Positions 1 to 59,997 of a DNA stretch of 59,997 nt are shown here, one piece after another (position 1 is the first letter of the stretch; every line of letters begins with the position of its first letter). Below the pieces are notes generated by a model that saw nothing but the letters and a program-made list of their open reading frames with translations, was not told the origin of the DNA and searched no databases. This stretch comes from Bacteroidaceae bacterium (GTDB taxonomy: Bacteria > Bacteroidota > Bacteroidia > Bacteroidales > Bacteroidaceae): the NCBI GenBank assembly GCA_017379075.1, contig JAFNXL010000042.1, positions 1-59,997 of the forward strand. The letters run 5' to 3'. The position numbers and the translations under genes are program-made.

Positions 1-42
1 ATTTCCTTAAAATTATCGCTCCATATCGCTCATTAACAACAC

Positions 43-80
43 TTTCGCGGAATGGGAAAAATATACTTGTTGTATCTTTG
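43..80 (+). promoter_or_regulatory. Candidate Bacteroidetes-type promoter for the HU-like gene
   Basis: A TATCTTTG box at 73-80 matches the Bacteroidetes -7 consensus TAnnTTTG. Upstream, TTTC at 43-46 is an imperfect -33 element with a spacing slightly longer than the usual 19-23 bp. Transcription would start near 87, leaving a leader of about 110 nt before the ATG at 197. Inferred by motif only. Confidence 0.5.
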
Positions 81-196
81 TAACGAAATAATAAGTAGGG
101 ATTTGCGAGACAACTTTCGCGCACGTGAGCGACAACTGTCAAGCAGAATCCAAACCGTGAGAGTGTAGTATAAATTTTTAAAAGAAAGGAAAAAGA

Positions 197-736
197 ATGG
201 GTATTAGAATCAAGGCGGTGCAGAGAAAGCAGACCGTGGGTAAGTACAAGGACACTTACCGTTATCAGATGGCTGTTGAAAACTACAACAGTCTGTCCTC
301 TTCCAAGGTGATTGAGGAGGCTTCTGCACGAAGCGGAATCAACAAAAGCATGTTGCGTGCATCTTGGGGTGTGATTGCCGATGTGGTGAAGGCGTGGTCA
401 ACCGAAGGCCATATTGTCAGTTTGCCCGGTTTGGGTACGATGCGGTATGGCGTGAACGCCACCACTGTTCAGGACGTTGAGGACGTTGGTAAGGAGTTGA
501 TAACCTGTCGCAAGGTCATTTTCACTCCGAGCAGCGAAATCAAGCAGGAACTGGAGGAAACGAACATCAGCATCACTTGCTATGACAAAGACGGAAACGT
601 GGTGAAGCGTGTAACAAGCGATGATGGGGGCAAGGTGGAAGACCCCGAGGATGAAGGTGAAGAACCCGTAACCCCTCCCACAAACCCTGACAACGGTGGT
701 GAGGAGGATGATGACGAAGGGGGATTGGCGGGGTAA
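197..736 (+). CDS. HU-like DNA-binding protein with acidic tail (HU-HIG type)
   Basis: A 179-residue nucleoid-type protein. Residues about 1-130 carry the HU-like fold seen in Bacteroidetes HU-HIG proteins: a helical N-terminal part, then a segment around SLPGLGTMRYGV corresponding to the HU beta-arm base, and a beta-rich stretch ending CYDKDGNVVKR. Residues from about 145 form a low-complexity acidic and proline-rich tail ending DDDEGGLAG. A paralogue at 13599-14135 shares the same plan and almost the same last residues. In this family the gene is commonly followed by a smalltalk micro-ORF, as here 15 bp downstream, and often lies near a VirE/DUF3987 gene. The precise role (DNA architecture or a mobile or surface locus function) is not established; DNA binding is inferred from the family. 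Confidence 0.85.
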   Translation: MGIRIKAVQRKQTVGKYKDTYRYQMAVENYNSLSSSKVIEEASARSGINKSMLRASWGVIADVVKAWSTEGHIVSLPGLGTMRYGVNATTVQDVEDVGKELITCRKVIFTPSSEIKQELEETNISITCYDKDGNVVKRVTSDDGGKVEDPEDEGEEPVTPPTNPDNGGEEDDDEGGLAG

Positions 737-751
737 ACAGACTTTACAACG

Positions 752-847
752 ATGAAAAATAAAGAAACCTGGAAACTGATAATTCAGCTGGTCGTCAGCA
801 TCCTTTCGGCCATCGCCACCACACTTGGATTGAATTCGTGCCTTTGA
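752..847 (+). CDS. Smalltalk-family micro-protein (31 aa)
   Basis: This short ORF begins 15 bp after the HU-like gene and encodes 31 residues. It starts MKNKETWKLI, continues with a hydrophobic run IIQLVVSILSAIATTLG and ends NSCL. The size, the single hydrophobic helix, the TTLG..SC end and the position directly after an HU-HIG gene match the 'smalltalk' peptides named in Bacteroidales genomes. Function is unknown. The terminal small-residue-Cys pattern resembles a lipobox, but the peptide would have almost nothing left after cleavage. Probably co-transcribed with the HU-like gene up to the terminator at 878. Confidence 0.8.
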   Translation: MKNKETWKLIIQLVVSILSAIATTLGLNSCL

Positions 848-877
848 GCGATAAGAAAAGTAAACGCTAAAACCATC

Positions 878-908
878 AAAACCCACCAATCTCATTTCGG
901 TGGGTTTT
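878..908 (+). terminator. Rho-independent-type terminator after HU-like/smalltalk pair
   Basis: A perfect 10-bp stem, AAAACCCACC (878-887) pairing with GGTGGGTTTT (899-908), encloses an 11-nt loop and ends in a T-run. It closes the two-gene transcript. Confidence 0.85.
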
Positions 909-1247
909 GTGCGTCTTGCACAGAAAATGCAAAGGTTTTACGAAGGCATGCAAATTATATCCAATTGATTATATGTCTGTTATAAATAACATTATGTGTT
1001 TTAGCATTTTATAATTTGCACCATAGAAATGCTGGGGCGTTAGGCATAGTTCAAGCAAACATGGCGTGTTTCCTTTGCATTTTATTCCCCCTCAATGCAT
1101 GGATTATGGAAATCTTTTATTTTTTTTATCGGACGCCAAAAGTTAATAATAGCGTGCTTCAATTTTAGCACGTCAAATATGAGAATCCGGGTTGCCCCTT
1201 TTGTCTTGGAACAACCCGGATTGAATGTTTCTGATTAAATCTGTTTT
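909..1247. other. Intergenic region without recognisable gene
   Basis: No convincing ORF is present between the smalltalk terminator and the convergent GH92 gene. The stretch is AT-rich. It holds a small hairpin (GTGCT...AGCAC, about 1153-1172) and a GC-rich hairpin at 1184-1222, AATCCGGGTTG pairing with CAACCCGGATT. The second is the likely 3' end of the GH92 transcript, though no strong T-tract follows on the minus strand. Confidence 0.5.
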
Positions 1248-3494
1248 TTAGTCGATTGATGGGGGTACGGCATCGTCCGCGCTTCCCCATGCCTTGTTGG
1301 GCTTGTCGCCCATAACGAGGACTAGTTTGGCACCGTTCTTGATGTCGTCATGGCTGAACCAAGGCTTGTTCCACTCTTTTCCGTTCAGTGTGGCAGATTG
1401 GATGTACTTGTTCTCGGGAGAAGCATTTACGGCATCAATCTCGAAAATCTTTCCGTTGCTCAGGGTTATCTTGGCATTGGCGAAGAGGGGGCTGCCGATG
1501 TTGTATGAGGGGGAACCGGGGGTTACGGGATAGAATCCGAGGGAAGAGAATACGACGAATGAGGTCATGCCACCGCCGTCTTCATCGCCGGGAATGCCCA
1601 TGAGGTCGTTGCGGAACCATGTCTTCAGCATTTGACGGATACGCTTTTGGGTTTTCCAAGGCGCTCCGGCATAGTTATACAAATAGGGGATGTGCAGGGA
1701 GGGCTCGTTTGCCATTGAGAACTGACCCACGTTGCCGGTGTGGTCGGGAAGTTGGGAATAGAATCCGAACTTGCTGTTGCCCAAGGGTTCTGTGAAGGTT
1801 TGGTCGAGGTTCTTCACGAACTTTTCCTTGCCGCCCATGAGGGAAACGAGGTCTGCCACGTTGTGCGGAACGTCCCAACGATAGACCCAACCGTTGTTCT
1901 CGCCATAGAAGTCGCGCGCGCCCATGCCGCCTGAGAAGCGGTAGTCGAAGGGCTCTATCCAATTGCCGTCCTTGTCCTTGGGATGGAAGAAGGCGGTCTC
2001 GGGGCGGAATACGTTGCGATAGTTGCGGGCACAGTTGAGATAGTAGGCGGCTTCCTCTTTCTTGCCCAATGCGGAAGCCAAGAGATGGAGACACCATTGG
2101 TCGTATGCGGTTCCCAGGGTTACGGCGATGGGCTGGCGCTTTTCCCACGGTGTTACGTTGGGATCGGTTTCCTCCTCGCCTTCCTGAAGGGCGGGGATGT
2201 AGCCGTGCTCGCGGTAGAATTGGTCAATCCATCCGGCGGGAGCGGATGACCAAGGCGCCAAGGTCTTTTCCTCGATGCCCTTTCGGCAGGCTTCGTATGC
2301 CTTTGCCACGTCTACCTTCAGCCCCTTAGCCAAGGCGTCGGCAACGGTTACCACGGCGTGGTTGGAGTTCATGCGGCGGCTGTCTCCGCTTACCTCGGGG
2401 AAGGTGGGCATCCACATATTGCCCATCTGTTCTGCCATGCGCAGGTAAGAGTCGATGATGTCCTCTTCAATCTTTTGGTCAATGAGCAGACGCAGGGGAT
2501 GGGCTGCGCGGTAGGTGTCCCAAATCCAATCGTCGGTGTAGAAGGGGGTGCCGTTGTCCTCGTGTACCTTGCCGTCGAAGGCGCTGAAGTAACGTCCGTC
2601 CTCGCTCATGCAGATGGGGCGCTCAAAGGTGCGGTAGTAGGAAGAGTAGAGTACGGTCTTCTCGTCTTCCGTTCCACCCTTCACGTCGATGCGTGCAAGC
2701 GTCTTGTTCCATACGTCACGACCTTTGGCTGCCAAAGCCGCCACGTTATAGTCGGTCTGTTCGCGATAGAGGTTGTTCTTGGCTTGTTCGGCACTGATGA
2801 ACGAAATGCCGTAGCGGAGGTTCACCTGCTTGGTGCCATCGGCAAAGCGCCAAACGGCACAGGCGTTTCTGCCTTGGGCATCCTTCTTGCCTTCCTCCAC
2901 CTTGCCCTTTTCCAAGATGCCGGTCTGAACGGGAGCCTGTTCGGGTTCGATGTAGAGGTAAATCTTGGTGTTGTTGCCCAAGTCCTGATATCCGCTGATG
3001 GCCTTGGCATCGGCGTGCATTTCGCCATCGCGGGTGTTGACCATCACGTAGACGGGCTTGTCGGTCTGACGGAACTCAATGTTGTAGATGGCCGACTGAT
3101 GGGACAGGGCGTATTGGGCCGCCATGTTGTTGTCGTCCAACTCAATCTCGAAAGAGTAGGGGGTAATCTTCTCGTTGTCGTAGGTGTAAGAACGCACGGG
3201 TCTGAGTTCCTCGCCCTGATAGGGAGTGAGGTTGAAGGCGGAACGTTCGCGGTGGTTTGTCACGATGATGGGCAGTCCGTTCACACGCTCCGATGTGTAG
3301 TCGCCCCTGTCGGGATACACGCGCAGCATGCTGTTGGGCAGTTGCACGGTGGGGAAGGTGGGCACGAGCAGGTGGCTGATGTTCCCAATGTAGGGGTTCA
3401 CATAGTCCACATAGTCCTTCTCAACCTCTTGGTTGCAGGACGCTAACAGTGTGGCCAATGCCACAGATGTCAGGATGTGTTTGATTTTAATCAT
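1248..3494 (-). CDS. GH92 family alpha-mannosidase, lipoprotein
   Basis: A 748-residue glycoside hydrolase family 92 enzyme; the family is made of calcium-dependent exo-acting alpha-mannosidases working on N-glycans and yeast mannan. The start MIKIKHILTSVALATLLASCNQ is a lipoprotein signal with the lipidated Cys at about residue 20, so the protein is periplasmic or surface-anchored. Family landmarks are WIWDTYRAAHPL (about residues 320-335), ANEPSLHIPYLYNYAG (about 595-610, containing the presumed catalytic-acid Glu) and GDEDGGGM (about 634-641, the Asp pair of the catalytic base site). Length is normal for GH92. It is divergent from the fucosidase run at 3671 across a 176-bp spacer with promoters in both directions. 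Which linkage it cuts (1,2, 1,3, 1,4 or 1,6) cannot be told here. Confidence 0.95.
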   Translation of the reverse strand: MIKIKHILTSVALATLLASCNQEVEKDYVDYVNPYIGNISHLLVPTFPTVQLPNSMLRVYPDRGDYTSERVNGLPIIVTNHRERSAFNLTPYQGEELRPVRSYTYDNEKITPYSFEIELDDNNMAAQYALSHQSAIYNIEFRQTDKPVYVMVNTRDGEMHADAKAISGYQDLGNNTKIYLYIEPEQAPVQTGILEKGKVEEGKKDAQGRNACAVWRFADGTKQVNLRYGISFISAEQAKNNLYREQTDYNVAALAAKGRDVWNKTLARIDVKGGTEDEKTVLYSSYYRTFERPICMSEDGRYFSAFDGKVHEDNGTPFYTDDWIWDTYRAAHPLRLLIDQKIEEDIIDSYLRMAEQMGNMWMPTFPEVSGDSRRMNSNHAVVTVADALAKGLKVDVAKAYEACRKGIEEKTLAPWSSAPAGWIDQFYREHGYIPALQEGEEETDPNVTPWEKRQPIAVTLGTAYDQWCLHLLASALGKKEEAAYYLNCARNYRNVFRPETAFFHPKDKDGNWIEPFDYRFSGGMGARDFYGENNGWVYRWDVPHNVADLVSLMGGKEKFVKNLDQTFTEPLGNSKFGFYSQLPDHTGNVGQFSMANEPSLHIPYLYNYAGAPWKTQKRIRQMLKTWFRNDLMGIPGDEDGGGMTSFVVFSSLGFYPVTPGSPSYNIGSPLFANAKITLSNGKIFEIDAVNASPENKYIQSATLNGKEWNKPWFSHDDIKNGAKLVLVMGDKPNKAWGSADDAVPPSID

Positions 3495-3529
3495 GCGTTT
3501 TTTACTTTAAATAATGATGAATATTTTGA

Positions 3530-3537
3530 CAAAGATA
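3530..3537 (-). promoter_or_regulatory. Candidate -7 box for GH92
   Basis: On the minus strand this reads TATCTTTG, a match to TAnnTTTG, 36 bp upstream of the GH92 ATG. The -33 element is poorly defined. Confidence 0.5.
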
Positions 3538-3620
3538 TGAAAACATCAAGATTTATGAATAAAGATGGAATGAGTTTTTGATGATGTAATGCATTATTTG
3601 CTGATTTACTGCCTTTTTTA

Positions 3621-3642
3621 TACGAATTATTCGTATCTTTGT
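3621..3642 (+). promoter_or_regulatory. Promoter -7 box overlapped by an operator-like inverted repeat
   Basis: A TATCTTTG box at 3635-3642 lies 29 bp upstream of the ATG at 3671. It is overlapped by a perfect inverted repeat, ATACGAA (3621-3627), TTA, TTCGTAT (3631-3637), which reads as a possible binding site for a dimeric regulator of the glycosidase run. A well-spaced -33 TTTG is not evident; one occurs at 3598-3601 with a spacing of 33 bp. Confidence 0.5.
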
Positions 3643-3670
3643 CAGTAAATACTTAAAATCAAAGTAAAGG

Positions 3671-6475
3671 ATGAAACGTTTTTCCCTCGCATTTGTCTTG
3701 ATGTCCGTCTTGACGGTGTCCGCACAGCAGAAAGCCAAGGTGTCGGATTTGGATCTGACCAAGATGAAACAGGAATATGGTGTGGCGCTTGTCGGCAAGA
3801 CGGTTACGGCGGAAGCGGCCCGAATCAACGGCGTGGCGTATAAGGATGTCATTGGTGCGCACGCCAAGAGCGTATTGAAGATTCTTCTTGAAAAGGATGC
3901 CTTGCGGTTCAGCGCCGATGTGGGTGTGGCCGATTGCGGTACGAATCCCGAAGATGGAAGTTTGGCTGTATCTCCTTTAGTGGACGGAACCAAAATCCTT
4001 TGGAAACGGAACGGTGAAGAAAAACAGTTTGCAGGTTTGGTGGGGAAAAACGGAAAGATTGAGAGAGGATCGGTATGTTTTGTGGTGAAGGGCGACGGCA
4101 AGGAACTTTTCAACAGCGGAGTGGTCAGAGGTGGCGAAAGTCCCGTCCATGTGGATGTGGATCTGAAAGGTGTTTCGCTATTGGAAATGTATGCCCTGCC
4201 CACGGATGATGGCGCAAGCGGAGACCATGCGTTGTGGATTTCACCTGAGATAGAATATACAGCCAAGGCTCCCCGGACCACCGATGCAGGAGCGATTGAC
4301 CAAGGCCCCGAGATGACAGGGGAGACGGCAGACCACCTCATGCGCAAGATGAAGGAACTGCCCGTATTCAAGAGTGTGGCATCGGACAAGACACCGTTTG
4401 ATTGGCTCCTCTCGCCCGAGAAGTCAGAGGCGGGAATCTACGTTTCGGCGGACGGGAAAAGTATTGTGGCGGCGAATGCCATGGTGTCTCGCACGTTCCG
4501 CATCTTCCCCAACCTTGCCACAACGGACTATGTGAACCGCATGACGGGAGAGAGCTTGCTGCGTGCCGTGAGCGGAGAGGGAACCGTTTGCATTGACGGG
4601 AAGGGATATGCCATAGGCGGACTCAACGGTCAGCCCGAACGGGGATATATCAAGGACGAGTGGTTGGACGGGCTAACCACCGTTCCAGAGTCGTTCTTGG
4701 TGGAGGATTTTGAAGTGAAGCCTATACAGGAGGAAATCAAATGGGCACGCCGCCGTTGGGCGCTGAACAAGGCGTCGGCTACGGGACGCGAGTTGGTCTT
4801 CACGCTCCGTGGCAGCAAGGCGATGAGCGATGTGGTGGTGAAACTTTACTTCTCGGTGTACGACCGCATACCGGTCATCCGGAAACGCATGGAGGTTGTG
4901 AACCGCTCCGCCTTTCCCATCAACGTGACCTCATTCAAACTTGAACGTTTGGCGTTTGCCGAGCCTGAATCGCCCGTGGGCGGAAACCCCGACAAGTTCC
5001 TGCTGCCCAACATCCATGTGGAAAGCGACTTCCATGCCGGCGGAGGCTTTACAGAGAAAGAGACCGACGTGACGGAGAAGTGGGTGGTGGACCCTGCCTA
5101 TACATCGCAGCGCAATTACCCCATGCAGACACCATGCATCATGGAGGTGGCACCTCCGTTAGGTCCCGACCAACGCATTGGGGCAGGGGAGACGTTACGT
5201 TCTTTCAGCGTCTACGAGATGCCCTTTGACAGTTATGACCGCGAACGAAAGGGGCTCTTCACCCGCAGGTTCCAACTCGCCATTGCACCTTGGACCTCGG
5301 AGAATCCCATCTTCCTGCACCTCACTTCCACCGACCCCGCCGTGGTGCGCCGAGCCGTGGACCAATGTGCCGAGTGCGGATACGAGATGATAATCCTCAG
5401 CTTCGGTTCGGGGCTGAACGCCGAAGACATTTCCGAAGCCAACATGGCCAAGTACCGCGAGTTTGTTGACTATGCCCGTTCCAAGGGCATTGAGATGGGG
5501 TGCTATTCCCTCTTGGCGAGCCGTTGGATCAGTGATGAGGTGGATGTCATCAATCCCAATACAGGGAAACGTGGCGGCATGACGTTTGGCAGTTCGCCCT
5601 GCCTGTGCAGCGATTGGGGATACGACTATTTCCACAAGATAAAGACCTTCTTCGAGCAGACGGGCATGATGTGCTTCGAGCACGACGGCTCTTATCCCGG
5701 AGACCCTTGCGCCTCCACCAAGCACACGCATCATCGCGGGCTTGCAGACTCGCAGTGGAATCAGTTCTACAAGGTTGCCGAACTGTATAAGTGGATGCGC
5801 GAGCAGGGCATCTACATGAACGTGCCCGACTACTATTTCCTAAACGGCACCTCCAAGGTGGGCATCGGTTACAGGGAGGTGAATTGGTCGCTTCCGCGAG
5901 ACCGTCAGCTCATCCACACCCGTCAGCTCAACTACGACTGCACTTGGGAGCGCCTGCCGTCCTCGTTGTGGAGTTTTGTACCCTTGGTGCAGTATCACGG
6001 AGGCGGTGCGGCGGCCACGCTTGAACCCCTTTCCGAACACCTCTATGAATACAAGACGCTGATGTTCCAAAACTATGGCGCCGGCGTACAAGCCTGCTAC
6101 CGCGGTCCGCGGCTCTATGACACGGAAGAGACCAAGGCGGCAGTGGTGGAAATCATCTCGTGGTACAAGCGGTATCGCGACATCCTCAACAGCGACATCA
6201 TCCACCTGCGCAAGCCCGACGCCCGCGATTGGGACGGCATCATGCATGTCAATCCCACGCTGAAGCAGAAGGCGCTTGCCATGTTCTATAACCCCACAGA
6301 CAAGGAAATGGTGCGCCACATCACCCTGCCGCTCTACTATACCGGCTTGCAGGGCAAGGCACGCATCAGGGAACAGGAGGGACGCTCCAAGACTTACCGT
6401 TTGGATGCTGACCACAGCGTTCGTCTCACCGTCACCATCCCTGCGGGCGGTTACACATGGTATGTGGTGGAATGA
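3671..6475 (+). CDS. Secreted NPCBM-domain TIM-barrel glycoside hydrolase-like protein, family unassigned
   Basis: A 934-residue exported protein with signal peptide MKRFSLAFVLMSVLTVSAQ. Residues about 25-180 resemble the NPCBM (novel putative carbohydrate-binding module) fold found at the start of some GH27 and GH98 enzymes. A beta-rich middle (about 250-520) is followed by a TIM-barrel-like region (about 540-830) with strands such as YEMIILSFGSGL, SKGIEMGCYSLLASRW and MMCFEHDGSYPGDPC (Asp near residue 674, a plausible nucleophile by analogy with clan GH-D alpha-galactosidases). The C-terminal beta-sandwich ends GYTWYVVE. It is the first gene of a co-directional trio with GH29 and GH95 enzymes, so a role in fucosylated or galactosylated glycan breakdown is inferred. 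I cannot place it in a numbered CAZy family; catalysis is unproven. Confidence 0.75.
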   Translation: MKRFSLAFVLMSVLTVSAQQKAKVSDLDLTKMKQEYGVALVGKTVTAEAARINGVAYKDVIGAHAKSVLKILLEKDALRFSADVGVADCGTNPEDGSLAVSPLVDGTKILWKRNGEEKQFAGLVGKNGKIERGSVCFVVKGDGKELFNSGVVRGGESPVHVDVDLKGVSLLEMYALPTDDGASGDHALWISPEIEYTAKAPRTTDAGAIDQGPEMTGETADHLMRKMKELPVFKSVASDKTPFDWLLSPEKSEAGIYVSADGKSIVAANAMVSRTFRIFPNLATTDYVNRMTGESLLRAVSGEGTVCIDGKGYAIGGLNGQPERGYIKDEWLDGLTTVPESFLVEDFEVKPIQEEIKWARRRWALNKASATGRELVFTLRGSKAMSDVVVKLYFSVYDRIPVIRKRMEVVNRSAFPINVTSFKLERLAFAEPESPVGGNPDKFLLPNIHVESDFHAGGGFTEKETDVTEKWVVDPAYTSQRNYPMQTPCIMEVAPPLGPDQRIGAGETLRSFSVYEMPFDSYDRERKGLFTRRFQLAIAPWTSENPIFLHLTSTDPAVVRRAVDQCAECGYEMIILSFGSGLNAEDISEANMAKYREFVDYARSKGIEMGCYSLLASRWISDEVDVINPNTGKRGGMTFGSSPCLCSDWGYDYFHKIKTFFEQTGMMCFEHDGSYPGDPCASTKHTHHRGLADSQWNQFYKVAELYKWMREQGIYMNVPDYYFLNGTSKVGIGYREVNWSLPRDRQLIHTRQLNYDCTWERLPSSLWSFVPLVQYHGGGAAATLEPLSEHLYEYKTLMFQNYGAGVQACYRGPRLYDTEETKAAVVEIISWYKRYRDILNSDIIHLRKPDARDWDGIMHVNPTLKQKALAMFYNPTDKEMVRHITLPLYYTGLQGKARIREQEGRSKTYRLDADHSVRLTVTIPAGGYTWYVVE

Positions 6476-6531
6476 CAGCGCATATCCGCATCAGAACAAA
6501 AAAACATAACACAGAAAAATACATGCATTTT

Positions 6532-8412
6532 ATGAAGAAAAGACATCTATTCCTTGCCGCGGCCACAGCGCTGCTTGCGGCATGCGAGCCTGCGGTGAAG
6601 GCTCCCGAAGCCATTCTTCCCATTCCCGAACCGAAACAGGTGGAGTGGCAGAAGATGGAGACCTATGCCTTTGTGCATTTCGGACTGAACACCTTCAACG
6701 ACCGCGAGTGGGGTTATGGCGACACCGACCCTTCCACGTTCAACCCCGCCAAGTTGGACTGTGAACAGTGGGTGCAGACCTTTGTGGCAGCCGGCATGAA
6801 GGGCGTAATCTTTACCGCCAAGCATCATGACGGATTCTGCTTGTGGCCCACACAGCTTACGGAATACTGCATCCGCAACTCGCCCTACAAGGACGGAAAG
6901 GGCGATGTGGTGGGCGAATTGGCGGCGGCCTGTAAGAAGTATGGCATCAAGTTTGCCGTTTACCTGAGTCCATGGGACCGCAATCATGCCGAATATGCCA
7001 CACCCGCCTATGTGGACTATTTCCACGCACAGCTGCACGAACTGATGACCAACTATGGCGAAGTCTTCGAGGTTTGGTTCGACGGAGCCAACGGTGGCGA
7101 CGGGTGGTATGGCGGAGCCAAGGACAGCCGCACCATTGACCGCAAGCACTATTATAACTATCCCAAGATTTACGAGATGTTGGACGAATTGCAGCCACAG
7201 GCAATCATCTTCTCCGATGGCGGTCCCGGTTGTCGTTGGGTGGGCAACGAGCGCGGTTTTGCCGGTGCCACCAATTGGTCGTTCCTCCGTGCCGGAGAGG
7301 TCTTCCCCGGATACAGCAAGCACTACATCCTGCAATACGGTCATGCCGACGGCAACCAATGGGTGCCTGCCGAATGTGACGTCAGCATTCGCCCGGGTTG
7401 GTTCTACCATCCCGAACAGGATGGCCACGTGAAGACCGTGGAGCAACTCACCGACCTCTATTACCGCTCTGTGGGGCACAATGCCACCCTGCTGCTCAAC
7501 TTCCCCGTGGACCGCAACGGACTTGTACATCCCATTGACAGCGCCAACGCCGTAAACTTCCGCAAGAACATAGATAAGCAGTTGGCGGACAACCTGTTGA
7601 AGAAGATTGTCCCCACCGTCAGCGACGAACGTGGCGGACGATTCCGTGCCAAGGCTATCACCGACGGCAAGTACGACACCTATTGGGCTGCCCACGACAG
7701 CGTGCTGACCGCCACCATTGAGTTTGCCCTGCCTCAAACCACAAAGGTGAACCGCATGATGTTGCAGGAGTACATCCCCTTGGGACAACGTGTGAAGTCC
7801 TTCACCGTGGAATATGACAAGGACGGCGCTTGGCTGCCCGTCAAGCTGAACGAGGAAACCACCACCATCGGCTACAAGCGTCTGTTGCGCTTCGAGACCG
7901 TGGAGACCGCCAAGCTGCGCGTAAGCATCAATGATTCGCGTGCCTGCCCCACCATCAACAACATTGAGGCATACTATGCGGGAGAAACGGCAGACGTGGC
8001 GTTCAGCAGCCGTGTGGAAGACCTCCGCAGTTATCCCTTCACCCTCATGGACGTAAGCGAGGAAGAGGCGTTGAAGGCGACGGACAAGGATGCCGCCACC
8101 ACCTGTTTCGTGGACGGAGACCGTATCGTCCTCGACCTCGGCGGCGAGAAGACCATCCGCGCCCTGCATTATCTGCCCGACCAAGGCGAACCCGCACAGG
8201 GACTGATTTCTCACTACGAGATTGCCGTGGGCGCCGACCCTGCCGCCCTCACAGTGGTGAAGGAAGGCGAGTTCAGCAACATCCGCAACAACCCCATCTT
8301 GCAGTCGGTCTACTTCTCTCCCGTCATTGCGCGCTATGTGTCGCTCCGTGCAGTGCGCATGGTTGAGGAGGGTGATAAGCGTATGGGCTTTGCTGCTCTT
8401 GCGGTAGAATGA
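6532..8412 (+). CDS. GH29 alpha-L-fucosidase with discoidin-like C-terminus, lipoprotein
   Basis: An exo-alpha-L-fucosidase of GH29, which releases terminal fucose by a retaining mechanism. The start at 6532 is chosen because MKKRHLFLAAATALLAAC is a clean lipoprotein signal; longer in-frame starts at 6523 and 6457 exist, and the latter overlaps the upstream gene. Family motifs are FVHFGLNTF, KHHDGFCLW (about residue 98) and EVWFDGANGG (about residues 180-190) whose Asp is the GH29 nucleophile. After the barrel come F5/8 type C-like carbohydrate-binding segments: about 350-480 (FRAKAITDGKYDTYW) and a second about 510-625 (IVLDLGGEKTIRAL). Separated by 57 bp from the upstream gene and 10 bp from the GH95 gene, so probably one transcript. 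Confidence 0.93.
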   Translation: MKKRHLFLAAATALLAACEPAVKAPEAILPIPEPKQVEWQKMETYAFVHFGLNTFNDREWGYGDTDPSTFNPAKLDCEQWVQTFVAAGMKGVIFTAKHHDGFCLWPTQLTEYCIRNSPYKDGKGDVVGELAAACKKYGIKFAVYLSPWDRNHAEYATPAYVDYFHAQLHELMTNYGEVFEVWFDGANGGDGWYGGAKDSRTIDRKHYYNYPKIYEMLDELQPQAIIFSDGGPGCRWVGNERGFAGATNWSFLRAGEVFPGYSKHYILQYGHADGNQWVPAECDVSIRPGWFYHPEQDGHVKTVEQLTDLYYRSVGHNATLLLNFPVDRNGLVHPIDSANAVNFRKNIDKQLADNLLKKIVPTVSDERGGRFRAKAITDGKYDTYWAAHDSVLTATIEFALPQTTKVNRMMLQEYIPLGQRVKSFTVEYDKDGAWLPVKLNEETTTIGYKRLLRFETVETAKLRVSINDSRACPTINNIEAYYAGETADVAFSSRVEDLRSYPFTLMDVSEEEALKATDKDAATTCFVDGDRIVLDLGGEKTIRALHYLPDQGEPAQGLISHYEIAVGADPAALTVVKEGEFSNIRNNPILQSVYFSPVIARYVSLRAVRMVEEGDKRMGFAALAVE

Positions 8413-8422
8413 TTGATGCAAA

Positions 8423-11400
8423 ATGCAAAATGCAATGAAACGAAACATAATTTTTAGCTTATTCCTTGCCCTCGCCATGGTGGTGTTTGGCAAGACGGAC
8501 GCTGAGCGTCTGAAGTTGTGGTATGACAAGCCGGCGCAGCAGTGGGTGGAAGCCCTGCCGGTGGGTAACGGACGTTTGGGCGCCATGGTGTTTGGCAACC
8601 CGGGCGCCGAGCGTATCCAATTGAACGAAGAAACCGTGTGGACGGGTCATCCCAACAGCAATGCCCGCCCCGACGCGCTTGAGGCTATGCCCAAAATTAG
8701 GGAACTGATTTTCGCCGGCAAGTACCGCGAGGCGCAGGACATGACCGGTGCGCGGGTCATCAGCAACACCAACCAATGTATGAGCTATCAGCCCGTGGGC
8801 GACTTGAATCTGACCTTCCCCGGTCATGAACGGTTCACGGATTACCGCCGCGAGCTGAACATTGCCGATGCCGTCACCACCACACAATATGACGTGGACG
8901 GTGTAACCTATAAGCGCGAGGTCTTTGCAAGTTTTGCCAACGATGTGGTGGTGGTTCGCCTCACCGCCTCCAAGAAGGGTGCGCTTGCTTTTACGGCTAA
9001 CCTGTCCTCGCCCCTGAAGACTCAGGTCGCTGCCGGGAACGGGGCGCTTGTGATGCGCGGCGCTTCGGGCGGAAAGGACAATCTGCCCGGTGGCAAGCTA
9101 AAGTTCACCACTGTGCTCCGTGCCGAGACGGACGGTGGAGAGGTGGTGGCAGGCAACGACGGACTGCGTGTGAGCGGAGCCTCTGCCGTTACGCTCTTTG
9201 TCTCCATTGGCACCAATTTTGTCAACTACAAGGACATCAGCGGCGATGCCGACAAGCGTGCCTTTGCCGCCCTCGACGCCGCCGACGGCAAGAAATATGC
9301 CAAGCTTCTGAAGGCACATTCAGAGAAATATCAGCACTACTTCAACCGTGTGAGTCTCGATTTGGGCACCACACCCGCCATGAATCTTACCACAGACAAG
9401 CGCGTGGAACAGTTTGCCACCGGTGACGACCCACAGCTTGTGGAACTCTACTTCCAATTCGGACGCTATCTGCTCATCTCCTGCTCTCAGCCCGGGGGGC
9501 AGGCAGCCAATCTTCAGGGCATTTGGAACGAGCACATAACGCCTCCTTGGGGCAGCAAGTACACCACCAATATCAATGCCGAGATGAACTATTGGCCCGC
9601 CGAGGTGACCCATCTGAGCGAACTGCACGAGCCCTTCATCCGCATGGCATGCGAGGTGGCGCAGACCGGTGGCGAGACCGCCCGTGCGATGTATGGCGCC
9701 CGCGGATGGTGCCTGCACCACAATACCGACATTTGGCGTGCCACCGCTCCTGTGGACGGACCTTGGGGCATGTGGCCTACGGGTGGCGCATGGTTCTGCC
9801 AACACCTGTGGTGGCACTATCTCTATACCGGCGATGCCGGCTATCTCTCCCGTGTCTATCCCGTCTTGAAAGGCGCTGCCGAGTTCTTCCTCGACATCAT
9901 GGTGCCCGAACCCAAGCACGGATGGCTTGTGGTGCCCGTGGGCACAAGTCCCGAGAACGCCTATCAAGGACTATATGTGGCTGACGGCATTACCATGGAC
10001 AACCAAATGGTTTATGAACTCTTCACCAACGTGATGCAGGCTGCCGATGTGCTCGCCCTTGACAAGGACTTTGTCCGCGAGGTGGCTGAAGCACGCTCCA
10101 AGATGGCGCCCATGCAGATTGGACGCCACGGACAGCTACAGGAATGGAAGGAGGATTGGGACCGCACGGACGACCATCACCGCCACGTCTCTCATCTGTG
10201 GGGGCTTTTCCCCGGCAGTCTTGTTTCACCCTTCACCACGCCTGAGATTTTCGAGGGTGTGCGCAACTCCTTGAACTATCGCGGCGACCCTGCCACGGGA
10301 TGGAGCATGGGTTGGAAGGTGTGCCTGTGGGCGCGACTGCTCGACGGCGACCGTGCCTATAAACTCATCACCGAACAGCTCAGACCGTCTCGCAATGGCA
10401 GTGGCGGAACCTATCCCAACCTCTTCGACGCGCATCCGCCTTTCCAAATTGACGGCAACTTTGGTTGCACGGCGGGCATTGCCGAGATGTTGATGCAGAG
10501 CCACGACGGTGCGGTGCACCTGCTGCCCGCCCTGCCCAAACGGTGGGACGACGGAGAGGTGGGCGGACTCTGTGCCCGCGGAGGATTCGTCATTGAGAAG
10601 ATGAGTTGGGAGGATGGAGAACTTGAGGAAATACGCATTCGAAGCACCCTTGGCGGCAACCTCCGTCTGCGCACCCAAACACCGCTTTCGGGCTTGACCG
10701 TGGCGGTGGGACGCAATCCGAACCCCTTCTTTGCCGTGACGGATGTGCCCAAGCCTGTGGTGTCCAAGGATGCCAAGTTGCAGGTGAAAGCCGCCCCCAA
10801 GACCTATCTCTATGACATTGAGACTGTGGCGGGAAGAACCTATACCTTCCGTTGCGAGGAGCAAAGCCAAGCCCCAAGAGTGGCGGGCTTCTTTGACTTC
10901 TACGGCTTCGAAGGCACCGAGTATGACGATGGCGGCGTGAAGTACTATATTGTGAAACCCCGCACGGCAGCCAAGGGCAACCCGTGGGTGTGGCGCGCTC
11001 GCTTTTGGGGTCACGAGCCACAGGCGGACAGGGCGATGCTTGAGCGCGGATTCCACGTCTGTTATTGCGAGGTGGGCGACCTCTTCGGCTCAGAGAAAGC
11101 CATCAGCCGTTGGGACCGCTTCTATACGTTTGCGCGTCGTCAGGGACTTGCCAAGAAGGCTTGCATGGAGGGCATGAGCCGTGGCGGACTGATTGTCTAC
11201 AATTGGACTGTGCGCAACACAGACAAGGTGGCGGCCATCTATGCCGATGCACCCGTGATGGACTTGAAGTCGTGGCCTTTGAAATGCGACGGCTATGGCA
11301 GCCGAAATGTGCAGTATATGATGAAGGCTTACGGCTTCACCACGGAGGAGGATATCCGCCGTTGGAACATGAATCCCATTGACCATGCTCGCGCGATGGC

Positions 11401-11608
11401 GAAGAGCCGCATACCCATCCTCCACATTGTGGGCGACAAGGATACGGGTGTGCCCGTGGCAGAGAACACCGCCGTCTTTGAGGCGCGTCTGAAACAGTAT
11501 GGCGGCACCATGGAGGTTATCCACAAACCTGAATGTGGCCACCATCCGCACAGCCTTCCCGACCCCACTCCCATTGTCGAGTTTTATTTAAAGGCGGTGA
11601 GCCGGTGA
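8423..11608 (+). CDS. GH95 alpha-L-fucosidase fused to a C-terminal alpha/beta-hydrolase (esterase-like) domain
   Basis: 1061 residues, with two enzymes in one chain. Residues about 28-790 form a GH95 inverting alpha-1,2-L-fucosidase: [15 protein letters not shown] near the start, [10 protein letters not shown] (about 383; the two Asn that help activate water), TSPEN (about 509; presumed catalytic acid Glu) and FQIDGNFG (about 675; Asp of the base site). Residues about 815-1061 form an alpha/beta-hydrolase: nucleophile elbow GMSRGG (about 917), acid loop GDKDTG (about 1004) and His in CGHHPH (about 1036). GH95 proteins usually end near 780-830 residues, so the extension is a true added domain. 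It could remove acyl groups that block fucosidase access (inference). The N-terminus is hydrophobic, hence exported. The start ATG lies in a TGCAAAATGCAATG phrase repeat; an alternative ATG is at 8435. Confidence 0.92.
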
Positions 11609-11851
11609 GAAAAGACCCTCCCCCCTGCCCCTCCCTCTATGGAGGGGAGTAGTAACCATGACCGCGGCTCAAAAGTCGCAATTCACAACTCAAACACGTT
11701 CCGTCTGAAAGACGGGGATATAAATAGCCGGGGGCTTTTAAGCCTCCGGCTTTTAAGTGCGTGTAAATCTAAAATGTCTGCCTTTGAGTGATGAGCAATG
11801 AGCGATGAGAGAACTCACTGCTCGCAACTCACTACTCAAAGCTCACCGCTC
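11609..11851. repeat. Intergenic block of dispersed phrase repeats
   Basis: Three short repeat families follow one another between convergent genes: a purine/pyrimidine-biased CCCTCC...GGAGGGGAG element (11609-11650) that recurs inverted inside the next gene; a REP-like palindrome element CCGTCTGAAAGACGGGG with AGCCGGGGGC...GCCTCCGGCT (11696-11760) that recurs at 44.65-44.88 kb; and a run of TGAGCAATGAGCGATGAG-type words (11783-11851) reaching almost to the stop codon of the reductase gene. No ORF is credible here. Confidence 0.7.
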
Positions 11852-11854
11852 CTC

Positions 11855-13291
11855 TTATCTCGACCACAGGTAATTGGTCTTTGTGTCAAACTCGCGACCC
11901 TGTTTCAGGTCTTCCACAAAGCGGTCTATGCGCTGCAATTGGCGCGGGATGTTTATCTTTTGCGGGCACTTGCTCAGGCACTCGCCGCAGTTGATGCAGT
12001 GATTGGCCTGCCTGAGACGTTCCACGGCGCGGTCGTAGCCCACAAGGAAGGCGCGCTTCTTCTTCCCAAAGTCGGGTTCGGACGGGTCAAGGGGAATGCT
12101 GTCCGTGTTCACCATGCGGTTGAAGTGCGAGAGCACCCCGGGAATGTCCACCCCATAGGGACAGGGCATGCAATACTTGCAGTCGTTGCAGGGGATTAGG
12201 GGATAGCGCACAAACTTCTGCGCCGTGCCCTCAAGGAAATCCATGTCCTCCTGAGACAGGGGCTCAAGGGGCGAGAACGTCTCTATGTTCTCCACCAAAT
12301 GTTCCATCACGGGCATGCCGCTGAGCACGCTGAGCACATGCGGATGTGTGCCTGCGAAACGGAACGCCCACGAGGCAATGCTCTTGTCGGGGCGGCGAGC
12401 CTTTAACTCTTCGGCTATGTGCGCGTGCACGTTGGCCAAACGTCCGCCAAGCAACGGTTCCATGATGACGGAGGGGATGTTGCGCTTGGCCAACTCGTTG
12501 TACAGGTATTCCGCATTCACGTTGCGGCTGTGCTCCTCCTGCGCGTGGCGCCAATCCACATAGTTGAGCTGAATCTGCGCGAAGTCCCATGTGTAGCGGC
12601 CCTCGTCGTGGAACTTCAGCAGGAGGTCGAAGATTTTCACGTCGCCGTGGAACGAGAAACCAAGGTTGCGTATGCGTCCGCGCTTGCGCTCCTCAATGAG
12701 GTGGTCAAGCATGCCGTTGTTCAGGAACCTGCCTTCAAGTTCCTCCATGCCGCCCATGCCTATGCCGTGGAGCAGCATGAAGTCTATGTAATCCACCATC
12801 AGTTCCTTGAACGAGTTTTCGTACATCTGCATCGTCGCCTCGCGCGTCCATTGTTCGCGGCTCAGGTTGCTTATCTTGGCGGCAATGAACCACTTGTCTC
12901 GCGGGTGGCGGTTGAGGGCGATACCCGTTACACGCTCACACTCTCCGTTGCAGTATGCCGGTGCTGTGTCGAAGTAGTTCACTCCATGCGCAATGGCGTG
13001 GTCCACCAACCGGTTCACTCCCTCTTGGTCAATCTTTCCGTTCTTGTCCGTAACGGCGAACCATCGCAGACAGCCATAGCCAAGGAGGCTCACCTTGTCA
13101 CCCGTTGTGGGTACCGTGCGGAGAGTCATTGAGCCATGAGTTTTGAGTGGTGAGTTGTGAGTAGGCTCTTCACTCCCCTCCATAGAGTGAGGGGCAGGGG
13201 GGAGGGTCTTCTCCTTCGTTTGTCCGCATCCCATCAGCGCAGCTGCGCCAAGGGCGGTGGATGCCGCACACAGGAAATGGCGGCGGCTCAT
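11855..13291 (-). CDS. Tat-exported aldo/keto reductase with ferredoxin-type 4Fe-4S domain
   Basis: Start chosen at 13291, where MSRRHFLCAASTALGAAALMGCG is a twin-arginine signal ending in a lipobox-like Cys; an upstream ATG at 13354 is also downstream of the presumed transcription start (near 13367), but the intervening codons come from a repeat. Length 478 aa. The AKR domain has the usual tetrad: Asp and Tyr in YFDTAPAY, Lys in WFIAAKIS, His in DFMLLHGIG. The C-terminus has two cysteine clusters, CNDCKYCMPCPYG and CINCGECLSKCPQ, typical of AKRs with a 4Fe-4S ferredoxin module. Exported predicted oxidoreductases of this type occur in Bacteroidetes; the substrate is unknown. A linker of about 30 residues after the signal (PPAPHSMEGSEEPTHNSPLK) is encoded by dispersed repeats. 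Confidence 0.88.
   Translation of the reverse strand: MSRRHFLCAASTALGAAALMGCGQTKEKTLPPAPHSMEGSEEPTHNSPLKTHGSMTLRTVPTTGDKVSLLGYGCLRWFAVTDKNGKIDQEGVNRLVDHAIAHGVNYFDTAPAYCNGECERVTGIALNRHPRDKWFIAAKISNLSREQWTREATMQMYENSFKELMVDYIDFMLLHGIGMGGMEELEGRFLNNGMLDHLIEERKRGRIRNLGFSFHGDVKIFDLLLKFHDEGRYTWDFAQIQLNYVDWRHAQEEHSRNVNAEYLYNELAKRNIPSVIMEPLLGGRLANVHAHIAEELKARRPDKSIASWAFRFAGTHPHVLSVLSGMPVMEHLVENIETFSPLEPLSQEDMDFLEGTAQKFVRYPLIPCNDCKYCMPCPYGVDIPGVLSHFNRMVNTDSIPLDPSEPDFGKKKRAFLVGYDRAVERLRQANHCINCGECLSKCPQKINIPRQLQRIDRFVEDLKQGREFDTKTNYLWSR
13132..13215. repeat. Phrase repeats embedded in the aldo/keto reductase coding sequence
   Basis: The words TTTTGAGTGGTGAGTTGTGAG (13141-13161 on plus) and the CTCCCCTCCATAGAGTGAGG..GGGAGGGTCTTCTCC element (about 13168-13215) are copies of the families at 11609-11851. 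Here they are read through in frame and encode the linker between the Tat signal and the AKR domain. Confidence 0.7.
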
Positions 13292-13373
13292 TGTGCAGCC
13301 CCCCTCTATATCTCCCCCTCTGTGGGGAGACTTGTTGTCATGTTCTTCCTTCATCTTTTCCTTCGCTTTTGGG

Positions 13374-13408
13374 CAAAGATACGGAAAAAAACATTCGCAA
13401 AGTGCAAA
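13374..13408 (-). promoter_or_regulatory. Promoter for the aldo/keto reductase gene
   Basis: Minus strand: TTTG (13408-13405), 23-bp spacer, TATCTTTG (13381-13374), both matching the Bacteroidetes consensus. Transcription would start near 13367, which excludes the longer reading frame that begins at 13444. It lies back to back with the small-RNA promoter. Confidence 0.65.
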
Positions 13409-13420
13409 ACGCAAAGATTT

Positions 13421-13452
13421 TTTGGCGGTGTGGGTAAAAAACACTATATTTG
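13421..13452 (+). promoter_or_regulatory. Consensus promoter for a candidate small RNA
   Basis: TTTG (13421-13424), 20-bp spacer, TATATTTG (13445-13452): a full match to the Bacteroidetes housekeeping promoter. The only thing downstream before a terminator is about 100 nt of non-coding sequence. Confidence 0.7.
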
Positions 13453-13458
13453 CATAGT

Positions 13459-13560
13459 TTTCATGTTAACCTCCCGGTATCCGAGACGGAAGAGGAGGCG
13501 ACGATTTAAAGATTTATAAGAAGAACAGGGAACCCTTTTTTAAAAGGCTCCCTGTTTTTT
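13459..13560 (+). ncRNA. Candidate small RNA of about 100 nt
   Basis: A consensus promoter at 13421-13452 and a strong terminator at 13524-13560 bracket about 100 nt with no sensible ORF. The 5' part can fold through CCTCC (about 13471) with GGAGG (about 13493); a linker of about 30 nt (GATTTAAAGATTTATAAG) precedes the terminator hairpin. No plus-strand gene follows until 14481, so it is not an obvious leader. I do not recognise it as 6S, tmRNA, SRP or RNase P RNA. It could alternatively be an antisense product extending against the HU-like gene if the terminator leaks. Confidence 0.5.
13524..13560. terminator. Strong bidirectional terminator hairpin
   Basis: AACAGGGA (13524-13531) pairs with TCCCTGTT (13549-13556), with further pairing inside (CCTTTT with AAAAGG), followed by a T-run on plus and an A/T-rich flank on minus. 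It ends the candidate small RNA and could also stop minus-strand transcription from the HU-like gene at 13599. Confidence 0.85.
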
Positions 13561-13598
13561 TTCATGCTCACTTCTCACTGCTCATGGCTCGCAACCCA

Positions 13599-14135
13599 TC
13601 AGCCTGCCAATCCGCCTTCATCGTCGTCATCCTCACCGCCGGTGTCAGGATTGCTTGGAGTGGGGTCGGGAGTGGGATTCTCAGGCTCTTCCTCTTCCAC
13701 ATTGCCGCCATCAGCCGCGCCCGTCTGCTTCACCACATTTCCGTTGCGGTCTATGCAAGTGATGCTTATGGCGGTGCGCGCGAGTTCGTCCTTCAACTCG
13801 GTGGAGGGGATGAACACCACCCTGCGGCTCGTAATCATATTGCCGCTGACCTCGTTGACATCGCTGACGCTTTGGCTGCGCACACCGAATCGGCACGACC
13901 CAAGCCCCGGTATTGCCACACTGTGGCCTTCCGTTGCCCACGCGGCAATGGTTTCGGCAATGGCAGCATAGGCCGCGCTGATGGTTCCCTTGCTAATGCC
14001 GCTGCGCAGCGCCGCCTCTTGGATGGTTTTGGCTTCGCTCAGTCGGGAGTACAGTTCGGGTTGGAGCACGTATGCCCACTTCTCTTTGCCTTTCTCAAAG
14101 GAAATGTTCCTTTCAATAGCTTTAAGTTTCAACAT
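13599..14135 (-). CDS. HU-like DNA-binding protein, paralogue of the one at 197
   Basis: A 178-residue HU-HIG-type protein. It has the same order of features as the paralogue at 197-736: helical N-terminus, AIPGLGSCRFGV in the HU core, CIDRNGNVVKQ near residue 125, then an acidic and proline-rich tail ending DDDDEGGLAG, nearly identical to the other copy. Overall identity is clearly lower than in the tail, so the pair is not a recent duplication. No smalltalk ORF follows it; the downstream strip instead contains TGAGCAGTGAGAAGTGAG-type repeats and the terminator at 13524-13560. It sits beside a truncated VirE/DUF3987-like gene, the neighbour usual for this family. Confidence 0.85.
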   Translation of the reverse strand: MLKLKAIERNISFEKGKEKWAYVLQPELYSRLSEAKTIQEAALRSGISKGTISAAYAAIAETIAAWATEGHSVAIPGLGSCRFGVRSQSVSDVNEVSGNMITSRRVVFIPSTELKDELARTAISITCIDRNGNVVKQTGAADGGNVEEEEPENPTPDPTPSNPDTGGEDDDDEGGLAG

Positions 14136-14480
14136 AGTTGTAAAGTTTTAAAATTAGAATATTATTTTTCCAAGTCCCCTCTTCAGGGGGCTCTATTTAT
14201 AAATAGTCGCGAGGGAGGAAAAAATCCCTCCCGAGGGAATATTTTTTTCATTTTTTGCAATTTGGCTGTCGCCGAAATGCAGCGTCGTTCGGCATAGCAT
14301 TCAAGCGGGGCTTGATGCTCTGCTCTCACTCCTTTTGCATTTTGCACTTTGCAAATATGGAAACGGAGAGTGGGGTGGAGCAATGGGGAAAAAAAGCAAA
14401 AATAAAATAAATATATAGATATACAAATATTTATATATTATATTAAAATATATTATAGGCTGCTCTCAGCCTCCCGCTCC
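14136..14480. other. Intergenic region with hairpin repeat and very AT-rich tract
   Basis: No gene is visible. At 14203-14243 a GCGAGGGAGGAAAAAATCCC/TCCCGAGGG palindromic element occurs that also appears at 48826-48858. At about 14333-14357 there is a TTTTGCATTTTGCACTTTGCAAA phrase repeat. At 14397-14457 an almost pure A+T tract precedes the truncated VirE-like gene. Confidence 0.55.
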
Positions 14481-15761
14481 TTGCGCCTTTTTTGTTTTTG
14501 CAATTTGCAAAATGCAAAGGGAGCCTTTGAGCAATTCGGCGTCTATGGTGCCTGTGCGGTAATTGCATTCCTTATCATCGCCGGCACGCTACTCACCTTC
14601 TGTCGCGCCAAGTATCGCGACGGCGAGCTTCAGAAACCCCTCTTCATTATGGCGCTGAAGGGCAAGTTTGCCTCGGGAAAGAGCTTCATCAACAAGTTGT
14701 TCGAGGCGCTTGGCGCACCCCTCATCAAATCTGACGAACAGACGGCCCACGAGGAGCAACAGTACAACTATGAGGAGAAGCACACCAAGAGCCGCAAGGA
14801 GGCGCAGGGTCGCAGGGAGTTTTCCTATCGCACACTGCCCGCCAAAGTCTCCAACACGGAACTTGTCAAACGTGCCTCACAGAATCATGGACAAAACCTC
14901 TGTCTCGTCTGTGATGACGTAGCCACGCTGATTAGACAGAAGGGACAGCGTTGGAACATGGACGTGGACGCCCTGCTGAAAGGTTTCGACGGCAGTGGAA
15001 GATGGGGGCAGGCATATGTGTCACCATCAAGCTTCAGCGGCAACATTGAACTGCAACTGAATGTGCTCTATGCCGGCACCGAGAATGGCATACAGAAGAT
15101 GATTCCACCCGCAGAGGTGGAGAACGGACTTGCGTCGAGGTGCCTCTTTGTTGACATGCCGGACACGAGCGGTATGCCGGTGCAAAAACGTAACACGAAT
15201 GACAAGCGCCTTGCACAGATAAGGGAGATAGGTGAGCAGCTCTTTGAGATGGGCAGTTACCCTGCATGCACCGAGCCATTTGAAGTCAAATTGCCGAGAA
15301 CAAATGCCGCACTCGACAAGTGGGACGAAGAAAGGATTGAGGATTATCGCCAAAGCGGCAACGAAGCCATAGACGCACTGCGCAAGCGTTCGGCGCTCAT
15401 CGGGTTCCGTGCGGCAATGATAGCCCGTTGTCTCGAGGGAAAAGAATCGAAGGCGGTGGTGGACTTCGCCCTTTGGGTAGCCAATCATGCCTACCTCTCT
15501 CAGATGGCATACTGCGGCTCGGAACTGCAAAAATCTCACGAGGAAAACTGCCGTCTTGAGCGCAAGTGCGCGCGTAACATTAAGAAGAGCAGGAACACCC
15601 GCATCCTTGACTCTCTGCCCGAGAACTTCACAAAGAAGGACTTGCAGCAGGCGCGTCTGAAGTTGGGTTACGATACGACAAAAGAGTGCAGCTACATTCT
15701 GACACGGTGGGTGGCCGAAGGTCGCTGCCGCAAAGATGGAAACGTCTTCTACAAGCTTTGA
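14481..15761 (+). pseudogene. 5'-truncated VirE/DUF3987-like primase-helicase gene
   Basis: The frame encodes the C-terminal ATPase part of a DUF3987/VirE-like protein: Walker-A-like GKFASGKS (about residues 60-67), Walker-B-like LVCDDVATL (about 143-151), GLASRCLFVDMP (about 218-229), and a C-terminal winged-helix-like end. Family members are much longer and carry an N-terminal VirE or primase region; nothing of that is found upstream. The frame opens only with a TTG at 14481, and the first codons (FCNLQNAK) come from a TTTGCAATTTGCAAAATGCAAAG phrase repeat; the first in-frame ATG, at 14649, falls just before the Walker A motif. I read this as a gene whose 5' half was lost and replaced by repeat sequence. 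Expression is uncertain. Confidence 0.7.
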
Positions 15762-15770
15762 CTTGGACGA

Positions 15771-15804
15771 AAAAAAGGCATCTCCTTTCGGGGGTGCCTT
15801 TTTT
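15771..15804 (+). terminator. Terminator after the VirE-like remnant
   Basis: AAAAAAGGCA (15771-15780) pairs with TGCCTTTTTT (15795-15804) around a 14-nt loop; the T-run follows on plus. It is 9 bp beyond the stop codon. Confidence 0.85.
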
Positions 15805-15810
15805 AAATTT

Positions 15811-15842
15811 GTCTATTGTCCGTTGTCCGTTGTCCATTGTCG
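15811..15842. repeat. Simple phrase repeat (GTCCGTTGTCC) supplying a stop codon
   Basis: GTCTATTGTCCGTTGTCC and the following TTGTCCATTGTC form a tandem word repeat of about 10 bp. On the minus strand it is translated as the last residues (QWTTDNGQ) and stop of the secreted protein gene at 15813-16751. Confidence 0.7.
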
Positions 15843-16751
15843 CAACCGGTACACTTCTGCCTGAATCTCCTGCACGGTGCCGAGGATGATGTAATATTCG
15901 TACTCCACCACGCTGTTGCGCATCATCCGCTGCTGCCGCAGCGGGGCGATGTAGGAAGTGGGGTCAGAGAGTGCTTCACCGTCGCGATTGGGCAGGTAGC
16001 GCCCTGCCAAGAAGGCGGTGGCGCTTGGACTGTACACACCCATTCCCCAACCCTCGTCGTCCACGAAGGCCATCCATTTTTCGGGCACGGAGGGGTAGTG
16101 TCCCCAAAAGTGCTTCGGCTCGGTAAAGCGCAGCTCCTCCACCTCCACACTGTCCGCCCGTCCGCCCGTGAAGGGCGCGTCGCCCTGATAGTAATAGAGG
16201 TGGTTGAGGGCTGAAATGGGGTAGACGGCAGGTATCTCCTGACTGTTCTCCGAGGCGTCGCCGTAGACGGTGTCAGTGCGGTGGCACGTCAGGCGGCAGC
16301 GCACGTGCAGCGTGTTTCCTTGTAGGGTGGTCCACTGTTCCATCTCCGCCTCGGCGGGACGGTTGTCCATGTCCCACAGCATGGGCACACACTTGACGTA
16401 GGTGGTGCGGCGAGTTTGGCGAGCCTCCAATATCTGCGCACGGTTGCGCGCGGCATCGCCCACCTGAATGGGGTTCCATGCCCACGGGCTCCAAAAGGGG
16501 CTTTGTCCCTCGGCACGGCGGTCTACGGTGTTGCCGGCGTAGTAGCTCTGCTGAATGTAGCGTCCTTCGTCTCGTATGTTCACAAGGTTGCGATACGCGC
16601 CACGTTTGCTGATGTAGGCTATGGCTCCGCCGCGCGTGAGGTCCTGCACAACCTCAATCTGACGGTTCTTTATCTCGAGAAACTTTTTCTCCTTCGGCTT
16701 GGCGGCAAGGCAAAGCGGAAGAAACAACAGGAGGAAGGGGAGGCTTTTCAT
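15813..16751 (-). CDS. Secreted protein of unknown function
   Basis: 312 residues from the ATG at 16751, chosen because MKSLPFLLLFLPLCLAA is a good signal peptide; the frame is open further up only with a GTG. The mature part is rich in beta-strand-like segments and aromatic residues: EIKNRQIEVVQDLTRGGAI, WSPWAWNPIQVGD, AVYPISALNHLYYYQG and KWMAFVDDEGWGMGVYSP. The shape suggests a carbohydrate-active or sugar-binding beta-sandwich, but I do not recognise a family. The C-terminal QWTTDNGQ is encoded by a phrase repeat, so the original C-terminus may have been altered. A 12-bp inverted repeat (16791-16817) lies just upstream. Confidence 0.7.
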   Translation of the reverse strand: MKSLPFLLLFLPLCLAAKPKEKKFLEIKNRQIEVVQDLTRGGAIAYISKRGAYRNLVNIRDEGRYIQQSYYAGNTVDRRAEGQSPFWSPWAWNPIQVGDAARNRAQILEARQTRRTTYVKCVPMLWDMDNRPAEAEMEQWTTLQGNTLHVRCRLTCHRTDTVYGDASENSQEIPAVYPISALNHLYYYQGDAPFTGGRADSVEVEELRFTEPKHFWGHYPSVPEKWMAFVDDEGWGMGVYSPSATAFLAGRYLPNRDGEALSDPTSYIAPLRQQRMMRNSVVEYEYYIILGTVQEIQAEVYRLRQWTTDNGQ

Positions 16752-16790
16752 TGTTTGTATAATGTGTTTAATGGTTGGCTTAGAAGAAGA

Positions 16791-16817
16791 TAGAGACGTC
16801 ACATCGTGACGTCTCTA
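16791..16817. repeat. Perfect 12-bp inverted repeat of the GACGTC family
   Basis: TAGAGACGTCAC (16791-16802) and GTGACGTCTCTA (16806-16817) are separated by 3 nt. Related GGGACGTnnnGTGCAGCGTCC elements occur at 44965-44988 and, inverted, at 45089-45113. It lies between asnS and the secreted protein gene; no T-run marks it as a terminator. Confidence 0.65.
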
Positions 16818-16871
16818 CTATCATTTTTTGCATTTTGCAATGCAACTTTATTCATTGCTCAGTGCCCACTC

Positions 16872-18296
16872 TTAGAACTCAGCATTCTTGGGTGTGCGGG
16901 GGAAGGGGATGACGTCGCGGATGTTTGCCATACCGGTGATGAAGAGGATAAGGCGCTCGAATCCGAGACCAAAACCACCGTGGGGGCAAGAGCCGAAGCG
17001 ACGGGTATCGAGATACCACCACATGTCCTTCATGGGGATGCCGCGGGTCTCAATCTCGTTGACAAGCTTGTCATAGTTTTCCTCGCGCACGCTTCCGCCA
17101 ATGATTTCGCCAATCTGCGGGAACAGCACGTCGGTGCCCTGTACGGTCTCTTCCATCTCCTCGCCGTTGTAGACAGGCTTCTGCTCGTCAATCTTCATGT
17201 AGAAAGCCTTAATCTTCTTGGGATAGTGGGTCATGATGACGGGCTTTTGGAAGTATTCCTCCACAAGGTAGCGCTCGTGCTCTGACGCAAGGTCGTCGCC
17301 CCAATTGCAGGGGAACTCAAACTGCTTCTTGCCCTCGGCAATAGCCTTCTGAAGGATTTCGATACCCTCGGTGTAAGACAGACGCACGAAGGTTTCCTTC
17401 AACACACCCTCAAGGCGCTCAATGAGTCCCTTGTCAATCATCTTGTTGAGGAACTCGAGGTCGTCCTTGCAGTGGTCCAACGCCCAACGCACGCAATACT
17501 TGATGAAGTCTTCCTCCAAGTCCATGAGGTCGTTCAGGTCGATGAAGCAGGCTTCGGGCTCTACCATCCAAAACTCCGCAAGGTGGCGGGGGGTGTTGCT
17601 GTTCTCGGCACGGAAGGTGGGACCGAAGGTGTAGATGGCTCCAAGGGCTGTGGCGCCAAGCTCTCCTTCGAGCTGACCGCTCACGGTGAGGCTTGCTTGC
17701 TTGCCGAAGAAGTCGTCAGAGTAGATGATGCTTCCGTTCTCGTCCTTCTTCAGGTCATAGAGGTTCTTGGTGGTCACTTGGAACATCTGTCCCGCACCCT
17801 CGCAGTCTGAGGCGGTGATGAGGGGGGTGTGGAAATAGAAGTAGCCATGCTCATGGAAATAGGTGTGGATAGCCATCGCCATGTTGTGGCGGATGCGCAT
17901 AACGGCACCGAAGGTGTTGGTGCGCAGGCGCATGTGGGCGTGTTGGCGCATATACTCGAAGGTCTGTCCCTTCTTCTGCATGGGATAATCGGCGCCACAG
18001 GTGCCCAACACTTCAATCTGAGTGGCTTGAATCTCGCTTGCCTGACCGGCAGCGGGACTTTCCACCAACTTGCCCGTTACGGCAAGGCAGGCGCCGGTGG
18101 TAATCTGCTTGAGCATGTCGGCGTCGAAATTTGCCTCGTCGCCCACAATCTGTATGTTCTTGATGGTGGAACCGTCATTGAGGGCAATGAAGAAGATGCC
18201 CTTGCTTCCACGCTTGCTGCGCACCCATCCGTTGACAAGGATGTCCGCACCGAAATCGGTACGAAGGAGCGCATCTGTTACTTTTGTACGTTTCAT
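16872..18296 (-). CDS. asnS: Asparaginyl-tRNA synthetase
   Basis: 474 residues; charges tRNA-Asn with asparagine in the cytoplasm. The N-terminal OB-fold anticodon-binding domain (about 15-110, [20 protein letters not shown]) precedes a class IIb catalytic core: motif 2 [20 protein letters not shown] and motif 3 [14 protein letters not shown] near the C-terminus. The sequence fits AsnRS rather than AspRS by the long insertion and overall length (E. coli AsnRS 466 aa). It is 23 bp downstream of the pseudouridine synthase gene on the same strand, so the two are probably co-transcribed. Confidence 0.95.
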
Positions 18297-18319
18297 TTTT
18301 CTGTGTCCTAAATGTATAT

Positions 18320-19513
18320 TTATTCAAATGCGCCCATGCGGAGCATGTTCACTTCGGCTTCGGTGAGGAAACGCCAATCGCCACGCTTCACGTTCTTCTT
18401 GGTGAGTCCGGCAAAGAGCACACGGTCGAGCTTCACCACGCGGTAACCGAGGTGTTCGAAGATGCGGCGCACGATGCGGTTGCGTCCGCTGTGAATTTCA
18501 ATGCCCACCTGCTTCTTGTCTGTGGGTGAGGCATATTCCACTGCGTCTGCGTGGATTTCGCCGTCGTCAAGCTCAATGCCCTCAGCGATGCGCTGAATGT
18601 CAGAGGCGGCTACGTTCTTGTCAAGGAACACGTGGTAGACCTTCTTCTTGAGGAAGTGGGGGTGTGTGAGTTTGCTTGCCAAGTCACCGTCGTTGGTGAA
18701 GAGCAATACGCCGGTGGTGTTGCGGTCCAATCGTCCAACGGGATAGACATGCTCGCGGCACGCGCCCTTGATGAGGTCCATCACGGTCTTGCGCTTCTGC
18801 GGGTCGTCAGTGGTGGTCACGTAATCCTTGGGCTTGTTGAGCAGGATGTAGACCTTCTTTTCGGGCATGACGGGTTGGTTGTGGAACACTACGTTGTCCG
18901 AACGCAGTACCTTGGTTCCCAATTCGGTAACCACCTTTCCGTTCACGCTCACCACACCTGCTGCAATGAAGTCGTCGGCTTCGCGACGGCTGCACACGCC
19001 TGCGTTGGCAAGGAAGCGGTTCAGACGGATGGGCTCGTTCGGGTCGATGTGAGTTTCCTTGTACTCAATCTGCTTCTTCATGCTGTACTTGGCATTGGGA
19101 TTGTAGTCTGCCGTACGTGGGCGACGTGGTCCCTTGCCCTGCATGGGTTTGCGTGGTGCGGCTCCTTCTTTGCGGAAGGAACGGGTGTTGTCTCCTCCGA
19201 AAGGACGGGCTGAATAGCCTCCCTCGCGACGAGGAGCCGAACCTTCGCGGCGGACGGTTGCGTTGGTTCTTACTGCGGGTGTGCGTCCGTAGTCGTTGCT
19301 GCTTCCGGCGGCAATGCGAGGACGGCGGGGACGCTGTTCTCCGCTTACGTTAGAACTGCTGTAGACAGAAGCACGGGTGGTGATGCGGGGGCGCATGGGA
19401 CGACCGGTTCCGCTTGTACGCTTACTGTCTTGGGGTGAGGGTCGATAGCCATCCCGGCTACCGCCTTCGGGGTTGGAGAATTTGGCTCTCCACAATTCGT
19501 CTTCAGTGCTCAT
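18320..19513 (-). CDS. 23S rRNA pseudouridine synthase, RluB/RsuA family, with basic N-terminal extension
   Basis: 397 residues. The conserved core begins with an S4 RNA-binding domain (about 152-200, [20 protein letters not shown]) followed by the catalytic domain with [18 protein letters not shown], whose Asp is the nucleophile-like residue of the family. It isomerises a uridine in large-subunit rRNA (RluB-type, inferred; RluE/RluF specificity not excluded). The first 145 residues are an Arg/Gly/Ser/Pro-rich, probably disordered tail with RPRR, RPRI and RRPR-type repeats, absent from E. coli enzymes but frequent in Bacteroidetes members; it may add RNA affinity. Confidence 0.9.
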
Positions 19514-19567
19514 GAGTTTAGTTTTGAAATACTTTTTTGATTAAGTGGTTTTTTAAAATATTTAAAG

Positions 19568-19618
19568 TGGGGCGGAAGTGGTGTGTGTAATGTTTTTTTC
19601 TATATCCGTTCCGCCCCA
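19568..19618 (-). terminator. GC-rich hairpin between purB and the pseudouridine synthase gene
   Basis: TGGGGCGGA (19568-19576) pairs with TCCGCCCCA (19610-19618) across a 33-nt loop. The T-tract is weak on the minus strand, so termination is only probable. Confidence 0.5.
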
Positions 19619-19659
19619 AAGAGCATTCGTTATTTATGGTTTGGTGTTTAACACGAAAA

Positions 19660-21006
19660 TCAGATGCCAATGTAGTTATAGGGGGTGATGGCTCGCAACT
19701 CTGCCTTTACAGCCTCGCTAACGTCCAATCCCTCGATGAAGTCCTTGATGGTGGGCTCGTCAATAGGCTTTCCTGTGCGGGTCAGTGCCTTCAGTGCCTC
19801 ATAGGGGCTTGGGTATGCCTCGCGGCGCAGGATGGTTTGAATGGCCTCTGCCACCACAGCCCAACAGTTGTCAAGGTCGCGGCGCAGTGCCTCTTCGTTG
19901 AGCAAGAGTTTGCCGAGTCCTTTCAGTGTGCTTTGGATGCTGATGACCATGTGTCCCATGGGCACGCCCACGTTACGCAGCACGGTACTGTCCGTGAGGT
20001 CGCGTTGCAGACGGCTGATGGGGAGCTTCTGACTCAGGTGTGAGAGTATGGCATTGGCAACGCCCAAATTACCTTCAGAGTTCTCGAAGTCGATGGGGTT
20101 AACCTTGTGGGGCATTGCGCTTGAACCCACTTCGCCTGCCTTCACCTTCTGACGGAAATATTCCATAGAGACGTACTGCCAAAAATCGCGGTCAAGGTCA
20201 ATCAGAATGGTGTTGATGCGCTTCATGGCATCGAACATGGCGCCAAGACAGTCGTAGTTGCTGATTTGTGTGGTGTATTCCTCGCGCTCGAGTCCCAACT
20301 TTTCTGCCACAAACTTGTTGCCGAACTCACGCCAATCATAAGCGGGATAAGCCACGTTGTGGGCGTTGAAGTTGCCTGTTGCTCCGCCGAACTTGGCAGT
20401 GATGGGGCATGCCTTAAGCATTTCCAACTGACGGCGCAGTCGGTATACGAAGACCTGTACTTCCTTGCCGAGGCGTGTGGGGCTTGCGGGCTGACCGTGG
20501 GTCTTTGCCAACATAGGCACCTGTGCCCATTCCTTGGCATATTGGTCCAATTGGCTGATGAGCTCTTCAATCTGAGGATAATACACCTCGTTCAGTGCGT
20601 CCTTGATGCTCAGGGGCACACTTGTGTTGTTGATATCTTGGCTTGTGAGTCCGAAATGGATGAACTCTTTGTATGCGTCGAGTCCGCCAATGGCATCGAA
20701 CTGTTCCTTGATGAAATATTCAACTGCCTTGACGTCGTGGTTGGTTACCTTCTCAATGTCCTTGACACGCTGTGCGTCATCTGTTGTGAAATCCTTGTAG
20801 ATTTGGCGCAGGCGTTCGAACAGCTCTGTGGGGAACGATGCCAATTGGGGCAAGGGCAACTCGCACAGGGTGATGAAATATTCGATCTCAACACGTACAC
20901 GGTAGCGGATGAGTGCATACTCGGAAAAATATTCTACCAAAGGCTCTGTCTTGCCTCTGTAACGACCATCAACCGGTGATATCGCAGTCAACAAATTCAA
21001 ATCCAT
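19660..21006 (-). CDS. purB: Adenylosuccinate lyase
   Basis: 448 residues. It cleaves SAICAR in IMP synthesis and adenylosuccinate in AMP synthesis, both with release of fumarate. The fumarase/aspartase superfamily signature GSSAMPHKVNPIDFENSEGN (about residues 290-310) contains the mobile catalytic-serine loop. The N-terminus LLTAISPVDGRYRGKTEPL and the region TSQDINNTS are typical of the longer PurB subgroup. A TATCTTTG box on the minus strand at 21050-21043 with TTTC 19 bp further up suggests its own promoter. Confidence 0.96.
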   Translation of the reverse strand: MDLNLLTAISPVDGRYRGKTEPLVEYFSEYALIRYRVRVEIEYFITLCELPLPQLASFPTELFERLRQIYKDFTTDDAQRVKDIEKVTNHDVKAVEYFIKEQFDAIGGLDAYKEFIHFGLTSQDINNTSVPLSIKDALNEVYYPQIEELISQLDQYAKEWAQVPMLAKTHGQPASPTRLGKEVQVFVYRLRRQLEMLKACPITAKFGGATGNFNAHNVAYPAYDWREFGNKFVAEKLGLEREEYTTQISNYDCLGAMFDAMKRINTILIDLDRDFWQYVSMEYFRQKVKAGEVGSSAMPHKVNPIDFENSEGNLGVANAILSHLSQKLPISRLQRDLTDSTVLRNVGVPMGHMVISIQSTLKGLGKLLLNEEALRRDLDNCWAVVAEAIQTILRREAYPSPYEALKALTRTGKPIDEPTIKDFIEGLDVSEAVKAELRAITPYNYIGI

Positions 21007-21042
21007 GAATCTAATGTATTAAAGCGTTTAAAAATCAGGCTA

Positions 21043-21073
21043 CAAAGATACATCTTTTTTATGAGAGTAGAAA
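21043..21073 (-). promoter_or_regulatory. Candidate purB promoter
   Basis: Minus strand: TTTC (21073-21070), 19-bp spacer, TATCTTTG (21050-21043). One mismatch to TTTG in the -33 element; the start codon is 37 bp downstream of the -7 box. Confidence 0.55.
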
Positions 21074-21148
21074 CTGTTTACGGTTTTTCTTTTTCATAAA
21101 ATTGAAAAAAGCCGTGGCACAATGGCAACGACTTCATCAACTAACTCT

Positions 21149-21176
21149 AAAAAACACATTTATGAAAAAAATGTGT
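21149..21176 (-). terminator. Terminator of the tRNA-Val pair
   Basis: On the minus strand ACACAT (21176-21171) pairs with ATGTGT (21159-21154) and is followed by a T-run (21153-21149). The hairpin begins at the last base of the downstream tRNA, so the transcript ends right after it. Confidence 0.7.
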
Positions 21177-21250
21177 GGGTGTTGACGGATTCGAACCGCC
21201 GACCCTCTGCTTGTAAGGCAGATGCTCTGAACCGGCTGAGCTAAACACCC
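21176..21250 (-). tRNA. tRNA-Val (anticodon TAC)
   Basis: 75 nt on the minus strand. Acceptor GGGTGTT pairs with AACACCC; D-arm GCTCAGCCGGTTCAGAGC; anticodon arm CTGCC-TTACAAG-CAG type loop with TAC; T-arm GGCGGTTCGAATCCGTC; discriminator A. CCA is not encoded. It is identical to the copy 31 bp upstream. Confidence 0.95.
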
Positions 21251-21281
21251 GTGCTGTTTCCCGAATTGGCTTTTTGTTGTG

Positions 21282-21356
21282 TGGGTGTTGACGGATTCGA
21301 ACCGCCGACCCTCTGCTTGTAAGGCAGATGCTCTGAACCGGCTGAGCTAAACACCC
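21282..21356 (-). tRNA. tRNA-Val (anticodon TAC), second identical copy
   Basis: Same 75-nt sequence as 21176-21250, in tandem and in the same orientation. A promoter lies just upstream at 21381-21412, so the two are probably one transcript. Confidence 0.95.
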
Positions 21357-21380
21357 GTGTCCGTTTCGGAAAAAGCGATG

Positions 21381-21412
21381 CAAAAGTACTGCTTTTCCGT
21401 GAAACAGACAAA
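21381..21412 (-). promoter_or_regulatory. Promoter of the tRNA-Val operon
   Basis: Minus strand: TTTG (21412-21409), 20-bp spacer, TACTTTTG (21388-21381), a full match to TTTG/TAnnTTTG. The first tRNA begins 25 bp downstream. Confidence 0.75.
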
Positions 21413-21477
21413 TTTATGCTTGCATTTTTTGATTTTTTATGCAAAAAGAGCCTTCCAAGTGGACGGAGGGAAGGGAT

Positions 21478-22593
<1,116 letters not shown>

Positions 22594-22613
22594 TTATCGT
22601 TAATATATAGGAG

Positions 22614-24443
22614 TTATGCCTTGAACATTCTTTCAATGTCAGCGTATTGCAGTATCGTGACAATGAGTTTGCCATCAGGCGTATGGTTGGGGTTGGGGCA
22701 AGCAAACAGTTGATTTATGAGATTGTCCATCTCTGCATTGGTGAGCGCCTGTCCTACGACAATGGCTGCACTCCGCGCAATAGTCAGCGCAAGCCGGTGT
22801 TGGATGTCAGCTTCCATGCAGGTGCTTTTGTCCTTTATGCTTTCTATGATGTTGGTCAACAGCACAGTGGGCTGTATATCCTCTAAACCTGCGGGCATCC
22901 CATTGACGGCGAAACTTCCTCCGCCCAAGGGAGACAGTTCAAAACCAAGCGCTTTCAATTCGTCTGTGGCTTCTTCAAGCAGAAGTGCGTCTGCTATGGA
23001 AAATTGTACCACTTCGGGAAACAGAAGTCCTTGTGTGGAAACGGGCTGCCCATCCATTTGGCCGCGGTACTTGTCGTACAATATCCTGATGTGGGCTCTC
23101 TGTTGGTTCACTATCATCATTCCCGACCTTACCGGTGTGAGAATGTATTGTCCTTGCAATTGTATGTGCTCGGAACTCATTTCTATTGTTTCTTCCTCTT
23201 GCGAGGCATAGAGCGTTTCGGGTTCCTCTTCTGTGATTTCCGTAACCTCGTATCCTTCAAGTCCTGAACCGGTCATAACATCGGGATACAATGCTTCCCA
23301 TCGGTTGGCAGATTTTGACGGTGACGGAGCTGAGTTCTTCGTAAAGGGATTGAAGTTGCTGTTGAATTCCAATTTAGGTGGGGCAATGTTACCATGCTCT
23401 TGGAAAACAGGAATCTCAGGACAGCCTTCAGTATCGAACTCAAGTACGGGGACTGCACTGAAGCGCCCGAGCACCTCGCGTATGGCAGCAACGATGATTT
23501 GCCAAATGGCCTGCTCGTTTTCAAATTTGACTTCGGTCTTGGTCGGGTGTATATTGACATCAATGTTTGCAGGGTCAACTTCGAAATATAGGAAATACGG
23601 AATCTGCTCACCTGTCGGTATCAGTTGGTCATAAGCTTCCATTATCGCCTTGGCAAAATAAGGATGTCGCATGAAACGGCCGTTGACAAAGAAATATTGG
23701 TGGCAACTCTTTTTCTTTGACGAGTCAGGTTTACCCACAAAACCCTTTAAATGTATGAGTGTGGTATCCACATCAATATCAAGCAACTGCTCGTTTAGCT
23801 TCCGCCCGAATATGTTGGAAATACGCATCCGAAGCGGGGCTGAAGGCAATTGTGTTACCAAGGAACCGTTGTGATGTAGTGTAAATGCTACTGATGGATT
23901 AACTAACGCAATACGTTCAAACTCTTGTATGATGTTGTTGAGTTCTGTTTGGTTAGATTTGAGGAATTTTCTACGTGCGGGCACATTAAAGAATAGGTTC
24001 CTTACCTCAAAGTTCGCTCCAACAGGGCATGCGCATGGCTCTTGCGAAACAAGCCTTGACCCCTCAATTTCTACTTGGGTGCCAAGCTCGTTTTCTATGG
24101 TGCGTGTTGTCAGTTTGACGTGTGCCACTGCTGCAATTGATGGCAGCGCTTCACCACGGAATCCCATGGTCTTCAGAGCAAACAAATCATCAGCTTTCTT
24201 AATTTTGGATGTGGCGTGGCGCTCAAACGCAAGACGGGCATCCGTGTCACTCATACCTTTTCCGTCATCTACAACCTGAATGAGCGTTCGGCCGGCATCC
24301 TCTAACACCACGTTGATGTTTGAAGCGCCTGCGTCGATGGCATTCTCTATCAATTCTTTAATGACTGATGCGGGGCGTTGGATTACTTCGCCTGCCGCAA
24401 TTTGGTTTGCCACAGCGTCCGGAAGGAGGTGAATGATGTCCAT
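22614..24443 (-). CDS. mutL: DNA mismatch repair protein MutL
   Basis: 609 residues. The N-terminal GHKL ATPase is intact: ELIENAIDAGA (motif I), DDGKGM (II), GFRGEALPSIAA (III), giving ATP-driven clamp action after MutS recognition. The C-terminal dimerisation domain (about 430-609) is present, but the metal-binding endonuclease motif DQHAxxER usual in MutH-less bacteria reads NQQRAHIRILYD here, and the later motifs read ARSAAIVVGQ and CPNPNHTPDG. So intrinsic nicking activity looks doubtful; this is my reading and needs alignment. The gene ends an envelope-related run on the minus strand, 18 bp after the small membrane protein gene. Confidence 0.93.
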   Translation of the reverse strand: MDIIHLLPDAVANQIAAGEVIQRPASVIKELIENAIDAGASNINVVLEDAGRTLIQVVDDGKGMSDTDARLAFERHATSKIKKADDLFALKTMGFRGEALPSIAAVAHVKLTTRTIENELGTQVEIEGSRLVSQEPCACPVGANFEVRNLFFNVPARRKFLKSNQTELNNIIQEFERIALVNPSVAFTLHHNGSLVTQLPSAPLRMRISNIFGRKLNEQLLDIDVDTTLIHLKGFVGKPDSSKKKSCHQYFFVNGRFMRHPYFAKAIMEAYDQLIPTGEQIPYFLYFEVDPANIDVNIHPTKTEVKFENEQAIWQIIVAAIREVLGRFSAVPVLEFDTEGCPEIPVFQEHGNIAPPKLEFNSNFNPFTKNSAPSPSKSANRWEALYPDVMTGSGLEGYEVTEITEEEPETLYASQEEETIEMSSEHIQLQGQYILTPVRSGMMIVNQQRAHIRILYDKYRGQMDGQPVSTQGLLFPEVVQFSIADALLLEEATDELKALGFELSPLGGGSFAVNGMPAGLEDIQPTVLLTNIIESIKDKSTCMEADIQHRLALTIARSAAIVVGQALTNAEMDNLINQLFACPNPNHTPDGKLIVTILQYADIERMFKA

Positions 24444-24461
24444 TATCAGGAATCCTGTTGG

Positions 24462-24755
24462 TTAAAAATGAATGTTTCCGGTCAATAGGTAACGCCATAC
24501 CATGACGAGTAGGAAAATAACGATAAGCGCAACAGGCCATGCAAGTTTGTATGACCTCTCTTTGTGCTTTTTGGCGTTTGGAGTATAATTGATGAATGTC
24601 CCGTTGAATTTAGTTGGGTCATATTTCTCTTCGGTTTGTTCCCCTTGTTCGCGCTTGACCTGATTTACCAATTTTTCGAGTTTCTCTTTACGTTCATCAG
24701 TATAGATGCTAACGCGGCGGAAACCTCGAGGTTTTCTTGTGTTGAACAATCCCAT
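24462..24755 (-). CDS. Small single-span membrane protein, unknown function
   Basis: 97 residues. The first 60 or so are highly charged (KLEKLVNQVKREQGEQ, coiled-coil-like) and a single strongly hydrophobic segment, LAWPVALIVIFLLVMVWRYLL, lies close to the C-terminus, so most of the protein should face the cytoplasm. It is 3 bp from the OstA-like gene and 18 bp from mutL, suggesting one transcript. Similar small proteins occur in this position in Bacteroidales, but I know of no assigned role. Confidence 0.75.
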   Translation of the reverse strand: MGLFNTRKPRGFRRVSIYTDERKEKLEKLVNQVKREQGEQTEEKYDPTKFNGTFINYTPNAKKHKERSYKLAWPVALIVIFLLVMVWRYLLTGNIHF

Positions 24756-24758
24756 AAC

Positions 24759-26426
24759 TTACTCCTTTTTTATTTGCTTTTTGTTTATATCTGTTAATTT
24801 TTGTTTTGGCGCCCTGCGCTGCACGCTTTGTTTGAGCTGTGATTCAGCTTTCTTTGAACGCCAATTGAAAATGTCGTCTTTGTCCTTTGGACGCACATAG
24901 TCGAACCAAACAAAATTTTCCAAATATAGTTCCTTGGGCGGAATTAATGGTACAGGAGTCAGTTTTCCTGTGGATGCTGGAGCCCAAATCTTATCTATTT
25001 TCCCTTCTTTCATGAAAAGCTTCAAGTCAGTGCTTTCCAAATGATTCATACCAATCATCAGGCTGTCTTCATCAGTGGGGTAGTAATTGAGCATCACATT
25101 CCCGATTACACGGGTCATGTCCATCTGCCCTTGCTTGAAATAGAACCGTATCTCTTTTCCTGCCACTTGATTGTAGTGAATGCTGTCCATCCTTTCCACT
25201 GATATGGCTTGTCTGAGTACCAACACACTGTCCATGGTGCTGTCATTCATGTAGGCTTGGATTTCTTCACCGACTAATTGCTGTCCCATTTGCCACAGGA
25301 TGGGGTCGCGATACATAGTCATGCAGGAATCTTTAGAATTGTACACCAATGAATCGCAAACAGCTTGTACATCAGAACGGTATGCTCTTACGTGGTGATA
25401 ACCATGTATTGTACGGTAAAGACTATCTGTGTCTTTATGATAGGTAAAGACCTTAAATGTGTCAGCATGGGCATATAGTGTGTCTCTTTGAGAATAATCT
25501 ATGACAACAGCACTGTCTGCCGCTTCCATATATCCTTGGTCGTCATTGTAATAGCAGTAACCTCCCTTGAACATGTTTTTGTTCACTACGTCAGAGTACT
25601 CTATATTACCAAATGCTTTTCCTTCGTTTGTCATACCGTCCCAAACGACGCTATCGCCAACCATTCGTTTGCCATTGTTTGTTAGAATACTTCTGTTCAG
25701 CAAATAGGAGAGCTCTTGTTGTGTGTAGTAATAACCTAATTCGGTATAGATATGGCTATCTCCGTTGTCAATATTTGAAGGTCCCTTAACGTGGGCAATG
25801 GCTGTTTTCGTATTATAATATAATGTGTCAGATATGATGGTACTTTTGGGTTCTTCTGGTGGTCCGGGGCTTACTAGCCTTACGTTGTAATTGAAGACAG
25901 CGTTGCGTGTAGCTGGGCTATATTCGCCCCAATCACTTGATAGCTCATTTCCTTGGTCGACCAAGCGTCCTCCTTCAAAAAAGTATCCAAGGTTATAAAG
26001 TCGGTCGTAGTCGAGACTGTCGGTATATAGTGTGGTCTCAACATGGCGTAGTACGACATTATGCCGAACTCTTGCCAATTGGTCCATTCCATTGTAATAA
26101 AGGATTTCACCATCAAGAGTCAATGTGTCCCCTTGAACCATTTTTACGTTTCCGTAAGCATCAAACGAGTTTGATGCCTCGTAATACAAGGCACTGTCAC
26201 AATACATATATATGCCCTCGTGTTCAAATTGCACATTCCCGACAAGGAACTGTGCGGTTTTGCTCACGCGGTCGTCAAAGAACATACTGTCAACATGTAA
26301 CAGATGAACTCTGCTCTTCACTGTGTCGTTGGTCTCTTTTTGTCTGTATTTTTGTGGATTAATTGACCATGCTATGCAAAGACCGAAGTAGACACATATA
26401 CATATTCCTATGATTCTACGTCTCAT
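24759..26426 (-). CDS. OstA/LptA-like outer-membrane biogenesis protein
   Basis: About 555 residues from the ATG at 26426, which overlaps the upstream stop codon (TGATG), implying translational coupling; an alternative ATG lies at 26438. After a hydrophobic signal (RRIIGICICVYFGLCIAWS) the protein has repeated beta-strand units of the OstA/LptA jelly-roll type (GNVQFEHEGIYMYCDSALYY, GNVKMVQGDTLTLDGEILYY), which shuttle lipopolysaccharide across the periplasm. The C-terminus is basic. It is much longer than E. coli LptA (185 aa), as is usual for OstA-like proteins of Bacteroidetes. Neighbouring SurA-like chaperones support an outer-membrane assembly cluster. Confidence 0.88.
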   Translation of the reverse strand: MRRRIIGICICVYFGLCIAWSINPQKYRQKETNDTVKSRVHLLHVDSMFFDDRVSKTAQFLVGNVQFEHEGIYMYCDSALYYEASNSFDAYGNVKMVQGDTLTLDGEILYYNGMDQLARVRHNVVLRHVETTLYTDSLDYDRLYNLGYFFEGGRLVDQGNELSSDWGEYSPATRNAVFNYNVRLVSPGPPEEPKSTIISDTLYYNTKTAIAHVKGPSNIDNGDSHIYTELGYYYTQQELSYLLNRSILTNNGKRMVGDSVVWDGMTNEGKAFGNIEYSDVVNKNMFKGGYCYYNDDQGYMEAADSAVVIDYSQRDTLYAHADTFKVFTYHKDTDSLYRTIHGYHHVRAYRSDVQAVCDSLVYNSKDSCMTMYRDPILWQMGQQLVGEEIQAYMNDSTMDSVLVLRQAISVERMDSIHYNQVAGKEIRFYFKQGQMDMTRVIGNVMLNYYPTDEDSLMIGMNHLESTDLKLFMKEGKIDKIWAPASTGKLTPVPLIPPKELYLENFVWFDYVRPKDKDDIFNWRSKKAESQLKQSVQRRAPKQKLTDINKKQIKKE

Positions 26427-27787
26427 CACTTTATCCATCCTGGATATTGGAACTCACAGCCGCGCCAATCTTCGTTGATGCGTACATAAGTCTTGGCCTG
26501 TTTTTCTTTAATCCATTTCTGGATTACCTCTTCGCTTCTCTTTTCTTCCACAACTTTACGTAATACTTGGAAATCTTCTGCCATATTGGCTCTGTGTTGA
26601 GGGATTCTGTTGCGAAGCTTTGCAACAGCACACACTTGTGCTCCTTTAGAGTTCAACATTGTAAATGCCTTGGAGATTTCACCGGGTTGTAAAGCTTCTA
26701 CAACTCTAGCCAGTTCGGGAGAGACTTTTGAAAGTTGTCCCATTTCAAACCGTGTGGTTTGTTCTCCGTCTTCTAACATGTTGGATAGGATACCGTGGTT
26801 GTTACGTGTGTCTTTATCTTCTGAAATTACTGCAGCAGCATCTTCAAAAGTAAATTTCTCTTTTTTAATGTCATCTGTAATAGAGTCAAGACGTGCTATG
26901 GCTTCGTCAATTTCAGCTTGTTGTACCTGCGGACGCTTTAAGATGTGTCGGCATTTGATTTTGTCACCTCTTTTGTCTATTAATTGTATAATGTGGTAAC
27001 CAAATTCAGATTGCACAATTTTGCTGACTTTTTTGGGGTCAGTCAGGCTAAAAGCCACATTGGCAAAAGCTGGGTCAAGCTCTGCTCTACCGTAATAGGG
27101 CATTTCTCCACCTTGGCGAGCGGAAGCTGGATCTTCTGAGTACAGACGTGCAAGAGTAGAAAAAGAAGTTCCGCTGTTTACTCGTTCTGTGTAAGTGCGT
27201 AATTCTTCTTTGATGCGGTCTGTTTCCTCTGCTGGGATTCGAGGTTGGAGTACAACAATCTGCACCTCTACTTGTGTTGGTATCAAGGGCAAGCTGTCTT
27301 CTGGTAAGTCTTTGAAATGACGGCGAACTTCAGCAGGTGTCACTTTAACATCTTTTGTTAATTGCTCCCGCATACGTCTTGCGGTAAGTTCATTTCTATA
27401 TTGTTCGAATGTCTCTTCCCTGATTTGGGTAAGACTCATTCGCATGTATTCTTCCAGTTTTTCTTTTGAACCTGCAGTAAGAATTTTTTGGTTGATATCT
27501 TGTTCCACATACTGGTTGATCTCTGCATCAGAAACTTCTATGCTGTCAATAGCTGCCTGATGAAGGAACAGTTTCTGAATGGCTAACTGTTCGGGAATCA
27601 TGCAGTATGGATTGCCGTCCATTTGGTTGCCGTACTCTACTCTGATTTTTTCAACATCTGAGCGAAGAATGGCTTCATCACCAACAACCCAAACCACTTC
27701 ATCAATAATGTTGGTTTGAGCCCATGATGGGCAATGGGTAATGCATCCGAACAACAAACTAAGAAAAAATCGGTTGAATGTCTTCAT
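26426..27787 (-). CDS. SurA-like periplasmic peptidyl-prolyl isomerase/chaperone
   Basis: 453 residues with signal peptide FNRFFLSLLFGCITHCPSWAQ. An N-terminal SurA-like helical chaperone region (about 25-170) precedes two PPIC/parvulin-like domains (about 175-280, with SEDPASARQGGEMPYYG and FGYHIIQLIDKRG; and about 285-390, with KCRHIL and SEDKDTRNNHG). Such proteins escort outer-membrane proteins through the periplasm. Its stop overlaps the OstA-like start, and a second PPIC protein lies 33 bp upstream, so three envelope factors are made together. Confidence 0.9.
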   Translation of the reverse strand: MKTFNRFFLSLLFGCITHCPSWAQTNIIDEVVWVVGDEAILRSDVEKIRVEYGNQMDGNPYCMIPEQLAIQKLFLHQAAIDSIEVSDAEINQYVEQDINQKILTAGSKEKLEEYMRMSLTQIREETFEQYRNELTARRMREQLTKDVKVTPAEVRRHFKDLPEDSLPLIPTQVEVQIVVLQPRIPAEETDRIKEELRTYTERVNSGTSFSTLARLYSEDPASARQGGEMPYYGRAELDPAFANVAFSLTDPKKVSKIVQSEFGYHIIQLIDKRGDKIKCRHILKRPQVQQAEIDEAIARLDSITDDIKKEKFTFEDAAAVISEDKDTRNNHGILSNMLEDGEQTTRFEMGQLSKVSPELARVVEALQPGEISKAFTMLNSKGAQVCAVAKLRNRIPQHRANMAEDFQVLRKVVEEKRSEEVIQKWIKEKQAKTYVRINEDWRGCEFQYPGWIK

Positions 27788-27820
27788 TATTTATATATAT
27801 GTTGTATATATCTGTCTTAA

Positions 27821-29245
27821 TCAATGTTTGTTCACCGTCTTAAGGACATCTTTGTCCACTTCGACTTTGTATTTTTTGCGTAGTCTTTCCACAAAGAGGT
27901 TTTCGCAATGGCGTTGGTAATCTGTTAAAACTTGTGCACTTACATCTTGCCAATTCTTTGGGCCTTTTTTGAGTTTTTCACCAACAATCCCAACATAAGG
28001 GAATCCGTCTATAGGCTTTGGTTTTAATTTTTTGACTTTTAAACCTAAGATGTCTACATTGCGATTTTCACCTTGTTTAAAAAGTCCCTTTTCCATACGG
28101 ACTGTAATGCTGTCCTTGTTGAACTTGTTACGAATTGTAGAAACCCATTGTTCGGGCTTAATTTTTTTTAATGCTTTTTTTACTGCTTTTATGTCTTTTT
28201 CTTGCTGGCAGTAGTAAATCATTCCGTTGAATCGTGGCTTGTCCCATGCATACGCTTTCTTGTTATTTTTGAAGAAGGATTCCATTCCTAAAGTGTCTTT
28301 CCCTGCAGGCTCCCACACTTCGCGATTACAGATCTCGTAAAGTAACAGACCATCGTGATATTCTTGTACAAGATATTTTAAATCCTTGTCCTCTGCACAT
28401 AGACGTTCTGTCTCTTCATCCAAAATTTGTTCAACGCTTTTGTTTGATGCACCTTTTGATGCGATGGAGTCAATTGCTTGCGCGGCTAATTGGCTTTTAA
28501 TACCTTTGCTTTCTAAGAAACGTGCGATTCCAGGCTTTAGCTCTTCGAATGGTTCCAATTCCTTTCTGTCCATCATCTTAACAATGTGATAGCCGACGGT
28601 TGACAGAAACGGTTCAGATATTTCGTACTTATTTAAAGAATATGCCACATCCTCAAACTCTTTCAAAGTTTGATTAGGGCCAATCCAAGAAAGAACTCCT
28701 CCTTTTGGTGCGGACTGTGGGTCTTGGCTTATTTTCTTTGCCAGCTCTGCGAAATCTGCTCCGTTTTCTATAGCTTGGAATATAGAGTCAATCCGCTCTT
28801 TTGCTTTTATTTGTTCTTCTTTGCTCGCATTTTGTTTTACCCTCAGGAAAATATGTGCAGGCAGGATGACATCCTTTCCTTGCAAGTTGGCATTCATCCG
28901 GTCGTAATATTTCCGGCACTCTTCTTCCATTCGGTTTTGTGGTACTAACAGAGGCTGAATCTGTTGGTCACGGTATGTACGGAACTCCTTGCGGAAGCTA
29001 CTCAATGTGTCTAATTTTGCATCTAATGCGGCTTCTACCTTCAGCTTGTAGTTTATGAACAGATCAACATATTCTTCTACAGTTTTTTTGTCAAGAACTC
29101 CTTCAGAATTATTTTTGTTGTAGTTGTATTCAAACTCGCTGAGGGTAATCGGTTTGTTGTTGATTCTCATCAAAACAGGATCTGTCTGCGACATCGCTGA
29201 GCAGACAAATCCTGTAAACCATAAGAAGAGCAAAAATTTCTTCAT
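27821..29245 (-). CDS. PPIC-type peptidyl-prolyl isomerase, second SurA-like protein
   Basis: 474 residues with signal peptide MKKFLLFLWFTGFVCSAMS. One clear parvulin domain (about 125-235) carries AHIFLRVKQ, SQDPQSAPKGGVLSWIG and VGYHIVKMMD. The C-terminal 200 residues are a less conserved, Lys-rich chaperone-like region. It is a distant paralogue of the neighbouring SurA-like protein. The gene starts 17 bp after the guaB stop; whether it shares the guaB transcript cannot be told. Confidence 0.88.
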   Translation of the reverse strand: MKKFLLFLWFTGFVCSAMSQTDPVLMRINNKPITLSEFEYNYNKNNSEGVLDKKTVEEYVDLFINYKLKVEAALDAKLDTLSSFRKEFRTYRDQQIQPLLVPQNRMEEECRKYYDRMNANLQGKDVILPAHIFLRVKQNASKEEQIKAKERIDSIFQAIENGADFAELAKKISQDPQSAPKGGVLSWIGPNQTLKEFEDVAYSLNKYEISEPFLSTVGYHIVKMMDRKELEPFEELKPGIARFLESKGIKSQLAAQAIDSIASKGASNKSVEQILDEETERLCAEDKDLKYLVQEYHDGLLLYEICNREVWEPAGKDTLGMESFFKNNKKAYAWDKPRFNGMIYYCQQEKDIKAVKKALKKIKPEQWVSTIRNKFNKDSITVRMEKGLFKQGENRNVDILGLKVKKLKPKPIDGFPYVGIVGEKLKKGPKNWQDVSAQVLTDYQRHCENLFVERLRKKYKVEVDKDVLKTVNKH

Positions 29246-29261
29246 GTTAAGAATATTGCAT

Positions 29262-30788
<1,527 letters not shown>

Positions 30789-30815
30789 TTATGGCAATTG
30801 CTGAGCCAAATTTTA

Positions 30816-32990
30816 TTAATTCGCCAGTTCCGACAGGAACTTCACGCGTACAAGACGGATTTCCTCTTCTGTATAGTCCTCTCCAAGTATGTCATAGGCT
30901 TCGTCCAAACTGTCTGTTTCAGATTCTTCGTGGAAGTAATCGTATATATCCCACATATGGTCTTCATCCATTACTTCGGTAATGTAATAATCGATGTTCA
31001 GTTTTGTGCCACTATAGACGATTGCCTCGATTTCATCCAATAGCTCATCCATGTCTTTTCCCAGAGATTTGGCAATGTCTGAGAAAGACATTTGGCGGTC
31101 AATTCCTTGGATGATGCTCACTTTGCTTTTGCTCTTGTTGGCAACGGTTCGAACCCGTAGGTCGGCCATAGGTTCTATTTCGTTTTCTTTACAGTAGTCA
31201 GCGATGAGCTTGCAGAAGTCTGCGCCGTAGCGTTTAGCCTTTCCTTGTCCTACACCAGTGATGTTTTGCAAGTCTTCGATGTCTGTAGGATAAATGGATG
31301 CCATTTCTTCCAAAGAGTTGTCCTGGAAAATGACATAGGGTGGTACGTCAAGCTTGCGCGATGTTTGTTTTCTCAAATCACGCAGCATGTTTAGAAGAGT
31401 TTCGTCAATGGCGCCGGAGCTACCTGTGGGTATAGCTTCATCATAATCACCATATTCGTTGTCTTCGGTAATCATGAAGGTGCGTGGCTTCTTTAAGAAC
31501 TCCCGGCCTTGCGCGGTAACTTTCAGTAAACCATAGTTCTCCACTTCCTTTTCAATGTATCCCATAATCATGCCTTGGCGGATGACTGCATTCCAGAAAT
31601 GTCTTTCTTTTCCTTCGCCACAGCCGAAACAGTCAAGTTCTCCATGTCGGTGTGCAATGACTTCGTCTGTCTCTCGGCCCACCAGCATGTCGACGATATA
31701 ATCTACCTTGAACTTCTCCTTGACTGCCACTATGACTTGTAGAGCTTTTACCAACTCTTCGGTAGCCTCCTTGCGAGTCTTGGGTTGTCTGCAATTGTCG
31801 CAATTTCCGCAATTGTCTTTTGGGTATTCTTCTCCAAAATAATGCAACAAGACCCTTCTTCTGCAAACCGAAGATTCCACATACGCCTGGGTCTCCTGTA
31901 AAAGTTGTCGGCCAATGTCCTGCTCAGCCACGGGTTTGCCTTCCATGAATTTCTCCAGTTTCTGCAAATCTTTGGGTGAGTAATAGGTCAGGCATACACC
32001 TTCTCCGCCATCACGTCCTGCGCGTCCGGTCTCCTGATAATAGCCTTCAAGGCTTTTGGGAATATCATAGTGTATGACAAATCTCACGTCTGGTTTGTCA
32101 ATGCCCATACCGAATGCAATTGTGGCAACGATTACGTCAATGCGCTCCATGATAAAGTCATCCTGTGTCTGACTTCGTGTCTGTGAATCCATTCCGGCAT
32201 GATAGGGACGGGCGTTGATGTTGTTGGCGCGTAACACTTCTGCCAAACCTTCAACTTTTTTCCTGCTAAGGCAATATACTATGCCGCTCTTTCCGGGATT
32301 TTGAAGGATAAACCGCGTAATGTCACTTTCCACATTTTTGGTTTTCGGACGTACTTCATAATAGAGGTTCGCCCTGTTGAAGGAACTCTTGAAGTCTTTA
32401 GCGTTCTGCATTCCAAGGTTCTTCTTTATGTCGCCTCTTACCTTGTCTGTGGCTGTTGCAGTAAGTGCTATTACCGGGGCATGGCCTATCTGCTCAATTA
32501 TAGGGCGTATACGGCGGTATTCCGGGCGGAAGTCATGGCCCCATTCCGAGATACAATGCGCTTCGTCCACTGCATAGAACGAGATTTTCACTTTGCTTAG
32601 GAAATCCACATTATCTTCCTTTGTCAAAGACTCTGGCGCCACGTACAAAAGTTTTGTGCGTCCGGACAGAATATCTTTTTTCACCCGATCTATTTCACTT
32701 TTGTTCAATGATGAGTTGATGAAATGTGCGATGCCGTCATCCTCGCTTACTTGGCGGATGGCGTCCACTTGGTTTTTCATCAGTGCGATTAAGGGTGATA
32801 TGACGATGGATGTACCATCCATCAATAGAGCAGGCAATTGATAGCAAAGACTTTTACCTCCTCCTGTAGGCATGAGTACAAATGTATCATGACCAGAAAG
32901 CACATTCTTTATAATCGCTTCCTGGTCACCTTTAAAGGAATCAAATCCAAAATAACGCTTCAGCAGTTCAGTCAAATTGATATCTTTCAT
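30816..32990 (-). CDS. recQ: ATP-dependent DNA helicase RecQ
   Basis: 724 residues. Superfamily 2 3'-5' helicase acting in recombinational repair. Walker A LMPTGGGKSLCYQLPAL, Walker B AVDEAHCISEWGHDFRPEY, and motif VI YYQETGRAGRDGG are intact. The zinc-binding cysteines lie in DNCGNCDNC (about residue 394), followed by the winged-helix domain and an HRDC domain (about 525-600, ASIYPTDIEDLQNITGVGQG). An acidic tail extends to the end (ESETDSLDEAYDILGEDYTEEE). Longer than E. coli RecQ (609 aa), chiefly through the tail. Confidence 0.96.
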   Translation of the reverse strand: MKDINLTELLKRYFGFDSFKGDQEAIIKNVLSGHDTFVLMPTGGGKSLCYQLPALLMDGTSIVISPLIALMKNQVDAIRQVSEDDGIAHFINSSLNKSEIDRVKKDILSGRTKLLYVAPESLTKEDNVDFLSKVKISFYAVDEAHCISEWGHDFRPEYRRIRPIIEQIGHAPVIALTATATDKVRGDIKKNLGMQNAKDFKSSFNRANLYYEVRPKTKNVESDITRFILQNPGKSGIVYCLSRKKVEGLAEVLRANNINARPYHAGMDSQTRSQTQDDFIMERIDVIVATIAFGMGIDKPDVRFVIHYDIPKSLEGYYQETGRAGRDGGEGVCLTYYSPKDLQKLEKFMEGKPVAEQDIGRQLLQETQAYVESSVCRRRVLLHYFGEEYPKDNCGNCDNCRQPKTRKEATEELVKALQVIVAVKEKFKVDYIVDMLVGRETDEVIAHRHGELDCFGCGEGKERHFWNAVIRQGMIMGYIEKEVENYGLLKVTAQGREFLKKPRTFMITEDNEYGDYDEAIPTGSSGAIDETLLNMLRDLRKQTSRKLDVPPYVIFQDNSLEEMASIYPTDIEDLQNITGVGQGKAKRYGADFCKLIADYCKENEIEPMADLRVRTVANKSKSKVSIIQGIDRQMSFSDIAKSLGKDMDELLDEIEAIVYSGTKLNIDYYITEVMDEDHMWDIYDYFHEESETDSLDEAYDILGEDYTEEEIRLVRVKFLSELAN

Positions 32991-33091
32991 TGGCGACCTA
33001 ATGTGGTAAGGTACTTACAAAGATATGATTTTTTTCTGAACAAACGAAGTTTTTCTGCTTTTTTTATACCGTGAAATGTAAAAAGTCTAAC

Positions 33092-34318
33092 TTAGGCATG
33101 CAGTATCATGGACTTTTCCAGTTGCTGTACTGCATACTCTCGGTTGATTTCCAACTTTTTTGTGTCTGAAGACGGAATGTCAAACTGTGCATCCATCATC
33201 ACACTTTCCATAATGCTGCGCAAGCCGCGAGCACCCAACTTGTATTCTACAGCCTTGTCTACCATATAGTCCAGTGCTTCATCTGTGAAAGTGAGCTCCA
33301 CACCGTCCATTTCGAAAAGTTTGATTTGCTGCCGTACAAGTGAGTTCTTCGGTTCCACCAGAATGTTACGCAATGTGTCGCGGTCAAGCGGTTTCAGGTA
33401 TGTGAGTACGGGCAGTCGGCCAATGATTTCGGGGATAAGGCCAAACGATTTCAGATCTTGTGGCAACACATACTTCATTAAGTCGTTGTTGTCAATCTTC
33501 ATCTGGTTCTTCACATTGTTGTAACCCACTGTGTGTGTGTTCAATCGTTGTGCTATCTTGTTTTCAATTCCGTCAAAAGCTCCGCCGCAAATGAACAAGA
33601 TATTACGGGTGTCCACTTTTACATAATCCTGGTCAGGATGTTTTCTGCCACCTTTGGGCGGAACGTTTACAATGCTGCCCTCCAATAGTTTGAGCAGACC
33701 TTGCTGAACACCTTCTCCGCTTACATCACGGGTGATACTGGGATTGGAACTTTTTCTTGCAATCTTGTCAATCTCATCAATGAAGACAATGCCTCTTTGT
33801 GTGGTTTCCACATCGTAGTCGGCCACTTGTAATAGTCGGCTCAAAATGCTTTCCACATCCTCGCCAACATATCCGGCTTCTGTGAAAACAGTGGCATCCA
33901 CAATTGTAAAAGGTACTTTCAATTGGCGGGCAATAGTGCGAGCCAACAAAGTTTTTCCCGTTCCGGTAGAGCCCACCATGATGATGTTGCTCTTTTCAAT
34001 CTCCACTTCGTTGTTGTCATCGGGTTGTCCCAGACGCTTGTAGTGGTTGTATACCGCCACGGCCAGACATCGTTTTGCCGTGTCCTGACCAATGACGTAT
34101 TGGTCCAGATAGGATTTTATCTCCTGTGGTTTAGGGATGTCCTTAAGCTCTTCTGCATTCGCTCTGTGTTGTCTGCCTTTGAGCTGTTCCCTGAAGATTT
34201 CGTTTGCTTGTTTTGAGCATTGCTCACAAATCATGCCGTGTAAGCCGGTCAGCAGTATGCCGCATTCCGACTCCGTCCTTCCGCAGAATGAACAGCGGCT
34301 TTCTTGTTTCTTTGCCAT
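33092..34318 (-). CDS. clpX: ATP-dependent Clp protease ATP-binding subunit ClpX
   Basis: 408 residues. Zinc-binding domain with four cysteines at the start ([12 protein letters not shown] and CEQCSKQ), then the AAA+ module: Walker A GSTGTGKT, Walker [15 protein letters not shown], pore/RKH region [19 protein letters not shown]. The unfoldase feeds substrates into ClpP, encoded 18 bp upstream on the same strand, with tig before it: the widespread tig-clpP-clpX order. Confidence 0.97.
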
Positions 34319-34336
34319 GTTCTATCCTTTAACAGA

Positions 34337-35002
34337 TTAACGCCGGGAAAGCACCTGGTCCACCATTCCGTATTCTTTGGCCTCCTGTGCAGTCATCCAA
34401 TAGTCTCGGTCGCTGTCGGCCCACACCTTGTCAAAATCAGTGTGTGAGTGGTCTGCGATGATGGTGTACAGCTCTTTCTTCAATTTTTGGATCTCGCGTG
34501 CAGTGATTTCTATATCGCTTGCCTGTCCTTGAGCTCCTCCCATGGGCTGGTGGATCATTACACGGCTGTGAGTCAGCGCGCTTCTCTTTCCCTCTGCTCC
34601 AGCAACCAGCAGGACAGCTGCCATGCTGGCGGCCATGCCTGTGCAGATGGTGGCTACGTCTGAGGTTACAAACTGCATGGTATCATAAATACCCAATCCG
34701 GCATATACGCTTCCGCCAGGACTGTTCAGATAAATGCTGATGTCTTTTCCTGGATCCACGCTGTCCAGATACAGCAACTGTGCCTGCAGCGTGTTAGCGG
34801 TATACGCATCAATCTCGGTTCCCAGAAAGATAATTCGGTCCATCATCAGTCGGCTGAAAACGTCCATCTGCGTTACGTTCAGCTGTCGTTCTTCCAGAAT
34901 GTAGGGGTTAAGGTACTGGTTCTGTGCACTCACCACGTCATCCAGCACCATGCTGTTCATTCCAAGGTGGCGTGTGGCATATTTTCTGAAATCGTTGTTC
35001 AT
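34337..35002 (-). CDS. clpP: ATP-dependent Clp protease proteolytic subunit ClpP
   Basis: 221 residues. Serine protease subunit of the tetradecameric ClpXP protease. Catalytic triad visible: Ser in GMAASMAAVLL, His in MIHQPMGGAQGQ, Asp in SDRDYWMTAQEA. An N-terminal extension of about 25 residues may be a propeptide. Between tig and clpP lies a hairpin (35068-35104) that might partly uncouple the two genes. Confidence 0.96.
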   Translation of the reverse strand: MNNDFRKYATRHLGMNSMVLDDVVSAQNQYLNPYILEERQLNVTQMDVFSRLMMDRIIFLGTEIDAYTANTLQAQLLYLDSVDPGKDISIYLNSPGGSVYAGLGIYDTMQFVTSDVATICTGMAASMAAVLLVAGAEGKRSALTHSRVMIHQPMGGAQGQASDIEITAREIQKLKKELYTIIADHSHTDFDKVWADSDRDYWMTAQEAKEYGMVDQVLSRR

Positions 35003-35067
35003 AAGCCTGAATATTAGTTTTTTTATGTTTGTTCCTTTAGGGATACTGTTTACATCTTCCCTTCCAC

Positions 35068-35104
35068 GGACTCGGGGACGACCCGAAATGAGCCGTCCCC
35101 GTCC
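35068..35104 (-). terminator. GC-rich hairpin between tig and clpP
   Basis: GGACTCGGGGACG (35068-35080) pairs, with one bulged base, to CGTCCCCGTCC (35094-35104). There is no clear T-tract on the minus strand, so it may be an attenuator, an RNA processing or stability element, rather than a full terminator. Confidence 0.5.
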
Positions 35105-35172
35105 ATTCTTTTATCAGTTTACTTTCCCTATATATATTATATATAAGGTGTAATTGTCAAAACAGCGTTGTG

Positions 35173-36549
35173 TTATTCTGCAGCCTCTTCTTCTTGGGCG
35201 AACATCTTATTGAACTCGTCCAGAGAAATGGTCTTACGATTCAGAGTAGCCACTTCCATTACCTTTTGGGCAATCTTGCTTTCAACAGTGCGGGCTACCA
35301 TGTTCTCTACCTGCTGCTTGTTCTTCAACATTTCCTTGGCATAGTTGAGCAGAATGTCCTCGGGAATGTTCATCATGCCATACTGGGCAAATTGCAGACG
35401 GGTTACAACCTTTGCGCTTTCCAGGATGTCGTCCTGCTCTACCTTGATTTCCAACTGCTCGCTCAACTGCTCCTTGATGAGGTGCCATGTAAGCTCTTCC
35501 AGGCTGGGCGCGAAGTTCTTCTCAATGTATTCGTCATCCTTGTCCTCGTTGTTGATCTTCATGATGCGCTTGAGAGTGGCTTCGGGGAACTCCAACTTGC
35601 CGATACGCTCGGTCAGGTATGCACGCAAATCCAAAGTCAATTTGTACTCGCTGTCAATGGCAAACTGGTTTTCCATCTGCTTCTTGATGAAAGCACGGAA
35701 CTCCTCTTCGCTGCTTACAACACCTTCGCCCAGGATCTTGTCGAACAGTTCCTGATTGATGGCGCTTGCCTCGTATCGTGTGATTTCAGTAATTTGGAAG
35801 CTGAAGTCAGACTTCATTTCAGCAGCCTCCTCTTTGCTGATCTTCAGCAGAGAGCTCAGTTCAACGTCGTTGTTCTCGTATGCCTTGGCGGGGTTGAACA
35901 CCAATACGTCATTTACCTTAGCACCGTTGAACTTGGCCTTTTCTTCCTCGTTCTTCATGTAGTTGGGCAGCATTACCGCACCTTCCACCTGAATACCGCC
36001 TTCCAATACGTTGCCTTCAGCATCCAACTGGCCCAGGATACCCTTTACCATGTCGCCTTCCTTGCACTCGTCAACCTTATTGTACTGGCCTCCGCGCTGT
36101 GCATAGTTCTCCACCTGCTTGTTCACCATCTCGTCGCTAACCTCAATCTGGTAGTAGTCCAGAGAGTCCTTGTCGCTGATCTTTGCGTCAAACTCGGGAG
36201 CCAGAGCTACGTCGAAAACAAAAGTGAAGTCTTCCTTGTTTACGAAATCAACAGGTTCCTGCTTCTCCTCATTGGGGAGGGGTTCGCCCAGAATGTTGAT
36301 TTTCTGTTCACGGATGTATTTATATACTTCCTCACCCAGGATCTTGTTCACTTGTTCAGCCAGAATCTCTGTGCCGAAACGCTTCTTCAGGAGCGATGTG
36401 GGAACCATGCCGGGACGGAATCCGGGCAAGCTTGCTTTCTTACGGAAATCTTTCAGGGCGGCAGCTACCTTGCTTTCGTAGTCTGCCTTTTCAATTTGGA
36501 TAGTCAGCAAGGCATTTACCTTGTCTACCTTTTCAAATGAAACGTTCAT
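35173..36549 (-). CDS. tig: Trigger factor
   Basis: 458 residues. Ribosome-associated chaperone that shields nascent chains. The ribosome-binding tail signature is near the N-terminus (SLPGFRPGMVPTSLLKKRFG, matching GFRxGxxP). The middle domain is FKBP-like in position but lacks an obvious complete active site, and the C-terminal helical arms end in an acidic EEEAAE. First gene of the tig-clpP-clpX group, with a consensus promoter at 36610-36641. Confidence 0.92.
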   Translation of the reverse strand: MNVSFEKVDKVNALLTIQIEKADYESKVAAALKDFRKKASLPGFRPGMVPTSLLKKRFGTEILAEQVNKILGEEVYKYIREQKINILGEPLPNEEKQEPVDFVNKEDFTFVFDVALAPEFDAKISDKDSLDYYQIEVSDEMVNKQVENYAQRGGQYNKVDECKEGDMVKGILGQLDAEGNVLEGGIQVEGAVMLPNYMKNEEEKAKFNGAKVNDVLVFNPAKAYENNDVELSSLLKISKEEAAEMKSDFSFQITEITRYEASAINQELFDKILGEGVVSSEEEFRAFIKKQMENQFAIDSEYKLTLDLRAYLTERIGKLEFPEATLKRIMKINNEDKDDEYIEKNFAPSLEELTWHLIKEQLSEQLEIKVEQDDILESAKVVTRLQFAQYGMMNIPEDILLNYAKEMLKNKQQVENMVARTVESKIAQKVMEVATLNRKTISLDEFNKMFAQEEEAAE

Positions 36550-36609
36550 TTCTTAAAATCTACTTTATAATGGTTTGTTGTTTTTGCTAATAATCTGCTA
36601 AAGAGCGCA

Positions 36610-36641
36610 CAAAGGTACAAAATTCCCCCGAAATAATCAAA
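36610..36641 (-). promoter_or_regulatory. Promoter of tig
   Basis: Minus strand: TTTG (36641-36638), 20-bp spacer, TACCTTTG (36617-36610); both elements match the Bacteroidetes consensus. The ATG is about 60 bp downstream of the -7 box. Confidence 0.75.
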
Positions 36642-36667
36642 CTTACGCGGTGGAAATCGCAAAATCC

Positions 36668-37489
36668 TTATCCTTGTAGCACGGAACGCTCCTCATCCAT
36701 TTTCTGGAAATCTTTCATGCGAAGCACAAAACTATGGGTCAGATACTTGTCCAGCACCACTGGATTTACGGACAATTCCTGCGGGGTGCCGTGGAACAGA
36801 ATCTGGCCTTCAAAGAGCAGGTATGCACGGTCTGTAATACACAAAGTCTCTTCCACATTGTGGTCAGTAATGAGCACGCCGATGTTGCGTTGCTTCAGCT
36901 TCCATACAATATATTGGATGTCCTCCACCGCAATGGGGTCCACTCCGGCAAACGGTTCGTCCAGCATGATGAACTTGGGGTCGATGGCCAGGCAACGTGC
37001 AATTTCTGTTCGGCGGCGTTCGCCTCCGGAAAGTTGGTCACCCAGATTCTTTCTTACTTTCTGAAGTCGGAACTCGGCAATCAGGCTTTCCAGTTTTTCC
37101 CGTTGGTAGTCGCGGGGTTTGCCGGTCATCTCCAGCACGCTGGCAATGTTGTCCTCAACCGTCATTTTGCGGAACACGCTGGCTTCCTGAGCCAGATAGC
37201 CAATGCCGTGCCGTGCGCGCTTGTACACGGGGTAGTCTGTAATTTCCTTGTCGCCCAGGAAAATGCGTCCGGCATTGGGCACCACCAGACCGGTGGTCAT
37301 ATAGAAAGATGTGGTCTTTCCGGCACCGTTCGGGCCTAATAGTCCGACAATTTCGCCCTGGTGCACGTTGAATGACACATTGTTCACCACAGTGCGCTTT
37401 CCGTACACCTTTACCAATCCTTCGCTTTTCAATTCCAACCCTTTTTCTACGGGGCTGTTTGTCTGTTCTTGTATTGTATTGTCAGCCAT
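36668..37489 (-). CDS. lptB: LPS export ABC transporter ATP-binding protein LptB
   Basis: 273 residues from the ATG at 37489 ([13 protein letters not shown]). It powers extraction of LPS from the inner membrane by the LptB2FGC complex. Walker [12 protein letters not shown], signature [17 protein letters not shown], Walker [16 protein letters not shown] and the H-loop [10 protein letters not shown] are intact; the FAGVDPIA wording is typical of LptB. A long frame further upstream has no likely start after the -7 box TACTTTTG (minus strand, 37516-37509). Divergent from mlaE. Confidence 0.93.
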
Positions 37490-37541
37490 GCAATATACAT
37501 TTTGGGCACAAAAGTACGAAAAAAGAGAAAAACAGCACCGC

Positions 37542-37577
37542 TTTGTTACAATTTTTAGGATAAAAAGCGTAAATTTG
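37542..37577 (+). promoter_or_regulatory. Candidate promoter of mlaE-mlaF
   Basis: TTTG (37542-37545), 24-bp spacer, TAAATTTG (37570-37577). Spacing is one base above the usual range. The ATG at 37599 is 21 bp downstream of the -7 box, which rules out the longer reading frame opening at 37311. Confidence 0.6.
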
Positions 37578-37598
37578 CCCATAATAAACCTCTACTAC

Positions 37599-38342
37599 AT
37601 GTTATTACAACAGTTTTTTGCCGCTTTTGGCCGATATTTGCAGCTCATGGGAAAGGTGTTCAGCATTCCGGAAAGGTGGCGTATGTTTTTCAGACAGTAC
37701 ATCAAAGAAATGGCACAGCTTGGAGTTGATTCCATCGGAATTGTCCTGCTCATCAGCTTTTTCATTGGTGCGGTTATTTGTATCCAGATCAAGCTGAATA
37801 TCCAGAGCGCCTGGATGCCAGCCTTTGTGACGGGTTATACCACCCGCGAGATTATGCTTCTGGAATTCTCCAGCAGTATCATGTGTCTTATCCTCAGTGG
37901 CAAGGTGGGCAGTAACATCGCATCCGAGATTGGAACCATGCGCGTGACACAACAGATAGACGCACTTGAAATCATGGGTGTCAATTCTGCTTCGTTCCTC
38001 ATTCTGCCCAAGGTATTGGGCTTGATAACGATGATTCCTTTTTTGGTCGTCTTCAGTATTGCCTTCGGTCTAATTGGTGCTTATGCCACTACATACATGG
38101 GCGTTATCACAGTGGAAGACCTCACGTCAGGATTGCTTTACGACTTTAACCAGTGGTATGTCTGGATGTCAATCATCAAGAGTCTTTGTTTTGCGTTCAT
38201 CATCTCCAGCGTTTCGTCCTTCTACGGGTATACGGTAGAGGGCGGTTCTTTCGATGTGGGCAAGGCCAGTACCAATGCAGTGGTGCGCAGCAGCATGCTC
38301 ATCTTGTTTGCAGACATTTTCCTCACCCAACTCTTAAGCTGA
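37599..38342 (+). CDS. mlaE: MlaE-family phospholipid transport permease
   Basis: 247 residues with about five membrane segments (GIVLLISFFIGAVICIQIKL, VLGLITMIPFLVVFSIAFGL). MlaE is the permease of a system moving phospholipids between inner and outer membranes. The characteristic motif is seen in KVGSNIASEIGTMRVTQQIDALEIMG. Followed 7 bp later by the matching ATPase mlaF. No MCE-domain mlaD follows; the pair ends at a terminator. Confidence 0.93.
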   Translation: MLLQQFFAAFGRYLQLMGKVFSIPERWRMFFRQYIKEMAQLGVDSIGIVLLISFFIGAVICIQIKLNIQSAWMPAFVTGYTTREIMLLEFSSSIMCLILSGKVGSNIASEIGTMRVTQQIDALEIMGVNSASFLILPKVLGLITMIPFLVVFSIAFGLIGAYATTYMGVITVEDLTSGLLYDFNQWYVWMSIIKSLCFAFIISSVSSFYGYTVEGGSFDVGKASTNAVVRSSMLILFADIFLTQLLS

Positions 38343-38349
38343 TTTCCCT

Positions 38350-39105
38350 ATGATTGAAATAAAACATTTGTACAAGTCATTTGAGGACAAGGATGTGCTC
38401 ATTGATATAAATGCCGTTTTCGAGGACGGAAAGACCAATCTTATCATCGGCCAGAGCGGAAGTGGAAAGACAGTGCTGATGAAGAACATCGTGGGCTTGT
38501 TTGTCCCCACCAGCGGACAGATATTGTATGATGGCCGCGACTTCATTGGAATGACCAAGCGCGAGCAGGTGCTTATCCGCCGCGAGATGGGCATGATTTT
38601 CCAGAGTGCGGCTCTCTTCGACTCCATGTCCGTGTTGGAGAATGTCATGTTCCCGTTGGAAATGTTTTCCGATGATTGCCAGGCCGACCGTATACGCCGT
38701 GCCAAGTTCTGCCTGGAACGTGTGAACCTTAAGGGTGCGGAGAACAAACTTCCCGGCGAAATCAGTGGCGGTATGCAGAAGCGTGTGGCCATTGCCCGTG
38801 CCATAGCCCTCAATCCCAAGTATCTTTTTTGCGATGAGCCAAACAGCGGCCTGGACCCCAAGACCAGTCTTGTCATAGACGAACTGATCCATGACATTAC
38901 GCAGGAGTATAAGATGACAACCATCATCAACACCCATGACATGAACTCCGTGATGGGTATTGGTGAAAACATTTTGTATATTTATAAGGGTCAAAAGGAA
39001 TGGCAGGGCAGCAAGGATCAGATTATGACCAGCACAAACGAACGTCTCAATTCGTTTATCTTTGCCAGCGATCTCTTCCGAAAGGTTAAGGAGGCCAACC
39101 AATAA
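38350..39105 (+). CDS. mlaF: MlaF-family phospholipid transport ATPase
   Basis: 251 residues. ABC ATPase partner of MlaE: Walker A IGQSGSGKTVLMKN, signature EISGGMQKRVAIARAIA, Walker B YLFCDEPNSGLDPKTS. The NSGLDP wording after Walker B is typical of MlaF. The ATG is 7 bp after the mlaE stop. A perfect terminator stem follows 24 bp after the stop codon. Confidence 0.94.
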   Translation: MIEIKHLYKSFEDKDVLIDINAVFEDGKTNLIIGQSGSGKTVLMKNIVGLFVPTSGQILYDGRDFIGMTKREQVLIRREMGMIFQSAALFDSMSVLENVMFPLEMFSDDCQADRIRRAKFCLERVNLKGAENKLPGEISGGMQKRVAIARAIALNPKYLFCDEPNSGLDPKTSLVIDELIHDITQEYKMTTIINTHDMNSVMGIGENILYIYKGQKEWQGSKDQIMTSTNERLNSFIFASDLFRKVKEANQ

Positions 39106-39129
39106 TACATATTAATATATATATACACT

Positions 39130-39168
39130 AACAGAAAAGAGATGCCAGCGCGGCATCTCTTTTCTGTT
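39130..39168. terminator. Bidirectional terminator between mlaF and the acyltransferase gene
   Basis: AACAGAAAAGAGATGCC (39130-39146) and GGCATCTCTTTTCTGTT (39152-39168) form a perfect 17-bp stem with a 5-nt loop. Its right end touches the stop codon of the convergent acyltransferase gene. Confidence 0.9.
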
Positions 39169-40460
39169 TATGCGATATGTTTGAGCAAATCTCTCAGACG
39201 GGAGTGCAACGGCTTGTTAAGTGCCCATTGCCAGTCTGACCATGTGCGCAAAACAAAGGTGTTGTAGTCATAGAAGAAAGCGACACCGGGGAGAATCAGC
39301 AAAATGGCCATAATGGCAGCTACTAAGGGAAGTGTGTTTGTCGCCACAATAATCCACATCAAAACGAGTAGCGGCCACAGGATGAGGTTCACCCCGAAAC
39401 GGGCGGTGTTATAGAAAGCCTTGTCCTTGACCTTGCTTACGATGAGTAGTGACAGCAGCCACGAGGGAAGCGTGGTGATGGCACAGAAAAGATAATAGGG
39501 CAGCAGACAGAGCAATGCCAGACTTCCGGCAACGGCGGCCGCCAACGGGCGCTTGTGCTTGGTGGACGATGAACGTATATTGTGCTTTAGCCGCTTTTTC
39601 TTGAAGGCGGAGGCATTGGCATACAGCGTGGCGGTGTCTTCCTCCGGTGTGTTGGCTTTCATTTCCTGCACCTTCTTGATGGCGGCACGGTTGTGCATGA
39701 GTTGTTTGGCCGGGTTCAGGGAGTATGATTGTGCGGCAGAGAGTTTTGCCAGCTCCCATTGTGCTTCATAGTTTTCTGTGTCGGGGACGTATGTGATAAG
39801 CTCGCTCATACGCGTGGCCAGTTCTTCGCGTAGCATGGACTGAATCTGCACCGGTGTGGCCTCTCCTTCATGCTGTCTGACAAACTCGGTTACGTTGATG
39901 GGTCTGCCGAACGTGGCAACCGCAGTGGGGCGGTAGCGGAAATAGTGGCTGTACTCCAGTCCCATGGGAACGATATACACAGGCCTTTTATGTCCGAATT
40001 TCTTGTTGGCTTCAAATGCAATGTGGAAGATTCCCTTGCTCAGTGGCAGCAACGAGTGCTTGGGGCGGTGTTTTGCCTCGGGAAAGAGCGCCAGCGGATA
40101 GTGGTGGTTGAGCACCTTCACGCATTTGCGGATAATCTCTTCGTTCTGCTTTACAGAGGCAAAGCCGTCGCGGATACGGAAAATGGGCAACATCTTCAGA
40201 AAGGTGAAGGTCTTCTGCAACAAAGGCCTGCGGAAGATGTCCGCACGGGTCATGAATACGGTGGCGCGGTTCATGGCACGCAGTATCACCAGTGCGTCCA
40301 GTAATGCGCAGGTGTGGTTGCAGCCGATGATGACGGCGCCGTCTTTGGGAATATTTTCTTTACCCTTGACCGCAAGTCTGCGAAGCGACATGTTTATGAC
40401 TGGATTGACCAGACAGCAACGCAGGAATGTGTAGAAAAGATTTTTATGGTAAACTTGCAC
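39168..40460 (-). CDS. PlsC-family 1-acylglycerol-3-phosphate-type acyltransferase with C-terminal membrane domain
   Basis: 430 residues, with a GTG start at 40460. Acyltransferase motif I reads CNHTCALLDAL, with five rather than four residues between His and Asp, a variant also known from long Bacteroidetes members; motif III region LALFPEAKH and a further YIVPMGLEYS follow. Residues about 300-400 hold two to three hydrophobic segments (AAAVAGSLALLCLLPYYLF, LILWPLLVLMWIIVA). It probably transfers acyl chains to a glycerolipid precursor, though the acceptor is unproven. Convergent with mlaEF. Confidence 0.85.
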   Translation of the reverse strand: MQVYHKNLFYTFLRCCLVNPVINMSLRRLAVKGKENIPKDGAVIIGCNHTCALLDALVILRAMNRATVFMTRADIFRRPLLQKTFTFLKMLPIFRIRDGFASVKQNEEIIRKCVKVLNHHYPLALFPEAKHRPKHSLLPLSKGIFHIAFEANKKFGHKRPVYIVPMGLEYSHYFRYRPTAVATFGRPINVTEFVRQHEGEATPVQIQSMLREELATRMSELITYVPDTENYEAQWELAKLSAAQSYSLNPAKQLMHNRAAIKKVQEMKANTPEEDTATLYANASAFKKKRLKHNIRSSSTKHKRPLAAAVAGSLALLCLLPYYLFCAITTLPSWLLSLLIVSKVKDKAFYNTARFGVNLILWPLLVLMWIIVATNTLPLVAAIMAILLILPGVAFFYDYNTFVLRTWSDWQWALNKPLHSRLRDLLKHIA

Positions 40461-40476
40461 GGCTCAAAATAATCGT

Positions 40477-41433
40477 TTACTCCCCTCGCTTATGGCTTCG
40501 GTATCTGAAGATGATGGCTGCGGTGAGTCCGGAGATGATGTGCCAGATGCCCCACCAGGCGGTGATGAAAAGCATTCCGCCGTTTTGCAGTTCGGGAGGG
40601 AAAATATTGGGGTTGAACAATAGGATAAGTCCGAGTCCGGAATTCTGTATGCCCAATTCAATGGTGATGGCACGGCGGTCGGGCCGTGGCAGTCCGGACA
40701 GCTCGCCCAGGAAATAGCCGGTGGCAAGAGCAGCACCGTTATGGGCGAACACGATGAGCAGAATCCATTTGATGTATCTCATGAACAGGTCAAGGTTTTG
40801 GCGGAAAGCCAATATCACCATCAGCAGGAATACCAGAATTGAGAGAAATTGCAGAGGCTTGTTCAGAGCCTTGGCCAGTCGGGGCAGGTAGCGTGTGGTC
40901 AGTATGCCCAACACCAGAGGAACACCGAGCAGGAAGAACACCGTGACAAAGATGTCCCATACGGGAATGCTGAGCGTCTGCAACGCGTCCACCGCATGGC
41001 GGTTGAGGTAACCCACATAAAGGCTGCCCCAGATGGCAAAGTTGGCTGGAGTGGTCACAATGGCAGCCATAGTCGTTACGGCCGACATGGATACGGACAA
41101 CTCCCTGTTGCCCTTGGATATGGACGTGATGAAGTTCGATATGTTCCCTCCCGGGCAAGATGCCACCAGTATCATGCCCATGGCAACCATCGGCGTGATG
41201 AACTTATGGAAAAGGATAATCAGCAGGAAGGTCAGTGCCGGAAGAATAATCCACTGGCCAAAAACACCAATGAAGATGGATTTTGGGTGGCGGAACACCT
41301 TGATGAAGGTGCCGGGCTTTATGCCAAGGGCAACACCATACATGACAACGGCCAGGGCGATGTTCAGCAGTTCCATTCCGGTCCTGTTAAAGTTGATCTT
41401 TACGGGATCAAGATTCAGAAGTTCTTCGTACAT
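40477..41433 (-). CDS. Bile acid:sodium symporter (BASS) family transporter
   Basis: 318 residues, with about nine hydrophobic helices. The family motif is visible in SCPGGNISNFITSISKGN (about residue 93), and the C-terminal half carries ELGIQNSGLGLIL, the second conserved Na+-site region of BASS proteins. It should be a sodium-coupled importer of an organic anion; bile acid, pantothenate or keto acids are all possible. It lies 17 bp upstream of the acyltransferase gene on the same strand. Confidence 0.9.
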   Translation of the reverse strand: MYEELLNLDPVKINFNRTGMELLNIALAVVMYGVALGIKPGTFIKVFRHPKSIFIGVFGQWIILPALTFLLIILFHKFITPMVAMGMILVASCPGGNISNFITSISKGNRELSVSMSAVTTMAAIVTTPANFAIWGSLYVGYLNRHAVDALQTLSIPVWDIFVTVFFLLGVPLVLGILTTRYLPRLAKALNKPLQFLSILVFLLMVILAFRQNLDLFMRYIKWILLIVFAHNGAALATGYFLGELSGLPRPDRRAITIELGIQNSGLGLILLFNPNIFPPELQNGGMLFITAWWGIWHIISGLTAAIIFRYRSHKRGE

Positions 41434-41746
41434 AATGATAATTTAACCGCAATATCCTGAAATATTTCGTCTTATTCATATGATCTATGATGCAAAAGTA
41501 ATAAGTTTTTTTGAAGAAAAAGAATTTTTTGCCAGAATGCTTCGCGTAATTTTGAATAATTATGCAGATAAAACGGAGAATGGCAGAATCGGTGTAACTT
41601 AAATCCAGTTTTCCTAAACTCATTGCTAAGGGCGCACGCCCCATTGTGAACAAGGTTAAACAAGTACGGCTCTGCGCTTGCTCAACCGCAAATACCAGCA
41701 TCTTGCCGCGAGTCTATGCCAGTACCGCGACGGTACCATATAAAGT
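41434..41746. other. Intergenic region upstream of the BASS transporter
   Basis: No credible gene is present. The stretch carries the transporter's leader, then GC-richer sequence with inverted GTACC words (AGTACCGCGACGGTACC at 41721-41736) leading into the 22-bp array that starts at 41747. A frame of 87 codons at 41716-41979 runs across the array and has no protein-like character. Confidence 0.5.
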
Positions 41747-41944
41747 GGTACTGGAGTACCATCGCTTTGGTACTGCAGTGTATTAGGCTTGATACTGCAG
41801 TTTCGTCGGCATGGTATTGTAGCGATGAAAAAGACCGACCAAAAAGGCAACGCGGTGCGATGAGAAAGTCATGCCGTTGCGATGGCTATTCCATGCTGTT
41901 GTCTTTGCCCCCGCAACGCATTGCGTTTTTGACGGCACTTTATA
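41747..41944. repeat. 22-bp-period array A, 3' of the LRR gene
   Basis: Units start exactly every 22 bp: GGTACTGGAGT at 41747, GGTACTGCAGT at 41769, GATACTGCAGT at 41791, GGTATTGTAGC at 41813. The second 11 bp of each unit are less conserved. The same phase continues with a different word: GCGATGAGAAAGTCATGCCGTT at 41857 and GCGATGGCTATTCCATGCTGTT at 41879, then units ending GCATT and CACTTTATA. Units are thus two 11-bp halves, equal to about one helical turn each. It is not a CRISPR (no spacer/repeat contrast, too short). Function unknown. Confidence 0.7.
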
Positions 41945-41950
41945 AAGAGC

Positions 41951-41990
41951 AGACGCACCGCCCTAATATAATAAGGTAGTGCGTCTTTTT
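41951..41990 (+). terminator. Plus-strand terminator with no obvious upstream gene
   Basis: AGACGCAC (41951-41958) pairs with GTGCGTCT (41979-41986) and the T-run follows on plus. It lies just past array A and 28 bp from the stop of the minus-strand LRR gene. It may serve the LRR gene as a hairpin, but the T-tract is on the other strand, hinting at a plus-strand transcript through the array. Confidence 0.65.
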
Positions 41991-42013
41991 GAATCTGTAT
42001 ATGTGGACAGGAT

Positions 42014-44119
42014 TTATCTGACCGCAATTTTCTTCCCGTTTATGATGTAGATGCCTTTGGGCAGCGTGCCTTGCAAATCGCTCATGCGGACTTGTCTCTT
42101 CACCGTCACGCCCTGCAGGTTATATACGTCTACGATGCTTTCATCCTCAAGTCCCTCTATGCCGTCGGCGGTGTAGAAACCTCTCCATTCGTTGGCGGCC
42201 ATATATGCCTCCTCACTTCCTTCGGGTACAATCAGCTTGCAGTTCAGACGGTCAACCTGCTCAAAAGCTTGTTTTTCACATACAGGTGGTTCGGTGGCAT
42301 GACAGGTTATTTGCCGTAAGTTTGTGCAAAGGCAAAAAGCAAAGGTTGCTATGTTTTTCATGCTTTCAGGTATAATGACTGAAGTTAGATTGTTGCATTC
42401 ATAGAAAGCACTATGGCCAATACTTGTTACCTTTTCTGGGATTTCAATAGAGTTGAGATTCCTACAGTACGCAAAAGATTTTTCTCCTATGCTTGTCACG
42501 CTGTTTGGAATCACGATAGAGGTAAGATTGGTGCAAAAGTCAAAAAGATAACTCTCTATGGCACTCAAATTATTCGGCAACTTTACCGAAGTCAGTCTTT
42601 CACAGTCCCAGAACGCTCCAAAACCTATACTTGTTACATTATCGGGAATTTCAATCGAGGTAATACGGGTGCCTCTGAATGCAGTTGCGCCAATGCTGGT
42701 TACACTGCCAGGAATATTTATTGAGGTTAGTTTGCTGATATGGTAAAATGCATCGCTTCCTATACTCGTTGTGTTATTAGGGATGATTGTTGACATACAG
42801 CCTGTAATCAACGTGTTCGTTTTAGAGTCAATGATGGCATTGCAATCTTCTCTTGAATCATACATTTTGTTGTTTTTGTCCACTTTGATTGAGGAAACTT
42901 CCAAACATTCCCTGAATACATTGCCTTCGATGCTTTCTACACTGTTTGGAATTTCAATTGATGTCAGCCCCCTGCAACCACAAAATGCTCTTGATCCAAT
43001 ATGAGTAACATTGGCGGGAATTTCAATTGATGTCAGTCCGTTGCAACCATAGAATGTTTCTGATTCAATACGGGTAACATTGGCAGGAATCTTGATCGAT
43101 GTTAGTTTGGAACAAAACCAAAAGGCTGAAGGTCCAATTTTTTCCAGTTTCTCTGGAACTTCAATCTCTGTAAGCTTGGAACATTCTGCAAATGCATACT
43201 CCCCGATGTTTGTTACGCTGTTCGGTATTTTTAATGACTCCAATTCTCTACAATAATTAAAGGCACGTCCACCAATGTCGGTCAGTCCTTCGTGAAGGAT
43301 AACGGAACTTAAGTTGAAGCAGGAAGCAAATGTACTGTTTTTAATACTTTTTACACTTTTGGGAATATCAATAGAAGTCAGCTTGCAATAATAAAAGGCA
43401 TGACTGCCAATGTCTGTTATGCTGTTTGGCATGTTAATTGTAGTTAATCCCGTAAAATAGAATGCGCTATCTCCGATTTCTGTTATTCCATCTGGAAGTT
43501 CAATTGAAGCCAGTGCCATACACTCATAAAAAACCCCTTTTCCAATGTTTTTAACAGTAGATGGTATATTTATTTGTCTCAAATACCTGCACGATGCAAA
43601 AGCCTGACTTGGGATACTGGTGATGTCACATGAGAGTTTAACTGAAGTCAGATTGGTGCAACTATGGAAAGCCCTTTCTCCAATATTAGTCACGTTTTTG
43701 GGTATTTCAATGGATGTAATCTTTTTACATGCGGCAAATGCACTTTTCCCAATATTAGTCAAACCTTCAGGGAGTACAGTGAGGTAGAAGTTGCTACATC
43801 CATAAAACGCTTCATCTCCAATTGTTTTTATGCTGTGTGGGAATGCAATATAGCTCAATCTGTTGTTTTTATAGAATGCCCGTTCTTCTATGCTTGTAAC
43901 AGAATAAGTGACGTTTTTATATACAATGGTTTCTGGAATATTAAAGCGGCCGTATAAATGATAGCCATTGATTTCACCGCATACGCCCACAGTCTTTTCA
44001 CTTTCTGATGTGATGTTATAATAAATCCCGTCAACCTCAAAATCATAGGCCAGGGCCGAAGTGCTGCATAATAGCGCTACTATTATTGCAAACCAGTTTC
44101 TCAATGTCATAGTTTTCAT
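42014..44119 (-). CDS. BspA-like leucine-rich-repeat (LRR_5) surface protein
   Basis: 701 residues. The signal peptide (LRNWFAIIVALLCSTSALA) is followed by about 20 LRR_5 repeats of about 23 residues with the pattern SIEIPNSVTSIGxxAFxxCxxLT, running from about residue 65 to 630. BspA-like proteins in oral and gut Bacteroidales mediate adhesion to host or bacterial surfaces. The C-terminal part VDVYNLQGVTVKRQ...LPKGIYIINGKKIAVR resembles the short C-terminal module, sometimes a type IX-like sorting signal, of Bacteroidales surface proteins. The gene is more AT-rich than its rhamnose-operon neighbours and is flanked by 22-bp-period arrays on both sides. A minus-strand TATTTTTG box lies at 44153-44146. 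Confidence 0.9.
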   Translation of the reverse strand: MKTMTLRNWFAIIVALLCSTSALAYDFEVDGIYYNITSESEKTVGVCGEINGYHLYGRFNIPETIVYKNVTYSVTSIEERAFYKNNRLSYIAFPHSIKTIGDEAFYGCSNFYLTVLPEGLTNIGKSAFAACKKITSIEIPKNVTNIGERAFHSCTNLTSVKLSCDITSIPSQAFASCRYLRQINIPSTVKNIGKGVFYECMALASIELPDGITEIGDSAFYFTGLTTINMPNSITDIGSHAFYYCKLTSIDIPKSVKSIKNSTFASCFNLSSVILHEGLTDIGGRAFNYCRELESLKIPNSVTNIGEYAFAECSKLTEIEVPEKLEKIGPSAFWFCSKLTSIKIPANVTRIESETFYGCNGLTSIEIPANVTHIGSRAFCGCRGLTSIEIPNSVESIEGNVFRECLEVSSIKVDKNNKMYDSREDCNAIIDSKTNTLITGCMSTIIPNNTTSIGSDAFYHISKLTSINIPGSVTSIGATAFRGTRITSIEIPDNVTSIGFGAFWDCERLTSVKLPNNLSAIESYLFDFCTNLTSIVIPNSVTSIGEKSFAYCRNLNSIEIPEKVTSIGHSAFYECNNLTSVIIPESMKNIATFAFCLCTNLRQITCHATEPPVCEKQAFEQVDRLNCKLIVPEGSEEAYMAANEWRGFYTADGIEGLEDESIVDVYNLQGVTVKRQVRMSDLQGTLPKGIYIINGKKIAVR

Positions 44120-44320
44120 AGAAGTAAATTTTATTATTAATAATGCAAAAATACTGATAATGTTTTAGATATGTAACGAAAGATGTGTTAAAAGATGTTA
44201 TATGAACCTTAATTTTATCAAAATGTCGCTTATAGTTAGCAAATGAATATTCCAGACAAAGTACACAATAACTCTACATCGGATGAAAATCTTTGACAAA
44301 TTGAGATTTTTTAGGAAATC

Positions 44321-44430
44321 CAGCTGAAAAGTCGAAAATGCCCAGTTGGAAAAATATTATTTCCCAACAGGAAAATTATTTTTTCTCAGTTGGAAAGTTA
44401 AAAATTTCCAGTAGGGCATTTTGGGACGGC
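44321..44430. repeat. 22-bp-period array C, 5' of the LRR gene
   Basis: Five units begin exactly 22 bp apart: CAGCTGAAAAG at 44321, CAGTTGGAAAA at 44343, CAACAGGAAAA at 44365, CAGTTGGAAAG at 44387, CAGTAGGGCAT at 44409. The second halves are mostly A/T ending in TTTCC or similar, so neighbouring units can pair (GTTGGAAA with TTTCCCAAC; TTGGAAA with TTTCCA). The whole is bracketed by AAAATGCCC (44335-44343) and GGGCATTTT (44414-44422). It sits about 200 bp upstream of the LRR start. Confidence 0.7.
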
Positions 44431-44522
44431 CTTTTAGGTTCGTTTTTGAACTATTTCGAGTGGTTTTTGTTCATTTTGGAATCAATGTATGGTTCGCGGG
44501 AAAAAGTAAAAATGTTTGACAT

Positions 44523-45303
44523 TGAGTGGTGAGTGGGTAGGGGGTAGCGATTGGCACACAGATGACACGGATGCGACGGATGATCACAGATTTTGACCAA
44601 TGAGTAGTGAGCAATGAGCGTTTAACGAATATCGTTTGAATAATCTCCGTTGCCGGTTCCCGTCTTTCAGACGCCATTTATATACGGACATTATAAACCG
44701 GAGGCTTGAAAGCCCCCGGCTATTTAATTCCCCGTCTTCCAGACGTTTTTTCTTTTCCGTAAATAAGTAGAGGCGTCTGAAGGACGCGATGCCCGAAAGG
44801 GCGAATAGCCGCGGGTTCTTGAACCCGTGGTATTCAAGCGCCCCTCACACATTCGCCGTCTGCAAAGACGGGAATCGGCAATGGTTTTGAGCAATGAGTT
44901 GTGAGTTTTTTCGACTAAAGAACAGAAGAACATTTTGAGTGATGAGTGATGAGGGGTGAGGGAGTAGGGACGTTGCGTGCAGCGTCCGAAGAGAACACGA
45001 GAGTTATAATCTCACACTTTCACGAATCTCACGAAATATTGCTCTAAGCCTTTGGTGGGATTGGCGGGATTGGCGTGAGTGAAAACCCCGGACGCTGCAC
45101 GCAGACGTCCCTACCTCTTCACCGCTCACCGTTTAATAATGGCACGCAGATGACGCCAATGCGACAGATTACCGCAGATTTAATTTTTTGATAGAGTAAT
45201 AAAAGGACCTATTTTTCTTTTGATACTTCTGTTCTTATGTCAAATCTCATCGCTCACAACTCAAAAATCTGTCGTATCTGTGTAATCTGTGTGCCATTCA
45301 CCA
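44523..45303. repeat. Dense patch of dispersed phrase and REP-like repeats
   Basis: No gene. Families seen: TGAGTGATGAGTGATGAG-type words (44523-44543, 44599-44620, 44886-44906, 44935-44965, 45243-45262); CACAGATGACACGGATGCGAC-type words (44552-44594, 45140-45180, and inverted CTGTGTAATCTGTGTGCC at 45262-45297); REP-like GTCTTTCAGACG/GGCTTGAAAGCCCCCGGC and GCGGGTTCTTGAACCCGT palindromes (44657-44880); and a GGGACGT...GCAGCGTCC element at 44965-44988 facing its inverted partner at 45089-45113. The same families occur at 11.6-13.6 and 16.8 kb. Confidence 0.75.
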
Positions 45304-45422
45304 TATTTGTCAAAAAACAAGAAAAAGGGATTTGGGGGTGACGGAAGAAAATACGGAGATATTCAACCTTCTTATAATCAATCGGATGCAAATCCGTAAA
45401 ATTACCTCTGAAATCACACGAA

Positions 45423-45464
45423 AAAAAGACTTAAGTGTTTCTGGAGTTTCACTTAAGTCTTTTT
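45423..45464 (-). terminator. Terminator of the rhamnose operon, built from array B units
   Basis: AAAAAGACTTAAGTG (45423-45437) and CACTTAAGTCTTTTT (45450-45464) form a perfect 15-bp stem; on the minus strand it ends in a T-run. A second hairpin, AACACTTAA (45470-45478) with TTAAGTGTT (45497-45505), precedes it. Both lie 3' of rhaD. Confidence 0.75.
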
Positions 45465-45515
45465 GGAAAAACACTTAACTGTTACTGAAGAAACACTTAA
45501 GTGTTATTTTTACCC
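45428..45515. repeat. 22-bp-period array B, 3' of rhaD
   Basis: Four units start exactly every 22 bp: GACTTAAGTGT at 45428, CACTTAAGTCT at 45450, CACTTAACTGT at 45472, CACTTAAGTGT at 45494. The core ACTTAAGT is palindromic; second halves are TTCTGGAGTTT, TTTTGGAAAAA, TACTGAAGAAA, TATTTTTACCC. The period and 11+11 structure equal those of arrays A and C although the words differ. Adjacent units form terminator-like hairpins at the end of the rhamnose operon. Confidence 0.75.
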
Positions 45516-45551
45516 GATTTTTGTGTAAGGATTTTTCTGTTCCATTCTGAT

Positions 45552-46373
45552 TTAACAAGGTCTTTCCTTGGGCAGCTTGAAGACATCCTGTATGTCTTTT
45601 ACGTCCTTTTCTGTCATGCCGTCGGGTTCCGAACCCATGTTGCGGGCACACATATAGATGTTGGCTGCCTTGCAGAGAACGTCGGTCTGGTCGAAGGCGT
45701 CCATGATGTCTGTGCCTACTGCCACGGTTCCGTGCTTCTCCCACAATACCACATCGTGGGTCTTTATCTGCTCCAATGTGGCGTCGGCCAGTTCAATGGA
45801 ACCGGGGATGTAATAGGGTACAATGCCGATTCCCAACGGAGCGAATGCCAATGTTTCCGGTATCATGGACCAGAGGACACGGGTCATCTCGTCGCCCTTG
45901 AGGAAGCGGCGGATGTGCGACATGGCCACCAGTTCAATGGGGTGGGTGTGGAGCGTGGCCTTGTATGTGCTGCCTGTCTCCAGCAGATAGTTCTGCAGGG
46001 CAAGGTGTGAGGGAAGCTCGCTTGTGGGCATCACGGGTTCGTCGGCAATGATTTCGTAGGACGCGCAGTCGTCGCAGATGCGGATGATGGCTCCGTTCTG
46101 CATGGGCCAACGCGCAAGGTCTCGCATGCGCTTGCCTGTTCCCTTGGCATAGAAGTACTTTCCTTTCAGATAGGGGAGCACCTTGCCAATCTGCTTGGCG
46201 GGGGCTATGGCTGGCATGGCCTTTATTTCGTCGTCTACAAATTCGGTTACATTGACAGTGATGTTGCCGCCGTTGCGTTCGGCCCATCCTTTTTGCCACA
46301 GGTAGCCGGTTACTTCTGCCACTTGGTTGATGACAGCGGCCAGTCCGGGGCGTCCGTCTAATATACTGCTCAT
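45552..46373 (-). CDS. rhaD: Rhamnulose-1-phosphate aldolase
   Basis: 273 residues. Class II, zinc-dependent aldolase splitting L-rhamnulose 1-phosphate into dihydroxyacetone phosphate and L-lactaldehyde. Recognisable parts: GWAERNGGNITVNV near the N-terminus, the metal site THPIELVAMSH (His pair) and later VLWEKHGTVAVG. Last gene of the rhaB-rhaA-rhaT-rhaD run, 25 bp after rhaT. No lactaldehyde reductase gene follows in this window; the next 1.4 kb is repeats. Confidence 0.95.
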   Translation of the reverse strand: MSSILDGRPGLAAVINQVAEVTGYLWQKGWAERNGGNITVNVTEFVDDEIKAMPAIAPAKQIGKVLPYLKGKYFYAKGTGKRMRDLARWPMQNGAIIRICDDCASYEIIADEPVMPTSELPSHLALQNYLLETGSTYKATLHTHPIELVAMSHIRRFLKGDEMTRVLWSMIPETLAFAPLGIGIVPYYIPGSIELADATLEQIKTHDVVLWEKHGTVAVGTDIMDAFDQTDVLCKAANIYMCARNMGSEPDGMTEKDVKDIQDVFKLPKERPC

Positions 46374-46398
46374 TTTTCTTTTCTGTTATATTTGATTA

Positions 46399-47433
46399 TT
46401 ATGCGAGAAGCTGGGGCACGAAGCTGCTGATGATAAGTATGCACAGTCCCAGCAAAAGCACGGCAATGGTTTTGGGAGAACAGCCCTTCCACTCCTTCAG
46501 GATGATTCCCCATACGTTGGAGAAGGTCACGTTGAGTGCCATAAGAATGCAGAAGGAGAAGGTCATGAGGTCGGGCGAATCTGCCAAGAATCCCTGTCCC
46601 AATGACAGCCCGAAGAACTGGCTATACCACAACGCTCCAGCCAACAGGCAGAAGACGAGGTTGTTGCCCCAAACGCTTGTTTTGCCATAGTCGCTCCAGG
46701 TCTTGTTCTTGCTGTTCTGATAGAAACAGTAGATGGCATTGGTACAGAAACCGCCCAAGGTAACCAGGAAGGTGGCGGGCAGACCGCGGAACATGGCGTC
46801 TGTCTCGGGGAAGGTGATGGAGGCTCCGAAGGTGAGTCCCACATTGAAGCATCCGCTCATGAAACCGGCCAGCAGTGCGATGGCGAGTCCCTTGGGGAAG
46901 TTGAAGTCCTTGACCGCCTGTCTCTTTTCTTCCTCGGAGAGCGATGCGCTCTTCATGGAGCCGGCCACACCGATGATGGCAATGCCGACAAGGGTTACCA
47001 CCACGCCAATGATGACGGCAGAGGTGAGTTTGGAAAGCGGATCCTGCTCGGGGAAGAAGATGTTGAGGAACACGGGGCCGAGGATGGTGCCCAGTCCGGC
47101 ACAGGTGCCCAGGGCAATGCTCTGTCCCAGCGCCACACCCAGATAGCGCATGGAGAGGCCGAAGGTGAGTCCGCCCACACCCCACAGCACACCGAAGAGG
47201 ATGGTCATGCCCACGTTGAAGGCTTTCTGGTCAGTGAAGAGTTCGAAAAGGCTGTGTCCTTCGGGTACGGCCAGCAATGCGCCCAGGAAAGGCAGTATGA
47301 GCCAGGCAAAGAGACCCTGTACAATCCAATAGGATTCCCAGGACCAGTCCTTTATCTTATTGATGGGCACATAACTGCTCGACTGGCAGAATGCGCCGAT
47401 GGCAATGATGATGAGTCCGATGAGTATTTCCAT
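46399..47433 (-). CDS. rhaT: L-rhamnose-proton symporter
   Basis: 344 residues with about ten hydrophobic helices. It matches RhaT-family permeases in length and in pieces such as NKIKDWSWESYWIVQGLFAW, RYLGVALGQSIALG and FGASITFPETDAMFRGLPA. It imports L-rhamnose across the inner membrane. A hairpin with a T-tract separates it from rhaA (47461-47514), which could lower its expression relative to the upstream enzymes. Confidence 0.95.
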   Translation of the reverse strand: MEILIGLIIIAIGAFCQSSSYVPINKIKDWSWESYWIVQGLFAWLILPFLGALLAVPEGHSLFELFTDQKAFNVGMTILFGVLWGVGGLTFGLSMRYLGVALGQSIALGTCAGLGTILGPVFLNIFFPEQDPLSKLTSAVIIGVVVTLVGIAIIGVAGSMKSASLSEEEKRQAVKDFNFPKGLAIALLAGFMSGCFNVGLTFGASITFPETDAMFRGLPATFLVTLGGFCTNAIYCFYQNSKNKTWSDYGKTSVWGNNLVFCLLAGALWYSQFFGLSLGQGFLADSPDLMTFSFCILMALNVTFSNVWGIILKEWKGCSPKTIAVLLLGLCILIISSFVPQLLA

Positions 47434-47460
47434 AATACATTATATATTATATATAGACAT

Positions 47461-47514
47461 AAAAAAGAGACCCACCTGATGCCTCTTCGCAGGGGAAGGG
47501 CAGAGGGTGGGTCT
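47461..47514 (-). terminator. Intra-operon hairpin/terminator between rhaA and rhaT
   Basis: On the minus strand AGACCCACC (47514-47506) pairs with GGTGGGTCT (47476-47468), followed by CTTTTTT. Its position inside the operon suggests partial termination or 3'-end protection of a rhaB-rhaA message. Confidence 0.7.
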
Positions 47515-47526
47515 GCATGATTTTCT

Positions 47527-48780
47527 TTATCTCTTGCTTGTCACCTCGGCCACATACTGGTCGATGTCGGCAATGAAGTCGGCACCTACGGGCACGTTGT
47601 TGCGCACGCAGAACTCGTCATATACGGCCTGCCATGGCATGGCTTTCTGCTCTTCGAGAAGCGTGAGCACCTTGTAGCCCTCGCCAGCAAGCTCAAGTTT
47701 GCTGATGAGTTCCTTGGGCTCCAGCAATGCGCGGAGCATACACTTCTGTGCGCTGCGAGAACCGATGACGTATGCGCCGATACGGTTGATACTGCCGTCG
47801 AAGAAGTCGAGTCCGTAATGAACGCGGTCCAATGCGCCGGCACGTACAATTTCGAAGAAGAGTTCCTGAGTGGGGTCGTCCATGATGGTAACGTGGTCAG
47901 AGTCCCAACGTACGGGACGGCTCACATGGAGCATGAGTTCCTTGACGAAGGGCAGCACGGCACTCACCTTGTCCGCAGGAGATTCTGTGGGATGGTAGTG
48001 GCCGGTGTCGATGGTCAGAATCTTGTCATACTTGGAGGCGTATGCGGTGTAGAAGTCGTGAGAGCCAACAGTGAAGCTTTCCAGACCGATGCCGAATACC
48101 TTACCTTCGATACAGTCTTTCATCATGGGCTGTTCCTTCTCGAACACTTCATCAAGAGACTTCTTCAGTGTGTTGCGGTAGAGGGCGTGGTTCACGCTCA
48201 TGTCCTTGCATCCGTCATGTACCCACAGGTTCATGATACAGGGGTCGTTCTGAGCCTCACCCATTGCGTTGGCAATGTCACGGCAGCGCTTGGTGTGCTC
48301 CACCCAGAACTTGCGGATAGACTCGTCGGGGTTGGCCAGAGAGAGGCTGCCGCTCTTGGGGTGAGAGAAAGAAGAAGAGTTGAAGTCGAGCAGGGTGTTG
48401 TTCTCCTTTGCCCAGTCAATCCAGCTCTGGAAATATTCGATGGTCACCTCGTCACGGTCAACCACCTTGCCCTTGAAATCGCCGTAGATTTCGTGCAGGT
48501 TCAGACGGTGGCTGCCAGGGATAAGGCTCTTGGCCTTCAGGATGTCCGAACGCAGTTCGTCAATGTTGCGGGCCGCACCGGGGAAGTCGCCGGTACTCTG
48601 TATGCCGCCGCTCAATGCGCCAGCCTGAACCTCGAAACCTTTTACGTCATCGGCCTGCCAGCAGTGCAGTGAGAGGTGGAAGTTCTGGAGCTGTTCCAGT
48701 ATTTTCTCGGTGTCGACGCCAATCTCTGCATAGCGTTCCTTTGCCACTTCATAGGCTTTTTTTACAAGTGCTTCTTTCAT
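47527..48780 (-). CDS. rhaA: L-rhamnose isomerase
   Basis: 417 residues, the normal length. Converts L-rhamnose to L-rhamnulose. Conserved parts are LSLHCWQADDVKGFE, SHRLNLHEIYGDF, DTGHYHPTES and HVSRPVRWDSDHVT, which hold the metal-binding His and Asp residues of this barrel enzyme. It lies 83 bp downstream of rhaB. The spacer contains the palindromic CCTCGGGAGGAAAATATTTTTCC repeat (48826-48858). Confidence 0.96.
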   Translation of the reverse strand: MKEALVKKAYEVAKERYAEIGVDTEKILEQLQNFHLSLHCWQADDVKGFEVQAGALSGGIQSTGDFPGAARNIDELRSDILKAKSLIPGSHRLNLHEIYGDFKGKVVDRDEVTIEYFQSWIDWAKENNTLLDFNSSSFSHPKSGSLSLANPDESIRKFWVEHTKRCRDIANAMGEAQNDPCIMNLWVHDGCKDMSVNHALYRNTLKKSLDEVFEKEQPMMKDCIEGKVFGIGLESFTVGSHDFYTAYASKYDKILTIDTGHYHPTESPADKVSAVLPFVKELMLHVSRPVRWDSDHVTIMDDPTQELFFEIVRAGALDRVHYGLDFFDGSINRIGAYVIGSRSAQKCMLRALLEPKELISKLELAGEGYKVLTLLEEQKAMPWQAVYDEFCVRNNVPVGADFIADIDQYVAEVTSKR

Positions 48781-48825
48781 GTTTTTATTTTTGTTTTAAT
48801 GGTTGGTAAAATGTCGTTTTTATTT

Positions 48826-48858
48826 TTTCCTCGGGAGGAAAATATTTTTCCCTCGCGA
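48826..48858. repeat. CCTCGGGAGGAAAA palindromic repeat between rhaB and rhaA
   Basis: CCTCGGGAGGAAAATATTTTTCC and CCTCGCGA form an imperfect palindrome. A near copy, inverted, lies at 14203-14243. It is probably a dispersed intergenic element and may fold in the rha transcript. Confidence 0.6.
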
Positions 48859-48863
48859 TAGCG

Positions 48864-50333
48864 TTATTTTTGCATGGCGAGGAAACGCTGGTAAGGCTCT
48901 TCCCAAACAGCGGTTTCCTGGGGCAGATAAGTGCGGGTCTCTATGCTGTCTGCAATGATGCCTCGCATCTGGAACATATCGTTCACCAGACCGGCTGCCT
49001 TGGCCTGCAGCATGATGTTGCCGATGGCGGTTCCTTCCACGGGACCGGTGATTACCGGCATGCCGATGCTGTCTGCGGCCATCTGCATGAGATAGCGGTT
49101 ATATGTGCCGCCACCGATGACGTGGAGCTTTTCGATGGGGAAGGGGGCAAGGCCGTGCAGATAATCCAGAATCTGACGATAGCGCAATGCCAGGCTCTCG
49201 AAGATGCAGCGGGCAAACTGCTTGTAGTCCTGCGGTTCGGGTTGTCCGGTCTCGCGGCAGAAATCGCAGATGGCCTTGGTCATGCTTTCGGGATTGGCGA
49301 ATCTGGGATCGTCGGGGTTGATGAGCGAGCGGAAGGCAGGAGCCGTCATGGCATCGCTGTTGATCTGGTTCACGTCGGACGGGGCGTCGGTCCATTCCTG
49401 TCGGCAACGTTCCAGCAGCCACATTCCGCAGATGTTCTTGAGGAAACGGGTTGTACCCTCTATGCCGCCTTCGTTGGTGAAGTTGTATTCGAAACTCTTC
49501 TCGTTGATGATGGCATCCTTTGTCTCAATGCCCAGAAGGCTCCAGGTTCCGCAACTCAGATAAGCGAAATTCTGGTTCTGGGCGGGCACAGCTGCCACGG
49601 CGGCACCGGTATCATGGCCTGCCACAGCCACTACGGGCACGGGGCCAACGCCTGTCATCTTCTGTATCTCTGGAGTCAGCACACCCACCTTGTCACTGGG
49701 ATTCACATAACGGCCAAACTGTTCTTCGCGCAAGCCGATGGCACCGATAAGCTCGGGGTCAATGCGCTTGGTTCTGGGGTCGAGCATCTGGCTTGTGGAG
49801 AGGATGGTGTATTCGCATACCGCTTCGCCGGTGAGCATATACATCAGGGCGTCGGGGATGAAAAGAATCTTGTCCGCCGCTTCCAGTGCCGAGTCGTTGT
49901 TACGGCGCATTGTGGCCAACTGGAAAAGGGAGTTGAAGTTCATGAACTGGATACCGGTCTTGTCATAGACCTTTTCTTTGGGGATGAGCTTGAAGTATTC
50001 GTCCATCGCCCCTTCGGTGTGAGGGTCGCGGTAGCTGTAGGGATTGCGCAGGATGCCGCCGTCCTTGCCAATGCAGACAAAGTCCACACCCCAGGTGTCA
50101 ATGCCGATGCTGGTCAGTTGGATGCCTTCTTCGGCCACCGTCTTCAAGCTGCGGATAATCTCGTTGTACAAAGCATAAATGTCCCAAAAGAAGTGTCCGC
50201 CTTGCTGGATGATGGGGTTGGCAAAGCGTGTCATCTCGCGCTGGGCGAGCTTCCCGTTCTCAATGGAACCTAATATGGTGCGGCCGCTTGTTGCGCCAAG
50301 GTCTACGGCCAGAAAAAAACTTGTTTTGTTCAT
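48864..50333 (-). CDS. rhaB: Rhamnulokinase
   Basis: 489 residues. FGGY-family kinase phosphorylating L-rhamnulose at O-1. The N-terminal phosphate loop is DLGATSGRTILG (about 11-22); IGIDTWGVDFVCIG and GHDTGAAVAAVPA are characteristic, and the C-terminal ATP-site wording HVIGGGTYNRYLMQMAAD is present. First gene of the operon; the 172-bp spacer to the divergent outer-membrane gene carries a weak TATCTTTA box on the minus strand (50382-50375). No AraC-type rhaR is visible nearby. Confidence 0.96.
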   Translation of the reverse strand: MNKTSFFLAVDLGATSGRTILGSIENGKLAQREMTRFANPIIQQGGHFFWDIYALYNEIIRSLKTVAEEGIQLTSIGIDTWGVDFVCIGKDGGILRNPYSYRDPHTEGAMDEYFKLIPKEKVYDKTGIQFMNFNSLFQLATMRRNNDSALEAADKILFIPDALMYMLTGEAVCEYTILSTSQMLDPRTKRIDPELIGAIGLREEQFGRYVNPSDKVGVLTPEIQKMTGVGPVPVVAVAGHDTGAAVAAVPAQNQNFAYLSCGTWSLLGIETKDAIINEKSFEYNFTNEGGIEGTTRFLKNICGMWLLERCRQEWTDAPSDVNQINSDAMTAPAFRSLINPDDPRFANPESMTKAICDFCRETGQPEPQDYKQFARCIFESLALRYRQILDYLHGLAPFPIEKLHVIGGGTYNRYLMQMAADSIGMPVITGPVEGTAIGNIMLQAKAAGLVNDMFQMRGIIADSIETRTYLPQETAVWEEPYQRFLAMQK

Positions 50334-50505
50334 GGTGGGTTAAAAAAACTTGATGATTTAAGCTATTTATGCGGTAAAGATATGATTTTTTTTGAAAAAA
50401 ACACCTAAATTTAAGGGGCTTTATACGAAAAATGGCCATAATTTAAACTATTCTGCGGTTGTTTGGTCATATAGCAGGAATTAATTTTAAATCTAAAGTG
50501 TAAGA

Positions 50506-53406
50506 ATGGGAAAACTTTTAATCGCAATATTGATGCTGCTCCTGACGGTATCTCATACCGCCCAGGCACAGACAAGACACAAACCAGAGAAGGGCAAGAC
50601 GGAGGCAAAAAAGAAGCCGGACAAGAATGCGCTAAATATAAGAGGAACGGTGTATGAGAACGAAACCCTGCAGCCGCTTGAAGGGGCTACGATACGTTTG
50701 TACAAGCAGGACAGCACCATGGTGGGAGGGCACACTTCGGCCAAGAACGGCGATTTCCTTTTGGAAAACGTCCGTCAGGACATCTATGTGCTGAAGGTCT
50801 CCTTCATGGGCTTCAAGACACAAAGTTTCAAACTGGACCTGACAGACAAGAAGGGAAACTTCAAGACGCAGGACATTCTGATGCGTGAGGAAGAGAAAAT
50901 GATGGCCGAGGCGGTGGTAAGCGGACAGATGCCCGAGATGACGGTGGTGGAAGATACGGTGATGTACAATGCCGATGCCTTTGCCTTGCCCGAGGGCTCA
51001 ATGGTGGAAGACCTGGTGAAACGCCTGCCCGGAATGGTGGAAGAGGAAGACGGAAGCCTGACGTGGAACGGCAAGGCCGTGAGCCAGATTCTGGTGGACG
51101 GCAAGGAATTCTTCGGCAACAATCGCGAATTGGTGATGAAGAACCTGCCGGCGGATATTATTGATAAGGTAAAGGCGTATGACCGGCAAAGCGACCTGGC
51201 AAGGGTTACGGGAATAGATGACGGCAACGAAAAGACGGTGCTTGACCTTGCCATCAAGAAGAACAAGAAGAAAGGATGGTTCGGCCAGCTGGAAGGCGGT
51301 TACGGCTCGTCTGACCGCTATCACGGACGCACCAATGTGAACCGCTTTGAAGGAAAACAGAAGTTCTCCATCATCGGGAATGCCAACAACACCCGCGGAG
51401 ACGGCATGACAGACCGTCAGGAAGGCGGAGCCAACTTCAGTGTGGAAAAGGGTAATGTGGAGGCGGACGGAAGCCTGCATGCCGACTTCGGGCAAGGCAG
51501 CAACGACCGCACCTCCAACAGCCAGTCGTTCGTGAGGAAGTCCTACAGCAATTCGGCCAGCAGCAGCAATAACCGCAACCGCAATATGGGCTTCAACTTC
51601 AAGTTGGAATGGGAACCCGACAGCATGACCGACATAAACTTCCGTCCCAACTTCTCGATGAACGGAAGCGAAAGCACATCCAGGAGCGCCAACGCCACAT
51701 TCAACGACAATCCCTATGCCGTGGAGGGTATTACAGACCCCTTGCTTCAGATGGACAAGCTTGCCCCGCTGATTGGAGTGAACCACCGAAGGGATGCCAG
51801 TTTTAACGAGAATGACCGGATGAACGGTAGCGCCTCAATCCAAATCAACCGCAAGCTTCGTAAAAAGGGACGCAACATAACCCTGAACGCCAACGGAGGA
51901 TTTTCAAAGGGCGAGACCAACCGCGATTCATATAATCAGGTGGATTACTACAAGAAATTGGCCTTGACCGGCGAAGACTCCATTTATCACAAGACACAAT
52001 ATAGCGAGTCGTTGTCGAAAAACTGGAATGTGGGCGGACGCCTTTCGTATACCGAGCCGGTGGGCGACCAGATGTTCATCCAGATGAGTTACAACTATAA
52101 CTATCGTTTTACGGACAATGACCGTAATGTGAGCTCCATCTTTGACCCCATGAACGCCCAGCTTGGCGTGGGGTTGGGGAATTATCGCGACTTCAGGGAA
52201 CATGGTGTCTTGGACCAGGCCCAGTGCAATTATACTACCAATACCTATCAGAACCACAATGTCAGTTTGCAGTATAGGATTGTCCGTACAAAATATAGGC
52301 TGACTGCCGGAGTGAACGTACAGCCCCAGATTAACTCGGTTGACTATACCAAGGGCTACAAGAGTTACGACGTTACGCGTCATGTGGTGAACGCCTCGCC
52401 TACGGTGAATTTCCGTTACCGTTTCTCAAAGTTGGAACAATTGCGCATCCGTTACGGTGGAAGTACTGGGCAACCGGGGATAACCGACCTCATTCCTGAC
52501 ACATTGAGCAATGCCAACCCGTTGAATATCAGACTGGGAAATCCTGGTCTGAAACCTTCTTTTACCCAGAATATGCGGGTGGATTATCAGAAGAGCATTC
52601 CAGCCCTTCAACGTGCGTTCTCGGCCGACTTGCAATATATGCTTACGCAGAACAGCGTTACCAACAAGACGGAGTACAACGAAGATACTGGTGGCCGCAT
52701 TACCCAACCAGAGAACGTGAACGGCAACTGGAGCGCCAGAGCCGGCTTCAACTTCAATACGGCCTTCAAGGGCGACCAGCGCTTCCGCATGAGTACGAGC
52801 ACCAGCGGAAGCATGACGAACGCGGTGGGATATGTCTATCAAAGTAAGGCCCAGACCACAATCCGGAACAAGACAAAGGGAATGCATCTGGATGAATCGG
52901 CAAGATTCACCTTTCACGACAAGAATTTTGAAGCCAATGTGAAAGGCTCAATACGTTACAATCACAGCAGGAGCACCAGTTCCTCAGCAAGTGATTTGGA
53001 TACTTATGTGTTCAGTTATGGTGGCGAGGCTGTTTGGAAATTGCCATGGAGAATGTCATTAAGTACTGATATCCAGATGCGAAGCCGCAGAGGATATGCC
53101 GATGCCAATATGAATACCGACCAGTTGCTCTGGAATGTGCAGCTCAGCCAGTCTTTCTTGAAACAACGCAACTTGATTCTAACCGTCAGAGCCTATGACT
53201 TGCTGAATCAGCGGGATGAGGTTTCCCGCCGCATTACAGAATCGGCAAGAACGGACTCACGCTCTGCAATGGTGCACCAATATGTGGTTTGTTCTTTGAT
53301 GTATCGTTTCGGCAAGTTCGGTGGAAAGGGCGGAAAGAAGAAGGAGGACAAGAAAAAGGACGGGCCGGAAGAAATGCATCTTCAGCCCGCAGAACATCAT
53401 CTGTAA
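50506..53406 (+). CDS. Outer-membrane beta-barrel protein with carboxypeptidase-regulatory-like domain (TonB-receptor-like)
   Basis: 966 residues. Signal peptide MGKLLIAILMLLLTVSHTAQAQ, a basic linker, then a carboxypeptidase D regulatory-like domain (about 45-125: IRGTVYENETLQPLEGATIR, SFMGFKTQSF). A plug-like region follows (about 145-250: MVEDLVKRLPGMVEEEDGSL, QILVDGKEFFGNN), then a long beta-barrel (about 260-940) rich in alternating aromatic strands. The C-terminal tail is Lys-rich and ends in a His-containing stretch. It belongs to the OMP beta-barrel group related to TonB-dependent receptors but has no SusD partner here; the ligand is unknown. It converges on the HD-domain gene, stops lying 2 bp apart. 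Confidence 0.88.
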   Translation: MGKLLIAILMLLLTVSHTAQAQTRHKPEKGKTEAKKKPDKNALNIRGTVYENETLQPLEGATIRLYKQDSTMVGGHTSAKNGDFLLENVRQDIYVLKVSFMGFKTQSFKLDLTDKKGNFKTQDILMREEEKMMAEAVVSGQMPEMTVVEDTVMYNADAFALPEGSMVEDLVKRLPGMVEEEDGSLTWNGKAVSQILVDGKEFFGNNRELVMKNLPADIIDKVKAYDRQSDLARVTGIDDGNEKTVLDLAIKKNKKKGWFGQLEGGYGSSDRYHGRTNVNRFEGKQKFSIIGNANNTRGDGMTDRQEGGANFSVEKGNVEADGSLHADFGQGSNDRTSNSQSFVRKSYSNSASSSNNRNRNMGFNFKLEWEPDSMTDINFRPNFSMNGSESTSRSANATFNDNPYAVEGITDPLLQMDKLAPLIGVNHRRDASFNENDRMNGSASIQINRKLRKKGRNITLNANGGFSKGETNRDSYNQVDYYKKLALTGEDSIYHKTQYSESLSKNWNVGGRLSYTEPVGDQMFIQMSYNYNYRFTDNDRNVSSIFDPMNAQLGVGLGNYRDFREHGVLDQAQCNYTTNTYQNHNVSLQYRIVRTKYRLTAGVNVQPQINSVDYTKGYKSYDVTRHVVNASPTVNFRYRFSKLEQLRIRYGGSTGQPGITDLIPDTLSNANPLNIRLGNPGLKPSFTQNMRVDYQKSIPALQRAFSADLQYMLTQNSVTNKTEYNEDTGGRITQPENVNGNWSARAGFNFNTAFKGDQRFRMSTSTSGSMTNAVGYVYQSKAQTTIRNKTKGMHLDESARFTFHDKNFEANVKGSIRYNHSRSTSSSASDLDTYVFSYGGEAVWKLPWRMSLSTDIQMRSRRGYADANMNTDQLLWNVQLSQSFLKQRNLILTVRAYDLLNQRDEVSRRITESARTDSRSAMVHQYVVCSLMYRFGKFGGKGGKKKEDKKKDGPEEMHLQPAEHHL

Positions 53407-53408
53407 CC

Positions 53409-54263
53409 TTAGCCTTTGACAACGTGGGTGCCCAAGGCGTTTACATATTCCATTTCGCCTGCACCTTCAATGGTGTCGGTCTTGGCGCTGATGTTGTCCA
53501 GATAGCTCACGATGGATGCTTCCTGGATGCAAGGCAGTACGGGGCTTCCGTATTCCCGCTGTCCATGATGAGAAAGGATACAATGTATGATTCTTTTCAC
53601 TTCTTCGGCATCTACACCTCTTTTCTCCAACTCGTTTTGCAGTTTGTGCGCTCCTATATAAATGTGGCCTAAGAGATACATGTCGGGCTGTGTCTCGCCT
53701 TGGGCATTGTACTCGAAAAGTTTGCCGTAGTCATGGAACAGAATGGCCAGGATGCAGCGTTCTGCCTTGATGGGATAGGGCAGGCACGGATACAGCCCCT
53801 GTAGCATGTGAAGCATCTGATGGGTGTGGTTGAGTAGACCGCCGGGATAGGCGTGATGCACGCTTGTGGCAGCAGGATAGCGGCTGTAAGGAACGTATAG
53901 CTTGTCGGCGAATTCGCTGATGATGGCAGACAGGTTGTCATCGTTGCAGTAAGTGAGCAGACTCTGGATGGTTCCTTTCCAGACTTCGCGGGTTATGGGG
54001 CGCGTAATCTGGTTGTAAAGTGGATGGTCTGCGTCAGCCATGGCGCCCTCCAACATCTCCATCCGCCCGCACGATTTCTTTCCCATGTAGTCTTTCAAGT
54101 TGCAGAACTGTACTAATTGTCCCACTTCTGGCCCTTCGTGGGCGGGGACATCCCAAACAGAGATGTTTAGCATTTGTTCTCCGTCCGTCACCTTCAGCTG
54201 GATGTATGGGGAATTGTTTCGGGTGGTACCGTTGCTCCGGCACAGAATGATGTATTCTTTCAT
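53409..54263 (-). CDS. HD-domain protein with N-terminal OB-like region (YhaM-like)
   Basis: 284 residues. Residues about 1-90 look like an OB-fold nucleic-acid-binding region (YIQLKVTDGEQMLNISVWDV). Residues about 135-260 form an HD phosphohydrolase domain: VHHAYPGGLLNHTHQML, ILAILFHDYGKLFEY (HD pair) and IIHCILSHHGQREYGSP. The arrangement matches YhaM-type 3'-5' exoribonucleases and related Bacteroidetes proteins; nuclease activity is inferred. Its ATG overlaps the stop of the upstream membrane protein gene (ATGA), indicating translational coupling. Confidence 0.82.
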   Translation of the reverse strand: MKEYIILCRSNGTTRNNSPYIQLKVTDGEQMLNISVWDVPAHEGPEVGQLVQFCNLKDYMGKKSCGRMEMLEGAMADADHPLYNQITRPITREVWKGTIQSLLTYCNDDNLSAIISEFADKLYVPYSRYPAATSVHHAYPGGLLNHTHQMLHMLQGLYPCLPYPIKAERCILAILFHDYGKLFEYNAQGETQPDMYLLGHIYIGAHKLQNELEKRGVDAEEVKRIIHCILSHHGQREYGSPVLPCIQEASIVSYLDNISAKTDTIEGAGEMEYVNALGTHVVKG

Positions 54264-55162
54264 TTGGTTTTAGGGTTATTTGGGGTTAATTCGTGCTTTT
54301 GTGTTACAATGGGCATGTATTTGTTGATAAGGGACTTTCCCAGAATCAGAGTCCAGAACATACAGAAGAAGCAAACGCCTTTGACGGCATTATCCAGTCC
54401 GAGCGGTGCGAAAGGCATTGTACAGAGGGAGAAGATGGCGCAATGGGTCAACAGGGGGTGTTCTTTCAGATTATGTGCCAGTAATTGCCTGCCCCAACGC
54501 CTTGTACAAAGATAGGCGGAAAGGCCTACGGCAAACAAGAAAATCTTGGTGTCCCATAGCAGGGCGATGGATTTGGTGGTGTGCGCGGATAGCGTGCTCA
54601 GATAGCCTGCCATTATCTCTGACTCTCCGTTGTGTGCTTTCCAAATGCTGAAACTTGTACCGATGATGAATCCGATAACCATAGGCCAACAGGCACTGCG
54701 GAAAAACTTGTCATGGTTGAGGACGGACATCCAGATGAAACCCGCACATAAAGGTATTGTGATTCCGTCATGAGTGTAGCTGCAGAAAATGCCCATCAGC
54801 AGCATAATCATGTATCTGCGCGTAAAGGGGGCGTATCGGATACGGTTGTATTGCCCGATGAAGAAGGGAACAATGCATTCCGAACCTAACTCGCGGAGCG
54901 CATTCCAGTCCAGTTGAAAAAAAGTGTCGGACGAGGGAAAGAATAGTCCTACAAAAATGGCGGTGGTTAAAATGCCTACAGCACTCTCTTGCCATCCAAT
55001 CAGACGGGTGGACAAGGCAACCAACAGGACGTACAGCAATGCGGTGGCGGGATAAATGAGTTGGGGATATGGGATATGCGTATGGGTTGTCGGGAACAAT
55101 GCAAGTGCCAACAGTGTATAAAAAAAGATAAAAAGGTATGCTAAAACGCGTTTCATCAACAT
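54260..55162 (-). CDS. Polytopic membrane protein, unknown function
   Basis: About 300 residues with eight or nine hydrophobic segments (FIFFYTLLALALFP, YMIMLLMGIFCSYTHDGITIPL, KGVCFFCMFWTLILGKSLI). The start is placed at 55162 (MLMKRV) or 55156; the frame is open to 55177 only through a TTG inside a -7-like box (TATCTTTG, minus strand, 55182-55175). Conserved-looking loop residues (SYTHDGITI, PFAPLGLDNAVKG) suggest a defined family that I cannot name. It overlaps the HD-domain gene by 4 bp, so the two are coupled. Confidence 0.7.
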   Translation of the reverse strand: MLMKRVLAYLFIFFYTLLALALFPTTHTHIPYPQLIYPATALLYVLLVALSTRLIGWQESAVGILTTAIFVGLFFPSSDTFFQLDWNALRELGSECIVPFFIGQYNRIRYAPFTRRYMIMLLMGIFCSYTHDGITIPLCAGFIWMSVLNHDKFFRSACWPMVIGFIIGTSFSIWKAHNGESEIMAGYLSTLSAHTTKSIALLWDTKIFLFAVGLSAYLCTRRWGRQLLAHNLKEHPLLTHCAIFSLCTMPFAPLGLDNAVKGVCFFCMFWTLILGKSLINKYMPIVTQKHELTPNNPKTK

Positions 55163-55227
55163 TATTATTTTGTGCAAAGATACAACAAAGAAATGGAAGA
55201 TTGTTGCCTAAGGCCGAAAATAATGGC

Positions 55228-55420
55228 GGGTGGTTCTAAAAATTCTGGGTTTAAGTTTTACCTGTTCTGGCCTTCTCAGTTTCGGCTGCTTTTCGTCTCT
55301 TTTGTTGTCATTTTGTCAAGTCTCATCAGTCACATAGCCCGCTATGTTCCCTCTTCAACTTACAAAAGCACATTCGAAAATAGAACGAAAATCAACTCGA
55401 CATAATTTTTAGAACCACCC
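55228..55420. mobile_element. MITE-like element (193 bp) upstream of groES
   Basis: The ends are perfect 17-bp inverted repeats: GGGTGGTTCTAAAAATT at 55228-55244 and AATTTTTAGAACCACCC at 55404-55420. They are flanked on both sides by the direct repeat TGGC (55224-55227 and 55421-55424), as expected for a 4-bp target-site duplication. The interior has no ORF of transposase size. This is the structure of a miniature inverted-repeat element moved by a transposase in trans. The IS family is not identified. Confidence 0.75.
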
Positions 55421-55442
55421 TGGCTTCTGATTGTCGCAAAGG

Positions 55443-55459
55443 TGTCAGTCAGACTGACA
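55443..55459. promoter_or_regulatory. Perfect inverted repeat upstream of groES, candidate heat-shock operator
   Basis: TGTCAGTC (55443-55450), A, GACTGACA (55452-55459) is an 8-bp perfect palindrome with a single central base, 79 bp before the groES ATG and 23 bp from the MITE end. A TTTG follows at 55461. It does not match the CIRCE sequence. Its role as a groESL control site is inferred from position. Confidence 0.45.
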
Positions 55460-55537
55460 TTTTGTCGGTAATGCACATTATGGCATGCCATTCGTAATGA
55501 AGAGGTCAGACATTTAATTTTAAAAATATAAGCAAAC

Positions 55538-55810
55538 ATGACAATCAAACCATTGGCGGACCGCGTGCTGATTGAGCCCGCACCCGCAGAGACAAAGACC
55601 GTAGGTGGAATCATCATTCCTGATACAGCAAAGGAGAAGCCTCTCCAGGGAACCATTGTGGCTGTTGGCCAGGGCACCAAGGATGAGGAAATGATTCTGA
55701 AGGAAGGTGATGTGGTTCTGTATGGCAAATATGCCGGAACAGAACTGGAACTTGAAGGCAAGAAGTATCTGGTAATGCGCCAGAGCGATGTAGTTGCTAT
55801 TCTTGGCTAA
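55538..55810 (+). CDS. groES: Co-chaperonin GroES
   Basis: 90 residues, the usual bacterial length. It caps GroEL in the folding cycle. The sequence begins [18 protein letters not shown] and contains the mobile loop region [18 protein letters not shown] and the roof-loop strand [15 protein letters not shown] at the end. It is 53 bp upstream of groEL, and the pair forms the standard operon, probably heat-inducible. Confidence 0.98.
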
Positions 55811-55848
55811 TTGAAATCTTAAAAAATACGGACTTAAACTATATTTAA

Positions 55849-57504
<1,656 letters not shown>

Positions 57505-57541
57505 TCCATGCTGAACCATAATAATTAGATAAGGATTTAGT

Positions 57542-57579
57542 GCAGCGCATAGTCTCCCCAAAAGGAGGTTATGCGCTGC
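57542..57579 (+). terminator. Terminator hairpin after groESL
   Basis: GCAGCGCATA (57542-57551) pairs with TATGCGCTGC (57570-57579), with CTCC/GGAG pairing inside. The following T-tract is interrupted (CTTCTTATG). It lies 37 bp past the groEL stop and 17 bp before the dus start. Confidence 0.7.
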
Positions 57580-57595
57580 CTTCTTATGATATAGC

Positions 57596-58537
57596 ATGAA
57601 ACCATTGCATTTTGCTCCGCTACAAGGTTATACACAGCATGCCTACCGCAGTATACATGCCCGTAATGTGGGTGGTGTGTCATATTATTATACCCCTTTT
57701 ATCCGGATGGAAAAAGGTGCGGTCCGAAGAAAAGACATCGTGGACATCCTTCCCGAACACAACGAAGGCGTGCCTCTGATTCCGCAGATTATTGCCTCTG
57801 ATGCAGATGAGTTTGACAAATTGTGTGATATAATACAGGAAACGGGATACCATCGGATAGACTTGAATATGGGGTGTCCGGCCCCCATGCAGACCAAGTT
57901 GGCCAGAGGTTCTGCCATGCTGTCTTCTTCTGAATTGGTGGAAGATATTGCGAACCGGATGAAGACAAGGTCAGACTTGCGTTTTTCTGTCAAGATGCGT
58001 TTGGGATGGAAAGAGTCAGACGAGTGGCGTCAAATCCTGCCCATTCTGCATGATATACCTTTGGAACATATCACCTTGCATCCGCGTGTCGGCATCCAGC
58101 AATATAAGGGAGAGGTGAATATGGAAATGTTCAAGATGTTCTATGAAGCGTGTCATCACCCTCTGATTTATAATGGCGACATACAGACTTTGGACGATCT
58201 TGCACGTATGGAAGAAGAGTGTCCTCGTCTGACAGGAATAATGATGGGACGAGGTTTGTTGGCAAATCCTGTACTATCTGCCGAATATGCGTCAGGTACA
58301 GCATGGACATGGGCGAAACGTCGTGATACGGTCTTGCGGATGCATGATGAGTGGCTTCAGTTTTGCCGCGAAAAATATGTGAGTGATTCTCAGGTTCTTC
58401 TACAGGTGAAGCCGTTTTGGGAATACCAGAACGCATGGATTGGGAAGAAGGTCTATAAGCATCTGATGAAAAGTGGCTCATTTCGCAATTATATGGCCGC
58501 TGTACATGAATTTTCGGCCTTAAAAGAGGAAGAATAG
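57596..58537 (+). CDS. dus: tRNA-dihydrouridine synthase
   Basis: 313 residues. FMN enzyme reducing uridines in tRNA D-loops. The barrel starts HFAPLQGYTQHAYR; the catalytic cysteine lies in LNMGCPAPMQTK (about residue 99); HPRVGIQQYKGE and the phosphate-binding MGRGLLANP are in the right order. The Dus subfamily (A, B or C) cannot be fixed by eye. It has no promoter separate from the groESL terminator that I can see. Confidence 0.92.
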   Translation: MKPLHFAPLQGYTQHAYRSIHARNVGGVSYYYTPFIRMEKGAVRRKDIVDILPEHNEGVPLIPQIIASDADEFDKLCDIIQETGYHRIDLNMGCPAPMQTKLARGSAMLSSSELVEDIANRMKTRSDLRFSVKMRLGWKESDEWRQILPILHDIPLEHITLHPRVGIQQYKGEVNMEMFKMFYEACHHPLIYNGDIQTLDDLARMEEECPRLTGIMMGRGLLANPVLSAEYASGTAWTWAKRRDTVLRMHDEWLQFCREKYVSDSQVLLQVKPFWEYQNAWIGKKVYKHLMKSGSFRNYMAAVHEFSALKEEE

Positions 58538-58573
58538 AGTTTGCGCACAGATAATTTGCAAATATTATAAGGT

Positions 58574-58610
58574 AAAAAGCTCCAGTTTTTTGTAAATTGG
58601 AGTTTTTTGC
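58574..58610 (+). terminator. Terminator after dus
   Basis: CTCCA (58580-58584) pairs with TGGAG (58598-58602), extended by an A-tract and T-tract with one bulge, and ends in six T residues. The -33 element of the next gene lies in the loop. Confidence 0.65.
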
Positions 58611-58619
58611 TTATTTTTG
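58589..58619 (+). promoter_or_regulatory. Promoter of the GH125 gene, nested in the dus terminator
   Basis: TTTG (58589-58592), 19-bp spacer, TATTTTTG (58612-58619): full match to the Bacteroidetes consensus. The ATG is 52 bp beyond the -7 box. Confidence 0.7.
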
Positions 58620-58671
58620 TGCCTAATTGTATATAATTGTTAAAAAAATCACATAACGAATCTACATTAGA

Positions 58672-59997
58672 ATGATGAAAAAACTTGCATTGACCTTGCT
58701 CTTGGCCGCCCCGATGGCCGTGTATGGTAACAATCCTTGGGCAGAAGCTCCTGCCAAGGAAAAGAAAAAGACAGAAGCTGTCCGCAGTACAATTAAAGAC
58801 TTGCGTCCGCAGGAGAAGGACCGTCTTTTCCGTAGCGATGCTGTTGAGCGCCAGATTGAGGCGTTGCAGGAAAAGCTGACAGCGATAGATCCCAAGTTGT
58901 TCTGGATGTTCCAGAACTGTTTCCCCAACACCTTGGACACTACTGTATTCTATAGCAATGAGAGTGGCGATGATGACACTTTTGTCATCACCGGTGACAT
59001 TGAAGCCATGTGGCTCAGAGACAGTGCCGCACAGGTATGGCCCTATTTGCGTTATATCAATGAAGACGAACCTTTGCGTCGTCTCATCCGTGGTGTGATT
59101 CTCCGTCAGATCAAGTGTATCCTGATTGATCCCTATGCCAATGCGTTCAACAATGGTCCTACCGGTGGCGAATGGCAGTCAGACAACACAACCATGAAAC
59201 TTGAACTCCATGAGCGCAAGTATGAGATTGATTCACTATGCTACCCCATCCGTCTGGCCTATGCGTACTGGAAGAAGACTGGTGACGCCACCATCTTTGA
59301 TGAGAAGTGGGTGCAGGCAGTACGCGAAATCTTGCGTGTCTTCCAGGATCAGCAGAACTGGAACGGTCCCATCACCAATTACAAGTTCACCCGTAGAACT
59401 GCTGCCATGCACGATACCCGCAGTAACTCCGGATACGGACATCCCGGAAAGCCTTGTGGCTTGATTGCAAGTGCGTTCCGCCCCTCAGATGACTGCTCTA
59501 TCTTCCCCTATCTTGTGCCCAGCAACTTCTTTGCAGTAAGCGTATTGCGTAAGGCTGCCACTATTCTTAATGATATAAATAAGGAATACGGACTGGCTTC
59601 CGACTGTCGTCGTATGGCCACTCAGGTGGAAGAAGCCTTGCAGAAATATGCAATTGTGGAACATCCCAAGTACGGAAAGATCTATGCGTTCGAGGTGGAC
59701 GGATATGGCAGCTCACTGTTGATGGATGACTCAAATGCACCCAGCTTGCTTTGTCTTCCCTATCTTACCGATGTTGCGATTGATGACCCCATCTATCAGA
59801 ACACCCGTAAGTTCGTATGGAGCGAGGACAATCCTTATTTCTTCCGCGGCAAGGCTGGCGAAGGTATTGGTGGACCTCACTGTGGTTTGAACAAGCCTTG
59901 GCCCATGAGTCTGGTGATGAAGGCGTTCACCACCAATGACCGTGCGGAAAAGGAATGGTGCGTACAGCAGATTCTGAAGACAGACGGTGGAACCGGC
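58672..59997 (+). CDS. GH125 exo-alpha-1,6-mannosidase, partial at the window edge
   Basis: 442 residues are visible and the frame is still open at the last base, so the C-terminus is missing; GH125 enzymes run to about 430-490 residues, so most of the protein is here. The start MMKKLALTLLLAAPMAVYG is a signal peptide (ATG at 58672 or 58675). Family motifs: FVITGDIEAMWLRDSAAQVW (about residues 103-122), GPTGGEWQSDNTTMK, a GYGHPGKPCGL stretch and GFRPSDD-like AFRPSDDC, YLVPSNFFAV, and GEGIGGPH near the edge. The family removes alpha-1,6-linked mannose from N-glycan cores and mannans. It complements the GH92 enzyme at 1.2 kb, though the two are far apart. Confidence 0.92.
   Translation, partial: MMKKLALTLLLAAPMAVYGNNPWAEAPAKEKKKTEAVRSTIKDLRPQEKDRLFRSDAVERQIEALQEKLTAIDPKLFWMFQNCFPNTLDTTVFYSNESGDDDTFVITGDIEAMWLRDSAAQVWPYLRYINEDEPLRRLIRGVILRQIKCILIDPYANAFNNGPTGGEWQSDNTTMKLELHERKYEIDSLCYPIRLAYAYWKKTGDATIFDEKWVQAVREILRVFQDQQNWNGPITNYKFTRRTAAMHDTRSNSGYGHPGKPCGLIASAFRPSDDCSIFPYLVPSNFFAVSVLRKAATILNDINKEYGLASDCRRMATQVEEALQKYAIVEHPKYGKIYAFEVDGYGSSLLMDDSNAPSLLCLPYLTDVAIDDPIYQNTRKFVWSEDNPYFFRGKAGEGIGGPHCGLNKPWPMSLVMKAFTTNDRAEKEWCVQQILKTDGGTG

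Follow-up and report, generated by a model that had tools for sequence, protein, structure and literature searches.

Intergenic arrays with a shared 22-bp step in a Prevotella-like bacterium and its relatives

The closest known system to the arrays described here is BrickBuilt, a 23-nt minisatellite MITE of Porphyromonas gingivalis, which belongs to the same order, Bacteroidales. The BrickBuilt report describes a dispersed intergenic element of 19 copies, built from a leader, a tandem 23-nt repeat of up to 22.8 units, and a tail; a single word is used, part of the unit is conserved and its latter half is variable, the repeat has stem-loop potential, the ends are IS5-like terminal inverted repeats, and the element is confined to a single species and its close relatives (Klein et al., 2015; PMC4596501). 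The report also mentions 22- and 41-nt repeats in strain W83. REP and BIME sequences (PMC3733652; PMC2267715) are palindromic, intergenic, mosaic, and clustered, with units of 20–40 bp that mostly carry a GTAG or CGTC tag and are tied to RAYT transposases; they are IS targets, and their proposed roles are termination, mRNA stability, and binding of gyrase or IHF. Further reports ascribe an ∼11-bp periodicity of bacterial genomes, concentrated intergenically in E. coli, to the helix pitch of supercoiled DNA (PMC516772; PMC4132750), and describe DNA-uptake-type terminators, in which two nearby copies of a dispersed word make the terminator hairpin (PMC2267715).

Against this background we analyzed a 59,997-nt stretch of contig JAFNXL010000042.1 (the window). 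Two of its arrays, B and C, resemble BrickBuilt in being the tandem 22-nt cores of multi-copy intergenic elements with a leader and a tail, a comparison of descriptions rather than of sequences. However, the BrickBuilt unit is 23 nt rather than 22, and its single word contrasts with ∼7 words here in one genome. The arrays are also palindromic, intergenic, mosaic, and clustered like REP/BIME but have a tandem period of 22 bp, and reading by eye we found no GTAG or CGTC tag beside a 20–40 bp stem-loop common to the array words. A period near 11 bp is shared with the genome-wide periodicity, although that is a bias of bases or dinucleotides, whereas here whole 11- and 22-bp words repeat. The layout of a CRISPR, with near-identical repeats parted by unique spacers, is not seen, since the 22-bp units abut one another and have diverged, and an Rfam search of the whole window at the gathering threshold returned two tRNAs only.

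Arrays in the window

The original prediction held that three arrays of unrelated words share an exact 22-bp period, and this was borne out. TRF recovered array C (44341–44396) and array B (45425–45505), each at period 22 with 0% indels, and an ungapped lag-22 self-match scan recovered all three, with scores of 17.6 for array A (41746–41822), 16.0 for C, and 27.4 for B. Array A is the weakest; it has no TRF row at score 30, and it fell under the threshold when the window alone was scanned with a stricter penalty. Among lags 8–40 in that scan, only lag 22 gave two matches (C and B), and lags 9 and 12 gave one each.

The predicted unit starts were correct as well. Array A (41746..41822) has 3.5 units of 22 bp with the palindromic word GGTACTGCAGTACC, and weaker units carry on at 41857 and 41879. 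Array C (44321..44422) has about 4.5 units, with palindromic cores CCAGTTGG or CCAACTGG flanked by TTTCC and GGAAA, and array B (45421..45512) consists of four 22-bp palindromes with the word AAACACTTAAGTGTTT. The count of three had missed a fourth 22-bp array (48821..48880), which carries the palindromic word TTTTCCTCGCGAGGAAAA and lies between rhaB-like and rhaA-like genes; none of the four is assigned to a strand. The claim that one half of each unit is conserved and the other drifts was roughly right, in that the conserved part is usually the palindrome and the spacer drifts.

Between arrays A and C, the ORF list places a leucine-rich-repeat surface protein gene (42014..44119, minus strand), which we take to be BspA-like, and the original prediction remarked that all three arrays lie around it. 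We found no special link between this gene and arrays A and C, and since B and C turn up all over the genome, nothing sets this location apart. Rather than three inventions around one gene, the arrays are samples of multi-copy dispersed families. Array A has relatives at other places in the genome, including C19 (84%) and C73 (82%); the five copies that we aligned share no flank common to all, and the array in the window and C19 are alike for about 60 bp further to the right. Five aligned copies of an ATGTAAA array family likewise have no common flank, and unit number differs between copies in the family with GGAACGTACG. By our grouping, there are ∼7 words among the 16 lag-22 arrays of this genome and ∼10 others in eight congeners; words differ between arrays and between species. 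The assembly comprises 106 contigs, with several array copies close to contig ends.

Elements C and B

The B and C arrays are each set in an element of ∼235 bp. The C element (44284..44521, minus strand, ∼238 bp) was delimited by aligning 18 copies, which have common ends and a common layout; on the minus strand the consensus ends, read by eye, are TGTCAAA and TGTAAAGA, and they are only weakly inverted. BLAST similarity extends to about 44535, into a heptamer repeat. C and B are joined by a mosaic of other dispersed repeats (44522..45305, unstranded; TGAGCRR heptamers and CGTCC-type inverted repeats). Array C has 17 long copies in this genome and 27 BLAST matches (both strands, self included). 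The whole element has 23 matches here, 23 in the related genome G091, 41 in G101, and none in 36 same-genus genomes. At one site with flanks 93–95% identical, this genome carries a C element and G101 carries other arrays. On its left, C adjoins the 5′ end of a gene in 10 of 14 copies, and on its right the 3′ end of one in 11 of 17, at distances up to 1126 bp, so that C shows no 3′-end placement. We also found that, among 29 distinct copies, the core of the middle palindrome has one orientation in 15 and the other in 14 (AACA 8, TGTT 7, AGTT 7, AACT 7), a near-equal split that may be a sign of hairpin-mediated inversion.

The B element (45306..45537, plus strand, ∼232 bp) comprises a leader TTTGTCAAAAAACAAG, the array, and a tail TGTAAGGATTTTT, again with common ends and layout in an alignment of 20 copies. 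Array B occurs at 21 places in this genome (20 full, 1 partial) and gives 43 BLAST matches (both strands, self included); among copy flanks compared by eye there was no consistent target-site duplication. A search of other genomes found B in 0 of 60 in one set, where many genomes had only 12 candidates scored, and in two of four in another; G014 was in both sets. Because C and B often lie 0.5–1.3 kb apart, a composite transposon bounded by the two was an attractive reading, but in the stretches that we compared each also occurs alone, and each has its own ends.

In the window, B stops ∼14 bp from the stop codon of a rhaD-like aldolase gene (45552..46373, minus strand, ORF list), the last gene of what we take to be a rhaB-rhaA-rhaT-rhaD-like run, and it occupies the same place behind rhaD in three species (this genome, G101, and G091). 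To the right of B lies the 3′ end of a gene in 15 of the 20 copies in this genome, within 45 bp for 9 of the 15, and likewise in 11 of 12 loci of G091 and G101, some of which are orthologous, again with 9 within 45 bp. An A-run at the left edge of the array, a U-run on the minus strand, is present in all 30 distinct copies from the three genomes. The four palindromes can pair as two hairpins or as one nested hairpin, and each strand folds better than its shuffled versions (z −3.6 and −4.6); in 1 of the 30 copies, the 12-nt loop is inverted. A first count of compensating changes favored pairing of neighboring units 1–2 and 3–4 (four double changes versus none within units). A full scan of centers gave 11 at the unit 2–3 center and 11 at an off-register center, and because the latter scores as high, compensating changes cannot settle which units pair.

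B thus has the anatomy of an intrinsic terminator, namely a hairpin with a U-run at once after it, behind a stop codon. B was absent from the output of a simple scan for terminators, which allows loops of 3–8 and may for that reason have passed over the 12-nt loop. Since B usually lies 5–45 bp behind stop codons, in one orientation and with the U-run on the correct strand, it is most likely a bidirectional intrinsic terminator or an mRNA-end hairpin. Like the paired-word terminators, B makes its hairpin from nearby copies of a dispersed word, but it differs in being a four-unit array in a larger element, and we know of no uptake role for B.

Lag 22 among intergenic repeat periods

The original prediction named a refuting outcome, that lag 22 be no commoner than lags 18–26 in intergenic DNA. 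Instead, in the sampled intergenic DNA of both this genome and its genus, no repeat period was as frequent as lag 22. Our sample of this genome covered 781 kb (26%) of an incomplete draft, window included and with a small part reading N, and in it lag 22 took 16 of 35 places, lags 21 and 23 three each, lags 18–20 together two, and lags 24–26 together one. In 20 other species of the genus, represented by their first contigs by number rather than at random, lag 22 took 13 of 21 places, with none at 18–21 or 23–26. Among rhaD loci of the wider Prevotellaceae (the best 80 of 563 confirmed relatives, related contigs included), lag 22 took 14 of 74 places and lag 11 took 15, 8 of the 15 coming from L129 and L139. 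Other families of the order had lag 22 at 1 of 20 places and E. coli at 0 of 2. Noncoding DNA was set by ORF length (120 aa), without annotation; a slightly different treatment of its edges gave the own set 34 places with 16 at lag 22, the genus set 20 with 12, and the rhaD set 73 with 14.

Dinucleotide shuffles gave no lag-22 places in four of five sets, the own and genus sets among them, and 0.33 per run in the fifth, so that the period common to unrelated words is far above chance; on these shuffles we dropped simple slippage repeats and chance as explanations. TRF agreed: of its 115 arrays, period 22 accounts for 31 and period 11 for 19, periods 21 and 23 for 7 apiece, and no other period for more than 6. 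Across 127 arrays the periods fall preferentially on multiples of 11.0 bp (R 0.64), and the clustering is still present without lag 22 (n = 85, R 0.46); once lags 11 and 21–23 are all left out, it loses significance (p about 0.06; best period 14.8). Palindromes at p < 0.05 are frequent in lag 21–23 arrays (14 of 22 in the own set and 6 of 12 in the genus, versus 12 of 55 at other lags); this enrichment is absent in the wider Prevotellaceae set (5 of 22), where lags 11 and 22 are equally common. We also asked how often arrays are free of indels: 21 of 31 at period 22, 13 of 28 at 12–20, 12 of 17 at 24–60, and 5 of 5 at 10. Indels at period 22 are no rarer than at 24–60, so rigid spacing is not shown by this measure. 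Our literature search, which lay largely outside subscription journals, found no report of a word-independent 22-bp period.

Explanations for the common period

We put the probability of the following reading, taken whole, at roughly 0.55. The arrays would form the central part of dispersed, MITE- or BIME-like repeat elements that are intergenic and limited to a clade, each core consisting of a few units in tandem, often palindromic, with a repeat length of two helical turns (∼22 bp) irrespective of the word. Copies are spread over the genome, and the content of one orthologous site differs between species, which shows dispersal and exchange. The palindromes probably behave as hairpin-prone DNA, because cores and loops are seen to flip orientation between copies. 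B would additionally act at transcript 3′ ends, as a bidirectional intrinsic terminator or an mRNA-end hairpin, and the common period would most likely reflect a constraint or a duplication process tied to helix pitch.

The likeliest alternative, though still a doubtful one, is a neutral generator, a replication or recombination error such as hairpin strand-switching or a nicking enzyme that duplicates about two turns at a time, after which the arrays drift and are spread, without function, by unrelated mobile elements. A period independent of the word, the flipping cores, the variable unit number of the GGAACGTACG family, and the restriction of 22-bp spacing to tandem copies are all consistent with this; however, the kept position of B behind rhaD and its orientation bias suggest constraint, at least for B. 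Somewhat less probable, and in our view unlikely, is that all arrays were selected as REP-like stem-loops in transcripts, as terminators or mRNA stabilizers, with the period set by the size of a stable two-unit hairpin. The anatomy and position of B point this way, as does folding, in which seven of eight array strands gave z of −3.4 to −14.8 and one gave −2.0. Arrays lie near gene 3′ ends in the genus (7 of 14 distances under 60 bp, background 31%; 1 of 13 arrays unplaced) and in the family set (10 of 14, background 26%; 8 of 24 unplaced); in the genus, arrays lie close to 5′ ends too (5 of 10, background 30%). For the own-genome arrays as a class no nearness to 3′ ends is seen, with 4 of 27 distances below 60 bp against a background of 22%. 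C shows no such placement, hairpins do not need an exact 22-bp period, and U-runs at array edges are at background level as a class (16 of 61 versus 27%–30%), so a terminator role cannot be general.

We think it more improbable again that the arrays are nucleoid, partition, or transposase-end sites on which dimeric proteins of one family, each recognizing a palindrome of its own, sit side by side along one helix face, with 22 bp selected for cooperative binding. The palindromic words and the two-turn period fit such proteins, and array L202:12557 has, by eye, two different palindromes with centers 11 bp apart. Palindromes at p < 0.05 are frequent in lag 21–23 arrays (14 of 22 in the own set and 6 of 12 in the genus, versus 12 of 55 at other lags); this enrichment is absent in the wider Prevotellaceae set (5 of 22), where lags 11 and 22 are equally common. 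Yet pairs of dissimilar palindromes were never 22 bp apart in the own, genus, or rhaD-locus sets, and with no peak there we rejected the geometry of unrelated palindromes as the source of the period; the predicted protein along one face found no support in this test. The own set did have more pairs than expected at 11 bp (8 pairs), as dyads midway between tandem palindromes would produce. As many words as we grouped would also require equally many proteins, the indel counts show no rigidity beyond that of period 24–60 arrays, and flipping cores fit poorly with sequence-specific binding. Chance or an assembly artifact, to which the many contigs and the copies near their ends might point, is very improbable given shuffles near zero at lag 22 and the recurrence of B at the same site in other species' assemblies.

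Overall, this Prevotella-like bacterium and related species carry dispersed intergenic families of arrays, and their shared 22-bp step, whatever the wording, suggests one common process or constraint. We offer as a tentative idea, itself rather unlikely, that the genus harbors an undescribed, sequence-blind two-turn process or constraint that makes or keeps palindrome arrays while words change and cores flip, an element class defined by geometry and renewed species by species. If a period common to unrelated words holds across the genus, something besides shared ancestry would set it, and the class would be detectable by geometry alone. The isolated case of BrickBuilt would then join a wider pattern, and this major gut and rumen lineage would offer a test bed for the effects of helix pitch on repeat birth, hairpin inversion, and transcript ends.

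Recurrence of the 22-bp period in noncoding DNA

Arrays A, C and B start at positions 41747, 44321 and 45428 of the window, exactly where the original prediction placed them. A lag scan recovered all three at the common 22-bp period that had been proposed, and TRF returned a period of 22 without indels for B and C. We also found a fourth 22-bp array at 48821-48880. Elsewhere in the window (21176-21356), a pair of tRNAs with equal scores lies in a 106-bp tandem duplication with 97% matches.

We then followed the period in an ungapped self-match scan of noncoding DNA at lags of 10-60, with short-period places removed and one lag counted per place. The source genome is a 3.0 Mb draft in 106 contigs, of which the window is contig C53. 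In a 781 kb sample of it, lag 22 was found at 16 of 35 places (4 of the 16 from the window itself), lags 21 and 23 at 3 each, lags 18-20 at 2 and lags 24-26 at 1. In 361 kb from 20 species of the genus (20 stretches), lag 22 accounted for 13 of 21 places, and lags 18-21 and 23-26 for none. The comparison with neighbouring lags in intergenic DNA, which had been named as the test that could refute the period, gave an excess at 22 in both samples, and the observation made in one window is borne out and widened to a genus-wide pattern. In 900 kb from 80 Prevotellaceae-like loci around rhaD (the best 80 of 563 confirmed relatives), lag 22 was found at 14/74 places, lag 11 at 15 and lags 21 and 23 at 4 each. 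Other families of the order had lag 22 at 1/20 places (40 stretches, 565 kb), and 200 kb of E. coli at 0/2. Three runs of dinucleotide shuffling yielded no lag-22 place in four of the five sets and an average of 0.33 per run for the other families of the order.

TRF was concordant: among 115 arrays, the period was 22 in 31, 11 in 19, 21 in 7 and 23 in 7. Multiples of 11.0 bp fit the periods of 127 arrays; the fit holds without lag 22 and without both 11 and 22, and is lost without lags 11 and 21-23 (p about 0.06). Freedom from indels does not mark 22-bp arrays (21/31, versus 13/28 at periods 12-20 and 12/17 at periods 24-60). Tandem arrays of 42 bp, with about 5.5-6.5 units, were seen at L077:15650-15921, L087:19751-19982 and L092:18018-18283, those of L077 and L092 sharing an ATTTCAA..TGAAAT palindrome. 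Relatives carry long ungapped 11-bp arrays with strongly drifting units (L133:12605-12781 and L151:7330-7413); in L151, the second half approximates the reverse complement of the first.

The words vary from array to array and from species to species. By our grouping, the 16 lag-22 arrays sampled in the source genome hold seven words, and the 12 listed for the genus, in 8/20 stretches, hold about ten. Among arrays of lag 21-23, units were palindromic (p<0.05) in 14/22 in the source genome and 6/12 in the genus; palindromes were not common in the wider set (5/22; other lags, 12/55). Since dissimilar neighbouring palindromes lack the 22-bp spacing, the 22-bp rule is one for tandem copies.

B and C as dispersed, exchanged elements

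BLAST of array C against its own genome gave 27 matches, 17 of them longer than 100 bp. Array B gave 43: matches at 21 places, one of which is partial, one short fragment, and hits of the palindromic array to its own opposite strand. The B element (45306-45537, plus strand) is ~232 bp long (20 copies aligned) and the C element (44284-44521, minus strand) ~238 bp (18 copies aligned). In the same sense, both run from TGTCAAA through a leader of ~100-117 bp, then the 22-bp array and a short tail, to TGTAAAGA(T)n. They are frequently neighbours in an intergenic mosaic of other repeats; among the stretches fetched, some have B without C and some C without B. At 44522-45305 of the window, as at many loci, the mosaic between elements is built from CGTCC-type inverted repeats and runs of TGAGCRR heptamers. 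By eye, a B element at L246:250-1020, on contig C40 of the source genome, has ~550 bp with 42-bp repeats in place of most of its array. Other arrays of the source genome belong to further families: the ATGTAAA family showed no conservation beyond the array, and five copies of the GGTACTGCAG family, that of array A, had no flank common to all, two sharing about 60 bp.

Among the loci returned, the nearest relatives of the window's RhaD-like protein came from uncultured Bacteroidales of the rumen and gut, at up to 91%, with Palleniella intestinalis at 87%. We found no B in 60 other genomes searched, 36 of them congeners, and no C in 36 congeners searched. Both were present in G091 and G101, the nearest genomes by rhaD DNA (B, 18 and 39 matches; C, 23 and 41, respectively), and neither was found in G014 or G137. 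In each of the three species, a copy of B is located behind rhaD. At one pair of loci (L026/L282), flanks 93-95% identical enclose a C element in the source genome and other palindrome arrays in G101, indicating that element content has been exchanged. In G101, a MITE-like element of ~190 bp with ends GGTGGTTCTAAAAATT sits within a B array between duplicated CTTAAG (L280:1300-1500, contig C81), so the palindrome served here as an insertion target. Visual inspection also showed fragments with similar ends close to further arrays (L044, L059 and L246). At L287, L294 and L296 of G101, the flanks of single elements match two separate places in the source genome, which reflects rearrangement or misassembly at repeats.

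In 29 distinct C copies from the three genomes, the middle palindrome core was AACA in 8 and TGTT, AGTT and AACT in 7 each, amounting to two words that both occur in either orientation; units 1 and 3 were nearly fixed (AGTT in 27/29 and 25/29). The 12-nt loop was inverted in 1 of 30 distinct B copies. Together with the C cores, this inverted loop points to possible hairpin-mediated inversion.

Gene context and putative termination

A gene 3' end lies to the right of B in 15/20 copies of the source genome (9 of the 15 within 45 bp, the others at 72-243 bp) and in 11/12 loci of G091 and G101, some orthologous (9/11 within 45 bp). An A-run is kept at the left edge in 30/30 distinct copies; for a transcript arriving from the right-hand gene, it would be a U-run behind the last hairpin. 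Judged from sequence, this is the anatomy of a putative terminator; B was not among the hits of a simple terminator scan. C lacks a B-like placement (left neighbour 5' end in 10/14, right neighbour 3' end in 11/17), the arrays as a class show no U-run excess (16/61), and nearness to 3' ends holds for the genus and family sets, not for the source genome; genus arrays lie near 5' ends too. For these reasons, putative termination would be a property of B, and perhaps of a few others, and not the reason for the 22-bp period.

Relation to known repeat elements

The closest known system is BrickBuilt of P. gingivalis, and the present elements are of the same kind. As described in PMC4596501, it has a leader, 23-nt tandem repeats with stem-loop potential and a tail, in 19 copies confined to P. 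gingivalis and its near relatives; its period, its ends and the number of its words are not those of the present elements. REP/BIMEs, in the descriptions consulted, are likewise palindromic and mosaic but are without tandem units at a constant period. Our arrays had no visible common tag of the REP type. In the accounts consulted (PMC516772, PMC4132750), the known 11-bp periodicity in bacterial genomes is a base or dinucleotide bias. Overall, these elements represent a variant of a type already known; what is new is a two-turn period that does not depend on the word.
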